From positions 62,001 to 126,000 of the forward strand of contig CALAHF010000165.1 of the NCBI GenBank assembly GCA_937891465.1: a DNA stretch of 64,000 nt, in the 5' to 3' direction. The first letter of the stretch is position 1, and every line of letters starts with the position of its first letter. Source of the DNA: an uncultured Verrucomicrobiales bacterium (lineage in GTDB: Bacteria; Verrucomicrobiota; Verrucomicrobiia; Verrucomicrobiales; DEV007). Positions 1 to 64,000 of this stretch are shown here, piece by piece. The position numbers and the translations under genes are program-made. The notes under the pieces were generated by a model, which ran no database searches, was not told the DNA's origin, and worked only from the letters and a program-made list of their open reading frames with translations.

Positions 1-1027
1 TTGCGTTCGTTACAATTGCTTCAGTATTGGAATGAACGATGACAAGCCCTCCCGTTTTTCGATAGTTCTCGAACGACTCTTTTGTAAGGCGCTCACCTGT
101 CGCGCCCCACTGCAAGTCTTCGTAGTCCAATTGAAAATCCTCCTGCCAGCCATCTCCAAAAATCGCCGATTTTATATCCGTCATTCCCGCGGTGTAGGGA
201 TAAATCTCGCTGCTGACTTTGATCCCGTTTGCCTGTGCTTCGCTGACCATTTGCAAAAGACGTGGCGTTTCTCCTGCGCCGGTTGCTTGCAGATGGACGA
301 CTTGTAATTCCGCTCCGGTAATCGCTGAGGCGGCAATCACTTCCTGAAGTCCCTCGTAACTGTCTTTGCGACGGGTGCGAAGGTGGACATGGCAAGGGGC
401 GTTGTAGTTTGCGGCGACGCGGAACATTTCCAAAATCTCCCATCGTGTTGCCGCGGGGGTATAAGCTAGGCCAAAGCCAACGGTGACAGCCCCTTCGTCC
501 AGTCCGCGTCTGATACCGAGTTTGAGTTCCTCAAGCTGTTCCGGCGAGGCTTCGATCGTGGCTGCTTTTGAATCGGATTTTGGCAGGAAGGACGGGAAAT
601 CTCCCATCACTTGCATGCGAACCTTGAGGTGCCCGATCGCTACCCCGTGATGAAAGGGGAGCTTGCCGGCGTATTTTGCATACCACGCGGCGACGTTAGC
701 GGTTCCGACTTCCAATTCAAAGACGCTAGTGACGCCGTCCCGGATTTTGAATCGAACAGAATCGGGATCCCAGGCGTGTTGATGCAAATCGATGAACCCC
801 GGTGCAACGACTAATCCGGAAGCGTCGATGGAGTCCTTGCCCGAAAGGGCCGTTTTGCTAATTGCGGCAATCTTTCCTTTCACAATTCCCACGTGCCGGA
901 TTTCGTCGAACCCCGATTCGGGATCCATGACCCGTCCGTTTTCTAAAACGAGATCGAACGAGTCCTGAGCAGATCCCGCCATCGTTAGCGAAAGCAGGAT
1001 GAAAAAAAACGATCGAACAGGGTTCAT
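1..1027 (-). CDS. Secreted amidohydrolase, D-aminoacylase-like (3' end beyond window)
   Basis: The first 342 codons are present; the gene runs off the left edge. The protein opens with a hydrophobic signal peptide (MNPVRSFFFILLSL, cleavage probably near GSAQ-DS) and continues with the N-terminal beta-sandwich and metal-binding start of the amidohydrolase superfamily: LVLENGRVMDPESG, then APGFIDLHQHAWD, in which the HxH pair would bind the catalytic metal. The later text (EIYPYTAGMTDIKSA) fits N-acyl-D-amino-acid deacylases or dihydroorotase-like enzymes acting in the periplasm. The ATG at 1025-1027 is chosen because a TGA lies directly before it in frame and the signal peptide follows. The start codon and first six codons lie inside a palindromic repeat. 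The exact substrate cannot be told. Confidence 0.85.
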   Translation of the reverse strand, partial: MNPVRSFFFILLSLTMAGSAQDSFDLVLENGRVMDPESGFDEIRHVGIVKGKIAAISKTALSGKDSIDASGLVVAPGFIDLHQHAWDPDSVRFKIRDGVTSVFELEVGTANVAAWYAKYAGKLPFHHGVAIGHLKVRMQVMGDFPSFLPKSDSKAATIEASPEQLEELKLGIRRGLDEGAVTVGFGLAYTPAATRWEILEMFRVAANYNAPCHVHLRTRRKDSYEGLQEVIAASAITGAELQVVHLQATGAGETPRLLQMVSEAQANGIKVSSEIYPYTAGMTDIKSAIFGDGWQEDFQLDYEDLQWGATGERLTKESFENYRKTGGLVIVHSNTEAIVTNA

Positions 1028-1052
1028 TCATTGATTCAACCCTGTTGGATCG
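1010..1052. repeat. Interspersed palindromic element, copy 1
   Basis: Imperfect palindrome with arms CGATCGAACAGGGTT and AACCCTGTTGGATCG around a short centre. The same arms recur across the window (for example 10653, 39043, 56144). This copy overlaps the 5' end of the amidohydrolase gene and provides its start codon. Confidence 0.85.
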
Positions 1053-1227
1053 ATTTGGTCGATTCCGAAATCGCCATGATCCCGACGATTCCATCGAATA
1101 TGGAAGAGCTCGGCTGGCCCCTGGCGGTGCGTGAACGCGAGGAATCCATGCTTCATTTTACAGCGAAAGAAATCTTCGTCGACCGCGTAACGTTTTCGGC
1201 GATAGTTCGCTGACTTTAATCACTACT

Positions 1228-2910
1228 ATGTTTCGCGCCATGTTTACCGTGGGGGGCTTCACCCTCATGAGTCGTCTTCTCGGGTTTATCCGGGATAAAT
1301 TGATCGCCAACCTCCTCGGAGGCGGGCATCTCGCGGATGTGTGGATCACCGCGTTTCGATTGCCAAATTTGTTTCGCCGAATTTTTGGCGAAGGGGCGTT
1401 CAACGCTGCGTTCGTGCCGATGTATTCCCGGAAAATCGAGGAAGAGGGCGACGCGGCAGCGGATGACTTCGGGAGTCGGGTGACGTCGCTGATGTTCGTC
1501 ATTTTGATCATTTGTTTTGTGGTGTGTTTCATCTTCATGGAACCTCTGGTGAGAGTGATCGCAGCGGGTTTTGAGGGAAATAAATTTGAATTGGCGGTCG
1601 ATGCGTCGCGAATCACGCTGGGGTATTTGATCTTTGTCTGCCTGATGGCGGCGTTCTCGGGAGTGCTGAACAGTCGCCGCGTCTTTGGGACGCCATCGTT
1701 CGCCTACGTCCTGCTCAACATCGTTTTCATCGTCGGGATGCTGATCTTTCTGCCGGAGGCATTTGGCCTGAAAATGATGACTGAACCTGCTGAGGCTTTC
1801 ACGGTTCCGGTTGAAACTCTGACGGAAGCGCAAATTGATAGCGGTGCTTTTTCGATGTTCACGGAACGACAGCAGGAAGCGGTCAAAGTGCTGGGCTGGT
1901 GTGTTCTCGGGGCTGGTGTTTTACAGCTTGGACTGGTGATGATTTCTGCCTATCGAAATGGAATTCGTTTCCGTTTTCGTCTGCCAAAAATCGATTCTGA
2001 TGTGAAGAAGCTTGGTCTCCTAATGACTCCGGGGCTGGCCAGTGCAGGGGTTCAGCAGATCAATCTTCTCGTAGGGCAAACGGTCGCAAGTCTGCAAGGC
2101 GGAGGGCAGTCGATGATTTTCTATGCGGATCGAATCAATCAATTGCCTTTCGGGTTGATTGGTATCGCGGCAGGAATTGTGCTTTTGCCGGAAATCGCGC
2201 GGAGTTTGCGCGGCGATGGAATAGAGAAGGCGCGAGAAAATATTGCTCGGGGAATTGAGATGTCCCTACTCATTGCGCTCCCCGCAACGGTGGCAACATT
2301 GGTCATTCCAAAGGAGATGATTTATGCGCTTTTTGAAGGAGGAAGATTCACCGCCGAAAACGCAAGTGATGCTGGAAGGGCACTCGCTGCTTTTGCAATT
2401 GGAACACCGGCTTACATCATTGTCCGAGTTTTGCAGACGGGATATTTCGGGCGGGAAGATACCAAAACGCCCATGCGATTCACGATAGCGTCGGCTGCGA
2501 CGAACATTGTTTTGGCTTACCCGTTTTACCTCTGGATGGGGCCGGCTGGTTGCGCGTTGGCGACTTCAGTTGCAGGATGGGTAAACGTCGTGCTGCTCTG
2601 GGTTGGCCTCCGAAAAGATGGCTTGTTACGAATGGCAAAAGGATTCACGAGTCGTGGCATTCGCATGCTGATTTCCTCGGCTTTAATGGGCGCAACGGTC
2701 TGGGCTGCGGCTCATTTTTCGAATCCGTGGCTGATGGCGCCTGGCCAATTTATTCAGCGGGTTGCAATCCTCTGCGTGATTTGTGGACTGGGTATCGTGG
2801 TTTATTTCGGCTTTGTTTTTGTGACTCGTGTCTATTCAGTTGCTGATGTGAAGGCTATTATGAAACGAGGCGGAGGTGGTAAATCTGACCAGTCTAAAAC
2901 CGAAAGCTGA
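1228..2910 (+). CDS. murJ: Lipid II flippase MurJ (MviN family)
   Basis: A 560-residue polytopic membrane protein that flips the peptidoglycan precursor lipid II across the inner membrane. The N-terminus (FTVGGFTLMSRLLGFIRD) and the following GGGHLADVWITAFRLPNLFRRIFGEGAFN are hallmark MurJ sequence, including the conserved arginines lining the cavity. About 14 membrane segments are visible. Family members are usually 500-540 residues; the extra length lies in a loop around residues 180-215 (PAEAFTVPVETLTEAQ) and in a basic C-terminal tail. It stands alone, about 200 bp from the divergent amidohydrolase and 48 bp before the LemA gene. Confidence 0.95.
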   Translation: MFRAMFTVGGFTLMSRLLGFIRDKLIANLLGGGHLADVWITAFRLPNLFRRIFGEGAFNAAFVPMYSRKIEEEGDAAADDFGSRVTSLMFVILIICFVVCFIFMEPLVRVIAAGFEGNKFELAVDASRITLGYLIFVCLMAAFSGVLNSRRVFGTPSFAYVLLNIVFIVGMLIFLPEAFGLKMMTEPAEAFTVPVETLTEAQIDSGAFSMFTERQQEAVKVLGWCVLGAGVLQLGLVMISAYRNGIRFRFRLPKIDSDVKKLGLLMTPGLASAGVQQINLLVGQTVASLQGGGQSMIFYADRINQLPFGLIGIAAGIVLLPEIARSLRGDGIEKARENIARGIEMSLLIALPATVATLVIPKEMIYALFEGGRFTAENASDAGRALAAFAIGTPAYIIVRVLQTGYFGREDTKTPMRFTIASAATNIVLAYPFYLWMGPAGCALATSVAGWVNVVLLWVGLRKDGLLRMAKGFTSRGIRMLISSALMGATVWAAAHFSNPWLMAPGQFIQRVAILCVICGLGIVVYFGFVFVTRVYSVADVKAIMKRGGGGKSDQSKTES

Positions 2911-2958
2911 TTGTAGTGGCGAAAATTCGGCGGTTCGGTTTTAATGTGACCGAACCGT

Positions 2959-3513
2959 ATGAATAGCTCGCTTATCATTTTTATTGTCCTTCTCGTCGTC
3001 GTGGCGCTGTATCTAATCATTGTCTACAACGGCCTCGTCAGTAAGCGAAACATGGCGCGGAACGCGTTTAGCAGCATCGATGTGAATTTGAAAAAACGTG
3101 CGGATCTGATTCCGGCGCTGGTCAATACGGTGAAAGGCTACGCCGCTCACGAACAGGAAACGCTGGCTCGGGTGATTGAGCTTCGAAACCAGATTCAAAA
3201 TGCGGAAACTGATGGCGAACGCTTCCGGCTGGAAGGGCAGGTGGGGCCGGAAATGGGGCGGCTGTTTGCGCTGTCTGAGAGTTATCCCGAACTGAAGTCG
3301 AATGAGCAGTTTTTGAATCTGCAGCGAAACTTGACGGAGATCGAGGAGCAGATTTCCGCAGCGCGTCGCGCATACAATGCTGCCGTTTTTGAAATCAATA
3401 ATTCGGTTGAATCTTTCCCCACAAATTTAATCGCAGCAAAATTCGGCTTTACGCGACATGACTTTTTCGAAGCCAATGCATCCGATCGCGCAATTTCATC
3501 AGTGAGTTTCTAA
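2959..3513 (+). CDS. LemA family protein
   Basis: 184 residues: one N-terminal membrane helix (IIFIVLLVVVALYLIIVYNGLV) followed by a helical bundle with the LemA signature (VNLKKRADLIPALVNTVKGY, then LLxxR-like and YNAAVFEINNSVESFPTNL). LemA proteins are membrane-anchored with an outward helical domain; their biochemical role is not settled. The next gene starts 4 bp downstream and encodes a DUF3137 protein, the usual partner of LemA in many bacteria, so the two probably form one transcription unit and act together at the envelope. Confidence 0.93.
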   Translation: MNSSLIIFIVLLVVVALYLIIVYNGLVSKRNMARNAFSSIDVNLKKRADLIPALVNTVKGYAAHEQETLARVIELRNQIQNAETDGERFRLEGQVGPEMGRLFALSESYPELKSNEQFLNLQRNLTEIEEQISAARRAYNAAVFEINNSVESFPTNLIAAKFGFTRHDFFEANASDRAISSVSF

Positions 3514-3517
3514 TGCC

Positions 3518-4492
3518 ATGCTCGATATCGAATCCATCATTGCCAACGTCCAGCCGACTCTTGCACACATTGAGCCAGACCGGCTCGCCTACAAGAAAAA
3601 GTCGGCCACGTTCATTTCGGCGATCGCAATCGCGGTCGTGGCGAGTCTTTTGACCGGTTTCATTTCTGATCAAATCATTCCGTTTGCGATTGCTGCTGGC
3701 GTCGTGGCGATCATTTCGGGTATTGTATACGCTTTTACCGTTGGAAAACTGGGCGCCGCGTATGTCGAAAAATTCAAGAGCATCGTGATCCCTCAGGTGC
3801 TGAAATTAATTGATCCCAATCTCGGTTATGATGCGAAGAGGGGAATCGACCGCGACACGTTCAATCATTCCGAATTATTCACGACCAACCCGGATCGCTA
3901 CAAGACCGAAGATTTGGTCTCTGGAAAATTCGGCGATACCTTTCTCCAATTGGCAGAAATTGATGCCGAGGAACGTCGAACCCGAACCGATAGCGATGGC
4001 AAATCGGAAACGTATTATGTGACGATCTTCGACGGGCTTTTATTGATCGCCGATTTCCACAAAGAATTTCACGGGCGCACCTTTGTTTTTCCTGACAATG
4101 CCGAAAGCTCCTTTGGCAAATTGGGACGAATGTTCCAAAAAATGGCGGGTCGATCCGGCACGAAATTGGTTCAGCTCGAAGATGTGGAATTCGAAAAGGC
4201 GTTCGCGATTTATTCAAACGACGAAATCGAGTGCCGCTACATTTTGAGCACCGCAATGATGCGCCGACTGCTCGATATGCGAAGCCGCTTTGGCCAAAAA
4301 GACATCCGATTCGCGTTCAAAGACTCCTGCGTTTGGATCGCCGTTCCGCACCCGAAAACTTATCTCGAGCCAAGCACAGGGAGACCTTCGACCGATCCGA
4401 CTCAGATTCGACGCATGCTCGAAGAATTGAAAAGCTTCCTCGATATCATCGAGGAAATGAGCCTGAATACGCGAATTTGGTCGAAACAGTGA
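3518..4492 (+). CDS. DUF3137 family membrane protein, LemA partner
   Basis: 324 residues. Two adjacent membrane helices at about residues 31-75 (ISAIAIAVVASLLTGFI and IIPFAIAAGVVAIISGIVYA) form a hairpin, followed by a soluble domain with the DUF3137 pattern: FNHSELF, then YKTEDLVSG, FDGLLLIADFHKEFHGRT and ECRYILSTAMMRRLLD. Members are annotated as galanin-like or hypothetical; no activity is known to me. The 4-bp gap to the LemA gene implies translational coupling. The start ATG at 3518 lies close behind the LemA stop. Confidence 0.88.
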   Translation: MLDIESIIANVQPTLAHIEPDRLAYKKKSATFISAIAIAVVASLLTGFISDQIIPFAIAAGVVAIISGIVYAFTVGKLGAAYVEKFKSIVIPQVLKLIDPNLGYDAKRGIDRDTFNHSELFTTNPDRYKTEDLVSGKFGDTFLQLAEIDAEERRTRTDSDGKSETYYVTIFDGLLLIADFHKEFHGRTFVFPDNAESSFGKLGRMFQKMAGRSGTKLVQLEDVEFEKAFAIYSNDEIECRYILSTAMMRRLLDMRSRFGQKDIRFAFKDSCVWIAVPHPKTYLEPSTGRPSTDPTQIRRMLEELKSFLDIIEEMSLNTRIWSKQ

Positions 4493-4502
4493 AGCTCCAC
4501 GA

Positions 4503-4536
4503 AGCAAGGAAGGGCGTCTTTCCAAGCGCCCTTGCT
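4503..4536 (+). terminator. Imperfect hairpin after the LemA operon
   Basis: AGCAA pairs with TTGCT and GGGCG with CGCCC, with a four-base bulge on the left arm and a ten-base loop. No run of T follows, so it is a weak candidate for transcription termination, supported mainly by its place 10 bp after the DUF3137 stop. Confidence 0.35.
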
Positions 4537-4620
4537 CCTTGTTACGAGATGCGGTCGCAAAAATTAAATGTGGCGTTAGAGCGTTGGCAAAAAGCCGATC
4601 AGATAGCCTGTTTTCAATTG

Positions 4621-4808
4621 TCGGATTTAAACTTTCAAATTTAACTTTTAAAATTCACGACATCAGATTGCCGAATCCAGCAATCGTTTGGCCGTTCCTC
4701 GATCCCTCCCTTCTTCTCATGCTTTTTGGGTGGGAAAGGTGGGAAAAATCGAATGCCAAGAGTGCGGGCGTCTTATTTTAAAGGTTAAAATTTTAAGTTT
4801 AAATCCGA
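4621..4808. mobile_element. MITE-like element with 33-bp terminal inverted repeats
   Basis: The left arm (4621-4653) and right arm (4776-4808) are inverted copies matching at about 29 of 33 positions, both beginning TCGGATTTAAACTT when read inward. They enclose about 120 bp without a convincing reading frame. Size and structure suit a non-autonomous miniature element, but I see no clear target-site duplication and no second copy in the window. Confidence 0.5.
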
Positions 4809-4868
4809 ATAGTGGCTAGCGGATCGCGGAATTCGATTTTCCGCTCACGCTTTTTGCGCTCGTGTCAT

Positions 4869-4913
4869 ACGAAGCAACAGGGTTGGTTCGCCGAACGTAC
4901 CCTATCACTTCGT
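4869..4913. repeat. Interspersed palindromic element, copy 2
   Basis: Arms ACGAAGCAACAGGGT and ACCCTATCACTTCGT with the inner pair GGTTCG/CGAAC. It lies 11 bp beyond the stop codon of the following minus-strand hydrolase gene, a typical position for REP-like repeats. Confidence 0.82.
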
Positions 4914-4924
4914 AAAAGCCAAAG

Positions 4925-5653
4925 TCACGCGTTCAACCACCCGATCACCGCATCAATCATCGGCTGCAATCCGTCGTCGGAAAACACATGGCTTGCGTCC
5001 GCGACTTCCATCAATTTCTTGTCGCCCGTCGTCGCTTTTTCGAAAATATCGTGGCTTTCCTGAATCGGCACCACGTCATCCGCAGTGCCGTGAACGAGGA
5101 GCCATGGCACTGAAATTTTTTCTCCCTGAGCCAGCACGTTGTCGATGGAATTCATGTCATCGACGAATGTCTGCGCATACGGGCAGTCTTCCTCATCCCA
5201 CATGAAACCAGAGTCCGGGGTTTGATCACTGAACTCAACTTTGTTGAATTTTGCGGTGTAAACCATCCCCGCGAGCGAGATCAGTTTTTTGATTCGAGCA
5301 TCACTGGCCGCGCGAATCACTCCAACCGCGCCACCCATGCTGTGGCCAACAACCGTGATGTTTTCATAACCGGCCCGCTCGGCCGCATCGATCATCGCAC
5401 CGAGATCGCCAACCTCTTTGCTGATTGTTGAATTTCGAAATTCGCCTTGGGAATCGCCGTTTCCTGAAAAAGAAAACCGAATGGCATTCTGGCCTGCCGC
5501 TGCCAATTGATCCGCAAACGTCCCAATCCAGGGACGATCTTTGTTTCCCGTCACACCGTGCCCGATCAACACGAGATTTGAGAAATCTTCCGAATTTCCG
5601 TGAAAGGCGTAGTCCAGCTTTTCGCCGGCAGAGTTGAAAATATCAGTCGTCAT
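4925..5653 (-). CDS. Alpha/beta hydrolase
   Basis: 242 residues with the alpha/beta-hydrolase layout. The oxyanion region LIGHGVTGNKDRPW is near residue 29; the nucleophile elbow GHSMGG, with Ser, is near residue 105. A late acidic residue in LVHGTADDVVP and a final DASHVF histidine complete the triad. No signal peptide is visible, so it is cytosolic. It resembles serine aminopeptidase-type (Hydrolase_4) or FrsA/YqkD-type esterases; the substrate is unknown. It lies upstream of nothing on its strand except the Dabb gene, 45 bp away, with which it may be co-transcribed. Confidence 0.88.
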   Translation of the reverse strand: MTTDIFNSAGEKLDYAFHGNSEDFSNLVLIGHGVTGNKDRPWIGTFADQLAAAGQNAIRFSFSGNGDSQGEFRNSTISKEVGDLGAMIDAAERAGYENITVVGHSMGGAVGVIRAASDARIKKLISLAGMVYTAKFNKVEFSDQTPDSGFMWDEEDCPYAQTFVDDMNSIDNVLAQGEKISVPWLLVHGTADDVVPIQESHDIFEKATTGDKKLMEVADASHVFSDDGLQPMIDAVIGWLNA

Positions 5654-5697
5654 TTAGAGGTGTGGGTCAAAAGTTTTATTTCGAGAATCGGGATAGT

Positions 5698-6003
5698 TCA
5701 GTTGATTGTTGCGTCGAAAATTTTCACCGTGTCAAACCACTGGCGGAAACTGTCGACGAAAACGGTGTGATCGTCGTGAACTTGATATGCGTTGTGACCT
5801 TCGACATCATCAAACTCAAGAATGAGCGTGTAGTCGTAGCCATTGTCGGTCACTGGTCGCTCAGGAGTCGCTGCGGCGCTTCCCCAGTTGCCTTTTTTAA
5901 CAACATCGATCTCGAAAAGCGCTTCCATGCCTTTTTCGAAATCTGATTTCTGCTCTGCGGTGAGCCCATCGATTAGCCAAAAATATACACTGTGTCGAAC
6001 CAT
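5698..6003 (-). CDS. Dabb (stress-responsive alpha/beta barrel) domain protein
   Basis: 101 residues, a single ferredoxin-like Dabb domain. It begins MVRHSVYFWLIDGLTAEQK, the characteristic first strand and helix, and ends with the HTVFVDSFRQWFDTVKIFD strand-helix unit containing the conserved dimer-face histidine. Such proteins form dimeric barrels; some are stress-induced, but no reaction can be assigned. It is the first gene of a possible two-gene unit with the downstream hydrolase. Confidence 0.88.
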   Translation of the reverse strand: MVRHSVYFWLIDGLTAEQKSDFEKGMEALFEIDVVKKGNWGSAAATPERPVTDNGYDYTLILEFDDVEGHNAYQVHDDHTVFVDSFRQWFDTVKIFDATIN

Positions 6004-6082
6004 GATGGCGCGAGATTAAGGCAGTCGTTTTGAGACTGCAAACAGGAAAATGGATTGCCCTAATGCGTTACAAACAGATCAC

Positions 6083-6112
6083 TGGACAGAATCACGCTCT
6101 TCACGGTAATAT
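6083..6112 (+). promoter_or_regulatory. Candidate sigma-70-type promoter of the thioredoxin-fold gene
   Basis: TGGACA at 6083-6088 and TAATAT at 6107-6112 are separated by 18 bp. The expected start of transcription falls at or next to the ATG at 6119 or 6122, so the message would be nearly leaderless; no ribosome-binding site is visible. Confidence 0.45.
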
Positions 6113-6118
6113 TTAGGC

Positions 6119-6829
6119 ATGATGAAAAGTTTTGGAAGTGTGGTTGTCGGGCTGTCCGCTTTAGTTTGTCTTTCGGGGCAAACAGCGAAGGCAGAATTAA
6201 GAGTTCCAAGTTCCGTTTTCACAATGGAAGAGCTTGATGAAGCCAAAGCGAAGGCAGCCAAGGATGAAGAGCCGCTTATTATTGTTTACACTGATCCGGG
6301 CACGACATGAGGCCCTTGTTTGGCCACCAGTTCGGAGGCCTTTAAGTCGTTTCGCTCAGCCGGTGTGGTTGTTTTTGCGAATTCAAAAACAGAATCCAGT
6401 TCATTGCCTGCGGGCGTGAGAGATGTTCGCGCAAAAGGCGGAAGCACAATTCCAATGGTGTTTGTCACCACGGCGGATGGTTCGAAAGGAATCGATGCAG
6501 TGACTTACGCTGCGATGAAGGAAGACATGCGTGATGCGGTGAAAGCGCTCAGGAAAACACTGGAAAAAGCGGATGTTCTTGGGGGTGGTGCTGAAGCTGA
6601 GGATACTGAAACTGAAGAAACCGCAGCTGCAGAATCAACCGAAAACAAGCTTTTCGCCGAGTCTCAGCAGTGGACCAATTCAGATGGAAAGCCAATTACC
6701 GCAGCGATCAAAGCAGTCGAGGGTGGTCAGGTGAAATTCATCATGGCTGATGGGCGTGCTTTGGATTACGCGCTCGAAAAGCTGTCTGCCGAAAGCCAGA
6801 AGAAGATTTCCGAGATTCAGGCGAACTAA
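6119..6829 (+). CDS. Secreted thioredoxin-fold protein with SHD1 tail; candidate selenoprotein (in-frame TGA)
   Basis: Read through TGA at 6308-6310, one frame gives 236 residues. A signal peptide ends near residue 25 (GQTAKA-E). A thioredoxin fold follows: IIVYTDPGTT, then TGA as residue 64, then GPC, so the codon stands where the first cysteine of CGPC belongs; the cis-proline strand STIPMVFV appears near residue 115. After an acidic linker, residues about 178-230 form an SHD1-like domain (WTNSDGKPITAAIKAVEGG). A hairpin 11 nt after TGA fits a bacterial SECIS. A TGC or TGT codon mutated to TGA in a pseudogene is the alternative; neither selC nor selB lies in the window. Neighbouring genes use TGA as a normal stop, so general recoding is excluded. 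A terminator follows. Confidence 0.72.
6322..6340 (+). promoter_or_regulatory. Candidate bacterial SECIS hairpin
   Basis: GGCC pairs with GGCC, an A-A mismatch follows, then CC pairs with GG, closing a five-base loop AGTTC that contains GU. The stem begins 11 nt after the in-frame TGA, the spacing expected of SelB-bound hairpins in bacteria. A competing longer pairing (AGGCC at 6310 with GGCCT at 6337) exists. The fit is by eye only. Confidence 0.5.
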
Positions 6830-6857
6830 ATTTCGTCGGATTCGCTAGCCGATTTTC

Positions 6858-6894
6858 AAAAAGCCACTTCGCTTCAGTGCGGAGTGGCTTTTTT
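6858..6894 (+). terminator. Rho-independent terminator
   Basis: AAAAAGCCACT pairs with AGTGGCTTTTTT across a short, partly paired centre, ending in a T tract. It follows the stop of the thioredoxin-fold gene by 30 bp. Because both flanks are A/T-rich it could also serve the convergent oxidoreductase gene. Confidence 0.85.
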
Positions 6895-6901
6895 GTTTTC
6901 A

Positions 6902-6922
6902 CGAATCAGCCCTGTTCGATCG
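6902..6922. repeat. Half copy of the palindromic element
   Basis: CGAATCAGCCCTGTTCGATCG matches only one arm of the interspersed palindrome; the other arm is missing. It lies 13 bp from the 3' end of the oxidoreductase gene. Confidence 0.5.
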
Positions 6923-6935
6923 AAATTTTGGAAAC

Positions 6936-8087
6936 TCACAGCTCCCCAACTTCCATCCATTTGCGCTCTTCCCAGCTTTTAATGCCGAGTTCCGCGAGTT
7001 GAACGCCTTTTGCGCCTTCCATTAAATCCCATGGAAATTCCTCATCGAGAGCGACGTGGCGGAGAAATTTTTCCCACTGAATTTTGAAGGCGTTTTCGTA
7101 ATTCGTTGCGTCGGGGACTTCCTGCCAGCCTTCGCGAAAATTGATCGGCTGATCGATATCCGGATTCCAAACCGGCTTTGGCGTCGCGCCGAGTGATTGA
7201 ATCCAGCATTTCCGAAGCCCGACAATCGCAGAGCCCTGCGTGCCATCGACTTCCATGACGAACAAATCATCGCGTCGCACGCGGATGTCCCAGGAGCTGT
7301 TGAATTGGCAAATGATGCCGTTCTCCAGCTCGAACGTCGCGTAGCAAGCATCGTCCGCCGTGGCTTTGTATTTGTTGCCGTTTTCGTCGACACGCTCAGA
7401 AATATGCGTCGCACCAAGACAGCTCACGCCTTTGATTTTCCCAAAAACATTGTCCACCAAATAACGCCAGTGACAGAGCATATCGATGATGATTCCGCCG
7501 CCGTCTTCTTTTCGGTAATTCCAACTCGGGCGCTGCGCGGGCTGATCGGCATCGTGCCCCGTGAAAACCCAGTAGCCAAATTCGCCACGCACGGAAAGGA
7601 TTCGCCCGAAGAATCCCTGATCGATCAGCATCTGCAATTTCCGAATGCCAGTGAGCCACAATTTGTCCTGCACCACGCCGTTTTTCACGCCCGCGTCGCG
7701 ACAAACCTGCGCGAGTCGAATCGCCTCATCGGTCTCAACCGCGGTCGGTTTTTCACAATAAATTGCCTTTCCCGCTTTTACCGCCATTTCAACAAAACGA
7801 GCTCGATGAAGCGTAGTTGAAGCGTCGAAAAAGATCTGATACGCGTCGTCAGCGAGCACCGAATCGAGGTCCGTGGTCCACTTTTCGACGCCATAAGCTT
7901 CCGCGATTTCCTTCAGTTTGTTTTCGTTTCGTCCTGTCAAAATAGGATCAACTTCGATCTTTTCGTCCGGAGAAACCTGAATGCCTCCCTGGTCTCGAAT
8001 CGCCAGGATGGAGCGAATGAGGTGCTGGTTTTTGCCCATGCGCCCCGTGACGCCGTTCATGATGATACCGATCTTGTGTGTTTTCAT
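6936..8087 (-). CDS. Gfo/Idh/MocA family oxidoreductase
   Basis: 383 residues. N-terminal Rossmann domain (KIGIIMNGVTGRMG, a variant of the dinucleotide-binding loop) with the family signature YCEKPTA near residue 110, then a C-terminal alpha/beta substrate domain (GGGIIIDMLCHWRYL with a likely catalytic histidine). These enzymes are NAD(P)-dependent dehydrogenases of sugars or sugar acids. It is the last gene of a minus-strand cluster with a TIM-barrel isomerase and a DHDPS-family protein, which suggests oxidation of a sugar or sugar derivative in a catabolic route controlled by the neighbouring AraC regulator. There is no secretion signal. Confidence 0.92.
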   Translation of the reverse strand: MKTHKIGIIMNGVTGRMGKNQHLIRSILAIRDQGGIQVSPDEKIEVDPILTGRNENKLKEIAEAYGVEKWTTDLDSVLADDAYQIFFDASTTLHRARFVEMAVKAGKAIYCEKPTAVETDEAIRLAQVCRDAGVKNGVVQDKLWLTGIRKLQMLIDQGFFGRILSVRGEFGYWVFTGHDADQPAQRPSWNYRKEDGGGIIIDMLCHWRYLVDNVFGKIKGVSCLGATHISERVDENGNKYKATADDACYATFELENGIICQFNSSWDIRVRRDDLFVMEVDGTQGSAIVGLRKCWIQSLGATPKPVWNPDIDQPINFREGWQEVPDATNYENAFKIQWEKFLRHVALDEEFPWDLMEGAKGVQLAELGIKSWEERKWMEVGEL

Positions 8088-8191
8088 TTTTAATTAATTG
8101 CAAAGAATGGCCGTAAAAAAGCGCAAAATTCGCACAGGTTTTTTAAGTGGGAAATTTCTGGTTTTTTGTGCTTTTTTGAGATTTTTGGCGG

Positions 8192-9010
8192 CTATGAATT
8201 ATTAAGGTAAGCAGTCTTAATCGCCGCCAGAAACTCATCCTGATCGCGCTCCCACCACCGATTTGAGAAAATTTCGACTTCGTTAAAGCCTTTGAATCCA
8301 CTCGCTTCGACCATTTTACGAATGCTGGGAATATCAATGCAGCCTTCACCCATGAGACCACGGTCGTTGAGCAAATCGGTCGTCGGCGTCATCCAATCGC
8401 AGATGTGAAACGCGAACAGCCGATCCTTTTCTCCGGTCAGTTTGATCTGTGTTTCGAGATCGGGATCCCACCAAATGTGATAGACGTCCGCAGCGATTCC
8501 GACGAGCGGATGATCAAGGTGATCGCAGACATCATTTGCCTGAGCCATCGTGTTGATCGCACTGCGGTCGTCGGCATACATCGGGTGAAGCGGTTCGATC
8601 GCGAGCTTGACGTTCAATTCCTCCGCGAGTGGCAAACAGGCAGCGATTCCGTCGGCGATTTGTTTCCGAGAATCCGGAAGCGGTTGGCCAGGAACTGCTC
8701 CGCACACAAGCACGACCATTGGCGCACCGAGTTCCGCAGCTTCACGAACCGCTAGCTTGTTGTCTTCGATCGCGGTATCAATTTCAGGCTGCGTTTTGGC
8801 GGGAAAGAATCCACCACGGCAGGTCGAAACGATTTCCAGATTTCGTTCGCGAAGCTGATCGCCGACTTTGGAAATATCATGCCCCTCCAGCCATTGCCGC
8901 CACACTGTAATCCCGCTGATGCCAGCTTCGACGTATTTGTCCATTGCGACTTCGATCGACCACGGCTTGGTGGTGATGGTGTGGACGCAGAGTTTTTTGA
9001 AGTTGTTCAT
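8192..9010 (-). CDS. Sugar phosphate isomerase/epimerase (AP endonuclease 2-type TIM barrel)
   Basis: 272 residues of a xylose-isomerase-like TIM barrel. Metal ligands can be seen in AIEPLHPMY (Glu near residue 142), GIAADVYHIWWDPD (Asp and His near residues 175-180), FAFHICDW and EVEIFSNRWW. The family isomerises or epimerises sugars and inositol derivatives using a divalent metal. Its place between an oxidoreductase and a DHDPS-like protein supports a sugar-acid degradation pathway, but the substrate is not readable from the sequence. Confidence 0.9.
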   Translation of the reverse strand: MNNFKKLCVHTITTKPWSIEVAMDKYVEAGISGITVWRQWLEGHDISKVGDQLRERNLEIVSTCRGGFFPAKTQPEIDTAIEDNKLAVREAAELGAPMVVLVCGAVPGQPLPDSRKQIADGIAACLPLAEELNVKLAIEPLHPMYADDRSAINTMAQANDVCDHLDHPLVGIAADVYHIWWDPDLETQIKLTGEKDRLFAFHICDWMTPTTDLLNDRGLMGEGCIDIPSIRKMVEASGFKGFNEVEIFSNRWWERDQDEFLAAIKTAYLNNS

Positions 9011-9013
9011 TTT

Positions 9014-9424
9014 TCAATCTTCTTCAAGTTCGTCAAATTCGGATGGGAAATAATCAAGGCCAGCGGACGCGTGCAGGAATCCCAGTAAGTTCTCGACTGC
9101 TTGTTTTCGCTTCAGAGTAAGATCTTCAAACCAGTATCGAGCTTTACTTTCGAGTTATGCAAAACTCTCTCGGGTCGGTTCAGCTAGGAATTCTGCCACC
9201 AAAAAAGGAAGCCCCCATTCATATGCTTCAGCTCCCATTTGTTTTTCCAAGTAAACGTAATTATTGACCGCAAGGCCATTCATCTGAATTGCTGCGAGTT
9301 TTTCGCATTTTCCTCGGCACTCGTCACAACAATCTAAGTTACCCATTTTTGTCGGATCGGGTCTCTCCGAGAATCCAAATTCTTCGATAAATTTTTCGAG
9401 GACGAATTGGTTTTCAATTGTCAT
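9014..9424 (-). pseudogene. Small Cys-rich protein interrupted by one TAA
   Basis: An 89-codon frame (MTIENQFVLEKFIEEF ... EPTRESFA) ends at TAA 9155-9157, but the same frame stays open for 46 more codons that look like protein (KARYWFEDLTLKRKQAVENL ... FPSEFDELEED) and stops at TGA 9014-9016, just before the next start codon. The simplest reading is a protein of about 136 residues broken by a single nonsense mutation or sequence error. The first part carries CCDECRGKC, a possible metal site. I do not recognise the family. If the short form is real, its coordinates are 9155-9424. Confidence 0.55.
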
Positions 9425-9477
9425 GGACTTTCTTTTCTAATTACCTCAACGAAATTCATCCGGACTCAGAATGAATT

Positions 9478-10569
9478 TTACACGATCTCAAAATTTGGAA
9501 TCCCCAACCGCTCTGCAATCCGCATCGGGCGTATTAACGCTTCGCGCATCCGATCAACCTCGCCTTCACCTCGTGAATCGGTGCAATCGGGGTGAATCTC
9601 ATCCGTCTCGATCAAACCAAGCAATTTCAAAACTGCTGCTGTGCTGTGTTTGTAAGCCGCCGCGCTGCCGTTTGCATCGAGTCGGAAAACACTGTCTTCG
9701 AGCGATTGAAACGCTTCGAACAGTTTGTAAACGCGGGTATCAAACGTGCCGTCTTGGCTGGCGATCCACATTTGCTTCGCGGCACAAATCAGCGGACAAG
9801 CCGAAACGCCAGCGCCGATGAGAAGCGGATTTCCAAGCCGAATCGCCTGTGCAATTCCGAAATCGTCTCCGCTATGTGGCGCAAAATCGAGGCCGAGATC
9901 GCGACACATTGCTGACCAATACAGGAAATGGGGTTCGTCGAGCGTTGAAACTTTTCCGCCAACGAACTTTTCATGCTGTGCCAATTCATGAAGCAACCAC
10001 GGTTCATACGGCGTTGCCCAGGGCACAAAAGACGGCTCAAGCGCGTGAACAATGGCGGGAACCGCGATGTGCTCGGCGATTGCAAAATACCCATCGCGAC
10101 GGCGCTCGGGATCGAGCGAATTGAGCTGCTGCGAGGTCATGATCATCACCTCGACGTTGTCGAACGATTGCGCGATATCGAGATGCGTCCGATACCAATC
10201 CGCGTTGAATTCATCTCCACTCGCGCCGACCGCCGTTGTTCCGCAAATAATCTTAGGTTCAGGAAACGCGGCGCGAAAACGCGTGATCACTTCGCGGTAC
10301 AGCTCAGGACTGAGATTGAAAATATAACCGGTGTCGGCATTCAAAACGAAAGCGATCTCGACATTGAAATGCGCCGCGCAGTCGATCATCCATTGAATGC
10401 TGGGCTCAAATCCCGTCCAATCGGGCTGACCATCCTTAAACGGCAACAGAGTCGCGACGCAGAGCCGTCCTGACGTTTTGTGATCAACGAGCGATTCCTC
10501 ACTCGTCCAGGCCCATTTCGTATCGGTCCACTTGGTATCGGGTTTTAAGTCTGCGGGTGAAGTGATCAT
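9478..10569 (-). CDS. Dihydrodipicolinate synthase/NAL family protein
   Basis: 363 residues, a TIM-barrel lyase/aldolase relative. The frame contains GRLCVATLLPFKDGQPDW at the first strand, FVLNADTGYIFNLSPELYREV and ALEPSFVPW; the C-terminal KHSTAAVLKLLGLIE is typical of DHDPS-like proteins in bacterial sugar clusters. The canonical Schiff-base lysine environment is hard to place; GGKVSTLDEP near residue 207 is the best candidate. First gene of the minus-strand sugar cluster, reading away from the AraC regulator with 140 bp between starts. Function likely aldol cleavage or dehydration of a keto-sugar acid. Confidence 0.78.
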   Translation of the reverse strand: MITSPADLKPDTKWTDTKWAWTSEESLVDHKTSGRLCVATLLPFKDGQPDWTGFEPSIQWMIDCAAHFNVEIAFVLNADTGYIFNLSPELYREVITRFRAAFPEPKIICGTTAVGASGDEFNADWYRTHLDIAQSFDNVEVMIMTSQQLNSLDPERRRDGYFAIAEHIAVPAIVHALEPSFVPWATPYEPWLLHELAQHEKFVGGKVSTLDEPHFLYWSAMCRDLGLDFAPHSGDDFGIAQAIRLGNPLLIGAGVSACPLICAAKQMWIASQDGTFDTRVYKLFEAFQSLEDSVFRLDANGSAAAYKHSTAAVLKLLGLIETDEIHPDCTDSRGEGEVDRMREALIRPMRIAERLGIPNFEIV

Positions 10570-10652
10570 GGGTCAAAGAAACGTCGATAAATAGGAAATG
10601 AATTAGCAATTTTTGTGATCATTTTTTGTGCTAAAATGAATTCCGGTTTTCG

Positions 10653-10695
10653 CGAATCAACAGGGTGCGTTCATCGAACAGACCCTGTTGGTTCG
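10653..10695. repeat. Interspersed palindromic element, copy 3 (near consensus)
   Basis: Arms CGAATCAACAGGGT and ACCCTGTTGGTTCG with the inner pair GTTC/GAAC separated by ATC. It ends 14 bp before the AraC start codon and lies in the divergent promoter region of the sugar cluster. Confidence 0.9.
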
Positions 10696-10709
10696 AAAAC
10701 CCGCAATTT

Positions 10710-11525
10710 ATGCCCCGAGAATTCCAACCGCTTTTGCTTCGTGATCTCGATATCTCAATCGAGGGGTATCGCATTTCCCGGCTTGTTTTGAATCGTCATA
10801 CACCGGAGGTGGATCGTGTTTCACGACACGACCATGAAAACTTTCACCAATGTCTGGTTTATTTAAAAGGCCGTGGGCATCAGATAATGCCGGAGCAGGA
10901 AATCGCGGTTCGTCGCGGGAGTCTTGTATTTATTCCGAAAAAAATGCGGCACGGGTTTCGAAAAGAACGGGCGTTGCGGCCACTTTGTTTGGCGATCGAT
11001 TTTGAATCTGAAACCGCTGAAGCGGATTGGAAAGTAAGTTCCCATTTGAATCCTGCAGCGCTGAGGCGGCTCGAACAGGGATTGGTGAGGCTCGGCCAGC
11101 TTTCGGATTCCGGAGCCGATTCACTTTCTGTTGCCGGAACCATATTGGATTTGGTGGGAATTTTGCGGGAATCAGCGACGTCATCGAAGGTTTCGGTTTC
11201 GGTCACCAGCGGACCGTTGGCAGCTCGTGTCAGGAGCGGAATTCATCAATTAGGGCTCGATTCAGTGAGCGCTGCCGACATTTCGAAGCAGCTTGGATTT
11301 CGTGAAATATCCAAATTGAACGGCAAGCTTCGGTCAGAAAACAGTCCGACCGTTTCCCGGATATTGTCTAGCGAAAAGTTGATCGCGGCGAAATCGGCTC
11401 TTCAACAGACTTCCCGGCCAGTAGGCGAAATTGCCGAGAAAGTTGGATTTCTGGATCAAAATTATTTCGCTCGTTGGTTCAAAACTCAGACGGGTGATGC
11501 ACCGTCTGAATTTCGGAGAAACTAA
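10710..11525 (+). CDS. AraC family transcriptional regulator
   Basis: 271 residues. An N-terminal cupin-type sensor (HDHENFHQCLVYLKGRGH, then RRGSLVFIPKKMRHGF) binds the effector; a C-terminal double helix-turn-helix (VSAADISKQLGFREISKL and RPVGEIAEKVGFLDQNYFAR, ending GDAPSEFRRN) binds DNA. It is divergent from the DHDPS-isomerase-oxidoreductase cluster and probably controls it in response to a sugar. An in-frame start further upstream would begin inside the palindromic repeat, so the ATG at 10710 is preferred. Confidence 0.9.
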   Translation: MPREFQPLLLRDLDISIEGYRISRLVLNRHTPEVDRVSRHDHENFHQCLVYLKGRGHQIMPEQEIAVRRGSLVFIPKKMRHGFRKERALRPLCLAIDFESETAEADWKVSSHLNPAALRRLEQGLVRLGQLSDSGADSLSVAGTILDLVGILRESATSSKVSVSVTSGPLAARVRSGIHQLGLDSVSAADISKQLGFREISKLNGKLRSENSPTVSRILSSEKLIAAKSALQQTSRPVGEIAEKVGFLDQNYFARWFKTQTGDAPSEFRRN

Positions 11526-11582
11526 ATGAATTGGGCCATTTTTTGAAGTTTGATTTTTCGGCAAGTCACTTCCAAATTGCAG

Positions 11583-12104
11583 ATGATGAATTTTCTGTTT
11601 TCAAAATTTTCTTTCGCTATCCTCGCGTTTGTCGTGGCCGGCGTTGATGGATTCTCTGAAGAAAAAGCTGAGAAAAAAGAACCGGTTTTGACGGTCAAAG
11701 TCCGGACAACCGCCTATACGCACACGGAGTCAGATCATGTGAAATACGGCAACAAGACGGCGCTGGGGACTGTGCTTCGTTACACGCCGGAATACCATTC
11801 AGCGGCAGCGGATTGGTCGTTTTTTCCGCTGGGAACTAAATTTAAGGTGAAGGGCTATGATCGGGTTTTTGTGGTCGATGACTACGGAAGTGCGCTGGTC
11901 GGAAAGCCGACGATTGATATCTATTTCACGACCAAAAAGTGGATGAATAACTGGGGTGTGAGGCACGTGGAGGTCGAAGTGATCGAGTTCGGCAGTTTTC
12001 ATGAAAGCCGTAAAATTCTCGCGGGGCGCGGAACCTATCCGCACTGCCTCGCTATGTTAGCTCGAATGACTCAGGATAATTGGTATGAAAAATTTCAGAA
12101 ATAA
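11583..12104 (+). CDS. Secreted 3D-domain protein
   Basis: About 173 residues. A signal peptide (MMNFLFSKFSFAILAFVVAGVDG) precedes a 3D domain: VRTTAYTHTESDH at the start, PLGTKFKVKGYDRVFVVDDYGSALVGKPTIDIYF at the core with the three conserved aspartates. The domain is the double-psi barrel catalytic unit of MltA-type lytic transglycosylases and YabE/Rpf-like proteins, so a role in peptidoglycan turnover is likely but unproven. The stop overlaps the next gene by 20 bp. The two adjacent ATG codons at 11583 and 11586 are equally possible starts. Confidence 0.85.
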   Translation: MMNFLFSKFSFAILAFVVAGVDGFSEEKAEKKEPVLTVKVRTTAYTHTESDHVKYGNKTALGTVLRYTPEYHSAAADWSFFPLGTKFKVKGYDRVFVVDDYGSALVGKPTIDIYFTTKKWMNNWGVRHVEVEVIEFGSFHESRKILAGRGTYPHCLAMLARMTQDNWYEKFQK

Positions 12105-12876
12105 TCTGTTGCGAGGTGTCTCGATTCTGGCCTTGTTAGGCGGAAGTTACGGATTGGCTCAGGAGAAAAAAGAGCGTCACGTTTTTCTCTTGATCGGTCA
12201 GTCGAATATGGCTGGGCGTGCGAAAATCGAAGTAGAGGACAAAAAAACAATCGATGGCGCTTTTCTTTGGAACATTGGAAAGAAAAAATGGGAGGCCGCC
12301 GTGCCGCCTTACAATCTGCAATCGCCGTCGCGGAAAAACGTGAAAATGCAGCAGCTCAACTGTGGCCCGAGCTTTGTAAACGCGTATTCAGAAAAACACA
12401 CCGGCGTTGAAGTCGGAATCGTTTGCGCCGCACGCGGTGGAACTTCTATTGGGCAGTGGGACAAGAAAAAGCCGGACAATTTTGATTTATACCATCATGC
12501 TATCGAAGCTACCAAAGCGGCATTGGCTGAAGGTGGAGAATTGAAAGGGATTTTGTGGCATCAGGGCGAAGGTGATTCCGGCGAGAAAAATCTGCCGTTT
12601 TACCCAGAAAAACTGGCGCAGCTTATCGCAAACTTGCGAGAGGATTTGAAATCACCGAAGCTGCCATTCGTTTATTCGCAGGTCGGTCAGTGGAAACCGG
12701 AGTACGAGGGCTTTAACGAAATGATCGTGAAACAACCGGCGAAAATTGAGGGAACGGCGTGCATTACGACTGAAGGCCTGAAGAATTTTGATGACGCGCA
12801 TTTTAACAGCGCAGGACAGCGGGAGCTCGGTGAACGCTTTGCGGTTGCGATGGAAAAATTACTTTCGGATAAATGA
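12085..12876 (+). CDS. Secreted sialate O-acetylesterase-type carbohydrate esterase
   Basis: 263 residues with a signal peptide ending near GGSYGLAQ. The SASA-family block LLIGQSNMAG near residues 35-44 holds the catalytic serine; WHQGEGDS near residue 158 is the second conserved block; DDAHFNSAGQRELG near residue 239 holds the catalytic Asp/His pair. Such esterases remove acetyl groups from acetylated glycans outside the cytoplasm. It overlaps both neighbours (20 bp upstream and 4 bp downstream), so the three genes are one operon. Confidence 0.9.
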   Translation: MKNFRNNLLRGVSILALLGGSYGLAQEKKERHVFLLIGQSNMAGRAKIEVEDKKTIDGAFLWNIGKKKWEAAVPPYNLQSPSRKNVKMQQLNCGPSFVNAYSEKHTGVEVGIVCAARGGTSIGQWDKKKPDNFDLYHHAIEATKAALAEGGELKGILWHQGEGDSGEKNLPFYPEKLAQLIANLREDLKSPKLPFVYSQVGQWKPEYEGFNEMIVKQPAKIEGTACITTEGLKNFDDAHFNSAGQRELGERFAVAMEKLLSDK

Positions 12877-13709
12877 GAATCGCAATTTTAACCGTAATTT
12901 TTCTGACGGGTATTGCCTTCGGTGGCGACTACAACGCGCTGATTCTCGAAACGATTGCGAAGGAAATGCCGAAGGGAGGAATCTATGCCAAATACCGAAA
13001 GGATTTACCGGAAGGAAAGCGGTTTGATGATTTGCAGCAGACGGTCGCAGATTTGGATAAGGCAATCGAGCCGAAGAAAAACGGCGAGCTTTCGGTGACT
13101 CCGAAAAAGGCGAAGAGTTACAGTTTTTGTTCGAGTGCCACGTTCCTGGCATTTGCCGAAGTGACGGAACAATTGATCGAAGATGGCAAGGTCCCGAAAT
13201 CTGAAACACTCAGTCGTGATCTGGCGTGGACGGGTTCGAAAGAAGATGTGATCGGAGGAAAGCTCGACGGCGTGGGGATTTTCGGACACTGGAATGCCGA
13301 TGGACCGGGGACGGCGATGCTTTTCAAAACGCTTGATCTTGGTCCAAATTTTTCCGATTACGCAAAAGCAAGGCCAGGAGATTTCATGAAAATTTTCTGG
13401 AATGAAAATATCGGAAAAGGTGAGCGTGGCCATCTCGTTGTTTATCTTGGCGATACAGATGGCGGCAAGGCAGTAAAAGTTTGGTCGAGCCAAACCGAAA
13501 ACGATGACGGCTCGAACGGTTACGGTGTGATGACTGTCGAAAAATCCCGGATCAAACGGGTGGTTTTTTCCCGTCTGACGAAGCCGGAAAATTTGGCAAA
13601 TTGGGTAACGTTGTCTGAATCACAAAAATCGAGTGCGTATTTGATTCGCATTCGCAAAACGGGTTCGAGTGGCGAGGAAATGGCGAAAGTAGTTGGGCTC
13701 GAAAATTGA
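12873..13709 (+). CDS. Secreted protein with a papain/NlpC-like layout
   Basis: 278 residues with an N-terminal signal peptide (MRIAILTVIFLTGIAFGGD). I do not recognise a named family with certainty. A cysteine in SYSFCSSATFLAFAE near residue 88, ARPGDFMKIFW near residue 170 and GERGHLVVYLGD near residue 187 have the order Cys, loop, His on a strand seen in NlpC/P60 and CHAP amidases, so a cell-wall peptidase is a reasonable guess. It overlaps the esterase by 4 bp (ATGA) and the methyltransferase by one base (TGATG). Confidence 0.6.
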   Translation: MRIAILTVIFLTGIAFGGDYNALILETIAKEMPKGGIYAKYRKDLPEGKRFDDLQQTVADLDKAIEPKKNGELSVTPKKAKSYSFCSSATFLAFAEVTEQLIEDGKVPKSETLSRDLAWTGSKEDVIGGKLDGVGIFGHWNADGPGTAMLFKTLDLGPNFSDYAKARPGDFMKIFWNENIGKGERGHLVVYLGDTDGGKAVKVWSSQTENDDGSNGYGVMTVEKSRIKRVVFSRLTKPENLANWVTLSESQKSSAYLIRIRKTGSSGEEMAKVVGLEN

Positions 13710-14584
13710 TGAATCTCACGCCTTCGCCAACTCTCGAAAACACAACCGCTTGGCGAATCTACAACGACGCCAAAGCTGGAATTTGGATCGATAATTTTGA
13801 CGGGCGTTGGCTGGTGCAAACTCGGGATGAAGTTTTTCCGAGCTTTTTAAGAAGCGCTGCGCCGGAGCACGCGCGGTCAATTTATTGGAAGCCTCGGGAT
13901 CGTGCGGCGAAAACGGAGCCGGAATTTGTCGCAGGAGAGCGGGTAACGGAACGGTTTTCTGTGAAGGAGAATGACGTCGCCTGTTGGATCGATTTTTCGG
14001 CGGGCTATTCGTCAGGGATTTTTCTCGACCAACGATTGAATCGAGCGCGCGTCGGCGAGCGCTGCACCGTGGGTGACCGAGTGATGAATACATTTTCATA
14101 CACCAGCGTTTTTTCCGTCGCTGCTGCGAAGAACGGCGGGGCGATTACGAGCAGTCTCGACCTTTCCCAAAAGTATCTCGACTGGTCGCGGGAGAATTTT
14201 GAGCTAAACAAGATCGATCCCAAAACGCAGTTTTTCTGCAAGGGCGATACGTTTGAGTGGCTGCGAACCTTTGCTCGGCAGGGCCGCACGTTTCATGGCG
14301 TGATTTTAGATCCGCCGACATTTTCGCGAAATAAAAAGAACAATTTTCGGACGGATCGTGATTACGCGGATTTGGCAAAGCTCGCTGCGAAAGTGGTCGA
14401 GCCCGGCGGTTGGTTGCTTGCGTGTGCAAATACGTTTCGAATGAGTTATCGGGACTTTCGCGAGCAGGTTGAGGCGGGTGTGAAAAATGCCCGGCGCGAA
14501 ATCCGCGAGATTGGACGGCTGCCGATGCCTCCAGAATTTACCGGCGAAGATTATCTAAAATCGATCTGGGTCGATTTTCAGTGA
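13709..14584 (+). CDS. Class I SAM-dependent rRNA methyltransferase, RlmI/RlmK-like
   Basis: 291 residues. After an N-terminal region with RNA-contact features, the Rossmann core appears as VMNTFSYTSVFSVAAAKNG (motif I, variant), DLSQKYLDWSRENF (motif II) and the catalytic VILDPPTFSRNKKN (motif IV), characteristic of 23S rRNA (cytosine-5)-methyltransferase RlmI and RlmK/L C-terminal domains. The PUA domain of E. coli RlmI is not evident at the N-terminus. The ATG at 13709 overlaps the stop of the preceding gene and is preferred over TTG at 13706. Confidence 0.85.
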   Translation: MNLTPSPTLENTTAWRIYNDAKAGIWIDNFDGRWLVQTRDEVFPSFLRSAAPEHARSIYWKPRDRAAKTEPEFVAGERVTERFSVKENDVACWIDFSAGYSSGIFLDQRLNRARVGERCTVGDRVMNTFSYTSVFSVAAAKNGGAITSSLDLSQKYLDWSRENFELNKIDPKTQFFCKGDTFEWLRTFARQGRTFHGVILDPPTFSRNKKNNFRTDRDYADLAKLAAKVVEPGGWLLACANTFRMSYRDFREQVEAGVKNARREIREIGRLPMPPEFTGEDYLKSIWVDFQ

Positions 14585-14589
14585 TTTTT

Positions 14590-14730
14590 CGAACCAACAG
14601 GGTCTGTTCGGCGAATGAACCCGACCAAATCGCGTCAGGGTTTAATTCGTTGTATTTCAATAAAAGCATCGTCGCGAATTGGTGGGGTCCTGACAGGTGG
14701 TATCGCCGGTCATATATTGCTATTGCTTCA
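14590..14730. repeat. Composite repeat: palindromic element copy 4 plus a second module
   Basis: The left part (14590-14634) has a good left arm CGAACCAACAGGGT and a decayed right arm ACCCGACCAAATCGCG. It continues into a stretch (CGTCGCGAATTGGTGGGG, then ACAGGTGGTATCGCCGGTC) that matches 24607-24680 closely. The 208 bp between the methyltransferase and hisD hold nothing else that I can support. Confidence 0.7.
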
Positions 14731-14792
14731 AAATGTATTTTCTGTCGTATTCACGGTTGGCAGATTTAGAATTTGCCGCACATTTCCGATCC

Positions 14793-16082
14793 ATGCGCAT
14801 CATTCGATATCAGGATAAAAATTACGCTTCTGCGATCAAGAAATTGAACCGTCGGGCCACACCTCCGGCTGGTGTTGAGGAAATCGTTTCGGGGATTCTT
14901 GCTGACGTGAAAAAGCGTGGTGACAAAGCGTTGCTGGAACTTTCGGCAAAGTTTGATGGCGCGGTTTTTAAATCGGGCAAAGAGCTTCGGGTGACGGATG
15001 CGGAGCTTGCGGCGGCGGATGGTGCGGTGGATGCGACGACGAAAAAAGCGATCGCGGCTTCACGAAAAAATGTGGCGGCTTTTGCTAAAAGAAGTCTTCG
15101 CAAAGACTGGTCGGGAAAAAATGCGCAGGGCGCGGAAGTCGGTGAAATGTATCAGCCGTTTCAGCGGGTGGGAATTTATGTTCCGGGTGGATCGGCTCCG
15201 CTGGTTTCGACTTCGAATATGACTGTAACATTGGCAGCTGTGGCAGGGTGTCCGGAGATTGTGGTGATGACGCCTCCAGGGCCGGATGGCACCGTGAATC
15301 CGGCGCTTTTGTATGCGTTGAAAGAAGCGGGTGCGACTGAGATTTATAAAATTGGCGGCGCTCAGGCAATCGCGGCGATGGGATTTGGGACGAAGACGAT
15401 TGCGCCGGTTTTGAAAACTTACGGACCGGGAAATTCGTTTGTGGTTGAAGCGAAACGTCAAATGTTTGGCGTGATGGCAGTGGATCTTTTGCCCGGGCCG
15501 AGTGAGGTCGTGACGTTGGCGGATTCGAGCGGAAAACCGGCATTTATCGCGGCGGATATGCTCGCTCAGGCGGAGCACGGCGGCGATAGCGTAATGGGAT
15601 TTATCACGGATTCGGAGAAATTGCTCGATGCGGTACAGGCGCAAGTGAATTCGCAAATCAAAACGCTCAGTCGGCAGAAACAATTGAGTGGATCGTTGAA
15701 AAAAGGCTGCTGGCTGATTTTGGTCGAGAAGCTGGATGACGGTGTGCAGATCGTGAATGATTTTGCGCCGGAGCACCTTTCGTTGATTACGCGTCGTGAA
15801 AAAACGATCATTCCAAAGATCACGACTTCGGGAGCCATTTTTGTGGGCAATTATTCGCCGATTGCGGTGGGCGATTTTTGCGCAGGGCCGAGTCATGAGC
15901 TTCCGACGGGCGGGGCAGGGAAGTCATTCCCCGGTTTGACGGTCGATATGTTTCAGCGCCGGACAAGTATCGTGCGCTTGGATCGTGAATCGATTGCGAA
16001 ATCGGCTCCGATTGTTGAGGCATTCGCCGCGGTGGAAGGTCTTGACGCCCACGGTCGTTCTGCCACAATTCGGGTGAAGTGA
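14793..16082 (+). CDS. hisD: Histidinol dehydrogenase
   Basis: 429 residues, the usual family length. It catalyses the last two steps of histidine synthesis, L-histidinol to L-histidine, with NAD and zinc. Clear blocks: FQRVGIYVPGGSAPLVSTSNMT, GGAQAIAAMGFGT, GPGNSFVVEAKR, LPGPSEVVTLAD, AQAEHGGDS (zinc ligands Gln and His), FAPEHLSL and GPSHELPTGG. An in-frame upstream extension exists, but the ATG at 14793 gives the normal N-terminus. No other his gene is nearby. The stop overlaps the next start (GTGA). Confidence 0.96.
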   Translation: MRIIRYQDKNYASAIKKLNRRATPPAGVEEIVSGILADVKKRGDKALLELSAKFDGAVFKSGKELRVTDAELAAADGAVDATTKKAIAASRKNVAAFAKRSLRKDWSGKNAQGAEVGEMYQPFQRVGIYVPGGSAPLVSTSNMTVTLAAVAGCPEIVVMTPPGPDGTVNPALLYALKEAGATEIYKIGGAQAIAAMGFGTKTIAPVLKTYGPGNSFVVEAKRQMFGVMAVDLLPGPSEVVTLADSSGKPAFIAADMLAQAEHGGDSVMGFITDSEKLLDAVQAQVNSQIKTLSRQKQLSGSLKKGCWLILVEKLDDGVQIVNDFAPEHLSLITRREKTIIPKITTSGAIFVGNYSPIAVGDFCAGPSHELPTGGAGKSFPGLTVDMFQRRTSIVRLDRESIAKSAPIVEAFAAVEGLDAHGRSATIRVK

Positions 16083-16360
16083 GCGAAGACGAAGAAAAGA
16101 AAATTGGCGGTGATGAACTGGTTGCCGCGATTGATGAGCGGTGGTCGCGGTGGAAACGCCCGTTGATTCTGACGCTAGGTTTCGTTGGGCTGTTGGCGCT
16201 TTATGTTTTTGTGTATCCGGTTCTCATTTTGATTTTCATGCCATCGGATTTGCCCGACTGGTTCAATGATGGTATGGAAAAAACGGTGTATCCGCTCATG
16301 TGGTTAGATGAGAATTTCAGGCCCTATACACTGTATATTGAGTGGCTGGGTGTATATTGA
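16079..16360 (+). CDS. Small membrane protein, first of three tandem paralogues, frameshifted C-terminus
   Basis: 93 residues with one strong membrane helix (LILTLGFVGLLALYVFVYPVLILIF) followed by a short outer segment with aromatic residues (DLPDWFNDGMEKTVYPLMWLDENF). GTG start overlapping the hisD stop. I do not recognise a family. A 19-bp tandem duplication at its 3' end shifts the frame; without it the protein would end LGEKLDA with the stop overlapping the ATG of the next gene (TGATG). The two following genes encode relatives of the same design. Confidence 0.65.
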   Translation: MSEDEEKKIGGDELVAAIDERWSRWKRPLILTLGFVGLLALYVFVYPVLILIFMPSDLPDWFNDGMEKTVYPLMWLDENFRPYTLYIEWLGVY

Positions 16361-16369
16361 GTGGCTGGG
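16332..16369. repeat. 19-bp perfect tandem duplication
   Basis: TGTATATTGAGTGGCTGGG occurs twice head to tail at 16332-16350 and 16351-16369. Nineteen is not a multiple of three, so the second copy shifts the frame of the surrounding gene and creates an early TGA at 16358. Confidence 0.95.
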
Positions 16370-16387
16370 GGAGAAATTGGATGCGTG

Positions 16388-16648
16388 ATGGACGAGTCCG
16401 AAACCAACGAGCGTTACGGAAAATGGCAGACAGTCGCGATCTGGTGTTTCGCGAGCGTTCTCGTTTTGATCCTGTATTTCTTTGCCTATCCAGTGGTCGT
16501 GATCAAAATGGTTGACGGTGATTACCTCAATGACATCCCCGATTGGCTTGATACGGCAATGGAATGGAGCGTGATCCCAATTGATTGGATTTATGAAAAT
16601 ATCCAATGGTATCGAATCTTAATTGACGGATGGGTCGGCAGAAAATGA
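16388..16648 (+). CDS. Small membrane protein, second tandem paralogue
   Basis: 86 residues: a charged N-terminus (MDESETNERYGKW), one membrane helix (TVAIWCFASVLVLILYFFAYPVVVI) and a short aromatic C-terminal segment (DIPDWLDTAMEWSVIPIDWIYENI). The pattern W/Y-P-V-V-I-K-M-x-D, DW, W-xx-V-I-P-x-D/W-xx-E-N matches the preceding protein, so they are duplicates. The ATG at 16388 fits the ancestral TGATG overlap with the first paralogue. It is the only intact member. Its stop overlaps the third copy by ATGA. Function unknown. Confidence 0.7.
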   Translation: MDESETNERYGKWQTVAIWCFASVLVLILYFFAYPVVVIKMVDGDYLNDIPDWLDTAMEWSVIPIDWIYENIQWYRILIDGWVGRK

Positions 16649-16902
16649 ACGAAGTTGAAATTTCCCCTAACACTGGAAGTCGGATCAAGGTGGCTGCTTG
16701 AGTCAGCGCCATTATTGGATTGCTGCTGTTTTACGTATTTGGCTATTTCCCGCTGTTGATGTGATTCGTCCACGGAACGAGCCTTCTGGATTCCCTGTCT
16801 CTTTTGGTAGAGACATTTATTAAGTCGACTCTTGTTCCGCTGATTTGGCTGATGGAGGTGTTTCCTGTGCTGGAATCGTATTACGACAATTTTACACCGT
16901 AA
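16645..16902 (+). pseudogene. Third tandem paralogue, with two in-frame TGA codons
   Basis: An 86-codon frame from ATG 16645 to TAA 16900 has TGA at 16699-16701 and 16762-16764. The translated remainder (SAIIGLLLFYVFGYFPLLM, then STLVPLIWLMEVFPVLESYY) follows the helix-plus-aromatic-tail plan of its neighbours. Both TGA codons could derive from TGG (Trp) by single changes. Neither stands near a cysteine motif and no hairpin of SECIS type is evident, so decay is more likely than recoding. Confidence 0.7.
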
Positions 16903-16915
16903 GTGCAAACTCCAA

Positions 16916-17815
16916 TCAACTTGCCAGAACGGCTTCCAATTCACGGCGGAAACTCGAGGTCGCGCTCGACGTCATCGGCTCAGGAAGTTGCAGCTGAGCG
17001 AGAATTCCGCCGGCTGAACTTTGGGCTTCGACGAGGCAAAGCCAGCGATCATCGCTAAGGGAAATTTGGGTCGAGCCAAGCTCGGGAGCTCCGACGGCTT
17101 CACTGAGTTGGTTGATCTGATCAGTTACCAACGAAGCGGCAGCGGAAAGAGCGAGAGTGTCTTCATTTCCGCGTTGGAGCAATTGATACCCAGAAAAATC
17201 GGTGATGGAGAAACCGGTCGCGTCGAACTTCGTGACGGTGGTGTCAGCGAAATCTTCGAGACGTTTTCGAAGCTGTTTGGGCCGCTCTACGGGCGCTTCA
17301 ACGACGGGTTGTTCGTCTTCGGAATCTAAATCTTCGATAACAAACTCAGGCTCAGGTCCAGTCTTGGGTTTTTCATCGTCGAGCGGCGGAAAATCCGGCC
17401 ACAAGGGACTGGGGCCCTTTTGAAACGCGGACTTGAGAAGCCCACCGCGATTGGCGCGATTTCGAACCTCAGCCAGTGCCTGGACAACCTGCGGCTGCCG
17501 CGGAGACTCTTGAGTGGTTGCTTCTTCGGCTTCTTCAACATCATCACCACCACCGTCGTCGTTGCCCAGTGCAAAAACAAATCCATCGGATTTATCAGCA
17601 TCTTCTGGTGGTGCATCGCTGAGTTCGAATTCCGCAGTTGGCACTTCCGGATCCGGGGATTCTTCGGGCGCTGCTGAATCTTCAACCGTGGCATTTTCTT
17701 CTGGCAACGGGGATTCAGCTTCCGGCGTTGGATCCGGACTTTCCTTTTTTCCCTCGATGGAATTTACCAGTTGATTGATCTCGTCTTGATCAATCCATGA
17801 GTCTTGTGAAGTCAT
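16916..17815 (-). CDS. Acidic, disordered protein with a C-terminal folded domain; partner of the ParA-like ATPase
   Basis: 299 residues. Residues 1-170 are rich in Glu, Asp, Pro and Ser and probably disordered; they include [14 protein letters not shown]. The last about 110 residues ([25 protein letters not shown] ... [13 protein letters not shown]) look like a compact alpha/beta domain reminiscent of roadblock/LC7 proteins, but I cannot confirm that. It overlaps the ParA-like gene by 26 bp, so both are translated from one message and probably act together in positioning or polarity. No signal peptide. Confidence 0.65.
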
Positions 17816-18797
17816 CTTCTTCTATAAGGTCGTCCTTTTCCGGTTGAAGTTCAAGTCCGAGGCGAGATTCGAGTTCCCGAGCGAGTTTTTCGAACGATTT
17901 TGCTCCAACGTTGCGGCCCCGTTTCAGCAAAGCGATTGGGGCACCAGCGCGACTGGCTCGAAAAAAACTGCGGTCGCGTGGAATGACCGTTTCCAAGACA
18001 AATTCGCACGGAAGCAGCATTCTGAATTCTTTTTCAAAATCATGAGCGTCAGGATCGTCCACATCAAGCATAGTCAGCAAAATGCCGGCGAGTTTCGTTT
18101 CTGTGCGACCTTTTTCCCTAATTTTTGCCAGGAATCGAAGTGCGTTGGAAATGCCTCGTTGACTGAGAGGCTCTGCTTGCTGGGGGAGCAGTAGATGGCT
18201 GCAAACGGATGCAATGGGTCCAGTAATGGGGCAGGTCAATGCCGGGGTGTCAAAAATGATGAGGTCGAATCTTTCTACGCTTTTCAGTAAGGTGAAGAAG
18301 CGGTGAAGCTGCATCTCCAACTGGCGCTCGGCAGGAATGGTTTCGAAAAAATCATCGCTCGAATGACTGCCCACGGGCATGATCGAAAATTTGGGGAGTC
18401 GAGTGGGGAGAATAAAGGCTTCAACTTCGCCGGAACGATCCAACCCTGTTGATTCGTCGATCGCACCCTGTTTCATATTAGGGCTATCTTCCGGTTCAGC
18501 TGCCGCTGAAACCTCAGACCGCTGGCGAGCCAGCTTTTCGCCCTCTTGGTTCATATCAGGACTATCTTCCGGTCCTGCGCCCTGTTGGTTCGCCGATTTT
18601 TTTCCGGTAAGAAAATCGTAGAAACCGGACGCGTTGCGGGCCTTTTGGGAAAGCGAAGCGCCGACTCCGCCTTGAGGGTCGGCGTCGATCAAGAGCACGT
18701 TCCACCTTGCGGAAGCGAGGGCATAGGCAAGGTTAACAGCGACGGTAGTCTTGCCTGAGCCGCCTTTTTGGCTGGCGATTGCGAGCGTTTGTGTCAA
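17790..18797 (-). CDS. ParA/MinD-type ATPase with a repeat-derived insertion
   Basis: 335 residues. Deviant Walker A KGGSGKTT near residues 11-18 (signature lysine preceding the loop), DADPQGGVG switch [11 protein letters not shown] switch II and [13 protein letters not shown]. These ATPases dimerise on DNA or membrane to position cargo. Between FLTGKK (residue 67) and EAFILPT (residue 127) lies an inserted segment of about 55 residues with two similar blocks ([13 protein letters not shown] and [12 protein letters not shown]); its DNA is a composite copy of the interspersed palindromic element. In ParA homologues this place is a short loop, so the fold should tolerate it. No parB or parS is evident nearby. 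Confidence 0.88.
18436..18593. repeat. Composite palindromic element inserted in frame in the ParA-like gene
   Basis: On the plus strand it begins CGATCCAACCCTGTTGATTCG and ends CGCCCTGTTGGTTCG. Inside are two direct repeats of about 33 bp (18471-18505 and 18550-18582, both TTCATAT-AGG-CTATCTTCCGG) and a central hairpin GCTGGCGAGCCAGC. The central part CTCAGACCGC ... TTTTCGCCC also occurs between the arms of the copy at 28834-28953, which shows that this is one element family and not chance. The reading frame of the host gene stays open through it. Confidence 0.8.
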
Positions 18798-18940
18798 ATC
18801 GGTAAGGTTTGGTGTGGGTTTGGGCGCCGAATTTACGCTGGATTGATCAAATCAGCAATCGGACGATTTTGAGATTGTCGGAAGCCGTGTCGTTTTGTAA
18901 TATGATGGTGCGGAGGCAAATTTTCTGCGCGTGAAAAAGT

Positions 18941-20533
18941 ATGAATTCCAAACAAGTTGTTATGAAAAAATCGGGCCGGATGGCGTTGGTAGTTGGTTTG
19001 ATGGTGGTGCTGGCGTCGAGTGGCGCAGCAATGGCAGACACGATCAAAATGAATGATGGAAGTGAGATCAGCGGCAAGATCGTGTTGGAGGGGAGTGATT
19101 TTGTGAAAATTGAGCTCCAAACCTCAGCAACGATCAAAGAGTCGAAGATGATCAAAAAGTCTGATATCAAACAGATCCTGAAAACGGCACCGGATGATTT
19201 GGAGTGGGAAAAAATTCAAAAACTGGTTCCGACAAGTTCGCTCACGAGTGCATCCAATTACCGCACGATGATTGAAGCGGGTCCCAAAGCGTTTATTGCG
19301 ACCTATCCAAACAGCATTCACAAAGCAAAAGTGAGTGAGATTTTAAAGACTCTGAATGAGGAGTTGGATAAAGTGGAGCGAGGCTACCAGAAAATTGAAG
19401 ACGAATGGTTCAGCCCCGAGGATCGCCAGAATTTTTCAATGCGGGTTGAGGCGAAGAAGCGCTATCTGGCGATGCAGAATCAGGTGGCACAGCACAATCT
19501 GCCTGCATATGTCCAGGCCATGCGGAGTTTTCAGATATTGGATGAAAATCACTTCGGAAGTCCGGGACACGCCCAGGCCGTTGCTGGAGTTAAAGAGCTT
19601 CTTCCTGTGATTGGTCAAACGGCGACTCGCTTTCTTCGTGATGTGAATGCGCGAAATCAGCAATTCGAAAGGGACAAAGAGCTGTTGGATGCCGGGGCAA
19701 AGGCTCAGGTGTTGGCCGCAAGGGAGCGCGAAGAGATCATGTATCAAAGGAGTCTGGCTGCGGATAAGGCAGCTGGAGTCAAGTGGGTCGGGGTCAATAT
19801 TCGATCTACAGAATCTCTTACGGCTCTGATTACGCTGGTGAAATCAGAGATCGAGCGGCTGAAGTCGGTTGATGCAGTGGCTTTGAAAGCCCGTGCTGAA
19901 AAGCTTTACGAGGCTGATAAATTGATCGCTGAAGACAAGTTGGTCGACGCAAAGGTGATTGTTTCACAAATTGAGGCTTTGCCGGGAGAACCAAAACTCA
20001 AGTCTTCCAGAAAGAAGAAAAAATCTTCCGGTTCGGATAAGTCCCCTGAGAAAACGGCAAAATCCTATTACGTCGCCGTCTCACAGAAATTGGCTGATAA
20101 GCTTGCTGCGGAGGCGCAAGCTACGGCAGATGCTGCTGCGGAGGCTGAAGCTGCGAAAGTGGTGGGCAATGGTAAAAAGAAAGATGACAAAACGGCTGCT
20201 GCCCCAGCAGGTGGCGACGGTGACGCGGCTGCAAAAGGCGAAAATGCCGCAGCCACAGAGCCTTCTGGTCGTCGCAACATTCTTGGTGTGATTGCAAAAT
20301 CGGATGAACCGGAAGTAAAAGAGGAGCCGGAAGAAAAGAAGAAAAAACCGACGAAAAAGAAAAAAACCGGTACCAATTGGGACGAAAAGAGGAAAGCAGC
20401 TGAGGCTCGCGGAGGAAGCGGTAGTAGTGACGGTGGATACCCAATCTGGGTATACACGATTGGTATCGCTGTCGTGCTCGGAGCCGTCGTCGGGGTGATG
20501 AAAGCAATGGGAATCGGCGGAGCGAAAGAGTGA
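18941..20533 (+). CDS. Exported/membrane-anchored Lys-Ala-rich protein of unknown function
   Basis: 530 residues. A signal peptide or N-terminal anchor (residues about 10-32, ALVVGLMVVLASSGAAMAD) is followed by a small beta-rich unit (TIKMNDGSEISGKIVLEGSDF, like repeats that sense or bind surfaces), a long helical region, a Lys/Ala/Glu-rich low-complexity part (residues about 350-500) and one C-terminal membrane helix (IWVYTIGIAVVLGAVVGVMKAM). This plan is common among Verrucomicrobia-type proteins of unknown role. The start at 18941 could instead be ATG 18962 (MKKSGRM), which gives a more standard signal peptide. Confidence 0.8.
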   Translation: MNSKQVVMKKSGRMALVVGLMVVLASSGAAMADTIKMNDGSEISGKIVLEGSDFVKIELQTSATIKESKMIKKSDIKQILKTAPDDLEWEKIQKLVPTSSLTSASNYRTMIEAGPKAFIATYPNSIHKAKVSEILKTLNEELDKVERGYQKIEDEWFSPEDRQNFSMRVEAKKRYLAMQNQVAQHNLPAYVQAMRSFQILDENHFGSPGHAQAVAGVKELLPVIGQTATRFLRDVNARNQQFERDKELLDAGAKAQVLAAREREEIMYQRSLAADKAAGVKWVGVNIRSTESLTALITLVKSEIERLKSVDAVALKARAEKLYEADKLIAEDKLVDAKVIVSQIEALPGEPKLKSSRKKKKSSGSDKSPEKTAKSYYVAVSQKLADKLAAEAQATADAAAEAEAAKVVGNGKKKDDKTAAAPAGGDGDAAAKGENAAATEPSGRRNILGVIAKSDEPEVKEEPEEKKKKPTKKKKTGTNWDEKRKAAEARGGSGSSDGGYPIWVYTIGIAVVLGAVVGVMKAMGIGGAKE

Positions 20534-20552
20534 TCCAGCAATCCCTGAAATT

Positions 20553-21224
20553 TTACGGACTTAGCCGGCGAATGCTCCAATTTGGAGTGTCGTCGGCTTT
20601 TTCGTAGCTAAAACGATCGTGTAACCGGCTGGGTTGCCCCTGCCAAAATTCGAAGCTTGATGGGATGAGGCGGTAGCCGCCCCAGAATTCGGGAAGCGGA
20701 ACGGAATCGGCTTCGCCGGTATCTGGAAAACGCTTCCGAAATTTATCATCGCGCTGCACCAACCACTCTCGATTTTCGATGAACCGACTTTGTCTGGAAA
20801 CCCAGGCACCAATGCGGCTTGCGTAGGGCCGGGAAAAAAAATAGGCCTCAGATTCCTCTTTGCTCAATTTCTCCACATTGCCTTTGAAATGCACCTGTCG
20901 TTCCAGCTCCTTCCACAGGAAAATCCCGGAAGCCACGGGATTGGCCGCTAATTCTTTCCCTTTGCGACTTTCGTAATTCGTGAAAAATCCGAAGCCGGTT
21001 CTCGAATCCAACTGTTTCAGTAGAATGGTGCGAGCCGTTGGAATTCCATCGCTGCCGATAGTGGAGAGTATCATCGCATTTGGATCGCGAATTTTTGCTG
21101 CGACGGCATCGTTGAACCAATTCGAAAACTGCATATAGGGGTCTTCGGAAAGGTCGGAGCGCCTCAGTGTCCCCGCGGTATAGTTCTCCCGCATGTCAGC
21201 GATTTTGGATGAAGCAGTCGTCAT
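20553..21224 (-). CDS. pdxH: Pyridoxamine 5'-phosphate oxidase
   Basis: 223 residues. FMN-dependent oxidation of pyridoxine or pyridoxamine 5'-phosphate to pyridoxal phosphate. Recognised by NAMILSTIGSDGIPTARTILLK (FMN and substrate contacts), GFFTNYESRKGKEL, RQVHFKGNVEKLS, ESEAYFFSRPYASRIGAWVSRQS and the C-terminal WQGQPSRLHDRF ... WSIRRLSP with the terminal RLSP tail. It converges on the preceding gene and its last codons form part of a hairpin. Start at 21224; the repeat copy at 21288 lies upstream. Confidence 0.96.
   Translation of the reverse strand: MTTASSKIADMRENYTAGTLRRSDLSEDPYMQFSNWFNDAVAAKIRDPNAMILSTIGSDGIPTARTILLKQLDSRTGFGFFTNYESRKGKELAANPVASGIFLWKELERQVHFKGNVEKLSKEESEAYFFSRPYASRIGAWVSRQSRFIENREWLVQRDDKFRKRFPDTGEADSVPLPEFWGGYRLIPSSFEFWQGQPSRLHDRFSYEKADDTPNWSIRRLSP
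20563..20602 (+). terminator. Terminator within the 3' end of pdxH
   Basis: AGCCGGCGA pairs with TCGTCGGCT (one mismatch), extended inward by CTCCAA/TTGGAG, and is followed by TTTTT on the plus strand. It lies 30 bp after the stop of the plus-strand gene and overlaps the last codons of convergent pdxH. Confidence 0.75.
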
Positions 21225-21287
21225 GGGAGAATATACGCTGTATCAATGCCGCCTGATTAAAAAAATTGAGCCATTTTCGTTTTTCCT

Positions 21288-21330
21288 GATTCAAAAGGGG
21301 GGGAACGACGAATCGCCCCTATTGACTCGT
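21288..21330. repeat. Palindromic element, degenerate copy 5
   Basis: GATTCAAAAGGGG and CCCCTATTGACTCG keep the arm spacing and the inner GAACGACGAAT, with several changes from consensus. It lies between pdxH and the YwaF-like gene; the rest of that 250-bp gap shows no gene apart from the upstream frame discussed for the YwaF-like protein. Confidence 0.6.
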
Positions 21331-21481
21331 GGTAGCAAATTTGGCAGATTTTTGAATCGCCGATCTTTTCCAGAACCCTCCGCCCTTTACTTTTTATGAC
21401 CGTCAGCACCTGGCTGTTTTCTGGATTGGTTTCGTCGCACTAATCTGGCTGATTTGGTCGGAAAAGCGATGGCCGGAGCGG

Positions 21482-22072
21482 TTGCCGAGAATTCAGGCCT
21501 GCGTGATCGCCGTTGTCCTATTTTTGATTTTTCCATTGAACGTCTGGATTTATCCTCAGATGGGATTTCAACGCCCCTGGCCGATGCATTTGTGTGATTG
21601 GGCGGCTGTGACGGGTGGGCTTGCACTGTTAACGCAACGTCAATTTCTCATCGAGCTGACTTATTTTTGGGCGATTGCCGGAGGACTCAATGCGCTTTTG
21701 ACGCCGGATGTACATGAGGGTTTCCCGCATCCACGGTTTGTGGTCTTCTTTATTCATCACATCGCGATTGTTGCCGTGGCAGTTTGGATGACCGTTGGAA
21801 TGCACCGTTATCCGCGAAAAAATGCAGTGTGGAAAGTGTTTGGCTGGACTCAACTTTTTGTAATTGCGGCGATGGTCATCAATCATTTCACAGGGCATAA
21901 CTACGGGTTTCTTGCATTTAAACCTGATATCGATCACCCGCTGCTGGACATCATTGGTCCGTGGCCGTGGTATATTCTATCGCTCGAGTTGGTCACCCTG
22001 ATTATATTTTTGATCCTCGATCTGCCGTGGGTTTTTGTGCGGAAATTTGGTCGGAGAGCCACGGATGCGTGA
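21482..22072 (+). CDS. YwaF/TIGR02206-type integral membrane protein, start uncertain
   Basis: Five or six membrane helices. PWPMHLCDWAAVTGGLALL, a loop HEGFPHPRFVVFFIHHIAIV and the C-terminal LLDIIGPWPWYILSLELVTLIIFLI match the YwaF/TIGR02206 group of unknown function. The given TTG start removes the first helix. The frame continues upstream through YDRQHLAVFWIGFVALIWLIW, which matches the family N-terminus, to a TGA at 21353; no ATG, GTG or TTG occurs there between 21356 and 21396. A non-standard start (ATC at 21356) or a sequence change may explain this. Confidence 0.75.
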   Translation: MPRIQACVIAVVLFLIFPLNVWIYPQMGFQRPWPMHLCDWAAVTGGLALLTQRQFLIELTYFWAIAGGLNALLTPDVHEGFPHPRFVVFFIHHIAIVAVAVWMTVGMHRYPRKNAVWKVFGWTQLFVIAAMVINHFTGHNYGFLAFKPDIDHPLLDIIGPWPWYILSLELVTLIIFLILDLPWVFVRKFGRRATDA

Positions 22073-22136
22073 TCCTACCTTGATTTCGTCTGGCATTCCT
22101 CAAAAATGAGGCGACTCTAGGGCAGACAAAATTTTT

Positions 22137-22472
22137 ATGGCTAAAGACGAAGGAAAATCTGTAGAACTCGAGGGGACGATTCACACCGTACTTCCCGGAA
22201 CCATGTTTCGCGTTGAATTGGAAGGCGGGCACTTGGTTTTGGCTCACATTTCAGGGAAAATGCGTAAGCGTTTCATCCGTCTTGTGGCAGGAGATTTGGT
22301 GAAAATCGAAATGTCGCCCTACGACACAGAGAAAGCCCGAATCGTTTACCGGATTGACCCACGTCGTCCCGGAGGCCCGAATTTTCGCGCACGGACGCCC
22401 CGCAATATGGCACGTCCCGGTCAGCCCAAGAAGCGGCCGAAGCCAAACAATCAGAAGCACAAAAAGCGCTAA
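22137..22472 (+). CDS. infA: Translation initiation factor IF-1 with basic C-terminal tail
   Basis: 111 residues. The S1-type OB fold ([64 protein letters not shown]) spans residues 8-75 and is clear IF-1, which binds the ribosomal A site during initiation. Typical bacterial IF-1 ends near residue 72; here about 36 Pro/Arg/Lys-rich residues follow ([16 protein letters not shown] ... NNQKHKKR). The tail may contact rRNA; that is inference. A weak terminator covers the stop codon. Confidence 0.93.
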
Positions 22473-22491
22473 TTCAGTGGCTTCTTTTTTT
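22453..22491 (+). terminator. Weak terminator after infA
   Basis: AGAAGC at 22453 pairs with GCTTCT at 22480, followed by a run of T. The loop is about 21 bases, which is long, so efficiency is doubtful. The left arm lies inside the last infA codons. Confidence 0.45.
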
Positions 22492-22518
22492 TATTCACCT
22501 CGGTTTTTCATTTTCTGA

Positions 22519-23067
22519 ATGAGTGCCGATGCGTTTGCGACTCTCGATTTTCCCCGGCGGCTTGTGCTGTCGATGGAAGAAATTGAAGGTCGGTGGCGCG
22601 AATTGAGTCGTGAATCGCATCCGGATTCTGATTCGGGCGATTCTGACCGTGCCGCTGATGTTAATCGTGCCTATGAAACACTGCGTTCCCCGGGCTCACG
22701 ACTTCGCCATTGGCTGGAGCTAAATGCTGTCGAAATTCCTCGCAACGCAAGTATCGACGAGGATTTGATGGCTCAGTTTACTGAGATTGGCAGTCTTCTG
22801 GCATTGGCCGACGCTTTTATGGCGAAGAAAAATGCCGCCACCAGCGCGATCGCGAAAGCGTTGATTGCTGATGAGGAATTTGCCGTGCAAAAGGATGTGC
22901 AAAACCGAATGGGTCATTTGAAGGCGCAAATCGAAGCGATTTCAGATCAATTCAACGCATTTGAAGCTGATTATGTTGCTGCGGTTCGTGGATTGGAAAA
23001 ATTGCGATTTTTAGAAAAATGGAATCAGCAATGCCAAGAGCGCCTCGTCTCGATCCTGTCTTCATAA
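22519..23067 (+). CDS. HscB-like J-domain co-chaperone
   Basis: 182 residues. The N-terminal J domain (AFATLDFPRRLVLSMEEIEGRWRELSRESHPD) has the HPD tripeptide near residues 34-36 that stimulates Hsp70 ATPase; a C-terminal three-helix region (LMAQFTEIGSLLALADAF ... RFLEKWNQQCQERLV) resembles the cluster-scaffold-binding domain of HscB. The zinc ribbon of some HscB forms is absent. Probable role: iron-sulfur cluster delivery with HscA/DnaK. No isc or suf gene is nearby. It converges on nnr with one base between the stops. Confidence 0.8.
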   Translation: MSADAFATLDFPRRLVLSMEEIEGRWRELSRESHPDSDSGDSDRAADVNRAYETLRSPGSRLRHWLELNAVEIPRNASIDEDLMAQFTEIGSLLALADAFMAKKNAATSAIAKALIADEEFAVQKDVQNRMGHLKAQIEAISDQFNAFEADYVAAVRGLEKLRFLEKWNQQCQERLVSILSS

Positions 23068-23068
23068 A

Positions 23069-24532
23069 TCAAAAATCGCCACTTTTCAGGGATCGAAATG
23101 CTCGTCCCAATCGGTTGGCAATCATTACCGCTGAAAGGGACTCGGCCGATTCACCGTCTTCAAAAATCGCGATTTCAGCAGCTCGCCCGACCAACCAACT
23201 GCCGACAATCGCAGCGCGGGCTGGCGATAATTTCCGAGCGATCAATGCGGCAGAGAGTCCTGTCAAAACGTCGCCAATTCCGCCCGTAGCCATTCCCGGA
23301 TGGCCAGTGGAGTTGTAGGTGAGGGGGGCGGTTTCGTCTGAATTAGCGATCACGGATCGCGATCCCTTCAGTAATATTGAGGCTCCGGTTCGTTTTGAAA
23401 ACTCGGTCGCGATTTCATCCCGGGTGAGGTTTCGAAAATCCCCAAAAAGTCGGCTCATTTCCCCGGGGTGGGGTGTCAGAAGCCGTGGATGAGTAAATTT
23501 GGGGATCGATTCAGATTCGGCAAGCCAGTTCAGTCCGTCCGCATCGACCACAGCTGGTCGTGGATCATTCAGGATAAGGTTCAGAATATCGTCGCGTTTG
23601 GCTGGCCCCAACCCTGGACCAATTGCGAGAACATCAGCATTGAATTCAGTGACTTCAGAAAAATCCGAAGTCGGGCGGACCATGATTTCGGGAGGTGCCG
23701 AAGCGGCGACGATGGGATAAATCGACTCCTCGGCAAAAATGGTAACGAGTCCCGCGCCGCCATGTAGAGCACCAAGTCCGGCCAAAACCGCCGCTCCAGT
23801 CATTCCGCGAGAACCGGCGATGATGACAACCCGACCGGTGGAACCCTTGTGTTTTCCAAAATCGCGAGGACTCAGCCATGCACGTAAGACTTTGGAGTTG
23901 GCGACTTGCTCGGGGCCAAATTTCTTGATTGCGGTGGACAGTTCCGGGAGTGGAATTTTCACCAAGCGGCCGACCTGATCGACGGCGTCATCAGCGACCA
24001 ATTCCAATTTAAATTCGCAAATCGAAAGAGTAAAATCTGCCGTAACACCATTTTTCTGTCCAACTCCCGAAGGCAGATCGACGGCAAATACGGTGGCGTG
24101 TTCGTTTTTCCGTATGGAGTTAATTTCACCTGCAAGGTCTCCGATTTTTCCTCGAAGGGGGCCGTTGCTTCCAATTCCCAACAAGCCGTCGACCACGACG
24201 TGATGACTGTTTGCGTGAAAATCAGTGTTCGATGTCTGACTTAAAAACTCGATCCGTTTCTTCTGTGAGAGAGGTGTCAGCTCAGTTGAAGCATGGGATT
24301 CAACGGTCTCAACGAACCATCCTTGTTTTTTGAGACGTGTTCCAATCACATAGGTATCGCCACCATTGTTCCCCCTACCGCAGAAAAGGGTGAGCCTTCC
24401 CCGTTTGGGGAAGAATTGGATAATTGCTTTCGCGCAACGTGCGCCGGCTTCGTCCATCAGTGTTTCGGCCTCGACACCAGTGGTGAACAATCGGCATTCT
24501 GCTGCCTGCATTTCTGCGGTGGAAACGATCAT
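23069..24532 (-). CDS. nnr: Bifunctional NAD(P)H-hydrate epimerase/dehydratase
   Basis: 487 residues. Residues 1-210 are the YjeF N-terminal epimerase (LMDEAGARCAKAI, LTLFCGRGNNGGDTYVIGTRL, VVDGLLGIGSNGPLRG); residues about 220-485 are the ribokinase-like dehydratase (GSTGRVVIIAGSRGMTGAAVLAGLGALHGGAGLVT, AIGPGLG, RLLTPHPGEMSRLFG, GHPGMATGGIGDVLTG). Together they repair hydrated NADH and NADPH in the cytosol using ADP. Length and domain order are normal. The start ATG at 24532 has a repeat copy about 30 bp upstream. Confidence 0.95.
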   Translation of the reverse strand: MIVSTAEMQAAECRLFTTGVEAETLMDEAGARCAKAIIQFFPKRGRLTLFCGRGNNGGDTYVIGTRLKKQGWFVETVESHASTELTPLSQKKRIEFLSQTSNTDFHANSHHVVVDGLLGIGSNGPLRGKIGDLAGEINSIRKNEHATVFAVDLPSGVGQKNGVTADFTLSICEFKLELVADDAVDQVGRLVKIPLPELSTAIKKFGPEQVANSKVLRAWLSPRDFGKHKGSTGRVVIIAGSRGMTGAAVLAGLGALHGGAGLVTIFAEESIYPIVAASAPPEIMVRPTSDFSEVTEFNADVLAIGPGLGPAKRDDILNLILNDPRPAVVDADGLNWLAESESIPKFTHPRLLTPHPGEMSRLFGDFRNLTRDEIATEFSKRTGASILLKGSRSVIANSDETAPLTYNSTGHPGMATGGIGDVLTGLSAALIARKLSPARAAIVGSWLVGRAAEIAIFEDGESAESLSAVMIANRLGRAFRSLKSGDF

Positions 24533-24561
24533 GTCCGGAAGTTACGATTCTGCCGCGTCAT

Positions 24562-24698
24562 GAGTCAACAGGGTTCGATCGATGAATCAACCCTACCAAA
24601 TTGCGTGAGGGTTAGATCGTTTAATTTTAGTAAAAACGTCGTCGCGAACTGGTTGGGTTCAGACAGGTGTATGCCGGTCTTTTATCGTCGATGAATCG
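24562..24698. repeat. Composite repeat: palindromic element copy 6 plus second module
   Basis: 24562-24606 is the palindrome (left arm GAGTCAACAGGGTT, decayed right arm AACCCTACCAAATTGCG). It runs on into GTCGTCGCGAACTGGTTGGG and ACAGGTGTATGCCGGTCTTTT. The whole matches 14590-14730 over more than 100 bp with scattered differences. Nothing else is visible in the 255-bp gap before the next gene. Confidence 0.75.
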
Positions 24699-24787
24699 TA
24701 GAAAATACGGAATCGGTAAAGCCAAAAATTTACCGTGAGAACTTACGCATTATTCTCGACCAACCCACGGCCTTCAGATTGATCAAA

Positions 24788-25405
24788 CTATTCTAAATAC
24801 TCTGGGTGCGCTCCGGTGATGGTTGTAAATGAGCGACCGACGACAGGCGCCGATATGGAGGCGTTTGCGCGAAAAAATCCAGCGAACAACACAAGTAGTG
24901 CTCCGAACCAATAACAGGATAGTGCAAAGATTGGGTTGATCTCAATCAGGTTTGCAATGACGCCGGATGCGATGGAAGCAATTCCCAGTCCGATTGTTGC
25001 CCAAGTCATCATCACTCCTTGTCTGATTTTTTTTGCGACGGAATTGGTCAGCCCCACCGTAAGATGAGGGCGTTTTCCCCACCAAGTGCTCGAATTTTTG
25101 GGGTCACGAAGAGCAATTCTTACGGTTTGATTCGCAGGTTCATTCGTTATGATACATTTTGATACGGGGATAGGGGCTTGGTTCTCAATGCAGATTGAGC
25201 CGTTGTCCGAATAAATGTAGGGAGATTCAGGGCAAAGCGGAGAGTGGTGCCCTTGAGTGGGGCTATTTGCATTTTGTTTTGAAGCCTGAAAACCAATCGC
25301 AACAGTGGCAAATTTCGGTGCATGTTCTGCATGCCTATTTGGCAATGGAATTGAGGAATCTGCTAAGTGAGGGATAGGAGGAGTTTGTTGTGCACTGTCG
25401 TCCAC
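24788..25405 (-). CDS. Membrane protein of unknown function with paired helices
   Basis: 205 residues, GTG start. The N-terminal half is polar and Pro/Asn-rich with two spaced cysteines (SICIENQAPIPVSKCIITNEPA); the C-terminal half has two membrane helices (MMTWATIGLGIASIASGVIANLI and IFALSCYWFGALLVLFAGFF) and ends GAHPEYLE. The CxxT-N-E-P pattern followed by paired helices resembles a hypothetical family seen in Verrucomicrobia, without known function. The first 45 residues are less convincing and the true start may be internal. Confidence 0.6.
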   Translation of the reverse strand: MDDSAQQTPPIPHLADSSIPLPNRHAEHAPKFATVAIGFQASKQNANSPTQGHHSPLCPESPYIYSDNGSICIENQAPIPVSKCIITNEPANQTVRIALRDPKNSSTWWGKRPHLTVGLTNSVAKKIRQGVMMTWATIGLGIASIASGVIANLIEINPIFALSCYWFGALLVLFAGFFRANASISAPVVGRSFTTITGAHPEYLE

Positions 25406-25460
25406 GTCTTGTTTTGTGTTTGTTTCTAAGATTCAGCTAGTTGGAAAAGAAAAGCTGAGC

Positions 25461-25490
25461 TTGTCTGAAGATTGCTGCATTTTATATAAT
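25461..25490 (+). promoter_or_regulatory. Candidate promoter of the FAH-family gene
   Basis: TTGTCT at 25461-25466 and a perfect TATAAT at 25485-25490 with 18 bp between. The surrounding 190-bp gap is A/T-rich and otherwise shows nothing. The start codon is about 100 bp downstream. Confidence 0.55.
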
Positions 25491-25598
25491 TTTCATAACT
25501 TAAAAAATTAATGCCATTACCGTAATTGAGTCGAATTTGACTAATTGAGCCTTCGTGCTGGCGTAATTTTCTCAATTTGCTACGGTCGAATTCGATTT

Positions 25599-26465
25599 AT
25601 GAGCACTGCTTTCCGAATTTTTTCCCGCGAAGGTTCATTCGCTGTGACGACTGACTCCGAACCTTCTTCGTTTTTTGTCCTCGAGGATGGGTTTACTCCT
25701 GATGTTCTATTTACTCAGGCTGACCCGGTTGCTTTTTTGAAAACAGCGCAGGAATCCTCTGAGAAAAAATCGTTCGAGGACTCAGATTTTGAAAAGTGCG
25801 AGCCATTCATCGAAAATCAGGAAGTGTGGGCGGCGGGAGTCACCTATTTTCGAAGTCGCACGGCTCGGATGGAAGAGGCTGAATCCGCCGGAGGGGACGT
25901 TTTTTATGACAAAGTTTACGAGGCCGAACGGCCTGAGCTATTCTTCAAATCGACCGCTGCGAAAGCCCGTGGAAATGGGGCTGAAGTCTGTATTCGAGCG
26001 GATTCGACTTGGGATGTTCCCGAGCCTGAACTCACATTGGCGATCAATTCTGCAGGTAAGGTCTTTGGTTACACGGTCGGAAATGACATGAGTTCGCGAA
26101 GTATCGAAGGCGAAAACCCACTGTATCTTCCCCAGGCTAAAAGCTACACTGGTTCTTGCGCGATCGGTCCCTGTTTGTTGGTAACAGATGCGCCGTTGGA
26201 GAAGACAACTGCGATTACTCTGGGAATCTCACGTGCGGGAGAATCTGTTTTTTCTGGGGCAACCGACATTGGCCAGATCAAACGGGGATTTGATGAGCTG
26301 GCGGGATTTCTTTTTCGGGCGAATGATTTTCTTCAGGGCGCCTATTTGATGACGGGCACCGGAATTGTCCCGGATGCTCCGTTTACGCTGGAAGTGGGAG
26401 ATGTTGTCGCGATCACAATCGATGGAATCGGCACGTTGAAAAATCCGGTGGTGAAAGTGGGATGA
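25599..26465 (+). CDS. Fumarylacetoacetate hydrolase family protein
   Basis: 288 residues. The FAH fold is shown by [59 protein letters not shown] (metal ligands Glu, Glu and Asp), [26 protein letters not shown] and [17 protein letters not shown]. Such enzymes hydrolyse or hydrate 2-keto acids or act as decarboxylases; in sugar-degrading bacteria many serve as 2-keto-3-deoxy-sugar-acid dehydratases or lyases. The ATG at 25599 is preferred over an earlier in-frame start because it gives the family N-terminus and sits well behind a promoter. Confidence 0.9.
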
Positions 26466-26490
26466 AATGACCACTCTAAAGAGGAAGCTA

Positions 26491-26751
26491 TGACCCAAAT
26501 GTGGTGAAAAATCAGCCCTTTCTTGTCGGGGGAAGCGTTATGCCGTGTATCCGGTGGGCTGCATACTGATCCTGGGGCTTCCGCTTGCGGTGCTGCATCA
26601 GATGTCCTCGCCGGTCGATTTTAAGTGTGAATCGTGCGGGAACTTTTTCGGGACGCGGACATTGGCTGCAAAAATCGCGTTGGGATTGTTGTTTGCCGTG
26701 CCCGTGGGATTTGTGGCTGTGATCTTCGTTAAGGTCTTTTTGCGAAGTTGA
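26491..26751 (+). pseudogene. Zinc-ribbon membrane protein with damaged or unusual 5' end
   Basis: In one frame, codons after TGA 26491-26493 read PKCGEKSALSCRGKRYAVYPVGC, a helix ILILGLPLAVLHQM, KCESCGNFFGTRT, and a second helix IALGLLFAVPVGFVAVIFVKVFL. The two Cys pairs make a likely zinc ribbon. No start codon precedes PKCG in this frame; ATG at 26489 is one base out of frame. GTG at 26545 would lose the first Cys pair. A one-base change near 26490 may have broken the start; otherwise the protein is the 68-residue form from 26545. Confidence 0.5.
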
Positions 26752-26757
26752 TGGCTC

Positions 26758-27600
26758 CTATTCCAAATCTGCGAGGTCTTCGGTAGTGGAAGCTTTCTCA
26801 GTTTGACCTTCGTCATCCGTAATTTTCGCATTGGCCGCCGTCAGCTTTCGCCACTCTGCAATTTTTTCCAATCCGCTGAGTGCGGCCCGCCAGTCACGAA
26901 AGGCGGCCGCATCGCGAGCCTCATGATAATAGGATTCGGCAAGTTCCACGTTGCCAACGCGAAGCCAGTGCTCGGCCTGAGCCTGCATGACGGGACCGTA
27001 GAGGGGAACCCAAGTGCGAGCGTTGTTGAGAACTCGTTCTGCCTCGAGGCTTTTTCCGGCAGCATCGAGGACTTCAGCAAATCCGATCGCGCCAAAAACC
27101 TCTTGGGTATAGAGTTTTAATGCACTCCGGTAATGAGTTTCGGCTTTTTTGAGATACGCCTCCTGAACCACGAGTGGCATTTTGGGATCGATCGCCGCGA
27201 CATAGGCATCGGCCCCGAGGTTGTGGGCAAAGGGATTGTGCGGATCGATTTCGCGAGCTTGCCGGAGGTGATCGAGTTGTTTCAGGCTGCCTGAACTACT
27301 TTCATAGCGCAGCCGTGCCATCTCAAAATGCCATTCGCTCCGGGCAAACATCACGCCGAAAATGAGCAACGCCGTCCCGATTCCGGGACAAACGGTTCGG
27401 GTAAAAAGACAGGTTCCCGAGGCAAATTTTGATACCCGAGGTTCCCCGACCAGCGGCGCCTTTTTCTGACCGGGAACGGCGAGGATGGCGAGCAATGCGC
27501 TGGTGATGATTGCGAGAATGGGAATATGTAGAACGAAATCGAAGCAGGCGTGCGCCAAAACGGCCGCTAATGCCGCGATGGCACCGATTACCAGCGCCAT
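26758..27600 (-). pseudogene. 3' portion of an O-antigen ligase-like/TPR membrane protein gene
   Basis: From 27600 leftward, about 280 residues read as the C-terminal part of a longer protein: ALVIGAIAALAAVLAHACFDF and LHIPILAIITSALLAILA resemble the last helices of Wzy/O-antigen ligase-type proteins, followed by another helix (GIGTALLIFGVMFA) and TPR-like helices (QAREIDPHNPFAHNLGADAY, AEHWLRVGNVELAESYYHEA). The upstream helices such a protein needs are missing: at about 27600 the sequence switches to a different gene in opposite direction. Translation of this remnant could start at the ATG at 27600. Confidence 0.6.
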
Positions 27601-28205
27601 GTCGTCACTTCCGCGAAGATTTCGGGATGGAAACCCGGGCTGCTCGATTTCACAACATCTATGGCCCACTCGGCACCTTCGATGGCGGGCGCGAGAAAGC
27701 ACCAGCCGCGATTTGCCGAAAAGTGATTCAGGCCAAGCTTTCAGGGCAGCATGAAATTGAGATCTGGCGTGACGGTGAACAAACCCGTTCATTCATGTAT
27801 ATCGATGATTGCGTCGAAGGGATTCATCTTTTCACTGAAGGGCAAAATACGGAGCCTCTCAATCTTGGCAGCGCTGAAATGGTTTCGATCAATCAGCTCG
27901 TCGATATCGTCGAAGATATCGCGGATATTAAATTGAAGCGGAATTACAAACTGGATGCGCCGAAAGGCGTCCGCGCTCGCAGCAGCGATAATACCCGGAT
28001 TCAAGAGGTGTATGGTTGGGAGCCGTCGACCTCACTTCGTGATGGCATGGAAAAAACCTATGCGTGGATTTATGACGAGATAACATCAGTCGTCCCGGAG
28101 CCAGGCGCTTTCCGGATGATAATTCAGCCGGGCGAAAATACAGGAAACCGCTTGATTGGAAATCGAGGCGAAGTAGCGAAAGAAGGCCTCGCGCTTTCGT
28201 CCTGA
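27601..28205 (+). pseudogene. 3' half of an NAD-dependent sugar epimerase (GDP-mannose 3,5-epimerase-like)
   Basis: The reading CRHFREDFGMETRAARFHNIYGPLGTFDGGREKAPAA is the middle of GDP-mannose 3,5-epimerases, and RDGEQTRSFMYIDDCVEGI, EPLNLGSAEMVSINQL and GWEPSTSLRDGMEKTYAWI complete the C-terminal half. The Rossmann half with GxxGxxG and the catalytic YxxxK is absent; homology starts abruptly next to the truncated gene on the other strand. It ends with about 30 unrelated residues. It cannot be active without its N-terminus. Confidence 0.7.
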
Positions 28206-28218
28206 AATCGTATTCGAA

Positions 28219-28812
28219 TCACTCCGAAACCGGCGCTGCGCGGGGAATGCTCAACGCGTTCCAGAAAAACAGCGGAGCCGCAACAACACACCAGATGGTG
28301 TCGCCGATTAAGGCATTGCGGAGAAAGAAAATCGATGGTGCCCAACCGGGCAATCCAACGGTTTGGCTTTGCCACCAGCCGGCGACGGTTTTTGCATAAG
28401 CGGGTGAAAGTGCCCAGACAAAAGAATTTGCGATCGCGTAAAAAAGAAGGCTGCACACCATTGTTCCCAGCCACATTTTAGGCCATTGGCCTGGCTGACT
28501 GCCGCGATTTTTCCCAAGATAGCCACCGGCAAATGCCGCTGCAGTGTAGCAAAGTGATGTCAAAAGTGTGTAGCTGCCGACTCCGGTTCCTGCAGAAAAT
28601 CCAAGAGCGACGTCGCTGATGACCAGCAACGCAGCTGGAACCCACCAAAAACGCAATCCGAGGAGCAATCCGCCACCAAAAGCCATCGCCATCAGTGGTG
28701 AGGTATTTGCCAGATCGCTATTTCCCGCTGCAAAAACACGATATCCGACTGCAAGAGCCATCAGCGCGATGACCCAGCCAATTCGGAGTTTTTGATTGCG
28801 GGAATTTTCCAT
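28219..28812 (-). CDS. DUF6580-type integral membrane protein
   Basis: 197 residues, five or six helices. ANTSPLMAMAFGGGLLLG, VPAALLVISDVALGF, TLLTSLCYTAAAFAGGYLG, FYAIANSFVWALSPAYAKTVAGW and FLRNALIGDTIWCVVAAPLFFW follow the pattern of DUF6580 proteins, distant relatives of ECF-transporter substrate-binding (S) components. A vitamin or metal uptake role is possible but unproven; no energising ATPase genes are adjacent. It converges on the epimerase remnant with 13 bp between the stops. Confidence 0.75.
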   Translation of the reverse strand: MENSRNQKLRIGWVIALMALAVGYRVFAAGNSDLANTSPLMAMAFGGGLLLGLRFWWVPAALLVISDVALGFSAGTGVGSYTLLTSLCYTAAAFAGGYLGKNRGSQPGQWPKMWLGTMVCSLLFYAIANSFVWALSPAYAKTVAGWWQSQTVGLPGWAPSIFFLRNALIGDTIWCVVAAPLFFWNALSIPRAAPVSE

Positions 28813-28833
28813 CTTTTTTAAAAAATGTCTGAA

Positions 28834-28953
28834 CGAATCAATAGGGTTATAGAAATAGGGGCATCTTACGCTGGCCGGTTCCGTCCTTACTCAGACCGCG
28901 GGACAAGCCCGCTTTCGCCCCCGTTAGTTCATCGAACGTTACCTATTGGTTCG
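28834..28953. repeat. Composite palindromic element, copy 7
   Basis: The outer arms are CGAATCAATAGGGTT (28834) and ACCTATTGGTTCG (ending 28953), with the inner GTTCATCGAAC near the right end. The roughly 65 bp between them include CTCAGACCGCGGGACAAGCCCGCTT (positions about 28895-28919), which matches the centre of the copy inside the ParA-like gene. No gene is visible in this 200-bp gap. Confidence 0.75.
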
Positions 28954-28965
28954 AAAAGGCGTTTC

Positions 28966-29007
28966 GATCAACCAGCGTTGATTCATTGATCATACCCGAT
29001 TGGATCG
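28966..29007. repeat. Palindromic element, copy 8
   Basis: CGATCAACCAGCGTTGATTC and ACCCGATTGGATCG keep the palindrome with several substitutions. It directly follows the composite copy and lies 12 bp beyond the trxA stop codon. Confidence 0.65.
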
Positions 29008-29019
29008 GAAAACTCGAAT

Positions 29020-29349
29020 TTACGCGAGAGCCTTGAGTTCGTTGATGATGGCGTCTTTCCCCATCATTCCTTTTTGGGTCTTCTTGATTTCACCATCTTT
29101 CATGAAAATGAGCGTTGGAACCGCCGTGATACCGAATTTCATTCCCAAATCACGCTGCTCCATCACGTCTACTTTCGTGATTTTAGCGGTGTCACCAATT
29201 TCTTCAGCAATTTGATCGAGAACCGGTGAAAGCATTTTGCAAGGACCGCAGTGCTCGGACCAGAAGTCGATTACGACAGGAACGGAAGCGCCTTCTGCTT
29301 CAGCTGCATAGTTGTCGGAAGTGAGGTTAACAATGGATTCGTGAGCCAT
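29020..29349 (-). CDS. trxA: Thioredoxin
   Basis: 109 residues, normal for thioredoxin 1. VVIDFWSEHCGPCKMLSPVLDQIAEE carries the active-site CGPC near residues 34-37 and ITAVPTLIFMKDGE has the cis-proline. Reduces cytosolic disulfides with NADPH through thioredoxin reductase. The usual WC(G/A)PC tryptophan is shifted (FWSEHCGPC). An in-frame ATG 39 bp upstream exists, but MAHESI at 29349 is the likely start. It serves as the in-window reference for a normal cysteine-type CGPC motif. Confidence 0.95.
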   Translation of the reverse strand: MAHESIVNLTSDNYAAEAEGASVPVVIDFWSEHCGPCKMLSPVLDQIAEEIGDTAKITKVDVMEQRDLGMKFGITAVPTLIFMKDGEIKKTQKGMMGKDAIINELKALA

Positions 29350-29539
29350 AATTTTTGAGTGTTTAAATGGTGTGGTTAGTTTGCCCAAACAACGCGCTGT
29401 CGTCTCGGAGTCAAGAAAACAAGGTCGCTAGAATATAGTTTCCTGCACAGACGTGTGGAACATCTTCAGCTTACGGAAAGCGTGTGCTTTCCGTATGAAA
29501 AAGTGTGCTTAAACGGAGGAAAATGGCGAGGGGCTGAAT

Positions 29540-29623
29540 TCAGCCGCCTGCCTGCATTTTTGTCCAGATCTCAAGTCCAAGAACGGCGAGAGATACGAGA
29601 AGAACGATGATTGCGAATGGCAT
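29540..29623 (-). CDS. 27-residue single-helix membrane peptide
   Basis: MPFAIIVLLVSLAVLGLEIW followed by seven residues (TKMQAGG) and TGA. It is nearly all one membrane helix and matches the C-terminal helix of the next gene (VPFAIIVLIFALAVLAIEFL), so it is probably a duplicate of that anchor. No strong ribosome-binding site is seen. Either a genuine micropeptide or a remnant of a longer paralogue. Confidence 0.5.
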   Translation of the reverse strand: MPFAIIVLLVSLAVLGLEIWTKMQAGG

Positions 29624-29686
29624 GATCGGTAGTTTTTAAAGTGTGTGCGTTCCTGTCGGAACCTGAGTGGCATTAAGCCGAATTCG

Positions 29687-30646
29687 TTATTTCGCTACGT
29701 TGTAGGTCAGGAATTCGATTGCAAGGACAGCAAGCGCGAAGATCAAAACGATAATCGCGAATGGAACCAAGCCGCTTTCTTCGTAGTCCTCTTCCCATTC
29801 TTCTTCCGCAGATGCGGTCGACTGAATGTCGGGTGCTTTCGAAATAGTGCTGGTTGGAGCTGCAGAACGACCCATCGGCTGAGTTTTCTGCATCTTAACC
29901 GTTGCTTGCGGAAGTGGCTTAACGCCGCCCGGAGCAGCAGGTGCCCCCGGGGCTTTCGCCAAAGGAATTGTTTTTGCGCCAACAGGAGCGGTCTTTTTAC
30001 CGAGTGGACCGGTTTTGACGCCGATTTTTCCAGTCTTCTTACCGAGCGAGCCGGTTTTGGCTCCGAGTGGTCCCGTTTTTGCACCCATAGGTGTCGGGGC
30101 TCCCGGAGGAGATGGGGCTTTCGCCAAAGGAATTGTTTTTGCTCCAACAGGGGGAGCTGGCGCTGCAGGAACTCCCGGAGGTGCCGGTGGAGCTGTTCTT
30201 ACCGGAGCGGCCGGTGGAGCAGGTGCTGACGGCGCAGGTGCTGACGGCGCGGGCGCTGGTGGCGGTGTCGGCTGTGTCGGCGCGGCCGGTGGTGCTGCAG
30301 CCACAGGAGCGGCTGATCCGCTTGCAGGAATCGGATCAGACTCGGCTGTAGGCGTCGGACGAGTCGATCCTGAATCAGGAATGGGAGCGGTATCCGCAGC
30401 AGGGCTTGCTGGTGCGGTTACGTCATCTTCAAGAATTGGAGTGGTCGGTGGCTCAAGGTGCTGGCCTTCGACGATTGCAGAGGTAGGTCCGGAATCATCG
30501 CTGGTTTGAACCGGAGCGGTCGATCCTTTTGGCGCAACAGGACCCGACTCATCGGATCGAGCACGCAAGGTAATGCGCACGGTTTCCTTCTTGAGTGGAA
30601 CGGTTGACGTTTTGGTTGAGGGCTTTTGAGGATCGGTATCACTCAT
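29687..30646 (-). CDS. Pro/Ala-rich C-tail-anchored protein with Lys-Thr repeats
   Basis: 319 residues, no recognised domain. Residues about 1-90 are polar, 90-165 are Pro/Ala-rich, and 165-245 hold about seven short repeats of the type G(A/K)KT(G/I/A)P(L/V) (MGAKTGPLG, AKTGSLGKKTGKIGVKTGPLG, VGAKTIPLAKAP). One C-terminal helix (VPFAIIVLIFALAVLAIEFL) anchors it, leaving the rest in the cytosol if tail-anchored. The Lys-Thr pattern suggests phosphorylation or nucleic-acid contact, but this is speculation. It lies upstream of trxA on the same strand with the micropeptide between. Confidence 0.75.
   Translation of the reverse strand: MSDTDPQKPSTKTSTVPLKKETVRITLRARSDESGPVAPKGSTAPVQTSDDSGPTSAIVEGQHLEPPTTPILEDDVTAPASPAADTAPIPDSGSTRPTPTAESDPIPASGSAAPVAAAPPAAPTQPTPPPAPAPSAPAPSAPAPPAAPVRTAPPAPPGVPAAPAPPVGAKTIPLAKAPSPPGAPTPMGAKTGPLGAKTGSLGKKTGKIGVKTGPLGKKTAPVGAKTIPLAKAPGAPAAPGGVKPLPQATVKMQKTQPMGRSAAPTSTISKAPDIQSTASAEEEWEEDYEESGLVPFAIIVLIFALAVLAIEFLTYNVAK
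29949..30151. repeat. 38-bp direct repeat inside the Lys-Thr repeat gene
   Basis: The stretches at 29949-29986 and 30114-30151 (GGGGCTTTCGCCAAAGG ... CCAACAGG) differ at one position and both encode VGAKTIPLAKAP. A further 15-bp unit (GGTGCTGACGGCGCA) is repeated in tandem near 30222-30252. These show recent internal duplication. Confidence 0.8.
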
Positions 30647-30783
30647 AGGTTACTGTCCGTGTTTATTTCGAAAAAATTACTGAACCAGTATTTAGGCCCC
30701 GAATTGGCTTCGATGTCAATACCTTATTGCAGAACTGAGAAGTCTTCTCTTTTGTGATATCCTCTCAGTTTTGTCTGTATTGT

Positions 30784-31947
30784 ATGAAGCCTTTCGAGAT
30801 GAGTCCAGAATCAATTTTAAAGGAATTGGTTCAAATTCCCAGTGTGAACCCTGATGGAGACCCCGGAACTGCCCTGACGGGGGAAGGGGATTGCGCGGCA
30901 TGGGTGGCTGATTTCTTGCGTGAGGCTGGCGCTGAGGTCTGGATAGACGAAGTTTTACCGGAACGTCCCAATGTGGTGGGGCGTTTTTTTTCTGAAGTCG
31001 GCGATTCCGATTCGGAAAATAAACCGAAAATTTTATTCGCTCCGCATACAGATACCGTTGGAGTCGGCGGAATGACGATCGATCCGTTTGGTGGAGAAAT
31101 TCGCGATGGAAAATTGTGGGGCCGCGGTGCCAGCGACACAAAAGGAACGATGGCGGGGATGTTGTGGGCGATCGCACAGGTCGCGAAACGGGACGATGGT
31201 TTCGAAAAACTGGGCGCGCGAGTTGGTTTTGTCGGATTGATGGGAGAGGAAACGGCTCAGCCGGGCTCGATTCATTTTGCGGAAAAATACCGGGGTCAGT
31301 GGGATTTTGCGATTGTGGGCGAACCAACGGAGCTGGACGTGGTTTATTGCTCAAAAGGCTGCGTTTGGGTGGAAATCAAAACGCACGGGAAATCAGCGCA
31401 TGGTTCAACTCCGGAGCGCGGTGAAAATGCGATTGCAAAGATGCTGCCTGTTTTTGAAGCGTTGGACACCGAATTGCGGGCTGAGTTAGCCGCGTATTCC
31501 CATCCGATTCTGGGAGATTCGACGTTGAACCTTGGAATGATTCGCGGAGGCAACCGAACGAATATTGTACCGGCAGAATGTGTTGTTTCAGTCGATTTTC
31601 GTGAAACGCCATCACTTCACGAAGCGGGTGGTAGCGTGGCAAAGCTGCGTGATTTGGTCAAGCGTCGCGGCTGGGCGGACGATGTCGAGGTGGTGGTCAC
31701 GAATGACTCGATTCCGATGGATACCGATGCCGAGCTGGATTTTGTAAAGCGATTTGAACCGCTCGATTCCAAGCTGGTTGGAGCGCCGTGGTTTTGTGAC
31801 GCGGCGCGATTAGCTGACGGAGATATTCCAGCTGTTGCCGTTGGGCCGGGGAATATCGCGCAGGCCCACACCGAAGATGAATTTCTCGCGCTCGATGATT
31901 TGCAGGCCGGGGCGGAGTTTTATCTGGCGTATTTGGATTCGTTTTAG
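30784..31947 (+). CDS. M20 family metallopeptidase/deacylase (ArgE/DapE type)
   Basis: 387 residues. Metal-binding and catalytic blocks: LFAPHTDTVGVGGM (His, Asp), GRGASDTKGTMAGML (bridging Asp), GLMGEETAQPGS (catalytic Glu then metal Glu), DFAIVGEPTELD and the last metal His in IAQAHTEDEF. The dimerisation domain contains the conserved His of HGKSAHGSTPERG. Such enzymes remove acyl or amino-acid groups from amides (acetylornithine, succinyl-DAP or dipeptides); the substrate cannot be fixed. The ATG at 30784 is preferred to an upstream in-frame start. Confidence 0.92.
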   Translation: MKPFEMSPESILKELVQIPSVNPDGDPGTALTGEGDCAAWVADFLREAGAEVWIDEVLPERPNVVGRFFSEVGDSDSENKPKILFAPHTDTVGVGGMTIDPFGGEIRDGKLWGRGASDTKGTMAGMLWAIAQVAKRDDGFEKLGARVGFVGLMGEETAQPGSIHFAEKYRGQWDFAIVGEPTELDVVYCSKGCVWVEIKTHGKSAHGSTPERGENAIAKMLPVFEALDTELRAELAAYSHPILGDSTLNLGMIRGGNRTNIVPAECVVSVDFRETPSLHEAGGSVAKLRDLVKRRGWADDVEVVVTNDSIPMDTDAELDFVKRFEPLDSKLVGAPWFCDAARLADGDIPAVAVGPGNIAQAHTEDEFLALDDLQAGAEFYLAYLDSF

Positions 31948-31954
31948 GGAAAAA

Positions 31955-31997
31955 CGAATGCCCCCTGTTGGTTCGGTGAACAGCCCCTGTCCGATCG
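31955..31997. repeat. Palindromic element, rearranged copy 9
   Basis: Two right arms follow each other (CCCCTGTTGGTTCG and CCCCTGTCCGATCG) with GTGAACAG between and a remnant CGAAT on the left. It begins 7 bp after the stop of the M20 peptidase gene. Confidence 0.6.
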
Positions 31998-32116
31998 AAA
32001 AACGTCGCTATGAAAAGCGAGTTGTTCCAGTTTTCTAATTCCCGTTAACTGGTACGATTTTTAACGGGAATTTCAAAGAATTGTTTGGAATTTGTGGGAA
32101 TGGCTCCGCCTCCAAT

Positions 32117-32869
32117 TTATTCGGCAGCGTTTTCTGCGGCCACTTTCTCGTCGTTGTCTTCGACCACCGCATCGCGACCGTAAAACTTAACGAGGCGTTT
32201 GATTTTCTCGCGCCCGTTCCCCTCGCGCCAGGCATTTGTATCGCGCATTGAATAAACGCAGCCACAATATTCCTGCTGATAAAATTCTTCGTTTTTCGAA
32301 ATCTCAATCATGCGCTGGCTGCCACCCTGCTTTCGCCAGTTGAAGGTCCAGTATTTCATCCCGTCGTGACGAGCAGCAGCGCGATCTCCACTGCCATTGA
32401 TTTGATCCATGTTTTTCCAGCGGGAAATCCCGAGAGTGCTGGAAATGAGATTGTATCCCTGAGCAGCCGCGACATCAGCCGTGACTTCAAATCGCATGTC
32501 AAAACAAGCCGTGCAGCGAACGCCGCGCTCGGGCTCCCATTCCATACCTTTGGTGCGGTCGAACCAATCGCGCACGTTGTAATCACCGTCGATGAAATCC
32601 ATCCCCAATTTTTCGGCGTAGCGGATGTTTTCCTGCTTCCGGATTTCGTATTCATCGCGCGGATGAATGTTCGGGTTGTAGAAGAAAATCGTCGTCTGGA
32701 TATCCGACGCCGCGAGCGCATCCATTACCTCCGCCGCGCAGGGAGCGCAGCAGGAATGCAGCAAGATTTTGTCGGCCCCGTTCGGTGTGTCGAGAACGGG
32801 GCGCTCAAAATTATCCACTGAAAAACGGGCGGGATCGTCTTTGCGTTGGAATTGTTTGGAGTCACTCAT
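32117..32869 (-). CDS. queH: Epoxyqueuosine reductase QueH
   Basis: 250 residues. QueH (formerly DUF208) reduces epoxyqueuosine in tRNA to queuosine, the last step of that modification. Signature: [15 protein letters not shown] with adjacent cysteines, [39 protein letters not shown] and [12 protein letters not shown], together supplying the cysteines that bind the Fe-S and second iron site. MSDSKQ at 32869 is chosen; an upstream in-frame ATG would add 13 unlikely residues. It is divergent from pstS; the candidate Pho box lies between. Confidence 0.93.
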
Positions 32870-32929
32870 GATTCGCAAATGATAGCTTAAAATTCCAAGA
32901 TTTTCCAATTCGCGCTACGTTTTCTAAAA

Positions 32930-32946
32930 GTGACGGATTTGTGACA
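32930..32946 (+). promoter_or_regulatory. Candidate Pho box upstream of pstS
   Basis: GTGACGGATTTGTGACA has two TGAC half-sites spaced 11 bp start to start, the reverse complement of the TGTCA-type direct repeat bound by PhoB. The near-identical GTGACGAATTTGTCAGA stands before phoB on the minus strand, in the same orientation relative to its gene. It is about 200 bp from the pstS start. Confidence 0.5.
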
Positions 32947-33147
32947 CATCCTCATTTTTCTTCATCCGCTCGATGTTGGTTCATCGTGCCGGAAACATCC
33001 GACTCCCCGAACATTTCCCATGTGACAGAATTGGTACGGGAAGCCGATTGAATCCACACCGTCCTCTGGGCAATTTGCGATGCGTTAGGCAACAAAGAAA
33101 TGCCAAGGCGCGTTAAAAAAATATCTGAAAACACAACCAACCAAAAG

Positions 33148-33966
33148 ATGATGAAAAAAATCGTAATGACCACCGCTCTTCTCGCAGGACTTTCTGTTTC
33201 TGCATTCGCCGAAGACAAAATCATAATTAAAGGCTCCGACACTCTCGGAGCGAAAATGGTTCCTCAGCAAGCAGAAGCTTACAAGGAAGCAGGCAACGAA
33301 GTTGGATTCGAAATCGCAGCTGAAGGGTCTTCAAGCGCATTCACAAACCTTCTCTCTGGATCGGCTGACATCGGAATGTCCAGCCGGAACATAAAGGATT
33401 CTGAAAATGAGTCTTTCACTGCAAAAGGAAAAGAGATCGTTGAAACCACCGCTGGTTACGACATGATCGGTGTGATCGTTAACAGCGCTAACAGCGTTGA
33501 AAGCCTCACCCTTGAGCAAGTTGAAGGAATCTTCACAGGTGACATCACTGATTGGTCAGAAGTTGGCGGTCAGGCGGGTCCGATCTCTGCCTACACACGC
33601 AACACTTCTTCAGGCACATACAAGTCATTCCAGGAAATGGCTATGGGCAAGCGGGACTACGGTTCTGACACACAGAAGATGGCTGGTAACGAGCAGATCG
33701 CTGCTGAAGTTGCTAAGAACGCAAACGGAATCGGCTACGTCGGTTTGGCTTACGTTAAAAAAGACGGCATCACCCCGGTCAAAGTTGACGACATTGAGCT
33801 CAAGCCAGAAAACGCAAAAGATTATCCAATCGCACGTTCACTTTTCTTCTACACGATCAAAGGTGAGCTTTCAGAAGCTGCGCAGAAGTTCCTCACATGG
33901 GCAACGACTGACGAAAAAGCTGCTGCTGTTGTAGAGCGCGTCGGATTTATCCCACTCAAAAAGTAA
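33148..33966 (+). CDS. pstS: Phosphate ABC transporter substrate-binding protein PstS
   Basis: About 272 residues with a signal peptide (MMKKIVMTTALLAGLSVSAFA-ED). IIIKGSDTLGAKMVPQ at the first phosphate loop, EGSSSAFTNLLSGSADIGMSSR for the second, and SAYTRNTSSGTYKSFQEM for the third are PstS-type phosphate contacts; NANGIGYVGLAYV follows. It captures inorganic phosphate in the periplasm for PstCAB. First gene of the operon; a hairpin after its stop probably reduces read-through so that it is made in excess. Confidence 0.95.
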   Translation: MMKKIVMTTALLAGLSVSAFAEDKIIIKGSDTLGAKMVPQQAEAYKEAGNEVGFEIAAEGSSSAFTNLLSGSADIGMSSRNIKDSENESFTAKGKEIVETTAGYDMIGVIVNSANSVESLTLEQVEGIFTGDITDWSEVGGQAGPISAYTRNTSSGTYKSFQEMAMGKRDYGSDTQKMAGNEQIAAEVAKNANGIGYVGLAYVKKDGITPVKVDDIELKPENAKDYPIARSLFFYTIKGELSEAAQKFLTWATTDEKAAAVVERVGFIPLKK

Positions 33967-33999
33967 TTCGACCTCGAACACATCAAGATCAACATTTGG

Positions 34000-34028
34000 A
34001 AACCCGGTGGCAATCAGCCTCCGGGTTT
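34000..34028 (+). terminator. Attenuating hairpin between pstS and pstC
   Basis: AAACCCGG pairs with CCGGGTTT across a 13-base loop, followed by TTT. It lies 34 bp after the pstS stop inside the operon and could lower expression of the membrane and ATPase genes relative to the binding protein. Confidence 0.7.
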
Positions 34029-34074
34029 TACCGCGTAAAATTCTATCGGATCAGAAAAAGACCGTGAGCAATCT

Positions 34075-36105
34075 ATGAGCGATCAACCGCAAGCAGACGA
34101 ACCGATCAAGTTTCGGCGGAAGGGCTTCAAATTTCTGGGACTCGGCCTCCAGGAATACATTAAATATTTCTTTGGTGGGAATGCCAGTCTTGCGATCATC
34201 GTTCTTGTTCTGATTTGCACGTTTTTACTCAAGGAGGGAATTGCATTTTTCCCTGACTACAACAAGGAGCTCCGCGAATATCGCCAAACGGGTCAAGAAT
34301 TCGTCGACTACGCCGACCGGCAAATCGACGCCCACACTCGCATTAATAGCGATGCCAACATCGCATACTACGCCGAGCTCAATCAGTCCTCGAAATTTGA
34401 AGACGACATTCTTTCCGCCTATCGATCCGTGGGAAGTTTTGTGAGAAGTGCGACTTCTTCTGAAACGGATCAGCTCAAGCGGTACACAGAAAGGATCGAG
34501 GATTTAGAAGACAATCTTGCGAAGCTGGCAGAAGCCCCCGCGACTGACGAGATTGATGGGAGAGCTCAAATACAACAACTGGCTGTTGAATTGGACGATT
34601 ACCAACAGCGATCGGAAAAGCTGAAGGGCGAAATTCTGACTCATTTTAGGCTTCACCTCGCCAACGAATCCATTTGGGAAAACGTCCGGCCTGGAATTCA
34701 TTTATCGAAAGAGAGCAAAGAACTTGTTCTCACCGCCGTGCTTCACAAGCAACCTGGCGTGAAGGAAGAGTATCCTGAAATCAAGCAGTTGATGGCTGAT
34801 AGCTCCGCCAAGAAAAAAGTCGCAACGGAATCATTGGCTGAATTCAAATCAACCATCACTGCCCTCTCAAAAGCGGTTCGCCCAATGAAATCGTTCGTTC
34901 GGGATTTGAAAGATATCGCCAGCGAAAATGCCCGTGAGGCGAAAAAATTCTCGACTGCAGAACTCCGCTATGATGCTCTTCTTAAGGGGTCAGAAAAAGC
35001 GGCGACGGAATCTGACAAACAAAGGTTCATCGAACAAGCCGGGGCCGTTGATCGAACTAAACCAAATTTCGAAGAAATAACAAAGCCCCTCATAGCAAAA
35101 ACCGATGAGCACAATAAACTCTCCGTCGAGTTACAGAAGGAAATCGCTCGACTGGTCCCGCTACTTCCAAAAAATCCAGCCACCGAATCCGCACGGGAAA
35201 ACCTGCAAAAGGTTCAGGGCAATGCTGCCAATTTTCCAAACATCGCAGAGGAAAGCCGCGAAGAAATGATGGATTGGAACTTCGATAAGAAGAACTCCGT
35301 TTTCCACGCTCTCGGCGCTTTCTTTTTTGGCAAACACTGGATTTCGAACAGCTCATGGCGCGACTTTTATGGAATCCTCCCCTTGTTCACCGGATCGCTG
35401 CTCATCGCCCTTATTGCGCTTGCCGTAGCGGTTCCGTTTTCTCTCGCAGCTGCGATCTACGTGAATCAACTCGCTTCGCGAAGAGAACAGAACTTTATCA
35501 AACCAGCGATTGAATTCATCGGCGCCATCCCTTCCGTCGTGCTTGGATTTTTTGGAATTCTCGTTCTCGGAACCGCGCTTCGAAACGTCAGCCAAATCGA
35601 AGCGCTATCATGGATTCCCGGCTTTCCGATGGCTGAGCGCCTCACCATTTTGAATGCAGGACTCCTCCTCGCATTCATGGCCGTACCGACAATTTTCACA
35701 CTGGCGGAGGACGCGCTCAACAACGTTCCCCAGGCACTTTCCGAAAACTCATTCGCGATGGGAGCTTCAAAATTACAGACCATTCTTCGAGTCGTATTTC
35801 CGGCATCGATCTCTGGAATTATTGCCGCCGTGCTACTGGGCTTTGGCCGAATCGTCGGTGAAACGATGGTAGTCCTCCTTGTCGCAGGAAACAAAATCAA
35901 AATCCCCGATTTTACCGAAGGAATCGGTGTTGTCACCCAACCGGCTCACACCATGACGGGGATCATTGCTCAGGAACTTGGCGAGGTGGACAAAGGCTCC
36001 CTTCACTGGGGCGCACTTTTCATGGTCGGTCTCGTACTCTTTTTTATGTCGCTAGTGATTAATTTTTCAGCACAGCGAATCCTCAAAAAACTTCAGAAAT
36101 TCTGA
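34075..36105 (+). CDS. pstC: Phosphate ABC transporter permease PstC with a large inserted domain
   Basis: 676 residues, about twice the usual PstC. After a first helix (ASLAIIVLVLICTFLL, residues about 37-53) comes an inserted soluble region to about residue 428, predicted largely helical with coiled-coil character (DQLKRYTERIEDLEDNLAKL, IQQLAVELDDYQQRSEKLK). The rest is the normal permease: DFYGILPLFTGSLLIALIALAVA, EFIGAIPSVVLGFFGI, the EAA-like loop QALSENSFAMGASKLQTILRVVFPASISGIIA and GRIVGETMVVLLVAG. With PstA it forms the phosphate channel in the inner membrane. Confidence 0.92.
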   Translation: MSDQPQADEPIKFRRKGFKFLGLGLQEYIKYFFGGNASLAIIVLVLICTFLLKEGIAFFPDYNKELREYRQTGQEFVDYADRQIDAHTRINSDANIAYYAELNQSSKFEDDILSAYRSVGSFVRSATSSETDQLKRYTERIEDLEDNLAKLAEAPATDEIDGRAQIQQLAVELDDYQQRSEKLKGEILTHFRLHLANESIWENVRPGIHLSKESKELVLTAVLHKQPGVKEEYPEIKQLMADSSAKKKVATESLAEFKSTITALSKAVRPMKSFVRDLKDIASENAREAKKFSTAELRYDALLKGSEKAATESDKQRFIEQAGAVDRTKPNFEEITKPLIAKTDEHNKLSVELQKEIARLVPLLPKNPATESARENLQKVQGNAANFPNIAEESREEMMDWNFDKKNSVFHALGAFFFGKHWISNSSWRDFYGILPLFTGSLLIALIALAVAVPFSLAAAIYVNQLASRREQNFIKPAIEFIGAIPSVVLGFFGILVLGTALRNVSQIEALSWIPGFPMAERLTILNAGLLLAFMAVPTIFTLAEDALNNVPQALSENSFAMGASKLQTILRVVFPASISGIIAAVLLGFGRIVGETMVVLLVAGNKIKIPDFTEGIGVVTQPAHTMTGIIAQELGEVDKGSLHWGALFMVGLVLFFMSLVINFSAQRILKKLQKF

Positions 36106-36160
36106 AGCAGTCTTTTTCCTATTTGCCCAACTATTTACACCTTCACCCTGAACTCGAATC

Positions 36161-37393
36161 ATGGAAGACACCCCTCCCCTTGATCCTTCGATAGAAGACG
36201 AGGACAACCAAACTCCGGTCGATGATCCGGTTGTTAATCCCTTCGCGACCACTTCGAGATGGGCCAAGGTAAAGGAAGCAATTGCCTCAAATTTTCTTCG
36301 CGCCGGAGCTTATGTGATCTTGATTTGTGCATTCTACATTTTTGGTGACATCATCGTAAGAGGCGCACCCGTTGTGTTTCAAAAAGAAGCCCCCTTCATC
36401 AACACCGAGTTCTTTACCCTCGATCCGGAAACCCTCGTTGTTTTCGAAACCGCTGACGGCAACGAATACGAAAAACGCTACTCTGAATACGCCCAATTCA
36501 AACGCGACAACCCGACCGTTGAAATCGTTTCAGAGCACACGCACTCATATTCTGCTGGTGGCATCCGGGGTCCCCTTGTCGGCACCTTTCTCTTAACTGG
36601 AATTTGTATCGTGATTGCGATTTTTGTCGGACTCACCACCGCCATTTACCTCAGCGAATATACCAGCAGAGGGCGGTTTATGGATGCCATCCGGCTGGCC
36701 ATTATGAACCTCGCCGGGGTTCCCTCGATCGTCTACGGACTCTTCGGCCTGGGGCTCTTCTGCCTGGTGGCACCCGTTATCACGTCGGAACCAAATTTGG
36801 ACAATACGATTCAAATTTGGTTCACTGACATTGAAATTGCACCAGTCATTCCATTGCCTTTCACTGACAATTCGCTTTCATTTCAAGGGTGGGGACAATG
36901 CATGCTCGCGGGAGGATTCACTCTCGCCGTCATGGTCTTGCCCGTGATCATTACCGCCTGTGAGGAATCCCTCAAAGCTGTTCCCATGGGCTTTCGCGAA
37001 GCCTCTTTTGCCCTCGGAGCAACCAAATGGCAGACCATTCAAAAATCGGTCCTTCCTTACGCCTTCCCGGGAATGCTTACCGCGACTATTCTTGGTATCA
37101 CCCGAGTCGCCGGCGAGACCGCGCCCATCATGTTCACCGCCGCCGTAGCTCACAAAGACGAGTTGCCGTGGGCTATTCTTGAAACTCCCGGCAATGGTGT
37201 TGGTGACGTCTTATCTCAATCAGTCCAGGCAATGCCCTATCACATTTACACCGTTGCGGCTCGCATTCCCCAATCAGAATACACCGAGCCCATGCAATAT
37301 GGCTCCGTATTTGTCTTCATGGTTTTCGTGATGCTCTTCGCCGCACTCTCAGTCTGGATGCGAATCCGGTACCGGAAAAAAGTGAAATGGTAA
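36161..37393 (+). CDS. pstA: Phosphate ABC transporter permease PstA
   Basis: 410 residues. After a polar N-terminus and first helix (AGAYVILICAFYIFGDIIV) comes an extracytoplasmic loop of about 65 residues (FFTLDPETLVVFETADGNEYEKRY ...), then the permease core: GTFLLTGICIVIAIFVGLTTAIYLSEY, NLAGVPSIVYGLFGLGLF, the cytoplasmic coupling loop GFREASFALGATKWQTIQKSVLPYAFPGMLTA and RVAGETAPIMFTAAV. Typical PstA is near 290 residues, so both permeases of this operon carry extra domains. Start at 36161, 56 bp after pstC. Confidence 0.94.
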   Translation: MEDTPPLDPSIEDEDNQTPVDDPVVNPFATTSRWAKVKEAIASNFLRAGAYVILICAFYIFGDIIVRGAPVVFQKEAPFINTEFFTLDPETLVVFETADGNEYEKRYSEYAQFKRDNPTVEIVSEHTHSYSAGGIRGPLVGTFLLTGICIVIAIFVGLTTAIYLSEYTSRGRFMDAIRLAIMNLAGVPSIVYGLFGLGLFCLVAPVITSEPNLDNTIQIWFTDIEIAPVIPLPFTDNSLSFQGWGQCMLAGGFTLAVMVLPVIITACEESLKAVPMGFREASFALGATKWQTIQKSVLPYAFPGMLTATILGITRVAGETAPIMFTAAVAHKDELPWAILETPGNGVGDVLSQSVQAMPYHIYTVAARIPQSEYTEPMQYGSVFVFMVFVMLFAALSVWMRIRYRKKVKW

Positions 37394-37443
37394 GAAACAC
37401 AAAAAACCACTCGATTTACCGATCGATACCCAACAATTTATAA

Positions 37444-38289
37444 ATGAACGACACTATGTCAGCTACGGAACATCAGGACTATTCTACCGCACCTCAGGCT
37501 ACCACATCGAATCCGCCGGAAATCGAACACGAAGTGGTGATCGAAATCGATGACGTCAATTTTTCATACGACAAAAAGAAAGACGTCCTTCAAGACATCA
37601 CCTTGGACCTGCGCAAAAACGAAGTGACCGCATTCATCGGGCCCTCTGGTTGTGGTAAGTCCACCCTCCTTCGGTGTATGAACCGGATGAATGATCTCAT
37701 CCCGAACGCCGGCCTAACCAAGGGTGAAATCCGTATTCTCGGGACCGACATCCATGCACCCGAAGTCGACGTTATCGAACTCCGCAAGCACGTCGGAATG
37801 GTGTTCCAAAAATACAATCCCTTCCCAAAAAGCATTTACGAAAACGTTGCCTATGGCCTGCGAATTCAGGGCATCAAAAACAAGGCCATATTGGACGAAG
37901 CCGTTGAAACCAGCCTCATCTCCGCCGGTCTCTGGGAAGAAGTTAAAGACCGACTCGACGCCAGCGGCCTTGGACTTTCCGGCGGCCAACAACAGCGGCT
38001 TTGTATCGCACGCACGATTGCCGTTCAGCCCAAAATCATTCTCATGGATGAACCGTGCTCCGCACTGGATCCCCTATCGACAGCCACGATCGAAGATCTC
38101 ATCACCAAGTTGAAACACGACTTCACCATCGCCATCGTTACCCACAACATGCAACAGGCGACCCGGGTTTCCGACAAAACAGCCTTCTTTTATCTCGGTG
38201 AACTCATCGAATTCTCCGACACTACCAAGCTATTTACCAATCCCTCTGTCAAAGCCACCGAAGACTACATTAGCGGACGATTCGGCTAA
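37444..38289 (+). CDS. pstB: Phosphate ABC transporter ATP-binding protein PstB
   Basis: 281 residues. Walker [11 protein letters not shown]-loop [17 protein letters not shown], signature LSGGQQQR, Walker [14 protein letters not shown] and switch histidine IVTHNM are all present, and [16 protein letters not shown] is PstB-specific. It hydrolyses ATP to drive phosphate uptake through PstCA. Start could be 37444 or the in-frame ATG at 37456; both precede the same polar N-terminal extension of about 30 residues. Confidence 0.97.
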
Positions 38290-38325
38290 GTCAGATTCGT
38301 CTTTCGATTTTCAAACAACATTTAA

Positions 38326-39027
38326 ATGAGTGAAATCCCACACACCTTGAGCGATTACGAAGAAGCCCTCAAAAATACAAAGAGTTCCGTTCTCACTATG
38401 GGCAGCATTGCATCCGAGAACCTGGCCAACGCCATCAAGGGACTTCTTGAACGCAACGAAGATCTTTGTAACGACGCCATAGCCGAAGACGAAGAGGTCA
38501 ACGCATACGAGCGGAGCATCGACAAAGAAGGCATGGAGATTCTCATGCGATTCAACCCCGTTGCCACCGACCTCCGCGCCGTTGTCGGCGCAATGAAAAT
38601 TTCGACTAACCTTGAGCGAATCGCTGATCAGGCAGAGAATATCGCACGGCGAGCTCGAAAAATTCTCAAGAAGAATGAAATTGATGAAGTCCGCCTCATC
38701 GAGCCCGTTTTTAAAATGGCCGCGGAACTCGTAGAAGATTCCTTGCGCTCCTTTTCAGAGGGTGATGTTGAGCTGGCACTAGGCCTCTACGATCGCGACT
38801 CGAAGTTGGACAAACTCCACCGCCAAGTCATGAAGACCTTCACCAAAGCAATGGAAAGCGATTCCGAAAATCTTCGAATTTATCTCAATTTGATTTTCAT
38901 CGTTCGCTGCCTTGAGCGCGTCGGCGATCACGCCGTGAACATCGGTGAAGACGTCGTTTATCTTTACGAAGCAGCAGACATTCGGCACATTGGCCCATCT
39001 GCACTCGAAGCAGACGAGGAAGAATAA
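38326..39027 (+). CDS. phoU: Phosphate regulator PhoU
   Basis: 233 residues, two PhoU three-helix bundles. MGSIASENLANAIKGLLERN opens the first, with the metal-binding E/DxxxD pattern near IDKEGMEILMRFNPVATDLRAVVGAMKISTNLERIADQAENIARRA; the second repeats it as IYLNLIFIVRCLERVGDHAVNIGED. PhoU couples the Pst transporter to PhoR and prevents toxic phosphate uptake. It ends the operon; a repeat copy follows 16 bp after its stop. Confidence 0.95.
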   Translation: MSEIPHTLSDYEEALKNTKSSVLTMGSIASENLANAIKGLLERNEDLCNDAIAEDEEVNAYERSIDKEGMEILMRFNPVATDLRAVVGAMKISTNLERIADQAENIARRARKILKKNEIDEVRLIEPVFKMAAELVEDSLRSFSEGDVELALGLYDRDSKLDKLHRQVMKTFTKAMESDSENLRIYLNLIFIVRCLERVGDHAVNIGEDVVYLYEAADIRHIGPSALEADEEE

Positions 39028-39042
39028 TTCTACAAGGAATCA

Positions 39043-39085
39043 CGATCCAATAGGGTGCGTTCGATGAACCTACACTGTTGGATCG
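39043..39085. repeat. Interspersed palindromic element, copy 10
   Basis: Arms CGATCCAATAGGGT and CACTGTTGGATCG, inner pair GTTCGATGAAC. It sits between the convergent phoU and phoR genes and, followed by TTTTTT at 39086, could also end transcription. Confidence 0.85.
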
Positions 39086-39094
39086 TTTTTTTAT

Positions 39095-40378
39095 TTAGAC
39101 GGGGCTCAATACCGATAGCGGAGGAGGAGGAACCGAAAGGTGAAAACACGTTTTCCGCCCAGGCTGACTTGTCACTGAAATGGAACCGTGATGAGCTTCA
39201 ATGGCACGCTTTACGATTGAAAGCCCCAGCCCCGTCCCCTTCAATTCGCCGCTTGCATGTTGCTTATCCACTTTATAAAAGCGCTTGAATACCCCTTCCA
39301 AATCCGCCGCAGGGATTCCCACTCCATTATCGATCACATCGATTTCGAAACGGTCATTAACTTCCAGGCGTTTCACCCGGACGGTGATTTTCAGCCCCAG
39401 CCGCGCATTTTGTTTAAGTGCATTTTCGACCAGATTAAAAAATACCTGATCCCAATAATAGGGATCGCCATAAAACCCTCTGAGCCCTTCTTTAGGGTAT
39501 TTAACCGAAATGACGGTATCGTGGCGATCGATCAACAATTGAAGCCGCTCGATGGTTCCGTTGATGCATTCACTGATATCAAAAAGCTCCATTCGAAGCA
39601 GGCTTTCGTCAGCCTGGTTGCTTTCCAATTTCGAAATCGTCAACATGTCCTCAACGATTCGGGTGAGCCGATCCGTGTGCTTCTTCATCACCGAAATCGT
39701 CGAATCATCACCATCTTCATCTAAAATTTCCAGATATCCGTTGAGAATCGACAACGGAGTCCGCAACTCATGCGACGCATTGGCAACGAAGTCCTTTCGA
39801 ATCTGTTCCGTCTGCAAACGCTCCGTGATATCTCGAATAATCAACCACGCGCCGCTTCCGATTTTATAATCTGGATCAATCGGGCCTGCTTCGATCAGCA
39901 GCGTTTCCGACGAATTCACCAACTTGATTTGATCCTGCATCTTGCCATTGGCTGAAACTGCCAGTCGCACAGTTTCATCGATGTGATGATCCCGACAAAT
40001 TTCGATCAACGGCCGCCCAATTTGCCCTTGGGCAGCAGGAAACAATCGCAACGCAGCCTTGTTGACGAAACGAACTTCGTAATGTTCATCAACGACGAAA
40101 AGCGCGTCTTCGATCTGATTCAAAAGATAATCGAGAATCTTCCTCCTGCCCATTTCTGACATCCTCATCATCTCTCCCTCCGTCGCTGTATTCAGCACTG
40201 CAGCGCTCAATCGCGACAATCGGTCCTGTTGAGTTGTCTCCGGAAGAGACTCTCGCTCAAAAATAGACTCATCTTTCAACGCAGCCGTTAAATCTTCAAT
40301 CCCACGGCATAACACGACCAAACGGTAAGCCAACCAAAGCCCCGCACTTCCAATAACGATGATGATGAAAGTCTGCAC
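39095..40378 (-). CDS. phoR: Phosphate regulon sensor histidine kinase PhoR
   Basis: 427 residues. One N-terminal membrane helix (TFIIIVIGSAGLWLAYRLVVL), a PAS domain at about residues 85-185 (ALFVVDEHYEVRFVNKAALRLF), a HisKA domain with phosphorylated His203 in NASHELRTPLSILNGYLEIL, and a HATPase domain with N box FFNLVENALKQN, G1 DNGVGIPA and G2 GTGLGLSIV. It phosphorylates PhoB when phosphate is short. phoB lies 3 bp upstream, so the two are co-transcribed, convergent to the pst operon they should control. Confidence 0.93.
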   Translation of the reverse strand: MQTFIIIVIGSAGLWLAYRLVVLCRGIEDLTAALKDESIFERESLPETTQQDRLSRLSAAVLNTATEGEMMRMSEMGRRKILDYLLNQIEDALFVVDEHYEVRFVNKAALRLFPAAQGQIGRPLIEICRDHHIDETVRLAVSANGKMQDQIKLVNSSETLLIEAGPIDPDYKIGSGAWLIIRDITERLQTEQIRKDFVANASHELRTPLSILNGYLEILDEDGDDSTISVMKKHTDRLTRIVEDMLTISKLESNQADESLLRMELFDISECINGTIERLQLLIDRHDTVISVKYPKEGLRGFYGDPYYWDQVFFNLVENALKQNARLGLKITVRVKRLEVNDRFEIDVIDNGVGIPAADLEGVFKRFYKVDKQHASGELKGTGLGLSIVKRAIEAHHGSISVTSQPGRKTCFHLSVPPPPLSVLSPV

Positions 40379-40381
40379 GTT

Positions 40382-41068
40382 TCAAATTTCCGCTGAATCA
40401 TTAAACCGGTACCCGACTGAACGGATCGTTTCAATGATCACTCCAAACTCTCCCAGCTTGGTCCGCAACCTTTTAATATGGGTATCCAGCGTCCGGGTCT
40501 GCATCGAATCGCTGTAACCCCACACTTTTTGGAGCAAATCCGCCCGCTCACAAATTTGACCCGGCACCTCCGTCAGCGCCAGCAGGAGCTTAAATTCAGT
40601 CGAGGTCAGATATACATCCTCACTCGCCAGAAACAACTTCAGTGAATTTTTATCGAGCCGGAACTCACCGATTTCGACAACCGAACCCGAATCCAACTCA
40701 TTGGTGCGTCGAAGCACATTTCGAACTCGCAGTACCAATTCCTTCGGACTGAACGGCTTCGTTAAATAATCATCCGCCCCGAGTTCCAGCCCCGCGATTC
40801 GTTCATCCAGCCCGCTTCTTGCCGTCAGCATAATGATCGGCAGCCGAGTCGTCCGCGCATCCTTCCGCAGCGCCTTGCAAACCGCGATTCCATCTTTCCC
40901 CGGCATCATCAGATCGAGAATCACCAAATCGGGTTGTTTCTTCTTCGCCAGCTTTTCACCTTCCAACCCATCACTCGCTTCGATCGTGTCGAAGCCTTCG
41001 CGCTGAAGTTTGAGGGCAAGCAGATTACGAATATCCGTCTCGTCATCTACAATGAGAATCGTTGGCAT
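40382..41068 (-). CDS. phoB: Response regulator PhoB (OmpR family)
   Basis: 228 residues. Receiver domain with acidic pocket VDDE, phosphoacceptor Asp52 in LVILDLMMPG, Thr in IIMLTARSG and Lys in DYLTKPFS; C-terminal winged helix with VYLTSTEFKLLLALTEVPGQICERADLLQKVWGY and TRTLDTHIKRLRTKLG. It should activate pstS and its own gene through the Pho boxes at 32930 and 41139. Partner and location make PhoB far more likely than another OmpR-type regulator. Confidence 0.93.
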   Translation of the reverse strand: MPTILIVDDETDIRNLLALKLQREGFDTIEASDGLEGEKLAKKKQPDLVILDLMMPGKDGIAVCKALRKDARTTRLPIIMLTARSGLDERIAGLELGADDYLTKPFSPKELVLRVRNVLRRTNELDSGSVVEIGEFRLDKNSLKLFLASEDVYLTSTEFKLLLALTEVPGQICERADLLQKVWGYSDSMQTRTLDTHIKRLRTKLGEFGVIIETIRSVGYRFNDSAEI

Positions 41069-41138
41069 GATAGAAAAGTTTGGGGATCAAATTTAAACCC
41101 GACTATCTAGCCGTTCAAACAGATCGAAACCGGAGGTT

Positions 41139-41155
41139 TCTGACAAATTCGTCAC
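41139..41155 (-). promoter_or_regulatory. Candidate Pho box upstream of phoB
   Basis: Read on the minus strand GTGACGAATTTGTCAGA; the first 13 positions match the site before pstS with one change. It lies 70 bp upstream of the phoB start, suited to autoregulation. Confidence 0.5.
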
Positions 41156-41175
41156 AAAAGAAGAGGAATCTGCGG

Positions 41176-41514
41176 ATGAATTCCACCGTTTGCCAATTCG
41201 TGCTACGATTTCGAAGAATGGAACTTGGTGATCTGCGAAAACTCCGAATCCTGCATGAAATTCACGCGTGGGTCATGACGGGCTGCACCGCCTTGATTTC
41301 GACTCAGATTTTACTTTCAGGGTTTATTCGATCGCCAATTTTTGGGAATCGACTCCGAGCTCTGATGCCAGACTTGGCTGTTGTTTGGATACTGTGTTTG
41401 GTGGTGTGCGTGATCCTTTATCTCGCACGCAAACGGCCCAAGCGAGATCTAGCTACAGTTCTATTGTCTATCAATGTAGTGGTGTCACTTTGTGTATTGA
41501 TGCGTCCGCTTTAA
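41176..41514 (+). CDS. Small three-helix membrane protein
   Basis: About 112 residues. Three hydrophobic helices are visible (GCTALISTQILLSGFI, LAVVWILCLVVCVILYLA, LATVLLSINVVVSLCVLM) with a basic loop (RKRPKRD). No family recognised. AGGA lies 9 bp before the ATG at 41176; the ATG at 41218 is an alternative. It converges on the sulfatase gene with 5 bp between stops. The hydrophobic periodicity argues for a real protein, but there is no other support. Confidence 0.5.
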   Translation: MNSTVCQFVLRFRRMELGDLRKLRILHEIHAWVMTGCTALISTQILLSGFIRSPIFGNRLRALMPDLAVVWILCLVVCVILYLARKRPKRDLATVLLSINVVVSLCVLMRPL

Positions 41515-41519
41515 GGCGA

Positions 41520-42983
41520 TCAATCCACCCACTCCGTAATCACTTTCCGCTCTTTCACAGGATACCACTCGCCGATTTTTTTCGCCAAATCCGCAACAAC
41601 CTCAGGATTGTCTTTCGCGAGATTCACTTTCTCATGCGGATCCGCCAACAGATCAAAGAGCTGAGGACGTTTTTCGTCACGCGGGTGAGTAGACTTGTAG
41701 CGATTCACAACGCCGTCATACGTGAGCAAGAGCTTCCATTCTCCTTCGACTGCCCAGCGAAAAAGCAGGGTGTCTTCGTGATTATCGACGTCGCCGATGT
41801 CATGAGCGCAGCTTTCGCCAAAGACGATGTCACGTGGTGTGTGATCTCCGCTTTTTAAAATCGGCAGTAAATTGATCCCGGGCATTTCTTTCGGGATTTC
41901 AACGCCCGCAGCGGCAAGCATGGTTGGCACAATATCGATGCTGGATCCGAGTTCTTTGCCGCGATCGCCTTTTTTGATGGTGCCAGGCCAGCTATACATG
42001 GTCGGCTGACGCACGCCGCCTTCGTATGCGGTTTGCTTGGAGCGTGGCGCGTATTTTCCGTTGTCTTCGGATTGAATCCAGCCGTTGTCGCAAATGTAAA
42101 TGATGAGGGTGTTTTCAGTAATGCCTTTGGAATCAATGTGCGCTTTCAACTCGCCGCAGGTTTCGTCGAACCACTCGCACATCGCGTAGTAGCGAGCCAC
42201 GAAATCGGAATCGATGCCTTTGGCTTTGTATTTATCAAACAATCGCTTCGGCGGATTGTGCGGGGTGTGCGGCAAAAACGGCGCATACCACAGGTAAAAC
42301 GGCTTCTCTTTTTCGACTGCCATGTCGATGAAATCAGTCACTTCAGCGAGACCTTCACGCCCAATTTTTAAACCGTCGTCGCCATGACGTCCGCCAGGCT
42401 CGGGAAATCCGCGAGTCATCCCGTGGGTGAATCCACCGCGCTTATAGCTGCCTTCCCACCATTTGCCGGACTGATGCGAGAGGTAACCTTTCGTCGCGAG
42501 CAATTCGGCAATCGTCGGGTGTTTGTCGACATGAGAAATGAGCTGTTCTTGAAGTCCCTTATATTTTTTATTCGCCGCAATCTGTTCAGGCGATGGTGCA
42601 GCAGCTTTGCCCTTGTTTTTACCCTTAGCTTTTCCAGCTGCGCCTTTTGGCTTTTTCGGCGCTGCTTTAGCGGTGCCTTTGAGCGGCGTTGGATCATTTC
42701 CGCTGGTCTGGTGTTGATGAACGTAAAGGCCGGTGGCCAAGGTCATGAGGCTTGGGCGACACAACCCGGTCGGAACGTATCCGCGGGTGAAAACAGCGCT
42801 CTCTTCAGCGAGTTTATCGAGGTGTGGAGTCTCGATGTGCTTGTGCCCCATGAAAGAATAATCCGTCCACGCCTGATCATCCGATAGAATGAGAACGATG
42901 TTTGGCGGAGCGTCTTCGGCTTTCAAAAAAGCAGGAAATGCGAGCAGGATCGCGAGGAAAAATGCGGGGATTTTCATGAGCAA
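41520..42983 (-). CDS. Secreted sulfatase with a Lys-rich insertion
   Basis: 487 residues with a signal peptide (MLMKIPAFFLAILLAFPAFLKA-ED). The alkaline-phosphatase-type core is clear: PPNIVLILSDDQAWTDYSF (metal Asp pair), the modified-residue site GLCRPSLMTLATG with Cys75, HQSGKWWEG, LYWAPFLPHTPHNPP-like LWYAPFLPHTPHNPPKRLF and IYICDNGW. The site reads C-R-P-S-L where the textbook motif is C-x-P-S-R; the CRPSL form is common in this phylum. Between residues about 98 and 140 is a Lys/Ala/Gly-rich insert (KAAPKKPKGAAGKAKGKNKG). It probably desulfates polysaccharides in the periplasm. Confidence 0.92.
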   Translation of the reverse strand: MLMKIPAFFLAILLAFPAFLKAEDAPPNIVLILSDDQAWTDYSFMGHKHIETPHLDKLAEESAVFTRGYVPTGLCRPSLMTLATGLYVHQHQTSGNDPTPLKGTAKAAPKKPKGAAGKAKGKNKGKAAAPSPEQIAANKKYKGLQEQLISHVDKHPTIAELLATKGYLSHQSGKWWEGSYKRGGFTHGMTRGFPEPGGRHGDDGLKIGREGLAEVTDFIDMAVEKEKPFYLWYAPFLPHTPHNPPKRLFDKYKAKGIDSDFVARYYAMCEWFDETCGELKAHIDSKGITENTLIIYICDNGWIQSEDNGKYAPRSKQTAYEGGVRQPTMYSWPGTIKKGDRGKELGSSIDIVPTMLAAAGVEIPKEMPGINLLPILKSGDHTPRDIVFGESCAHDIGDVDNHEDTLLFRWAVEGEWKLLLTYDGVVNRYKSTHPRDEKRPQLFDLLADPHEKVNLAKDNPEVVADLAKKIGEWYPVKERKVITEWVD

Positions 42984-43035
42984 AGATTCAGTGTTTCACG
43001 TGTGGGTGTCAAAAGCATGAATGTGGTTCGGTACG

Positions 43036-44322
43036 TTATTTGCCCTTGCCGATACACCACAAGGCTTCATGGCTGCGGAGGAAAATCTCGCCCTCGGAAA
43101 CTACGAGCGAAGAGTTCGTCATCTCGCCGATATCCGATTCAGCTACCACCTTCAGACCTTCGGGGTCCGCTTTAAAAACCACCGTCATTCCCGGTTGGCT
43201 GAGCGTGTAAATATGATCGCCCACCATCGTAAATGACCCCCACGATTTCCCAGGCCCAGGAAGACGCGCTTTCCATTTTTCCTCGCCAGTTTTCATGTCC
43301 AGACACGACGCGATGTTGCTGTTGTTCAGGTAATAATAGTGTCCGTCTTTCGCCACGCCCGTGCCAATGCCGCCGTTGTGCCTAACCGTATGCCAAAGCC
43401 GATGCGTGTCGGTGACATCTCCATTTCCGCCGATTTTCACGCCGATGGAATTTCCATGATACCCACCCGTCGCAATAACCGTGTCTCCATCAACCACCGG
43501 CGACGTGTAGACCAAAGGATTCAGTCCGCCGCATCTCCAGAGCTCTTCGCCAGTCTTCGGATCAAACGCTTTTATTTCCATCGGAAAGCTCATGACTAGC
43601 TCATCGCGCTCGCCGGAGTTTACTAAAATCGGCGTGCTGAAACTCCCAATGATGCCCTCGTCATCCCGACCTTGGAAGCCATCCGTCCGCGTGCCGGGCT
43701 TCCACTGGGGCTCGTCCCATTTCCAGACAGTTTCGCCGGTTTTTAGATTTAAACCGCTCAGAAAAGAGCCTTTTCCCGGGCCATGATAATGGGTCACCAA
43801 ATCACCAATGATCACTGGCGACGAGGAATTTCCCCACGTATGAGATGCCGGCCCGAGATCACGGTGCCACAGCTCTTTTCCTTCAAAATCATACGCCGAA
43901 ACGCCAGCCGACCCGTAGGAAACCACCACCGTTTTCCCATCCGTCGCGGGCGATGCTGAGCAATACGGATTCGTCCGGTGCGATGTTTCCGGCTTTGCAT
44001 AAGTCACGCCTTTCTTCCAAAGCAGCGACCCATCTGCGCGGTTGAAGCACATCAGCCCACGAAATTTATCCGTGTCGATCGCCTGAGAAACAAAAATGCG
44101 ATCTCCCGAAACAATCGGTGTCGAGTTTCCTCGCTGAGGGAGTTCAACTCGCCAGCGAATGTTGTCCGATTTTTTTCCCCAATCCGTCGGTGCCGAAGTT
44201 TCACCTGCCTTGCCTGATCCCTGTAAATCGCCCCGCCAACTCGGCCACGAATCGGCCAACGCCAGGCTCGAAAATAACAGTGCGACAAGCGAAAGAGACG
44301 AAATGAAGCGGAGTTTTTCCAT
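43036..44322 (-). CDS. Secreted PQQ-like beta-propeller protein
   Basis: 428 residues with a signal peptide ending LFSSLALA-DS. Successive PQQ-type propeller blades show the pattern Gly-x-LLW: NRADGSLLWKKG, DFEGKELWHRDLG, NLKTGETVWKWDEP, DPKTGEELWRCGG and DMKTGEEKWKAR. DSWPSWRGDLQGSG at the start is the usual opening of these verrucomicrobial and planctomycetal proteins. BamB-like structure but without evidence for outer-membrane assembly; no quinone-enzyme catalytic residues are recognised. It lies upstream of the sulfatase on the same strand. Confidence 0.88.
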   Translation of the reverse strand: MEKLRFISSLSLVALLFSSLALADSWPSWRGDLQGSGKAGETSAPTDWGKKSDNIRWRVELPQRGNSTPIVSGDRIFVSQAIDTDKFRGLMCFNRADGSLLWKKGVTYAKPETSHRTNPYCSASPATDGKTVVVSYGSAGVSAYDFEGKELWHRDLGPASHTWGNSSSPVIIGDLVTHYHGPGKGSFLSGLNLKTGETVWKWDEPQWKPGTRTDGFQGRDDEGIIGSFSTPILVNSGERDELVMSFPMEIKAFDPKTGEELWRCGGLNPLVYTSPVVDGDTVIATGGYHGNSIGVKIGGNGDVTDTHRLWHTVRHNGGIGTGVAKDGHYYYLNNSNIASCLDMKTGEEKWKARLPGPGKSWGSFTMVGDHIYTLSQPGMTVVFKADPEGLKVVAESDIGEMTNSSLVVSEGEIFLRSHEALWCIGKGK

Positions 44323-44383
44323 ACTCCTATTGAACCACGATCAGGCTCGTTTTGACGAGCGCACGATCGCGTGAATAACGTCG

Positions 44384-45010
44384 TTAGGACTTTGAAACGC
44401 TGTTGAGCAAAAGTTCTCCCTCGCCCTTGAACTCATTGTCCATCATTCCGCGAAGGCGCTCAACGCCTCTACGAATGCGAGCTTTTACCGTTCCCAATGG
44501 ACAATCTGTTTTCTCGGCGATTTGGCGCTGAGTAAGCCCTTCAAAATAAGCAAGCTCGATGACTTCACGCTGCTCAGGAGTCAGCTCGACGACGGCCTGA
44601 TTCAAAACGCGGCGGGCATCTGAGCGATACAGCTCTTCTCTGCCAGAAGTGCGTAGCTCTTTTTTGTCACCCTTAACACGCTCTTCGAATCGGCCGTATA
44701 GCGCAGCACGTCGCTGGACAGAACGAATGCGATCAATGGCGCGGTTTCGAGCCGTGGTGCAAATCCAAGTCACAAGTGAACCTTTCTGAGGATGGTAGGA
44801 ATCCGCCTTCTTCCAAACTGTGTTTAACACTTCGGCCGACACATCTTCGGTATCTTCAGCGTGTCTCAACACTTTATAAGCGGTTGAATAAATTAGAGGA
44901 TAAAATCGATTCGAAAATTCAGCCAGAGCATCGCCATCTTTCACGGCAATCCGCTGCATTAGTTGGAAATCGAGTTCGCGCTGTTCAGGAGATATCTTTG
45001 TTCTGGCCAT
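44384..45010 (-). CDS. ECF-type RNA polymerase sigma factor
   Basis: 208 residues. Region 2: LAEFSNRFYPLIYSTAYKVLRHAEDTEDVSAEVLNTVWKKA with GSLVTWICTTARNRAIDRIRS; region 4: LTPEQREVIELAYFEGLTQRQIAEKTDCPLGTVKARIRRGVERL. This is the SigK/RpoE-like ECF design, but no anti-sigma gene follows; the downstream gene is the propeller protein. It is divergent from a MerR-type regulator, and the shared intergenic region has repeated TGTCAA/TTGACA sites, suggesting joint control such as light or stress response. Confidence 0.92.
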   Translation of the reverse strand: MARTKISPEQRELDFQLMQRIAVKDGDALAEFSNRFYPLIYSTAYKVLRHAEDTEDVSAEVLNTVWKKADSYHPQKGSLVTWICTTARNRAIDRIRSVQRRAALYGRFEERVKGDKKELRTSGREELYRSDARRVLNQAVVELTPEQREVIELAYFEGLTQRQIAEKTDCPLGTVKARIRRGVERLRGMMDNEFKGEGELLLNSVSKS

Positions 45011-45030
45011 ATTTTGTTCAGGTTGTGTAC

Positions 45031-45060
45031 AGATTATGTCGATAAAATGTCAAAGGTCAA
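45031..45060 (-). promoter_or_regulatory. Candidate promoter and operator cluster of the sigma factor gene
   Basis: On the minus strand TTGACC (45055-45060), 18 bp, TAATCT (45031-45036). TTGACA- or TGTC-type hexamers also occur at 45037, 45047 and 45068 on one strand or the other, so the region between the two divergent genes is dense in a likely regulator site. Confidence 0.5.
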
Positions 45061-45130
45061 CAAGGATTTGACAAAATTCGTCCCTTTTCGACTCCTTGAC
45101 GTATTCTGTTCAATATTTGTCTCATTTTTT

Positions 45131-46102
45131 ATGTCTGATCTCCCCGAAAGTTACGAAATTAGCGCGGTCTCCCGGTTAACAGGAATCTCGCCCCACGTCC
45201 TCCGTGTTTGGGAGCGCCGGTATAACGTCGTTGAACCGGAGCGGACCGATTCAAAGCGCCGCCGGTATTCTAAAGAAAACATCCGCCGACTCACTTTGAT
45301 TAAAATGCTGGTAGACAACGGCAATTCGATCAGCTCGATCGCCGGCCTGGAAACCAGTCAACTGGAGCAACGCGTCGAGGAGATTAATTCAGTTGTTTCT
45401 GAGACTCGAAATGAACGATTGCCCCAAAAGCATCGAAAAATTGCAGTGGTTGGCACTCTGGTTCGGGATGCCGTTCGGAGAGCTGTCGATAGTGAATCGG
45501 CATTGTCGATCGTGGGCGAATTCCTTAAAGCGGGTGAGGTTGCGGAGACGATCCGGCGAGGTGCTGTCGACCTTTTAGTGATCGAAAAGCCAACCGTCTT
45601 TGCTGAAACCGTGGCGGAGGTTAAAGAAGCAATCGAGACCTCTGGATGTTTGAAAGCAGTGGTGGTGTATCAATACGGGGCCTTCGAAGCAATTGAGGCA
45701 CTTACGATTCCTGAAGTTACCACTGTCAGGTTCCCCGCAACTTCATCGGAGCTGTTGCCGATTTTCCTCGAGAATTTGGAGAAGTCGCCAGCATCAATTC
45801 CCCCTGCCGATATTCCTGTTCCAAAAGGCGAAATTCCAGCACGGCATTTTAGCGACATCGAACTGGCGAAAATCAGTCGGCAATCTTCCGTCGTCCAATG
45901 CGAGTGCCCTCACCATTTATCCGCGTTGCTTTCAAATTTGGGAGCATTCGAGAAATACAGTTCCGAATGCGAAAGCCGGAACGACGAAGATGCAGAGCTG
46001 CACAATTTTCTTTACCGGACGACCGCTCAATGTCGCGCTGAAATGGAGGTGGCGTTGAGTAAAGTCCTCCGCCACGAAGGGATTGATCCCACCACTTTGT
46101 AA
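45131..46102 (+). CDS. MerR family regulator with a Rossmann-like C-terminal domain
   Basis: 323 residues. The winged helix ESYEISAVSRLTGISPHVLRVWERRYNVVEPERTDSKRRRYSKENIRRLTLIKMLVDNG is MerR of the CarA/CarH/LitR type. The C-terminal domain (KIAVVGTLVRDAVRRAV, VDLLVIEKPTVFAETVAEVKEAI, LKAVVVYQYGAFEAIEAL) looks like a Rossmann fold related to B12-binding domains, but the cobalamin DxHxxG motif is absent, so it is not expected to bind B12. Likely a photo- or stress-type repressor acting on the divergent sigma gene. The ATG at 45131 is preferred; longer in-frame starts extend into the promoter region. Confidence 0.82.
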   Translation: MSDLPESYEISAVSRLTGISPHVLRVWERRYNVVEPERTDSKRRRYSKENIRRLTLIKMLVDNGNSISSIAGLETSQLEQRVEEINSVVSETRNERLPQKHRKIAVVGTLVRDAVRRAVDSESALSIVGEFLKAGEVAETIRRGAVDLLVIEKPTVFAETVAEVKEAIETSGCLKAVVVYQYGAFEAIEALTIPEVTTVRFPATSSELLPIFLENLEKSPASIPPADIPVPKGEIPARHFSDIELAKISRQSSVVQCECPHHLSALLSNLGAFEKYSSECESRNDEDAELHNFLYRTTAQCRAEMEVALSKVLRHEGIDPTTL

Positions 46103-46290
46103 TCGTTCGGAAGCCGGGACCGCCGACGTCCCCTTCGGCTTGGGGCTCTGTCAGCGTTTTGAAATACGTCGCTCCTTGGTCGGTATCAAAAAACGGCCGC
46201 GCAGGAAATCGCATTTCAAGGATTCGAGCTTGAAATAAAATCATCGCTTGGCTGAATTTGAATTCTGTTCTTTGGTGCGCGCAGCTACTC

Positions 46291-47697
46291 ATGATCCAAA
46301 GAAAAACGAAAATTATCGCGACCGTCGGTCCGGCAACGGATTCCGAAGAAATGCTCGGCAAACTTCTCACTGCCGGAGCGAATGTGTTCCGGTTGAATAT
46401 GAGTCATGCGACTCACGACTGGACGCGCGATGTGGTTGGGCGAATTCGGAAGCAAAAAGCGGCGTTAGGTAAAAGCGCCGCGACGCTGGTCGATTTGCAG
46501 GGGCCATCTATTCGAACGGGTGATCTGGACGAGAAGTTGGAACTGGCAAAAGGCGGTGTGTGCGAATTCCGAAATGCTGACTTGGAGCCTTCGGAAAAAT
46601 TATCAACCACGACAAATTACGATGGGCTTTCTGACGATGTGAAAGTTGGGGATGTGATGCTGGTCGATAATGGAGAAATTCATTTTAAGGTGACGCGCAG
46701 TGAGCCGGGCCGTCTGATTTGTGACACGTTGACTAAAGGAACGATGGGGTCGCGGCGCCACATCAATCTACCCGGAGTCCGTGTGAATTTGCCTGCGCTT
46801 ACGAAGAAAGACATTTGCGATATTGATCTCGCCGCAGAGCTCAATGTCGATTTTGTCGCGATCAGTTTTGTCCGCGATGCAGAACACATTCGCAATCTGA
46901 GAGCCCAACTGGAGGAACGGGATTCCCGCGCGAAAATTGTAGCGAAAATTGAGGACCAAGAGGCGATGCGAAATCTGGAGGAAATCATTACGGAAACGGA
47001 TGCGGTCATGGTTGCCCGAGGTGATTTAGGAATCGAAGTTCATATCGAAGAGCTTCCCGTCGTTCAGCGAACCATCGTTCGCGAGTGCGCCCGGATTGGC
47101 CGGAAGGTGATTGTGGCGACGCACATGCTGGAGTCGATGATCGAAAATCCAACACCAACGCGGGCGGAAGTAACGGACGTGGCGAATGCGGTTTATGAGC
47201 AAGCGGATGCGGTGATGGTGAGTGGTGAGACCAGCGTTGGAAAATACCCAATCAAATGCATCGAGGTTCTCGATCGGATAACCAAGCGGATCGAGCAAGA
47301 GCCCGGAGCTGGATTTCACAAAAACATTGAGCTGAAAACCGAGAAGCAGCAGACGGTAAAATCCGCCGTCGTCCTCGCAAATTCGTTGCCGGATTCAAAG
47401 CTCCTCATTTTTACGGCGCGCGGCGTGCTGGCGAATTACACCGCGCACCAACGTCCTGAGAACGCGCACATTTACGCATTCTCACCGGACGAAAAAGTCG
47501 TCCAGGCGCTGAATTTGAATCGCTCGGTCGCTCCTCACGTGATGGAGTTCGAGGAGACACCCGAGGCGACGATTCGTAAAGCCATCGAGTTTCTCATGGA
47601 TCGCGGCGAGGTCGAAAAAGGCGACCCCATCGTGATCCTGAGCGATGTCTTGTCCGGCGACTTCGACACCGAAGCCATTTTGCTGCGGAAGGCTTAA
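46291..47697 (+). CDS. pyk: Pyruvate kinase
   Basis: 468 residues. RKTKIIATVGPATDSEEMLGKLLTAGANVFRLNMSHA, VDLQGPSIRTG, DNGEIHFKV, LPGVRVNLPALTKKD, FVAISFVRDAEHI and the catalytic IVAKIEDQEAMRNLEEII with MVARGDLGIEV are definitive. Converts phosphoenolpyruvate and ADP to pyruvate and ATP. The C-terminal effector domain is present. The 188 bp before it hold no gene I can support. The stop overlaps the convergent hydrolase stop by 4 bp. Confidence 0.97.
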   Translation: MIQRKTKIIATVGPATDSEEMLGKLLTAGANVFRLNMSHATHDWTRDVVGRIRKQKAALGKSAATLVDLQGPSIRTGDLDEKLELAKGGVCEFRNADLEPSEKLSTTTNYDGLSDDVKVGDVMLVDNGEIHFKVTRSEPGRLICDTLTKGTMGSRRHINLPGVRVNLPALTKKDICDIDLAAELNVDFVAISFVRDAEHIRNLRAQLEERDSRAKIVAKIEDQEAMRNLEEIITETDAVMVARGDLGIEVHIEELPVVQRTIVRECARIGRKVIVATHMLESMIENPTPTRAEVTDVANAVYEQADAVMVSGETSVGKYPIKCIEVLDRITKRIEQEPGAGFHKNIELKTEKQQTVKSAVVLANSLPDSKLLIFTARGVLANYTAHQRPENAHIYAFSPDEKVVQALNLNRSVAPHVMEFEETPEATIRKAIEFLMDRGEVEKGDPIVILSDVLSGDFDTEAILLRKA

Positions 47698-48428
47698 ACT
47701 CCGACCACTTGCCGCCACATCTTGGACATCAGGGCGTGGCCTTCAGCTGTCGGGTGAACGCCGTCTCGTGCCCATTTTTCAGGTTTGGTTCCTTCAGCAA
47801 TCGCATCGTCGAACATTTTCTGAAACGGAACCCAGAGCGTTCCCGCCGCATCCGCGACTTCTTTTGCATACGCTCTACGGACGTCAAAATCGGGGAACCA
47901 CTCGCCTTTTAGCACGGCTCCACACTTTAGCGCAAAAGGTTCACAAACAACAATTGTTGTGTCAGGGAGAGCCTTTTTCGTTCGCTTGAGAAGGGTGGCG
48001 AAACCATCGCGATAGACTTCCGCGGTTCCGTCGTATTTCCCGTTCAGCTTGTGCCAGATATCGTTCACACCAACCAGAATGCTCAAGATGTTCGGTTTCA
48101 GATCGATGCAATCACGATCCCAACGCTTATCAAGATCAGGCACTTTATGCCCGGAAATACCGCGGTTGTGAACCTGAAGATTGAGAGCTGCATGATCTGC
48201 CAGCAATCCGGCTCCGATAACAGCTGGATAGCCGCGCCCGAGGCTCTTCGGCTCGTTAGCGACCTGATTCTTCTTGTCGCGACCTGCGTCGGTAATGGAA
48301 TCCCCCTGGAATAGAATCACGCTCCCGGATTTCAACGTCGGCTTCTCGGCAGCGTCGGCTGAGGTTGCGAAGAATCCGGCAGCCGCAGCTGAAGTTCCGG
48401 TAACCATAAATTGGCGTCGATTAATCAT
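47694..48428 (-). CDS. Tat-exported SGNH/GDSL hydrolase
   Basis: 244 residues. The leader MINRRQFMVTGTSAAAAGFFA has a twin-arginine motif (RRQFMV). Block I ILFQGDSITDAGRD holds the nucleophilic serine, GISGHKVPDL the oxyanion glycine, LVGVNDIW the block III asparagine and DGVHPTAEGH the Asp/His pair. It is a lipase/esterase type enzyme that probably deacetylates glycans outside the cytoplasm. The ATG at 48428 is preferred since an upstream in-frame extension would bury the Tat signal. Confidence 0.92.
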   Translation of the reverse strand: MINRRQFMVTGTSAAAAGFFATSADAAEKPTLKSGSVILFQGDSITDAGRDKKNQVANEPKSLGRGYPAVIGAGLLADHAALNLQVHNRGISGHKVPDLDKRWDRDCIDLKPNILSILVGVNDIWHKLNGKYDGTAEVYRDGFATLLKRTKKALPDTTIVVCEPFALKCGAVLKGEWFPDFDVRRAYAKEVADAAGTLWVPFQKMFDDAIAEGTKPEKWARDGVHPTAEGHALMSKMWRQVVGV

Positions 48429-48438
48429 GCTGCTGTTT

Positions 48439-49965
48439 TTAGGGAGATTTTTCCGTTTTGACAAGCGAATGCCACAGCCGAAAAATTTCGATGGCTTCGA
48501 TCGATGCCTTAAATTCAGCTTCGGTAAACTCACCCGTAGTTTCCGTCCCATCGTTGAGCTTGTGCGAAAATTGAAAGCCCTCCAGCGCAGGTGTGGCAAC
48601 GAGTAGGACGTCACAAAAGTCTTCTGGAAGCGCAAAGTAAACGCGGGTGTTGCTGGCGTCGCGGACTTTCATGGTGTCGCCGTTCAATTCGAACGGCAGA
48701 TCCAATTCGAGAACTTTTCCGCGAATCCGCGCGCTCACCGGACGATTTGAAGGCGGTGTTTCATATCGTTGCTGAAGAAACAGGCGTGGCTTTTCCGTTT
48801 CGCGATCAACCGCAAACAGAATCAGATTTTGACCCGTCCGGTCGTGCGCTTTGTCGGCGATCGCCGGCCAGTAGCAATTCAAACGATCGTCGATTGGATG
48901 CCGGATTTCGGTCAGAGAGTTCTTTATTCGCAGCGCAGTCAACACCTCGCGGTTTTCAAAAATTAAATCCGCAGCCAGCAATTCCCGAGCGGTTGCAGCA
49001 TCGGTTGGATCGTTTTGGAAAATGGCTTTCTTGCGGTCAAACGTCTTCAGCGCCGCGTCGAATTTTTCACCGGTCGCTTTGATTTCCCACGTCACGATTT
49101 CAGAAAGCGGCTTCGGAATTTCGGGAATGGGTTGAGGTATCGGCGGGGTTTCTTTTTCTGCCTCTTGTTTCACCAAAAGTGCCGGATCAATTCCTTTGAA
49201 CGTCGCCCACCAGGTTGTGTCCGATGTCAGGTCCCGGAATTTCTCGAACGTCGCGCTGACCTGACTAAGCGCGCTGATTTCGTTGTCGTTTAGAGGAATC
49301 TCCCGATAATTTTTATCCGCATCTTCGATGAGAAATTTCATTTTTTCTGAGTCCTTTAAAAACGTCCCTAAGGCCTCATTGTGTTTGGTCAGAGAAAGGT
49401 CGAGCTGAGCGCCCCCGCGAAAAAACTCGATGTCTTCAGCGGTGTATTCGATCCGAATCGGTGGCGCGCCGACACCCATAATCATCAGCGCCAGACCATC
49501 TTTCCCGATCCCGCCCTTGAGGTTGGCCTTGAGCCGAATCCACGCCCCTTTTAAATCGTTCCCAACATAGGCAATGGTTCGGTCTTCTTCTTCCTTCGCC
49601 GGAATTTTTTTCGCATAATAAAAATAAGCGTCCATCCGAGTATTAAAATCAGAGCGGTATTGCGCCTTCAGCTGCTCTTTTAGAATCAGCGCGCGATCAA
49701 TTCGTGAGAGCGAAGATTCTTCCACCTTGTGAACAGTTCCGTTCTTCATCCGCAATCGCACCAGCCCTTGCTCCGACTCTTTTCCAAAAACCAGCAGTTC
49801 CGCGCGCAGTTTTTTGCCGTCAGTATTGGTCCATTCCCGACTAGGAAGCAACGCCTGCGCCTGAGCGTTTTTTACGAACAACAATACTCCTGAAAGCAGG
49901 CAGAATAGGCAAATCAAATGACGTGGGCGGTGCGACGTGGAACTGCGACGATACACCATCGGCAC
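48439..49965 (-). CDS. Secreted SHD1-domain protein of unknown function
   Basis: 508 residues. A signal peptide or anchor (HLICLFCLLSGVLLFVKNAQA) is followed at residues about 43-90 by an SHD1-like beta domain (REWTNTDGKKLRAELLVFGKES ... VEESSLSRID), the same type as in the candidate selenoprotein. The rest (about residues 100-500) is a mixed region with WWATFKGIDPALL and a C-terminal domain (RVYFALPEDFCDVLLVATPAL) I do not recognise. It is 10 bp upstream of the SGNH hydrolase gene on the same strand, likely in one operon. Confidence 0.75.
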   Translation of the reverse strand: MPMVYRRSSTSHRPRHLICLFCLLSGVLLFVKNAQAQALLPSREWTNTDGKKLRAELLVFGKESEQGLVRLRMKNGTVHKVEESSLSRIDRALILKEQLKAQYRSDFNTRMDAYFYYAKKIPAKEEEDRTIAYVGNDLKGAWIRLKANLKGGIGKDGLALMIMGVGAPPIRIEYTAEDIEFFRGGAQLDLSLTKHNEALGTFLKDSEKMKFLIEDADKNYREIPLNDNEISALSQVSATFEKFRDLTSDTTWWATFKGIDPALLVKQEAEKETPPIPQPIPEIPKPLSEIVTWEIKATGEKFDAALKTFDRKKAIFQNDPTDAATARELLAADLIFENREVLTALRIKNSLTEIRHPIDDRLNCYWPAIADKAHDRTGQNLILFAVDRETEKPRLFLQQRYETPPSNRPVSARIRGKVLELDLPFELNGDTMKVRDASNTRVYFALPEDFCDVLLVATPALEGFQFSHKLNDGTETTGEFTEAEFKASIEAIEIFRLWHSLVKTEKSP

Positions 49966-50018
49966 CTTAAAAAATAGGAAGATGCGTTCACGATCTTATA
50001 TTCATCATCAATTTATCA

Positions 50019-50055
50019 TACAGGCGTATGCCGGTCTTTTTCTGCTATTGGTTCG
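50019..50055. repeat. Second repeat module, third copy
   Basis: ACAGGCGTATGCCGGTCTTTT followed by GCTATTGGTTCG matches the modules at 14693-14730 and 24662-24698. It lies just beyond the stop of the P-loop protein gene (50058). Confidence 0.65.
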
Positions 50056-50057
50056 TA

Positions 50058-50654
50058 TCAATTAGCCGACGCCACAAGATCATAAGCCTTTCGAAGTGCT
50101 TCGCGGATGTTGCCGTCAGTCTCCTCAAAGAGATCCGTGATTTTATGATCGGAGATCGAAAAATCAGGCGCTAAACGCTGGATGAAATCACTCAGCATCA
50201 TCGGAGTGGTCTTGGTTTCCAATAAAACGGATGTCCCGCGCTTACGTTTGTGCGATGTCGTCAGCAATCCGGCAAACCCGTGCGCCACGCGGGTGAATTC
50301 AAGCCGATCGAGATAGGACATTTGTTCTTCGCCATCTAGAAAAATGATGATCGAACCATGATTCGGACAGTTGGTGAGAAAGATTTTTTCCTGCTGCGTC
50401 AGCGACTTTTTCTCGTCATTTAAAAAAAGTCGGCAAATTAGAAAGTCACCTTCGGATTTTAGTTTGGATTCGAAATCATCGAGAAACGTCGATTTCCCTG
50501 AGCCGTGTGGTCCGACAATTGTGGCCCGAAAATCGAGTTCGCCAAATCGCGCTATAATAGCTTCCCAGGAAGTGTTGAGCCATGTTGGTTCGAACGAGAT
50601 CAGGGATTCAACACGAGTCACTTCGAATGGATTTTCGCGTGCGGAACAACTCAT
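50058..50654 (-). CDS. Small P-loop ATP-binding protein
   Basis: 198 residues. Walker A GPHGSGKSTF near residues 48-57, a Walker B-like IIIFLDGEEQM and an AAA-like tail (LFEETDGNIREALRKAYDLV). No lid or sensor arginine is obvious. The family is unknown to me. It lies 13 bp downstream of the serine/threonine kinase gene and should be co-transcribed with it. It could be a switch ATPase or a nucleotide-binding partner of the kinase. Confidence 0.7.
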   Translation of the reverse strand: MSCSARENPFEVTRVESLISFEPTWLNTSWEAIIARFGELDFRATIVGPHGSGKSTFLDDFESKLKSEGDFLICRLFLNDEKKSLTQQEKIFLTNCPNHGSIIIFLDGEEQMSYLDRLEFTRVAHGFAGLLTTSHKRKRGTSVLLETKTTPMMLSDFIQRLAPDFSISDHKITDLFEETDGNIREALRKAYDLVASAN

Positions 50655-50667
50655 TTTCGAATTGAAA

Positions 50668-51738
50668 TCAGGGCAACTTCGGAATAAATGGCCCGCTGGA
50701 TTTCGGCTTCACGGGCTCTTCCGGTTTGTTGGCGTTGTTCACTACCGCCATGACCAATCCGATGATTACGACGAGTGAAAGGAGAATCAAAATGATCACC
50801 CCTGTCGGGTTTGATTTCGGCGCTGGAATCGGTGGCGTTGCTCGCCGAGTCGTTGAAATCACCAGTTTTTTTCGAGCCGCTTTTTTCGCTGGTGTTGCGG
50901 ATTTTTTCGCAGGAGCCGGAGTCTGCGCAATTTCTCGAAACGCATCTTTCAACTCCTGGATGATTTGGAATCGATTCGCGGGATCGGTTGCCATTGCTTT
51001 TGCGATCAGAGCATCGAAACGAATATCAAATCCGAGCGCAGAGGTGAGGGGAGATTCGGAACTGGGCAGCTTTTTCGTCAGCGTCTCGTAGGTTAAAACG
51101 CCCATCGAAAAAATATCGGCGCGCTGATCAATTTCAACGGTGGGATCAAAAACCTCGGGTGCCATGTAATCCGGTGTCCCCAGTTCGATGCCGCTATCAA
51201 CTGAAGCGTGATCGACTTTTGCCAGACCAAAATCAGCGACTTTAACCATGCCTGTTTTATCGATCAGAATGTTTTCCGGTTTGATATCGCGGTGAACAAT
51301 CCCGTTCGCATGGGCATAGGCGAGGGCATCACAGATCTGGCCAAGGTAGCTCATCTTGTGAGCGACAGAAGTTTCAGCGGTATGAATGATGTGATGCAAA
51401 TCCGTGCCCTCCACGAATTCCATGCAAAAGAAAAGCAGCTCGCCGTCGGTTGTTTCGCCGTAGTCGAAAACACTCACGATGTTGTTGTGAGTAAGCTTCG
51501 CCATCGCTTTGGCTTCGCCTTCGAATCGCGCCGCAAAATTCAGGTCGGCCCCGAATGTTTTCGGTAACACTTTGATCGCAACATCACGATCCAGCTTGAG
51601 CTGAACACCACGATAGACCGCACCCATACCTCCTTGCCCGACGAGTTCTGTCACCGAATAATCGGTGAGCAGCGCATCGAGTGCTTCGGGAGACGGTGGG
51701 GAAAAGTGAGATTCAGCAGTGGTTGTAGAGTCGTCCAC
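50668..51738 (-). CDS. Membrane-bound serine/threonine protein kinase (PknB type)
   Basis: 356 residues. Gly loop VGQGGMGAVYRG, ATP lysine Lys56 in VAIKVLP, catalytic loop IVHRDIKPEN with Asp151, and DFGLAK with Asp169; GTPDYMAPE follows. After the kinase comes an Ala/Lys/Pro linker and one membrane helix near the C-terminus (GVIILILLSLVVIIGLVMAVV), leaving only about 25 residues outside, so there is no large sensor domain. Substrates unknown; the neighbouring P-loop protein is one candidate. Confidence 0.93.
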   Translation of the reverse strand: MDDSTTTAESHFSPPSPEALDALLTDYSVTELVGQGGMGAVYRGVQLKLDRDVAIKVLPKTFGADLNFAARFEGEAKAMAKLTHNNIVSVFDYGETTDGELLFFCMEFVEGTDLHHIIHTAETSVAHKMSYLGQICDALAYAHANGIVHRDIKPENILIDKTGMVKVADFGLAKVDHASVDSGIELGTPDYMAPEVFDPTVEIDQRADIFSMGVLTYETLTKKLPSSESPLTSALGFDIRFDALIAKAMATDPANRFQIIQELKDAFREIAQTPAPAKKSATPAKKAARKKLVISTTRRATPPIPAPKSNPTGVIILILLSLVVIIGLVMAVVNNANKPEEPVKPKSSGPFIPKLP

Positions 51739-51784
51739 AAGAGGTAGATACGATTATTCGGAGCGAGAGCCAATAAAAAATCCC

Positions 51785-53116
51785 TTACTTGGCTAATTCC
51801 TTGAGCAACGCGCGATTCAGCTTAATTCCCGCCTCAAAGTTGGTCACCGTAAAACTCTCGTTCGGGGCGTGAATTTGGCAGTCGGGTAACGCCAGCCCGA
51901 GCAAAAGCGTATCGACATCGAGGATGTCCTTGAACGCCTGAATGATCGGAATACTACCGCCTTCACGAATCAGGCGAGCGGCGTCATTGAAGGTTTCTTT
52001 CAGCGCAGTTTGAGCGGCTTTTCCGTATTTTGAATTCGGATCCATCACGTAAGCAGGACCGTCATGCCCAAGCTCAACCTCGATGGTGCAAGAGTCCGGG
52101 CAAAGCGAATTTAAATAGTCCGAAGCCAGTTTCAAGATGTCGGCCGGGTCTTGATCGGCCACCAAACGGAAACTCAGTTTTGCCATCGCCTCACGTGGAA
52201 TGACGGTCTTCGAGCCTTCGCCCTGATAACCGCCGCCGATGCCGTTGACCTCTGCCGTAGGCCTTCCCCAACGCTGTTCAAGCGCCGTGTAACCGGCTTC
52301 GCCCCACAGACCTTTGACCCCGGTTTCGTCGATTGTCGCCTGTTCGCCGTCGGGCAACTTCGCCCACATTTCGCGTTCCCAATCTTCAAGGGGAACCACT
52401 TTGTCGTAAAAACCGGGGATCAAAATCTTTCCGTTTTCGTCATGCAATTTCGAAACGATTTGAGCCGCAATCAGCGCCGGGTTCGGCACCGCACCGCCGT
52501 AAACGCCGGAGTGCAGATCAAGCGTCGGTCCGCGAACGATAAACTCAAGGCAGGCGATTCCGCGCAAACCGTAGGTCATGGTCGGAATGCCGGGCCCAAT
52601 CATGCCTGTGTCAGAAACCGCGCAGATATCGCATTTCAGCTCGTCTTTATGCTCGCGCAAAAACGGAGCCAAATTCGGGCTGCCAATCTCCTCTTCGCCT
52701 TCCAGCAGGAAAATCACGTTCACCGGCAATTCGCCTTCTTCCTTGAGCGTTTCCTCAACTCCGAGAATGTGAGCAAAGTTCTGACCTTTGTTATCCGTCG
52801 CGCCACGGCAGAAAATTTTATCACCCACCAGCGTTGGCTCAAATGGCGGTGTGTCCCATTCTTCAACCGGGTCAACCGGCTGAACATCGTAGTGACCGTA
52901 AATCAAAACAGTCAGGAGACCATCCTTCGATTCACTTTTCGCAACAATAACCGGATGACCCGGCGTCTCGTGCTTTTCTACGGAAAGCCCCATCGATGTG
53001 AATTTCGCCACCAGTGAATCCGCGCAGGCGTTCACATCGCTTTTGTGATTGGAATCCGTCGAAATGCTGGGAAATCGAAGGTAGTCGAAAAATTCGTCGA
53101 GTTGCTTTTGAGACAT
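51785..53116 (-). CDS. M20 family dipeptidase
   Basis: 443 residues. LTVLIYGHYDVQPVDP (metal His, catalytic Asp), FCRGATDNKGQNFAHI (bridging Asp), FLLEGEEEIGSPNL (catalytic Glu, metal Glu), CDICAVSDTGMIGP and the final metal ligand in DCQIHAPNESF are in order. The CNDP-like spacing identifies it as a dipeptidase or related acyl-amino-acid hydrolase in the cytosol. MSQKQ at 53116 is preferred over a start 11 codons upstream. Confidence 0.93.
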   Translation of the reverse strand: MSQKQLDEFFDYLRFPSISTDSNHKSDVNACADSLVAKFTSMGLSVEKHETPGHPVIVAKSESKDGLLTVLIYGHYDVQPVDPVEEWDTPPFEPTLVGDKIFCRGATDNKGQNFAHILGVEETLKEEGELPVNVIFLLEGEEEIGSPNLAPFLREHKDELKCDICAVSDTGMIGPGIPTMTYGLRGIACLEFIVRGPTLDLHSGVYGGAVPNPALIAAQIVSKLHDENGKILIPGFYDKVVPLEDWEREMWAKLPDGEQATIDETGVKGLWGEAGYTALEQRWGRPTAEVNGIGGGYQGEGSKTVIPREAMAKLSFRLVADQDPADILKLASDYLNSLCPDSCTIEVELGHDGPAYVMDPNSKYGKAAQTALKETFNDAARLIREGGSIPIIQAFKDILDVDTLLLGLALPDCQIHAPNESFTVTNFEAGIKLNRALLKELAK

Positions 53117-53179
53117 TTCGGAAAGTAGGAGAATTCGAGCCGGATTCAATCGTGGAAATGTGTCATTGAACCGAATTCG

Positions 53180-53698
53180 CTACAGACGATCGGGGAGGAC
53201 AAAGGCCCAATTTGGTTCTTTTGGAAGAATTTTTTCCAGCTTGGTGAATATATCAATTTGAGTGAGGTCTGATCCTGCTTCAAAAAGAATGAAGGCCATT
53301 GAGTGTCCCAATAACGTTGCGGCTTTGCTGAATGATTGAATTCTTTTGCGGCTCTGGGATTCGGTTAGAATCTCATCATTTAGCGAGAAAGCGTGATCGT
53401 TTGTCAGTCTAAGCACGAACATATCGACATTTATTGGGAATCGTTCGTAATCCCGAAATCTGACCGTCAGTAATTTCTCTCCATGCCGAAATTCGACTTC
53501 AACTTCATCCTGATTCTCCAATAAATTTCGAATCTCGTTCTCAGTTTCACTCCATTTGCGCTTCCGCTTTTCAGGCGCTCCAAGATCAATTACGATATCG
53601 GTGTTAGACGCATTCCTGAATTTGAACGACGGAAGAACCACGATGAAAAAGTATCCGAGAATCACGAGAGTCGAGATTATTTTTCTTCGTTTGGACAT
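53180..53698 (-). CDS. Single-helix membrane protein, possible ExbD/TolR relative
   Basis: 172 residues: basic N-terminus, one helix (IISTLVILGYFFIVVLPSF) and an outer domain. Its last part (NDHAFSLNDEILTESQSRKRIQSF ... MAFILFEAGSDLTQIDIFTKL) resembles the ExbD pattern of a strand ending in LN, a helix and a final strand-helix, but the canonical TM aspartate is absent (no Asp in the helix). An ExbB-like gene lies 1.3 kb away. Treat as unknown. Confidence 0.5.
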   Translation of the reverse strand: MSKRRKIISTLVILGYFFIVVLPSFKFRNASNTDIVIDLGAPEKRKRKWSETENEIRNLLENQDEVEVEFRHGEKLLTVRFRDYERFPINVDMFVLRLTNDHAFSLNDEILTESQSRKRIQSFSKAATLLGHSMAFILFEAGSDLTQIDIFTKLEKILPKEPNWAFVLPDRL

Positions 53699-53721
53699 CG
53701 CTCGTGTTCTCTTTTACAATT

Positions 53722-54990
53722 TCACTGCATCCGCTTCCGAAACCACTTCGAGCCAACCATGCTACAATTCAACGGGGGAGGGATCGTTCGCGTGACTTCT
53801 TTTGGAATGCGGTTTTTCACAAAAAGCTCATTGCTCGCAGCCCATATTAAATCGCCAGCTCCAAGCTTTTCAGCGCCTTCGAGAAGGCCTTCGGCTTTGT
53901 CACCCGAAAGAAAATTTCCCTGGGCCGAAATCGATGTTGGCGCTTCGGTTCGATCTTTTCCTTTTCCCATCTCGCCATCGAATTTGAAACAAGGGCCTTC
54001 GTTCGCGGCGAGTAAATTTGCCTCAATCGAAATCGAACGCGCCGTTTGATAGCCGTTCAGCTTTGGGTTTTTCGTGCCGGACATCAACGTGATCGCACCT
54101 CCCGAACGTCTCGTCGTGCCGATGATCGCGTTTCCGCGAATGACGTGATTTTTCCCATAAATCCGAATGCCACCGGTTTCTTTTTTATTCTTCCCGGCGA
54201 TCAGATTCTTCTCAACGAGCGATCCGTCACCGTGCCGCAACGTGATCGTTCCCGCGCATTTTATCAGCGTATTCCCGCGGATCGTGACCTTGCCGGCCTT
54301 GATCGAAAGCGCCTCCATTTCCCCGTCGCAAGACTCGAATAAATTGCCCTCGATGACCGTTCCAGAATCCGATTCCGATTCATCACTCGTTCCGATTCGA
54401 ATTGTCTCGAAGCCATTTCCGCTGGCGCCTTTCGGCCTCCCCAAAAAAAGGTTCCCCGCGATGACATGACTTTCAGCGCCTCCTTTTTGGCGCCACACTA
54501 TCAAGGTCACGCTCCTGGATGTTTTGTTCATAAACGAACTCGCATCGACACGATGATTGGTGCCTTTCAGCGAAACCCACTTGTCCTCTTTTTTCGAATC
54601 TTTCGGGTTGTAGGATTCGATCACGACTTCCGTGAGCCGACAGTGTTTCCCATCAACTTCGATCACGTATTTCTCAGGTGAAGCACCTTCTTTGAAATGA
54701 AAACCCGAGACGATTGCGAAATCGGTCCGCAAACGCAGAGCTGATTGTCCCGAGAAAATAACGCCTCCGGGAGTTTCGGCGCGAATGATAATGGGTGCTT
54801 CCGCCGTTCCGGCTCCGCTAAGCGATAAGTTGTGATTCGGGTAAATGCCGTCGCGCACGACAATGACGTCACCTGGTTTTGCCTCCGCAATCGCAGCCGG
54901 AAGTTCCGTTGCCGGAATTTGTCCGTCGGCCGTGCCGACGATAAATGCAACGCCACCCGCCAGAAATGTACTTTTCAAAAAATCTCTCAT
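53722..54990 (-). CDS. Secreted PL6-type polysaccharide lyase (alginate/chondroitin B lyase family)
   Basis: About 422 residues with a signal peptide (MRDFLKSTFLAGGVAFIVGTADG-QI). Right-handed parallel beta helix: VIVVRDGIYPNHNLSLSGAG, ITLRHGDGSLVEKNLIAG, GGIRIYGKNHVIRGNAIIG. NHRVDASSFMNKTSRS and the R-H-G-D segment hold the lysine/arginine catalytic and calcium sites typical of PL6. Cleaves uronic-acid polysaccharides (alginate or dermatan) by beta elimination. An alternative start is ATG at 54999. It is divergent from the ExbB-like gene with only 19 bp between starts. Confidence 0.85.
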   Translation of the reverse strand: MRDFLKSTFLAGGVAFIVGTADGQIPATELPAAIAEAKPGDVIVVRDGIYPNHNLSLSGAGTAEAPIIIRAETPGGVIFSGQSALRLRTDFAIVSGFHFKEGASPEKYVIEVDGKHCRLTEVVIESYNPKDSKKEDKWVSLKGTNHRVDASSFMNKTSRSVTLIVWRQKGGAESHVIAGNLFLGRPKGASGNGFETIRIGTSDESESDSGTVIEGNLFESCDGEMEALSIKAGKVTIRGNTLIKCAGTITLRHGDGSLVEKNLIAGKNKKETGGIRIYGKNHVIRGNAIIGTTRRSGGAITLMSGTKNPKLNGYQTARSISIEANLLAANEGPCFKFDGEMGKGKDRTEAPTSISAQGNFLSGDKAEGLLEGAEKLGAGDLIWAASNELFVKNRIPKEVTRTIPPPLNCSMVGSKWFRKRMQ

Positions 54991-55009
54991 CGTTACCATC
55001 CTAATCATC

Positions 55010-55753
55010 ATGAACATGCCACGCCTCATCATCTCAATCATAGTTTTAGCCGTTTTTTTCGCGGTTTACGATATTTTAGTCCACCAAATAATGCTCGGGA
55101 AATTGTATGTAGCGACCGGAGATTCATGGCGCACCGAAGATGAAATGATGTCGCGGATATGGATTCTGTATGTGTGTTATATCCCGATTTCGATTGGCTT
55201 CACCACGGTTTGGGCTCTCGCGTTTCCCGTTAAAGGCGTGAAATGCGGGGCGATCTACGGGTTTTTGATTGGCCTCATTTCTGTTGGTAGTTTGATAGGC
55301 ATCAGCGCTTTTACTCCGATCCCAGATCAAGTCATTCTTCCGTGGATTGTGAGCGGCCTAGTCGGTTCAGCATTAGCTGGAGTGGTCGTTGCCGCCGTTT
55401 ACAAACCGAAAGCTTATATGGCTGACGAACAAAATCTGTCCCATCGAGCTCGGCGCACCCGCTGGAACGGATGGGGAACCGCGATGGTCATTTCGGCAGC
55501 GATTGCTTTAATCGCACCGTTGTTTGGGCTTTTAGGAACCGTTTTTGGAATGGTGGGAGCTTTCGGCGAGCTTCAAGAGGGCGGTATGGGAGATCCCGAA
55601 GCGTTAGCTGGTGATGTCAGCACCGCCTTGGTTACCACTGCAGGTGGAATCGTTGTATCGGTTGTCGGAATTATTCTTGCGATCATTTTCCTCGTCCCGT
55701 TTTTGTTGAAGTTAGACAAAGACAAAAAAGCGGCATTTTCTGAAAGTTCATGA
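55010..55753 (+). CDS. Membrane protein with C-terminal MotA/TolQ/ExbB-like module
   Basis: 247 residues. The N-terminal half has four helices (LIISIIVLAVFFAVYDILV, ILYVCYIPISIGFTTVWALAF, IYGFLIGLISVGSLIGISAF, IVSGLVGSALAGVVVAAVY), unlike ExbB. From about residue 145 comes WGTAMVISAAIALIAPLFGLLGTVFGMVGAFGEL and DVSTALVTTAGGIVVSVVGIILAI, the ExbB/TolQ channel pair that couples proton flow to work. The fusion with a four-helix domain is unusual. The next gene starts 4 bp inside the stop. Confidence 0.7.
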   Translation: MNMPRLIISIIVLAVFFAVYDILVHQIMLGKLYVATGDSWRTEDEMMSRIWILYVCYIPISIGFTTVWALAFPVKGVKCGAIYGFLIGLISVGSLIGISAFTPIPDQVILPWIVSGLVGSALAGVVVAAVYKPKAYMADEQNLSHRARRTRWNGWGTAMVISAAIALIAPLFGLLGTVFGMVGAFGELQEGGMGDPEALAGDVSTALVTTAGGIVVSVVGIILAIIFLVPFLLKLDKDKKAAFSESS

Positions 55754-56073
55754 TCAAAGAAGCTGACGCCGACGGCCCAAAGCGCTGGAATCAATGGGGA
55801 ACCTTGATGATGATTTCCGCCGTCGCCATTGTGCTGTCTCCGATTTTTGGTGCAGGCATCAAATTGGTGAAACACTTCAAAAGTATCAGTGAAACTGGTG
55901 GTGGATCCTCTCCTGAGGTAGCAGGAGGAATCAGCAAGGCTCTAGAATTCACCGGCATCAGTTTCATCCTCACCTCAATCAGTGCCGGCGTGGCCCTCAT
56001 CTGTTTACTGCTGTTTCTTCGACAGAAAAAATTGGACGAAAAAGCTTATCACGACGCAAAGAACGCGGAATAG
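55750..56073 (+). CDS. Small membrane protein paralogous to the preceding ExbB-like module
   Basis: 107 residues. KRWNQWGTLMMISAVAIVLSPIFGAGIKLVKHFKSI and GGISKALEFTGISFILTSISAGVALICLLLF repeat the layout of residues about 145-240 of the upstream protein (WNGWGTAMVISAAIALIAPLFG ... ISTAL-like), but the channel signature GLLGTV is changed to GAGIKLV. Two membrane helices remain. It overlaps the upstream gene by 4 bp (ATGA). Probably a diverged tandem copy. Confidence 0.7.
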   Translation: MIKEADADGPKRWNQWGTLMMISAVAIVLSPIFGAGIKLVKHFKSISETGGGSSPEVAGGISKALEFTGISFILTSISAGVALICLLLFLRQKKLDEKAYHDAKNAE

Positions 56074-56143
56074 CCGGAAGTGTTTGCGACTTTTGTGCTT
56101 TTTTGCGGCTATAAAATCAGCCAGCCGATTTGAGGTTGATTCA

Positions 56144-56186
56144 CGAACCAATAGGGTTGATTCATCGAACATACCCTGTTGCTTCG
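56144..56186. repeat. Interspersed palindromic element, copy 11
   Basis: Arms ACGAACCAATAGGGT and ACCCTGTTGCTTCGT with the inner TTCATCGAAC. It lies 24 bp before purB and 70 bp after the small membrane protein. Confidence 0.9.
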
Positions 56187-56209
56187 TAAAAACTGAATTT
56201 GCCCATTAC

Positions 56210-57628
56210 ATGATCCCAAACGTCCTCGCTGAACGCTACGCCACCGCCTCCATCCGCGACATCTGGTCTCCGGAAGGAAAAGTCCGCCTTGAACGCGAAC
56301 TTTGGGTCGCTGTCATGAAAGGTCAGCGTGATCTTGGGCTCGATATCCCAGCTGAGGCAATTGAAGCCTACGAAGCGGTGATCGATCAAATTGATGTCGA
56401 TTCCATCAATGCGCGCGAGCGAGTCACGAAGCACGACGTGAAAGCCCGGATCGAAGAATTTTGCGATCTCGCCGGTCACGAACACATTCACAAGGGCATG
56501 ACCAGCCGCGACTTGACTGAAAACGTCGAGCAACTGCAGGTCTTTCGTTCGCTGGCCGAAATCCGATTCAAAACAGCCGCCGTGCTCGCGAAATTGGCGA
56601 AACGTGCCGATGAATTTCGCGATCTTGTAATCACCGCGCGGACTCATAACGTGGCCGCCCAGATCACGACTTATGGAAAGCGTCTCGCGACCTTTGGCGA
56701 AGAAATTCAGATTGCATTTGATGCACTCGAACACCTCATCGCGACTTATCCCGTTCGTGGTTTGAAAGGCGCGGTTGGCACTCAGCTCGATCAGCTCAGT
56801 CTTTTTGATGGCGACTCCGAGAAAGTTCTCGAGCTCGAAAGCCGCGTTGCCGGTCACCTCGGGATTGCCCGGAAATTCACCAACGTCGGTCAGGTTTACC
56901 CGCGCAGCCTCGACTTGCAGGTTGTTGCCGCGCTGAATGGCATTGCTTCCGGCCCATCCAGTTTTGCAAAAACGTTGCGTCTCATGGCCGGTCACGAATT
57001 GGCCAGCGAAGGGTTTGCCAAAGGCCAGGTCGGTTCGTCCGCGATGCCGCACAAAATGAATTCACGAAGCTGCGAGCGGATCAACGGATTCAAAACCATC
57101 CTCGGTGGTTACCTCACAATGGCATCGTCGCTTGCCGGTGATCAGTGGAACGAAGGCGACGTTTCCTGTTCCGTGGTTCGCCGCGTGATGCTTCCCGATG
57201 CTTTTTTCGCGGTCGACGGCTTGCTCGAAACGCTGGTGACGATTTTGAATCAGATGGATGCGTATCCCGCCGTCATCGAACTTGAGAACCGCCACTACCT
57301 CCCATTTTTACTGAGCACCACGATCATGATGACTGCCGTGAAACGTGGAGTCGGTCGCGAGACAGCGCACGAAGTCATCAAGGAACATGCCGTCGCCGCC
57401 GCAGGAGCCTACCGCACCGGCGAAACCGAGCGCAACGATTTGATCGAACGCCTCGCCAACGACGGCCGTCTTGGAATGACCAAAGACGAACTCGAAGCCG
57501 CCCTCACCGAAGGCAAAGCCAATGCTGGAGCCGCCGATGCCCAGGTGTCCGCATTTCTCGCCCGCGTCGCTGAAAACGTTGCCGGCGTTGAAGGCGCTGC
57601 GGAGTATGAGCCGGGTTCTATTTTGTAA
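56210..57628 (+). CDS. purB: Adenylosuccinate lyase
   Basis: 472 residues. Cleaves succinyl-AICAR and adenylosuccinate in purine synthesis. Conserved: KARIEEFCDLAGHEHIHKGMTSRDLTENVEQ, ARTHNVAAQITTYGKR, VRGLKGAVGTQL, VGQVYPRSLDLQV and the fumarase-lyase signature VGSSAMPHKMNSRSCE. The start at 56210 gives the family N-terminus; earlier in-frame starts would translate the palindromic repeat. It converges on a GH-like gene with 59 bp between stops. Confidence 0.97.
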   Translation: MIPNVLAERYATASIRDIWSPEGKVRLERELWVAVMKGQRDLGLDIPAEAIEAYEAVIDQIDVDSINARERVTKHDVKARIEEFCDLAGHEHIHKGMTSRDLTENVEQLQVFRSLAEIRFKTAAVLAKLAKRADEFRDLVITARTHNVAAQITTYGKRLATFGEEIQIAFDALEHLIATYPVRGLKGAVGTQLDQLSLFDGDSEKVLELESRVAGHLGIARKFTNVGQVYPRSLDLQVVAALNGIASGPSSFAKTLRLMAGHELASEGFAKGQVGSSAMPHKMNSRSCERINGFKTILGGYLTMASSLAGDQWNEGDVSCSVVRRVMLPDAFFAVDGLLETLVTILNQMDAYPAVIELENRHYLPFLLSTTIMMTAVKRGVGRETAHEVIKEHAVAAAGAYRTGETERNDLIERLANDGRLGMTKDELEAALTEGKANAGAADAQVSAFLARVAENVAGVEGAAEYEPGSIL

Positions 57629-57687
57629 ACGCCTGAAATTTTAAGGTGGGATAGCCACGCGATTTCGTCGTGTAGCCATCTCTCTTT

Positions 57688-59319
57688 TTATTTTTTCGCG
57701 GCATCTATCCTCTTTAGCAAACGAGCAATGCTGTGAATACCGTTGATCGTCGTCGCGTCATTCAGGTCGGGTTCATCAATAAACCGCACGATCGGTTCGT
57801 GGAAAAGATCGGCGGCTTTCATCGCGCTCACCAACTGGTTCATGTAGTCGGTAAAGAGAGTCACGAACCTTGGTTCCAGCTTTGTCAGGTCGGCATTGGC
57901 GAAAATCTTCTGCCCCTTCCAAGTCTCGTCAGCGGGCATTTTGTGTCCGTCATGACTGATCCATAGACTGGGTAAAAAATACGGTCGACGGCCGAAGGAT
58001 TCGTTTATGAACGTGAGGTGTTCGATAAACTTCTCGGCATCGACCTCTACCTTTTCCCCTGAGACACGCACTCCGATGGAGACCGCGGGAGCGCATCTCG
58101 TACGGTGTTCGAAGTAGCTTTGGTAGTAGCGGCGAATGGCAGTGTCGATGTCGCCAGTTTCTGCACGGCGCACCAGACTTGCCCGGAAACCGGAATGGAC
58201 ATCGACCGATGGTTTCTGCGGCAGGGCAAAATCACGGACCCGGATTTCCACCGGGACGCTGCACATTTCGTCATCTCGAGAACGAAGGACCAACGTATTT
58301 TGGTAAACCCCCGGCTCCTGACCAATCGGCGCATGGACCGTGAACCAAAATGTCTGGTGGGCTCCCGCAGCGATGTCGCACGGCAGCTTTTCGGTCAGTG
58401 GATCAGGATTCAGGCCGGGAGTTCCAAAAGGCCCGTGTACTTCGTTAATCGGGATCATTTCCACCTTGCGACATCGTAAGGTGATATCGGCTTCAGGAAA
58501 TTTAGGCCAGGTCCATCCTGCCTGGAGAATTTCATTTTCAGGAGTCACTGCAATTTGAAACGAGCCGTATTCCCCCTGAGCGAGATCCACCTGAACCGGC
58601 CCCTCCGCATCTTTCGCGGGAAGCTTGCTGTCCGGGAATGTCTTTCGATTCTCATCTTCTTGCCAAATCGTTGCGCCATCGATCTGAGTCAATATTCTGG
58701 CAGTGTCAGGCACTTCACGCTTCGGCAGGGCTTTTATCTCGAGGGCATCGAGCCAGGCGGTCGCATTCGGATCTTTGCTCACCAATTTAATTAAGAGGCT
58801 CGCCGGTCCCATTCCCTCATTCGCGAGGAAACTTCCGGAATCAAAATGCACCCAGCCGTTTTCATCTGCACCCTCAACATACTCACCGTCCACGAAACTA
58901 CTTTTGGTCGAGGCAGGAACCGCTGGCTTGGTGTGATAGAGCAGCACCCGCTTGCTACCTTCCTTATCCAAATCGCGAACGTAGGCAACGATCGTCGAGG
59001 GACCACCAACGCTCCGATACTTAAACGACAATTGATAAACTCGGTTCCCTTCAACCGGCACCTGAGTGTTCCATCCACCGTTCAGCCCGCTGAGTTTCAG
59101 GCTTTGGGAGCCATCAAAAGCAAACTCATTATCGAGCGCTCCCTGTGATTCCTTCCATGAAGAAAATTTCCATCCAGCCGGCAGATCCGCCTCCTTTTGT
59201 TCCGCACTGAAATTAGGAACGACGTTGGCAATTCCCTCCTCAGCCATCATCGGGACAGACAGCGAAGCGAGAGGAAGGAGAGCTGTTTGAAAAAAATATC
59301 GCACCATCATTACCAACAT
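57688..59319 (-). CDS. Secreted GH123/DUF4091-like protein, 3'-truncated
   Basis: About 543 residues. A signal peptide (ALLPLASLSVPMMAEEG) is followed by a carbohydrate-binding-like N-terminal domain (NVVPNFSAEQKEADLPAGWKF ... YQLSFKYRS), a beta domain (VPVEIRVRDFALPQKPS) and the start of a TIM barrel. The FIDEPDL segment resembles the catalytic Asp-Glu pair of GH123-type hexosaminidases. The protein ends 20 residues later at RIDAAKK, before the rest of the barrel, so the 3' part is missing; purB follows 59 bp away with no remainder. ATG 59310 or 59307 are alternative starts. Confidence 0.65.
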   Translation of the reverse strand: MLVMMVRYFFQTALLPLASLSVPMMAEEGIANVVPNFSAEQKEADLPAGWKFSSWKESQGALDNEFAFDGSQSLKLSGLNGGWNTQVPVEGNRVYQLSFKYRSVGGPSTIVAYVRDLDKEGSKRVLLYHTKPAVPASTKSSFVDGEYVEGADENGWVHFDSGSFLANEGMGPASLLIKLVSKDPNATAWLDALEIKALPKREVPDTARILTQIDGATIWQEDENRKTFPDSKLPAKDAEGPVQVDLAQGEYGSFQIAVTPENEILQAGWTWPKFPEADITLRCRKVEMIPINEVHGPFGTPGLNPDPLTEKLPCDIAAGAHQTFWFTVHAPIGQEPGVYQNTLVLRSRDDEMCSVPVEIRVRDFALPQKPSVDVHSGFRASLVRRAETGDIDTAIRRYYQSYFEHRTRCAPAVSIGVRVSGEKVEVDAEKFIEHLTFINESFGRRPYFLPSLWISHDGHKMPADETWKGQKIFANADLTKLEPRFVTLFTDYMNQLVSAMKAADLFHEPIVRFIDEPDLNDATTINGIHSIARLLKRIDAAKK

Positions 59320-59418
59320 ACCGAAGCATGTTTTCGTGAGAACACGCCACCATGAACGAGTCAATCCTGAAAGATGTCGACTCCGGGTCTGGGAGAGGTT
59401 GGAGGACCGAATCAATCC

Positions 59419-61206
59419 CTACTCCAGCTGCAGCTTCGCGAGGGATCCATAAAGGCCACCCGCTCTGGCAAGAAGCTCATCGTGGGTGCCTCGCTCCAAA
59501 ATCGCACCGCCTGAGATCACGAGAATCTGATCACAGCGACGAATCGTGCTGAGACGGTGCGCGATGATGATACTCGTGCGGTTTTCCATCAGCTTGTCGA
59601 GCGCGCCCTGAACAAGACGCTCGCTCTCGGCATCAAGACTGCTGGTTGCTTCATCGAGAATCAGAATCGCCGGGTCGGCAAGAATCGCCCGGGCGATAGC
59701 GATCCGCTGACGTTGGCCGCCGGAAAGCTGGGCGCCACGATCTCCCACGAGCGTTTCGTAACCCTCGGTGAGCCCTTCGATAAACTCATGGGCATTGGCC
59801 TGCATGGCCGCCTCGAAGATTTCTTCGTCAGTCGCTTCGGGTTTACCGTATCGGATGTTTTCTTGAATACTGCCTCCAAAGAGAAGCACTTCCTGGGGAA
59901 CCAGCGCAAGATTCCGTCGCAGGTTCGTTAGTGACATCTCACGGATCGGTTTGCCATCGATCAGGATTTCGCCGGACGTCGGATCATAGAAACGGAACAG
60001 CAGCGAGACCGTCGTCGACTTGCCTGAACCACTCGGACCGACCAGCGCAATTCGTTGCCCCGCTTCCGCTTTCAAATCAAAGTCATGCAGCACCACCGTG
60101 TCGGGACGTCCCGCATAGGAAAAATTGACACCTCGCATCTCGATCTCTCCGGCAAAGCGTGTCATGTCTTCTTTGCCTTCATCTTCCGGCTCAATGTCAT
60201 CCTTCAGGATTTCGCGGACGCGTTCCGTTGCGCCGAGCGAACGCTGCAACTGCGCGATCAACTCAGGGAACTGGAGGAACGACGACGCAATCATTCCGGT
60301 GAGTCCGGCGAATTGAGTCAACTCCTCGTTGCCGATATCTCCGTTGTTCAGCATTCGCATTGCAAACCACGTCACCAGGATCAGCGCCACGCTGAACGCG
60401 AAGATGATGAAGGCGATGAACGACGCTCGCGGGATCGCCGCTTTAATCACCGTGGTAAGATACTCACCGAGGTTTTTGTTATAGCGGGAAAGCTCGTAGG
60501 CTTCATTGCGAAAGGCTTTCACGCTGATGATGCTCTGGAGGCTTTCATCGACGACAACCTGCGAGGCTGCCAGATTATCCTGAGCGCGACGCGTCAACTT
60601 CCGGATGCGCGACCCGAAGACCGCGATGAGAACGATCACCACTGGAATCGTGGCGATCATAAAGAGCGACAGTTTCACCGACATCTGCAAGATCAGCACC
60701 AGACAAAGCAGCAGCATGACCGAGTGCCGGATCAGCATCGGGATCGTGCTGACCAGCGTTTCCCGCATCGCCTCGACATCATTGGCCAGGCGGGAACCTA
60801 ATTCCCCGACGCGTCGCTCGTTCAGCGTTGCCATGGGGAAACGAATGATCCGGCTGAACGTATCCAGGCGGAGCGTTGCGAGTGCCCGTTCCGATGCCTT
60901 TGCGAAAAGAAGAATCCTCCAGAACGCGATGAACGCCTGCACCGAAACAATCGCGACAAGAAACCACGCCTTATCCGTTAATTCGGTCATCCACTCCGCT
61001 CCAGTGGCCCCGCCGATCCCTTTTCCGACCAGACCCGTCAGCTCTTTGATGAAAAGAATCGTCAACCCTCCCGTGAGTGCCAGCGCAAAGAGCGCTGGGA
61101 TGAAGACCTTGTAATGCGGGCGCAAATAAGTCAGGAAAAAGCCGGCGTCTTTCCACGCGGCCCGGTCCCATAGTTTCTTGCTGGTTTGTTCTTTCGTCGA
61201 ATCCAT
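59419..61206 (-). CDS. MsbA-like ABC exporter (fused permease and ATPase)
   Basis: 595 residues. Six helices in residues about 20-320, then the nucleotide-binding domain: Walker A GPSGSGKSTT, Q loop LVPQEVLLFG, signature LSGGQRQRIAIARAI, Walker B ILILDEATSSLDAESE and IIAHRLSTI. Homodimer exporting lipid A, lipids or drugs; the cargo cannot be told. Membrane part has the coupling motif EAYELSRYNKNL. Stops 100 bp from the GH-like gene start, so the two may share a transcript. Confidence 0.93.
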   Translation of the reverse strand: MDSTKEQTSKKLWDRAAWKDAGFFLTYLRPHYKVFIPALFALALTGGLTILFIKELTGLVGKGIGGATGAEWMTELTDKAWFLVAIVSVQAFIAFWRILLFAKASERALATLRLDTFSRIIRFPMATLNERRVGELGSRLANDVEAMRETLVSTIPMLIRHSVMLLLCLVLILQMSVKLSLFMIATIPVVIVLIAVFGSRIRKLTRRAQDNLAASQVVVDESLQSIISVKAFRNEAYELSRYNKNLGEYLTTVIKAAIPRASFIAFIIFAFSVALILVTWFAMRMLNNGDIGNEELTQFAGLTGMIASSFLQFPELIAQLQRSLGATERVREILKDDIEPEDEGKEDMTRFAGEIEMRGVNFSYAGRPDTVVLHDFDLKAEAGQRIALVGPSGSGKSTTVSLLFRFYDPTSGEILIDGKPIREMSLTNLRRNLALVPQEVLLFGGSIQENIRYGKPEATDEEIFEAAMQANAHEFIEGLTEGYETLVGDRGAQLSGGQRQRIAIARAILADPAILILDEATSSLDAESERLVQGALDKLMENRTSIIIAHRLSTIRRCDQILVISGGAILERGTHDELLARAGGLYGSLAKLQLE

Positions 61207-61401
61207 TGCGTAAAGTTAAAGCCGAGACTTAACAGGGTTCCGTCACCTTCGGCAAATGCGGAAACATGAAAGGTTGCTCGACTATCTCACCACCGCAGTT
61301 CCGTCCTCCTCAATCCCAGAAGGGCCGACGCCCCGATAAAATCCTTGTAAAAGAAATTTCCGATCAGTAGTTTAGAATAAAAATTCGGGTAAATTGGAAT
61401 C

Positions 61402-62790
61402 ATGTCCCCATCTGAATCAGGCAGGACTCACCCTCGCGAAAAGGAGGTTTTTTTAAAAGCGTTGGAAATCCGCGACAGGGTGGCTCGTGACAAGTTCATT
61501 GCCAGTGTTTCCGGGAACGATGAGGTTTTGAGGAAACGTGTTGAGAGACTCTTTGAGAAAGGTTCTGAAGAGGATGAGTTTCTTTCAAATCCGGAACTGC
61601 GCGGAATGATTGGCGTGATCGAGCCGAGGTTTCTTGATTCAGAGAAACCGGCGTTTGATGCGACGACGATGGCTGCTCAAGCATGGGAACCCAATTGCGT
61701 GGAGCCAAAAAAATCATGGAGCATTCCGCCAACATCAGTGGGAAGATATCAAATTCATAAATTGATCGGGGAAGGCTCATTCGGTTCGGTTTACAAAGGG
61801 TTTGATCCAAATTTGAATCGCTAGGTTGCGTTGAAGATGGTGCATCCGAGTCGGATCGCTTTGCTGGAAAGTTTGGAGGACTGGTTTGATGAGGCAAAGG
61901 TGTTAGCGTCGCTTCGTCACGATGGGATTGTTCGGGTTTATGATGCAGATAAGACAGAGGACGGGGAGGTTTACATCGTTTCGGAATACATCGAAGGGAA
62001 GACGTAACAATCCCATCGTGACGGAAGAACAAGTGTGTAGGAGGCTGTGTGGATTTTGTTAGAAGTCACGGAGACGGCTCATGCAGCGCATTTAAGCGGC
62101 CGGGTTCACCGGGATATCAAGCCGGGAAACATCATGATTCGGCCAGACGACCAGACGTGTTTGATCGATTTCGGAATCGCGCTCTCGAAGCAACAACCGG
62201 GGAATTCACTGGCCAGCGGCGTGGCGGGAACTCCGGCTTATATGAGCCCGGAACAAACGCGAAGTGAGGGGCATTTGGTGGATCGCCGATCAGATATTTT
62301 CAGTTTGGGCGTGGTTTTTTATGAGTTGCTGGCGGGAAAACGGCCGTTTTTGGGAAGAGATTTTCATACTGTTTTTGAGCAAATCCAGTCGGGTGTAATT
62401 CCGAAGCTGCCCGCAACAAATCCGCCAATTACGAAGGAGGTTCAGCGCATTTGTAAGAAGTGTCTCGCGTTGCGGGCATCTGAGCGCTATCAGGACGCTC
62501 GGGAGCTCCACGATGACCTTCGGTGTTTTTTGCATCCAGAGGAGGAAGTGGAAATGGAACCGGCCGAACTGGCTGTGTTTGTTCCTAAAGGGTTGCGATC
62601 GTTTGAGGAATCGGATTCGGATTTCTTTTTTCAACTGTTGCTTGGTCCTTTCGATCGGCACGGATTGCCGGATAGCGTTCGTTTTTGGAAAACGCGGATC
62701 GAAGCGCAATCAACGGGCGACGGTGCGTTTCGGATTGGGTCGTCAAACGTCCGAACAACCGGGAGATCGGTCCTCAATCCTGGTTTTTGA
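61402..62790 (+). pseudogene. Serine/threonine kinase gene with three in-frame stops
   Basis: A single frame keeps kinase sequence throughout: YQIHKLIGEGSFGSVYKGFDPNLNR, TAG (61822), VALKMVHPSRIALLESLED, DGIVRVYDADKTEDGEVYIVSEYIEGKT, TAA (62005), a garbled piece, TAG (62038), ILLEVTETAHAAHLSGRVHRDIKPGNI and IDFGIALSKQQPGNSLASG. After the kinase, SDFFFQLLLGPFDRHGLPDSVRFWKTRIEA fits the nSTAND-type ATPase linker that follows such kinases, but the P-loop that should come next is missing. The start at 61402 carries an N-terminal helical region. The gene is dead. Confidence 0.82.
61915..62023. repeat. 18-bp perfect inverted repeat inside the kinase pseudogene
   Basis: CGTCACGATGGGATTGTT at 61915-61932 is the reverse complement of 62006-62023 (AACAATCCCATCGTGACG), 73 bp apart. 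The second copy replaces kinase-coding sequence and generates the TAA at 62005. This points to a template-switch mutation that copied the upstream stretch backwards. Confidence 0.85.
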
Positions 62791-63047
62791 CCGATCATGC
62801 CACCGGAAAAAATGTAATTATCAAGCACATCTACAAATTCGAAGAGGGGTTGGCTCCGCTGTTGCAGAAAATAGTCGATCTCTGTGGATTTCAGCCCGAT
62901 CTCCGGTTGCCAGAGAAAAAAATCAATCAAACCAACCGCAAACCGTGGCAGGAATACTTCGTAGGAAAACCTGAGTTAATCCGAATTGTCACGGAGCGAT
63001 GTCAAACCGACCAAATGTTTGGTTACGATCTCAGTCCTCAGCTATAA
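62780..63047 (+). pseudogene. C-terminal fragment of a sulfotransferase-like protein
   Basis: In a frame different from the kinase remnant, GKNVIIKHIYKFEEGLAPLLQKIVDLCGFQPDLRLPEKK and KPWQEYFVGKPELIRIVTERCQTDQMFGYD resemble the C-terminal part of bacterial sulfotransferases (the W-x-x-Y-F and D-x-x-x-F/L-G-Y pattern). The catalytic P-loop and the rest are missing. It directly follows the dead kinase and may be the residue of a second lost gene. Confidence 0.4.
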
Positions 63048-63403
63048 AGCTATGGTTTTCAAAGCCAGGAAAGGTGCCGGATTGGAAACGATTATAAAGA
63101 TTTTGAAATGGGCCAAGTCATCAGAATACCCCTTTGAAATCTCGTTTTCGTTGAGCTGAAACACATCGCTGATGATTCTTGCTGGTCCAATTTTTGAAGC
63201 CAATGACCATCACGTTCGAGAAAATTAGATGATTGTGAGATAGGCAATATTTTCAACAGTGTGAGGAAGAGATCCCCGCCAAATCTCAAACGTTTATCCA
63301 ATCTGCTACCCTCGTTTCAAAACACCGCGATTGCATCCCCGCCGCGTTTCCTCCACCTTAATGAAGGCCGACTGCTTGGAGGCGGCCGTTAAACGACAAT
63401 CAC
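63048..63403. other. Gap without supported gene
   Basis: A 356-bp stretch of mixed composition. Short frames exist on both strands but none resembles a known protein, has a ribosome-binding site or is consistent with codon use in the neighbours. It is probably decayed sequence continuing from the pseudogenes to the left. Confidence 0.5.
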
Positions 63404-64000
63404 ATGAGTAGCTTCTTTGAAGATTTGGGACGCAAGCTGGGACGCGCAGCGGTGCCGACGTATCGCAAGAGCAAATGGATTTGGGAGGGACTGACGGGAA
63501 CGGAGGAGAAGGCGCTTGCATCGGAACGCGAACTGGGTGAAACACTCGCGGCGGAGCTCCGCCTCGCGACGGATATTCTCGACGACCCGGAATTGCTGGC
63601 CTGGGTTCGGGGAATCTGCCAGCGCTTGGAAGGCTCGGTCGACCAACCGGGGTTTACCTATCACTGCGAACTGATGCAGGGCGATCATCCGAGTACGATC
63701 GGTCTACCGGGAGGTTACCTGTTCGTCAGCCGATCTCTCATCGAGTTTTGTGAACACAACTTCGATGAAGTGGCCTTCGTCATCGCGCACGAAACGGCGC
63801 ATGTGGTCCGCCGTCATACCTGGGACCGGATGATTCAGCAATCGGCGCTGCGGGCGGCGTCGTTTGCGGCGGGAAGCGCAGGAATCCTCTCGGGCTGGGT
63901 GCGACAGCAGGGCTTGCCGATGCTGCGGAGCGCTCACTCAAAGGATTTTGAATTTACGGCGGACAAGGATGGGCTGGGCTTGGTTCGCGCGGCGGGATAC
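63404..64000 (+). CDS. M48 family metalloprotease (3' end beyond window)
   Basis: 199 codons present; the gene runs off the right edge. GLPGGYLFVSRSLIEF, the zinc motif HETAH within FVIAHETAHVVRRH and a downstream SKDFEFTADKDG (the third zinc Glu should be E in EFTAD) show an M48-type peptidase. No signal peptide or helix is seen at the start (MSSFFEDLGRKLGRAAVPTY), unlike HtpX; it resembles the cytosolic or peripheral M48 group. Base use is noticeably more G/C-rich than in the pseudogenes before it. Confidence 0.85.
   Translation, partial: MSSFFEDLGRKLGRAAVPTYRKSKWIWEGLTGTEEKALASERELGETLAAELRLATDILDDPELLAWVRGICQRLEGSVDQPGFTYHCELMQGDHPSTIGLPGGYLFVSRSLIEFCEHNFDEVAFVIAHETAHVVRRHTWDRMIQQSALRAASFAAGSAGILSGWVRQQGLPMLRSAHSKDFEFTADKDGLGLVRAAGY

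Follow-up and report, generated by a model that had tools for sequence, protein, structure and literature searches.

A probable selenocysteine-containing, apparently exported thioredoxin-fold family with an SHD1 tail in Verrucomicrobiota

In the window (the whole stretch of 64,000 nucleotides analysed here), a gene for an apparently exported thioredoxin-fold protein contains an in-frame TGA at which selenocysteine (Sec) is very probably inserted. Computation shows the selenocysteine machinery in the genome, conservation of the site as Sec or Cys among relatives, covariation of the SECIS hairpin, purifying selection both before and after the TGA, and the fold. The original prediction had placed this TGA in frame on the first Cys position of a CGPC-type motif, within a frame otherwise intact for 236 residues, and both coordinates and motif are correct: the TGA is the lone stop between the ATG at 6119 and the TAA at 6827-6829. 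When it is read as U, the product includes, in this order, MMKSFGSVVVGLSALVCLSGQTAKA followed by ELRVP, then VYTDPGTT-U-GPC (with U as residue 64), TIPMVFV, and the SHD1 domain that precedes the TAA. Its N-terminus looks like a signal peptide, as do those of the relatives, which share its hydrophobic core and an ending of the AxA type (Table 1).

Table 1. Features of the gene and its product, in window coordinates.
Feature	Position	Strand	Details	Basis
Probable selenoprotein gene	6119..6829	+	236 codons and TAA; one in-frame TGA (= Sec64)	Homologues; dN/dS
TGA codon for probable Sec64	6308..6310	+	First position of UGPC	Codon read in homologues
Cys67	6317..6319	+	Second position of UGPC; varies among family members	Family alignment
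Predicted signal peptide	6119..6193	+	Residues 1-25; likely cleavage between AKA and E	Sequence; inferred
Thioredoxin-fold domain	6206..6574	+	Residues 30-152	AlphaFold2 model, Z to thioredoxins
Pro112	6452..6454	+	cis-Pro of the thioredoxin fold; invariant	Alignment and model
SHD1 (SLA1 homology 1) domain	6656..6826	+	Residues 180-236	Structure match and profile match to 2hbp
SECIS hairpin	6322..6340	+	6 pairs out of 7; AGUUC as apical loop (6329-6333); 18 nt from TGA to loop	Fold and covariation
Terminator-like hairpin	6858..6894	+	AAAAAGCCACT...AGTGGCTTTTTT; would close a single-gene unit	Sequence; inferred

A first search, in 57 relatives, gave many homologues that contain exactly one internal TGA, and in an in-frame alignment this TGA coincides with the position of residue 64. 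Among the 52 aligned relatives (the loci in the tree), the codon at this exact site is TGA in 30, TGC or TGT in 19, and another codon in 3. TGA in so many relatives, with Cys in almost all the rest, is more than chance would give. The loci with TGA belong to several families of the order and to one further family of the class. A tree of the 52 loci built without the codon-64 column, in which many forks are weak, needs about four switches between Sec and Cys. A profile of 13 family-A members (A1), which was run against 384 genomes from the class and 388 from the phylum, has Sec64, P97, and P112 (the cis-Pro) as invariant columns. In one further paralogue, on contig C116 of genome G019, the residue at this site is neither Sec nor Cys. 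The part upstream of the TGA is also conserved among relatives, and over the 84-86 codons that follow it, dN is about 0.19-0.41 against four relatives, with dS high to saturated; purifying selection thus acts on both sides of the TGA.

The genome of the window is a draft of 229 contigs, 95.6% complete, and it contains selA, selB, selC, and selD, all above curated cut-offs. SelA scores 496 bits, SelB 283 bits (cut-off 242), and SelD 278 bits, the last being fused to an N-terminal NADH-dehydrogenase-like domain (L070 1393-3639, minus strand). The tRNA-Sec gene scores 51 bits against a Rfam gathering threshold of 47; it lies right at the beginning of contig C113, where its 3′ end is lost at the contig end, and its anticodon loop (..CUUCAAA..) has the UCA anticodon. 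ARAGORN, run on this genome, missed the 3′-cut gene, which Rfam recovered. The original prediction had listed the absence of selB or selC, random substitutions at the site, and stops downstream as grounds for abandoning it; selB and selC are present, and neither such substitutions nor such stops are found among the homologues. All the computational checks that it had suggested gave results in its favour.

Machinery and codon co-occur in the tallied genomes of family A: selA is present in 19 of the 20 genomes with TGA, the remaining one (G039, a draft) having selB, and in none of the 16 genomes with Cys, in a set where the relatives are not phylogenetically independent and many Cys rows come from one genus. 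G039, considered as an exception for having TGA and no selA, is thus resolved. In a companion family (B, see following), genome G050 has selA yet Cys at the site, as expected if Cys is tolerated there.

Directly after the TGA, the original prediction had described a 6-bp hairpin with GU in its loop, as in bacterial SECIS elements. This hairpin (GGCC-A-CC-AGUUC-GG-A-GGCC) begins 11 nt 3′ of the TGA, has one A-A mismatch besides its six pairs, and folds alone at -8.2 kcal/mol. The published bacterial SECIS model has an apical loop of 3-9 nt on a stem of 4-16 bp, a G at loop position 1 or 2 (commonly with G or U after it), a distance of 16-37 nt from UGA to loop, and an MFE of at most -7.5 kcal/mol (PMC13188914, Fig. 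2A). The window hairpin agrees with it in all four respects, with a loop of 5 nt, G then U from loop position 2, a distance of 18 nt, and the folding energy just given. In a single-sequence fold of the region 6308-6350, the MFE belongs to a competing structure and is not significant on its own (z of -0.78 against shuffles). Because single-sequence folding is not decisive, the case for a SECIS rests on comparative tests.

The hairpin stands at the same offset from the TGA in most members of family A, and one codon later in seven members that have an extra codon. Covariation was counted on 27 sequences, leaving out the first copy at L076 and one duplicate, and removing the extra codon in six rows. 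Standard pairs make up 87.8% of the total, six of the seven pairs show double-sided changes, and the closing pair and loop (C-nGUnn-G) are invariant. Double-changed cells number 38, whereas shuffles give 11.6 and registers slid by 1-3 no more than 9. Stem pairing in TGA members (L076 included) averages 6.0 of 7, compared with 4.8 in synonymous recodings, whereas in Cys relatives it is 4.2 in both; likewise, the folding energy directly after the TGA is below that of synonymous recodings in TGA members but not in Cys members. The first copy at L076, a selenogene locus, does not form the standard hairpin. A covariance model (R2) of 19 sequences, built without the three copies of this genome and without those of the genus-mate G001 and of L048, G020, and G416, but retaining the other same-family genomes G005, G014, and G019, finds 6308-6343 in the window at E = 2.2e-6, the next best match having E = 1. 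The comparative evidence is decisive: the hairpin is a SECIS, conserved and with covarying pairs, as predicted. Over the whole genome, another model (R1) returns the three loci already known, each of which was part of its training set, and weak matches in apparently noncoding frames, with no further selenoproteins. A SECIS model of family A can be used to find more selenoproteins in Verrucomicrobiota.

These data leave very little room for a TGA without Sec. If a Cys gene had recently acquired a nonsense mutation, or had been misread in sequencing, one step (TGC or TGT to TGA) would suffice, and a stop at 59419 may interrupt another gene of the window, such nonsense-broken neighbours having been the caveat of the original prediction. 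The caveat fails, and the explanation is extremely improbable: TGA is conserved at the same codon in the 30 aligned loci, across the families of order and class mentioned above, always alongside the Sec machinery in the tallied genomes, and with purifying selection persisting downstream. It is the joint conservation of the TGA and of the SECIS 3′ to it that refutes this reading. Alternatively, the TGA could terminate translation, leaving the downstream part (169 aa, from a TTG at 6320) as a separate gene. An ORF at 6320-6829 does exist mechanically, but the residues on the two sides of the TGA form one thioredoxin fold, the Cys relatives have one continuous ORF across the site, and conservation extends to the codons before the TGA, so that this possibility is next to negligible. 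A genome-wide reassignment or readthrough of TGA as another residue, such as Trp, found no support and is hardly credible, given that TGA serves as terminal stop in the same family and genome (the paralogue L051 on contig C54 contains one TGA internally and another as its stop), that Cys, not Trp, is what stands at the site in place of Sec, and that tRNA-Sec and SECIS are present. Since selection continues downstream and TGA genuinely ends translation elsewhere in this genome, the gene is neither decayed nor read with a changed code.

The AlphaFold2 model of the product, made with a 13-row alignment, has a mean pLDDT of 84.7, with values of about 94-98 over most of the thioredoxin domain, and a small β domain at the C-terminus. 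The former matches thioredoxins with Z up to 10.1 and shows the β-α arrangement, the active site at a helix N-terminus, and the cis-Pro strand of the fold, with P112 invariant. The latter matches the SHD1 of yeast Sla1 (2hbp) over 57 residues (Z 9.1, rmsd 1.8 Å) and by profile (E = 0.006), so the cis-Pro strand and SHD1 tail of the original prediction both stand. Sla1 is a eukaryotic endocytic adaptor. Pfam does not detect SHD1 in the product taken alone, and its SHD1 profile (PF03983) matches 2 of the 13 family-A members, weakly. SHD1-like tails are also found on other proteins of the same genome (contigs C211, C110, C40, and C54) and of relatives; hence, SHD1 is a common module in these genomes.

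At the sequence level the product resembles little that is catalogued. No NCBIfam model matches it, neither NCBIfam nor Pfam gives a match to canonical thioredoxin (PF00085/TIGR01068), and the single Pfam hit is Thioredoxin_7 (PF13899), below the cut-off at E = 0.13. This weak similarity goes with fold matches to DsbH (2ju5) and TXNDC12 (ERp19; 1sen), which share the thioredoxin fold. The proteins named here have Cys instead of Sec and are not known to carry SHD1. The known UxxC thioredoxin-like selenoproteins (Trx PF00085, the thiol-disulfide isomerase-like cd02966, and SaoT NF040730; PMC13188914, Table 1) share with the window protein the fold, Sec at the first position of CxxC, and a bacterial SECIS just after the UGA. 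The window protein differs from them in lacking an NCBIfam match, in its apparent export, in its SHD1 tail, and in a second Cys that is not conserved. TlpA/ResA and the ResA-like WAxxUGC-motif selenoprotein NF041054 are likewise exported thioredoxin-type proteins or thioredoxin-type selenoproteins, but they give no match to the window protein at E ≤ 1 and differ in motif and length. Family B matches them below cut-off (25.7 bits for NF041054, where the cut-off is 300) and has UGPC where NF041054 has UGC.

Neither the catalogue published in 2026 (119 prokaryotic selenoprotein families; PMC13188914) nor the covered portion of a 2022 list (PMC9312934) has an SHD1-linked entry. Searches of open-access papers found no earlier description of the family, which is uncatalogued in that sense. 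As the original prediction had supposed for a secreted SHD1-linked version, the family and its architecture appear new, the kind (a thioredoxin-fold selenoprotein) being known. An exported SHD1-linked thioredoxin-fold group would thus be added to the 119 catalogued families, and standard annotation is expected to truncate its genes at the TGA or miss them.

Insertion of Sec by SelB at a hairpin is the established bacterial route. Here, SelA and SelD would make Sec-tRNA(Sec) on the tRNA with the UCA anticodon, and SelB, bound to the hairpin that immediately follows the UGA, would deliver Sec at codon 64. The signal peptide would then export the chain, whose thioredoxin domain would fold with an active-site selenol (U64-G-P-C67, with cis-Pro112) and be joined by a flexible linker to SHD1, probably a binding or anchoring module. 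The genome has a DsbD-type protein, which might provide re-reduction. The most likely role of the product, at roughly even odds, is that of a reductase acting outside the cytoplasm on thiols/disulfides or peroxides. A comparison of 15 loci shows no conserved gene neighbourhood, just paralogues and scattered repeats; hence, no partner can be named and the function is not tied to a neighbouring gene.

The chemistry could, somewhat tentatively, be of a one-selenol type (glutaredoxin- or peroxidase-like, with an external thiol) instead of the dithiol thioredoxin or isomerase type, a reading that concerns function and is compatible with Sec at the site. Within the motif only the first position is invariant: the Sec members have UGPC, URPC, UGAC, UGSC, UGPS, UPTC, or UGPA, with C, S, or A at the fourth position, and some Cys members (CPLA, CPKT) lack the second Cys. 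This variability favours one-selenol chemistry for family A as a whole, as judged from the alignment, whereas the window member retains UGPC, so that an intramolecular Se-S bond may still form in it. The Sec/Cys switches constitute a natural set within one phylum, tied to the presence or absence of selA, and let one ask why selenium is kept where the second cysteine is free to change.

Family A has several copies in some genomes. The genome of the window has two more, both UGPS, on contigs C54 (L051) and C212 (L052). L052 (1351-1872, plus strand) has a TAA just after the thioredoxin domain, without SHD1, and would be a decaying or shortened copy. G019 has several, and in one of them (contig C31, L057 1257-1952, plus strand) a second in-frame TGA follows three codons after the first (UGNUGPA, giving the UxxU pair U57-G-N-U60), a possible diselenide site. 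More speculatively still, family A might be an unrecognised, expanding Verrucomicrobiota branch of exported selenoproteins in which the selenol is the sole required catalytic group, held by the SHD1 module; several paralogues per genome and a UxxU pair in one lineage would then point to a selenium-dependent redox system outside the cytoplasm.

Companion family B (WGxxUGPC, SHD1-tailed) has one gene in the genome of the window, ResA/TlpA-like with the motif WGTRUGPC and an SHD1 tail (contig C19, L050 1211-1945, minus strand). Other members are at L055, L033, L036, and elsewhere, with Cys in three relatives. The SECIS-like hairpin of family B (CCAUCUGGUUCAGAUGG) is a distinct one, which lies at a greater distance from the TGA and shows a few compensatory changes.

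In genome G351, two family-A members lie in tandem (contig C51, L106 5693-7171), one of UGPC and one of UPTC type. The selenogene of L049 (around 3280) and L022 (G019 contig C33), records that may come from the same organism, has an apparent frameshift near residue 92, either an assembly error or the mark of a pseudogene. At 59419, on the minus strand of the window, a lone TAG stands between two long open stretches of 598 and 576 codons, which may be one gene interrupted by a nonsense codon.
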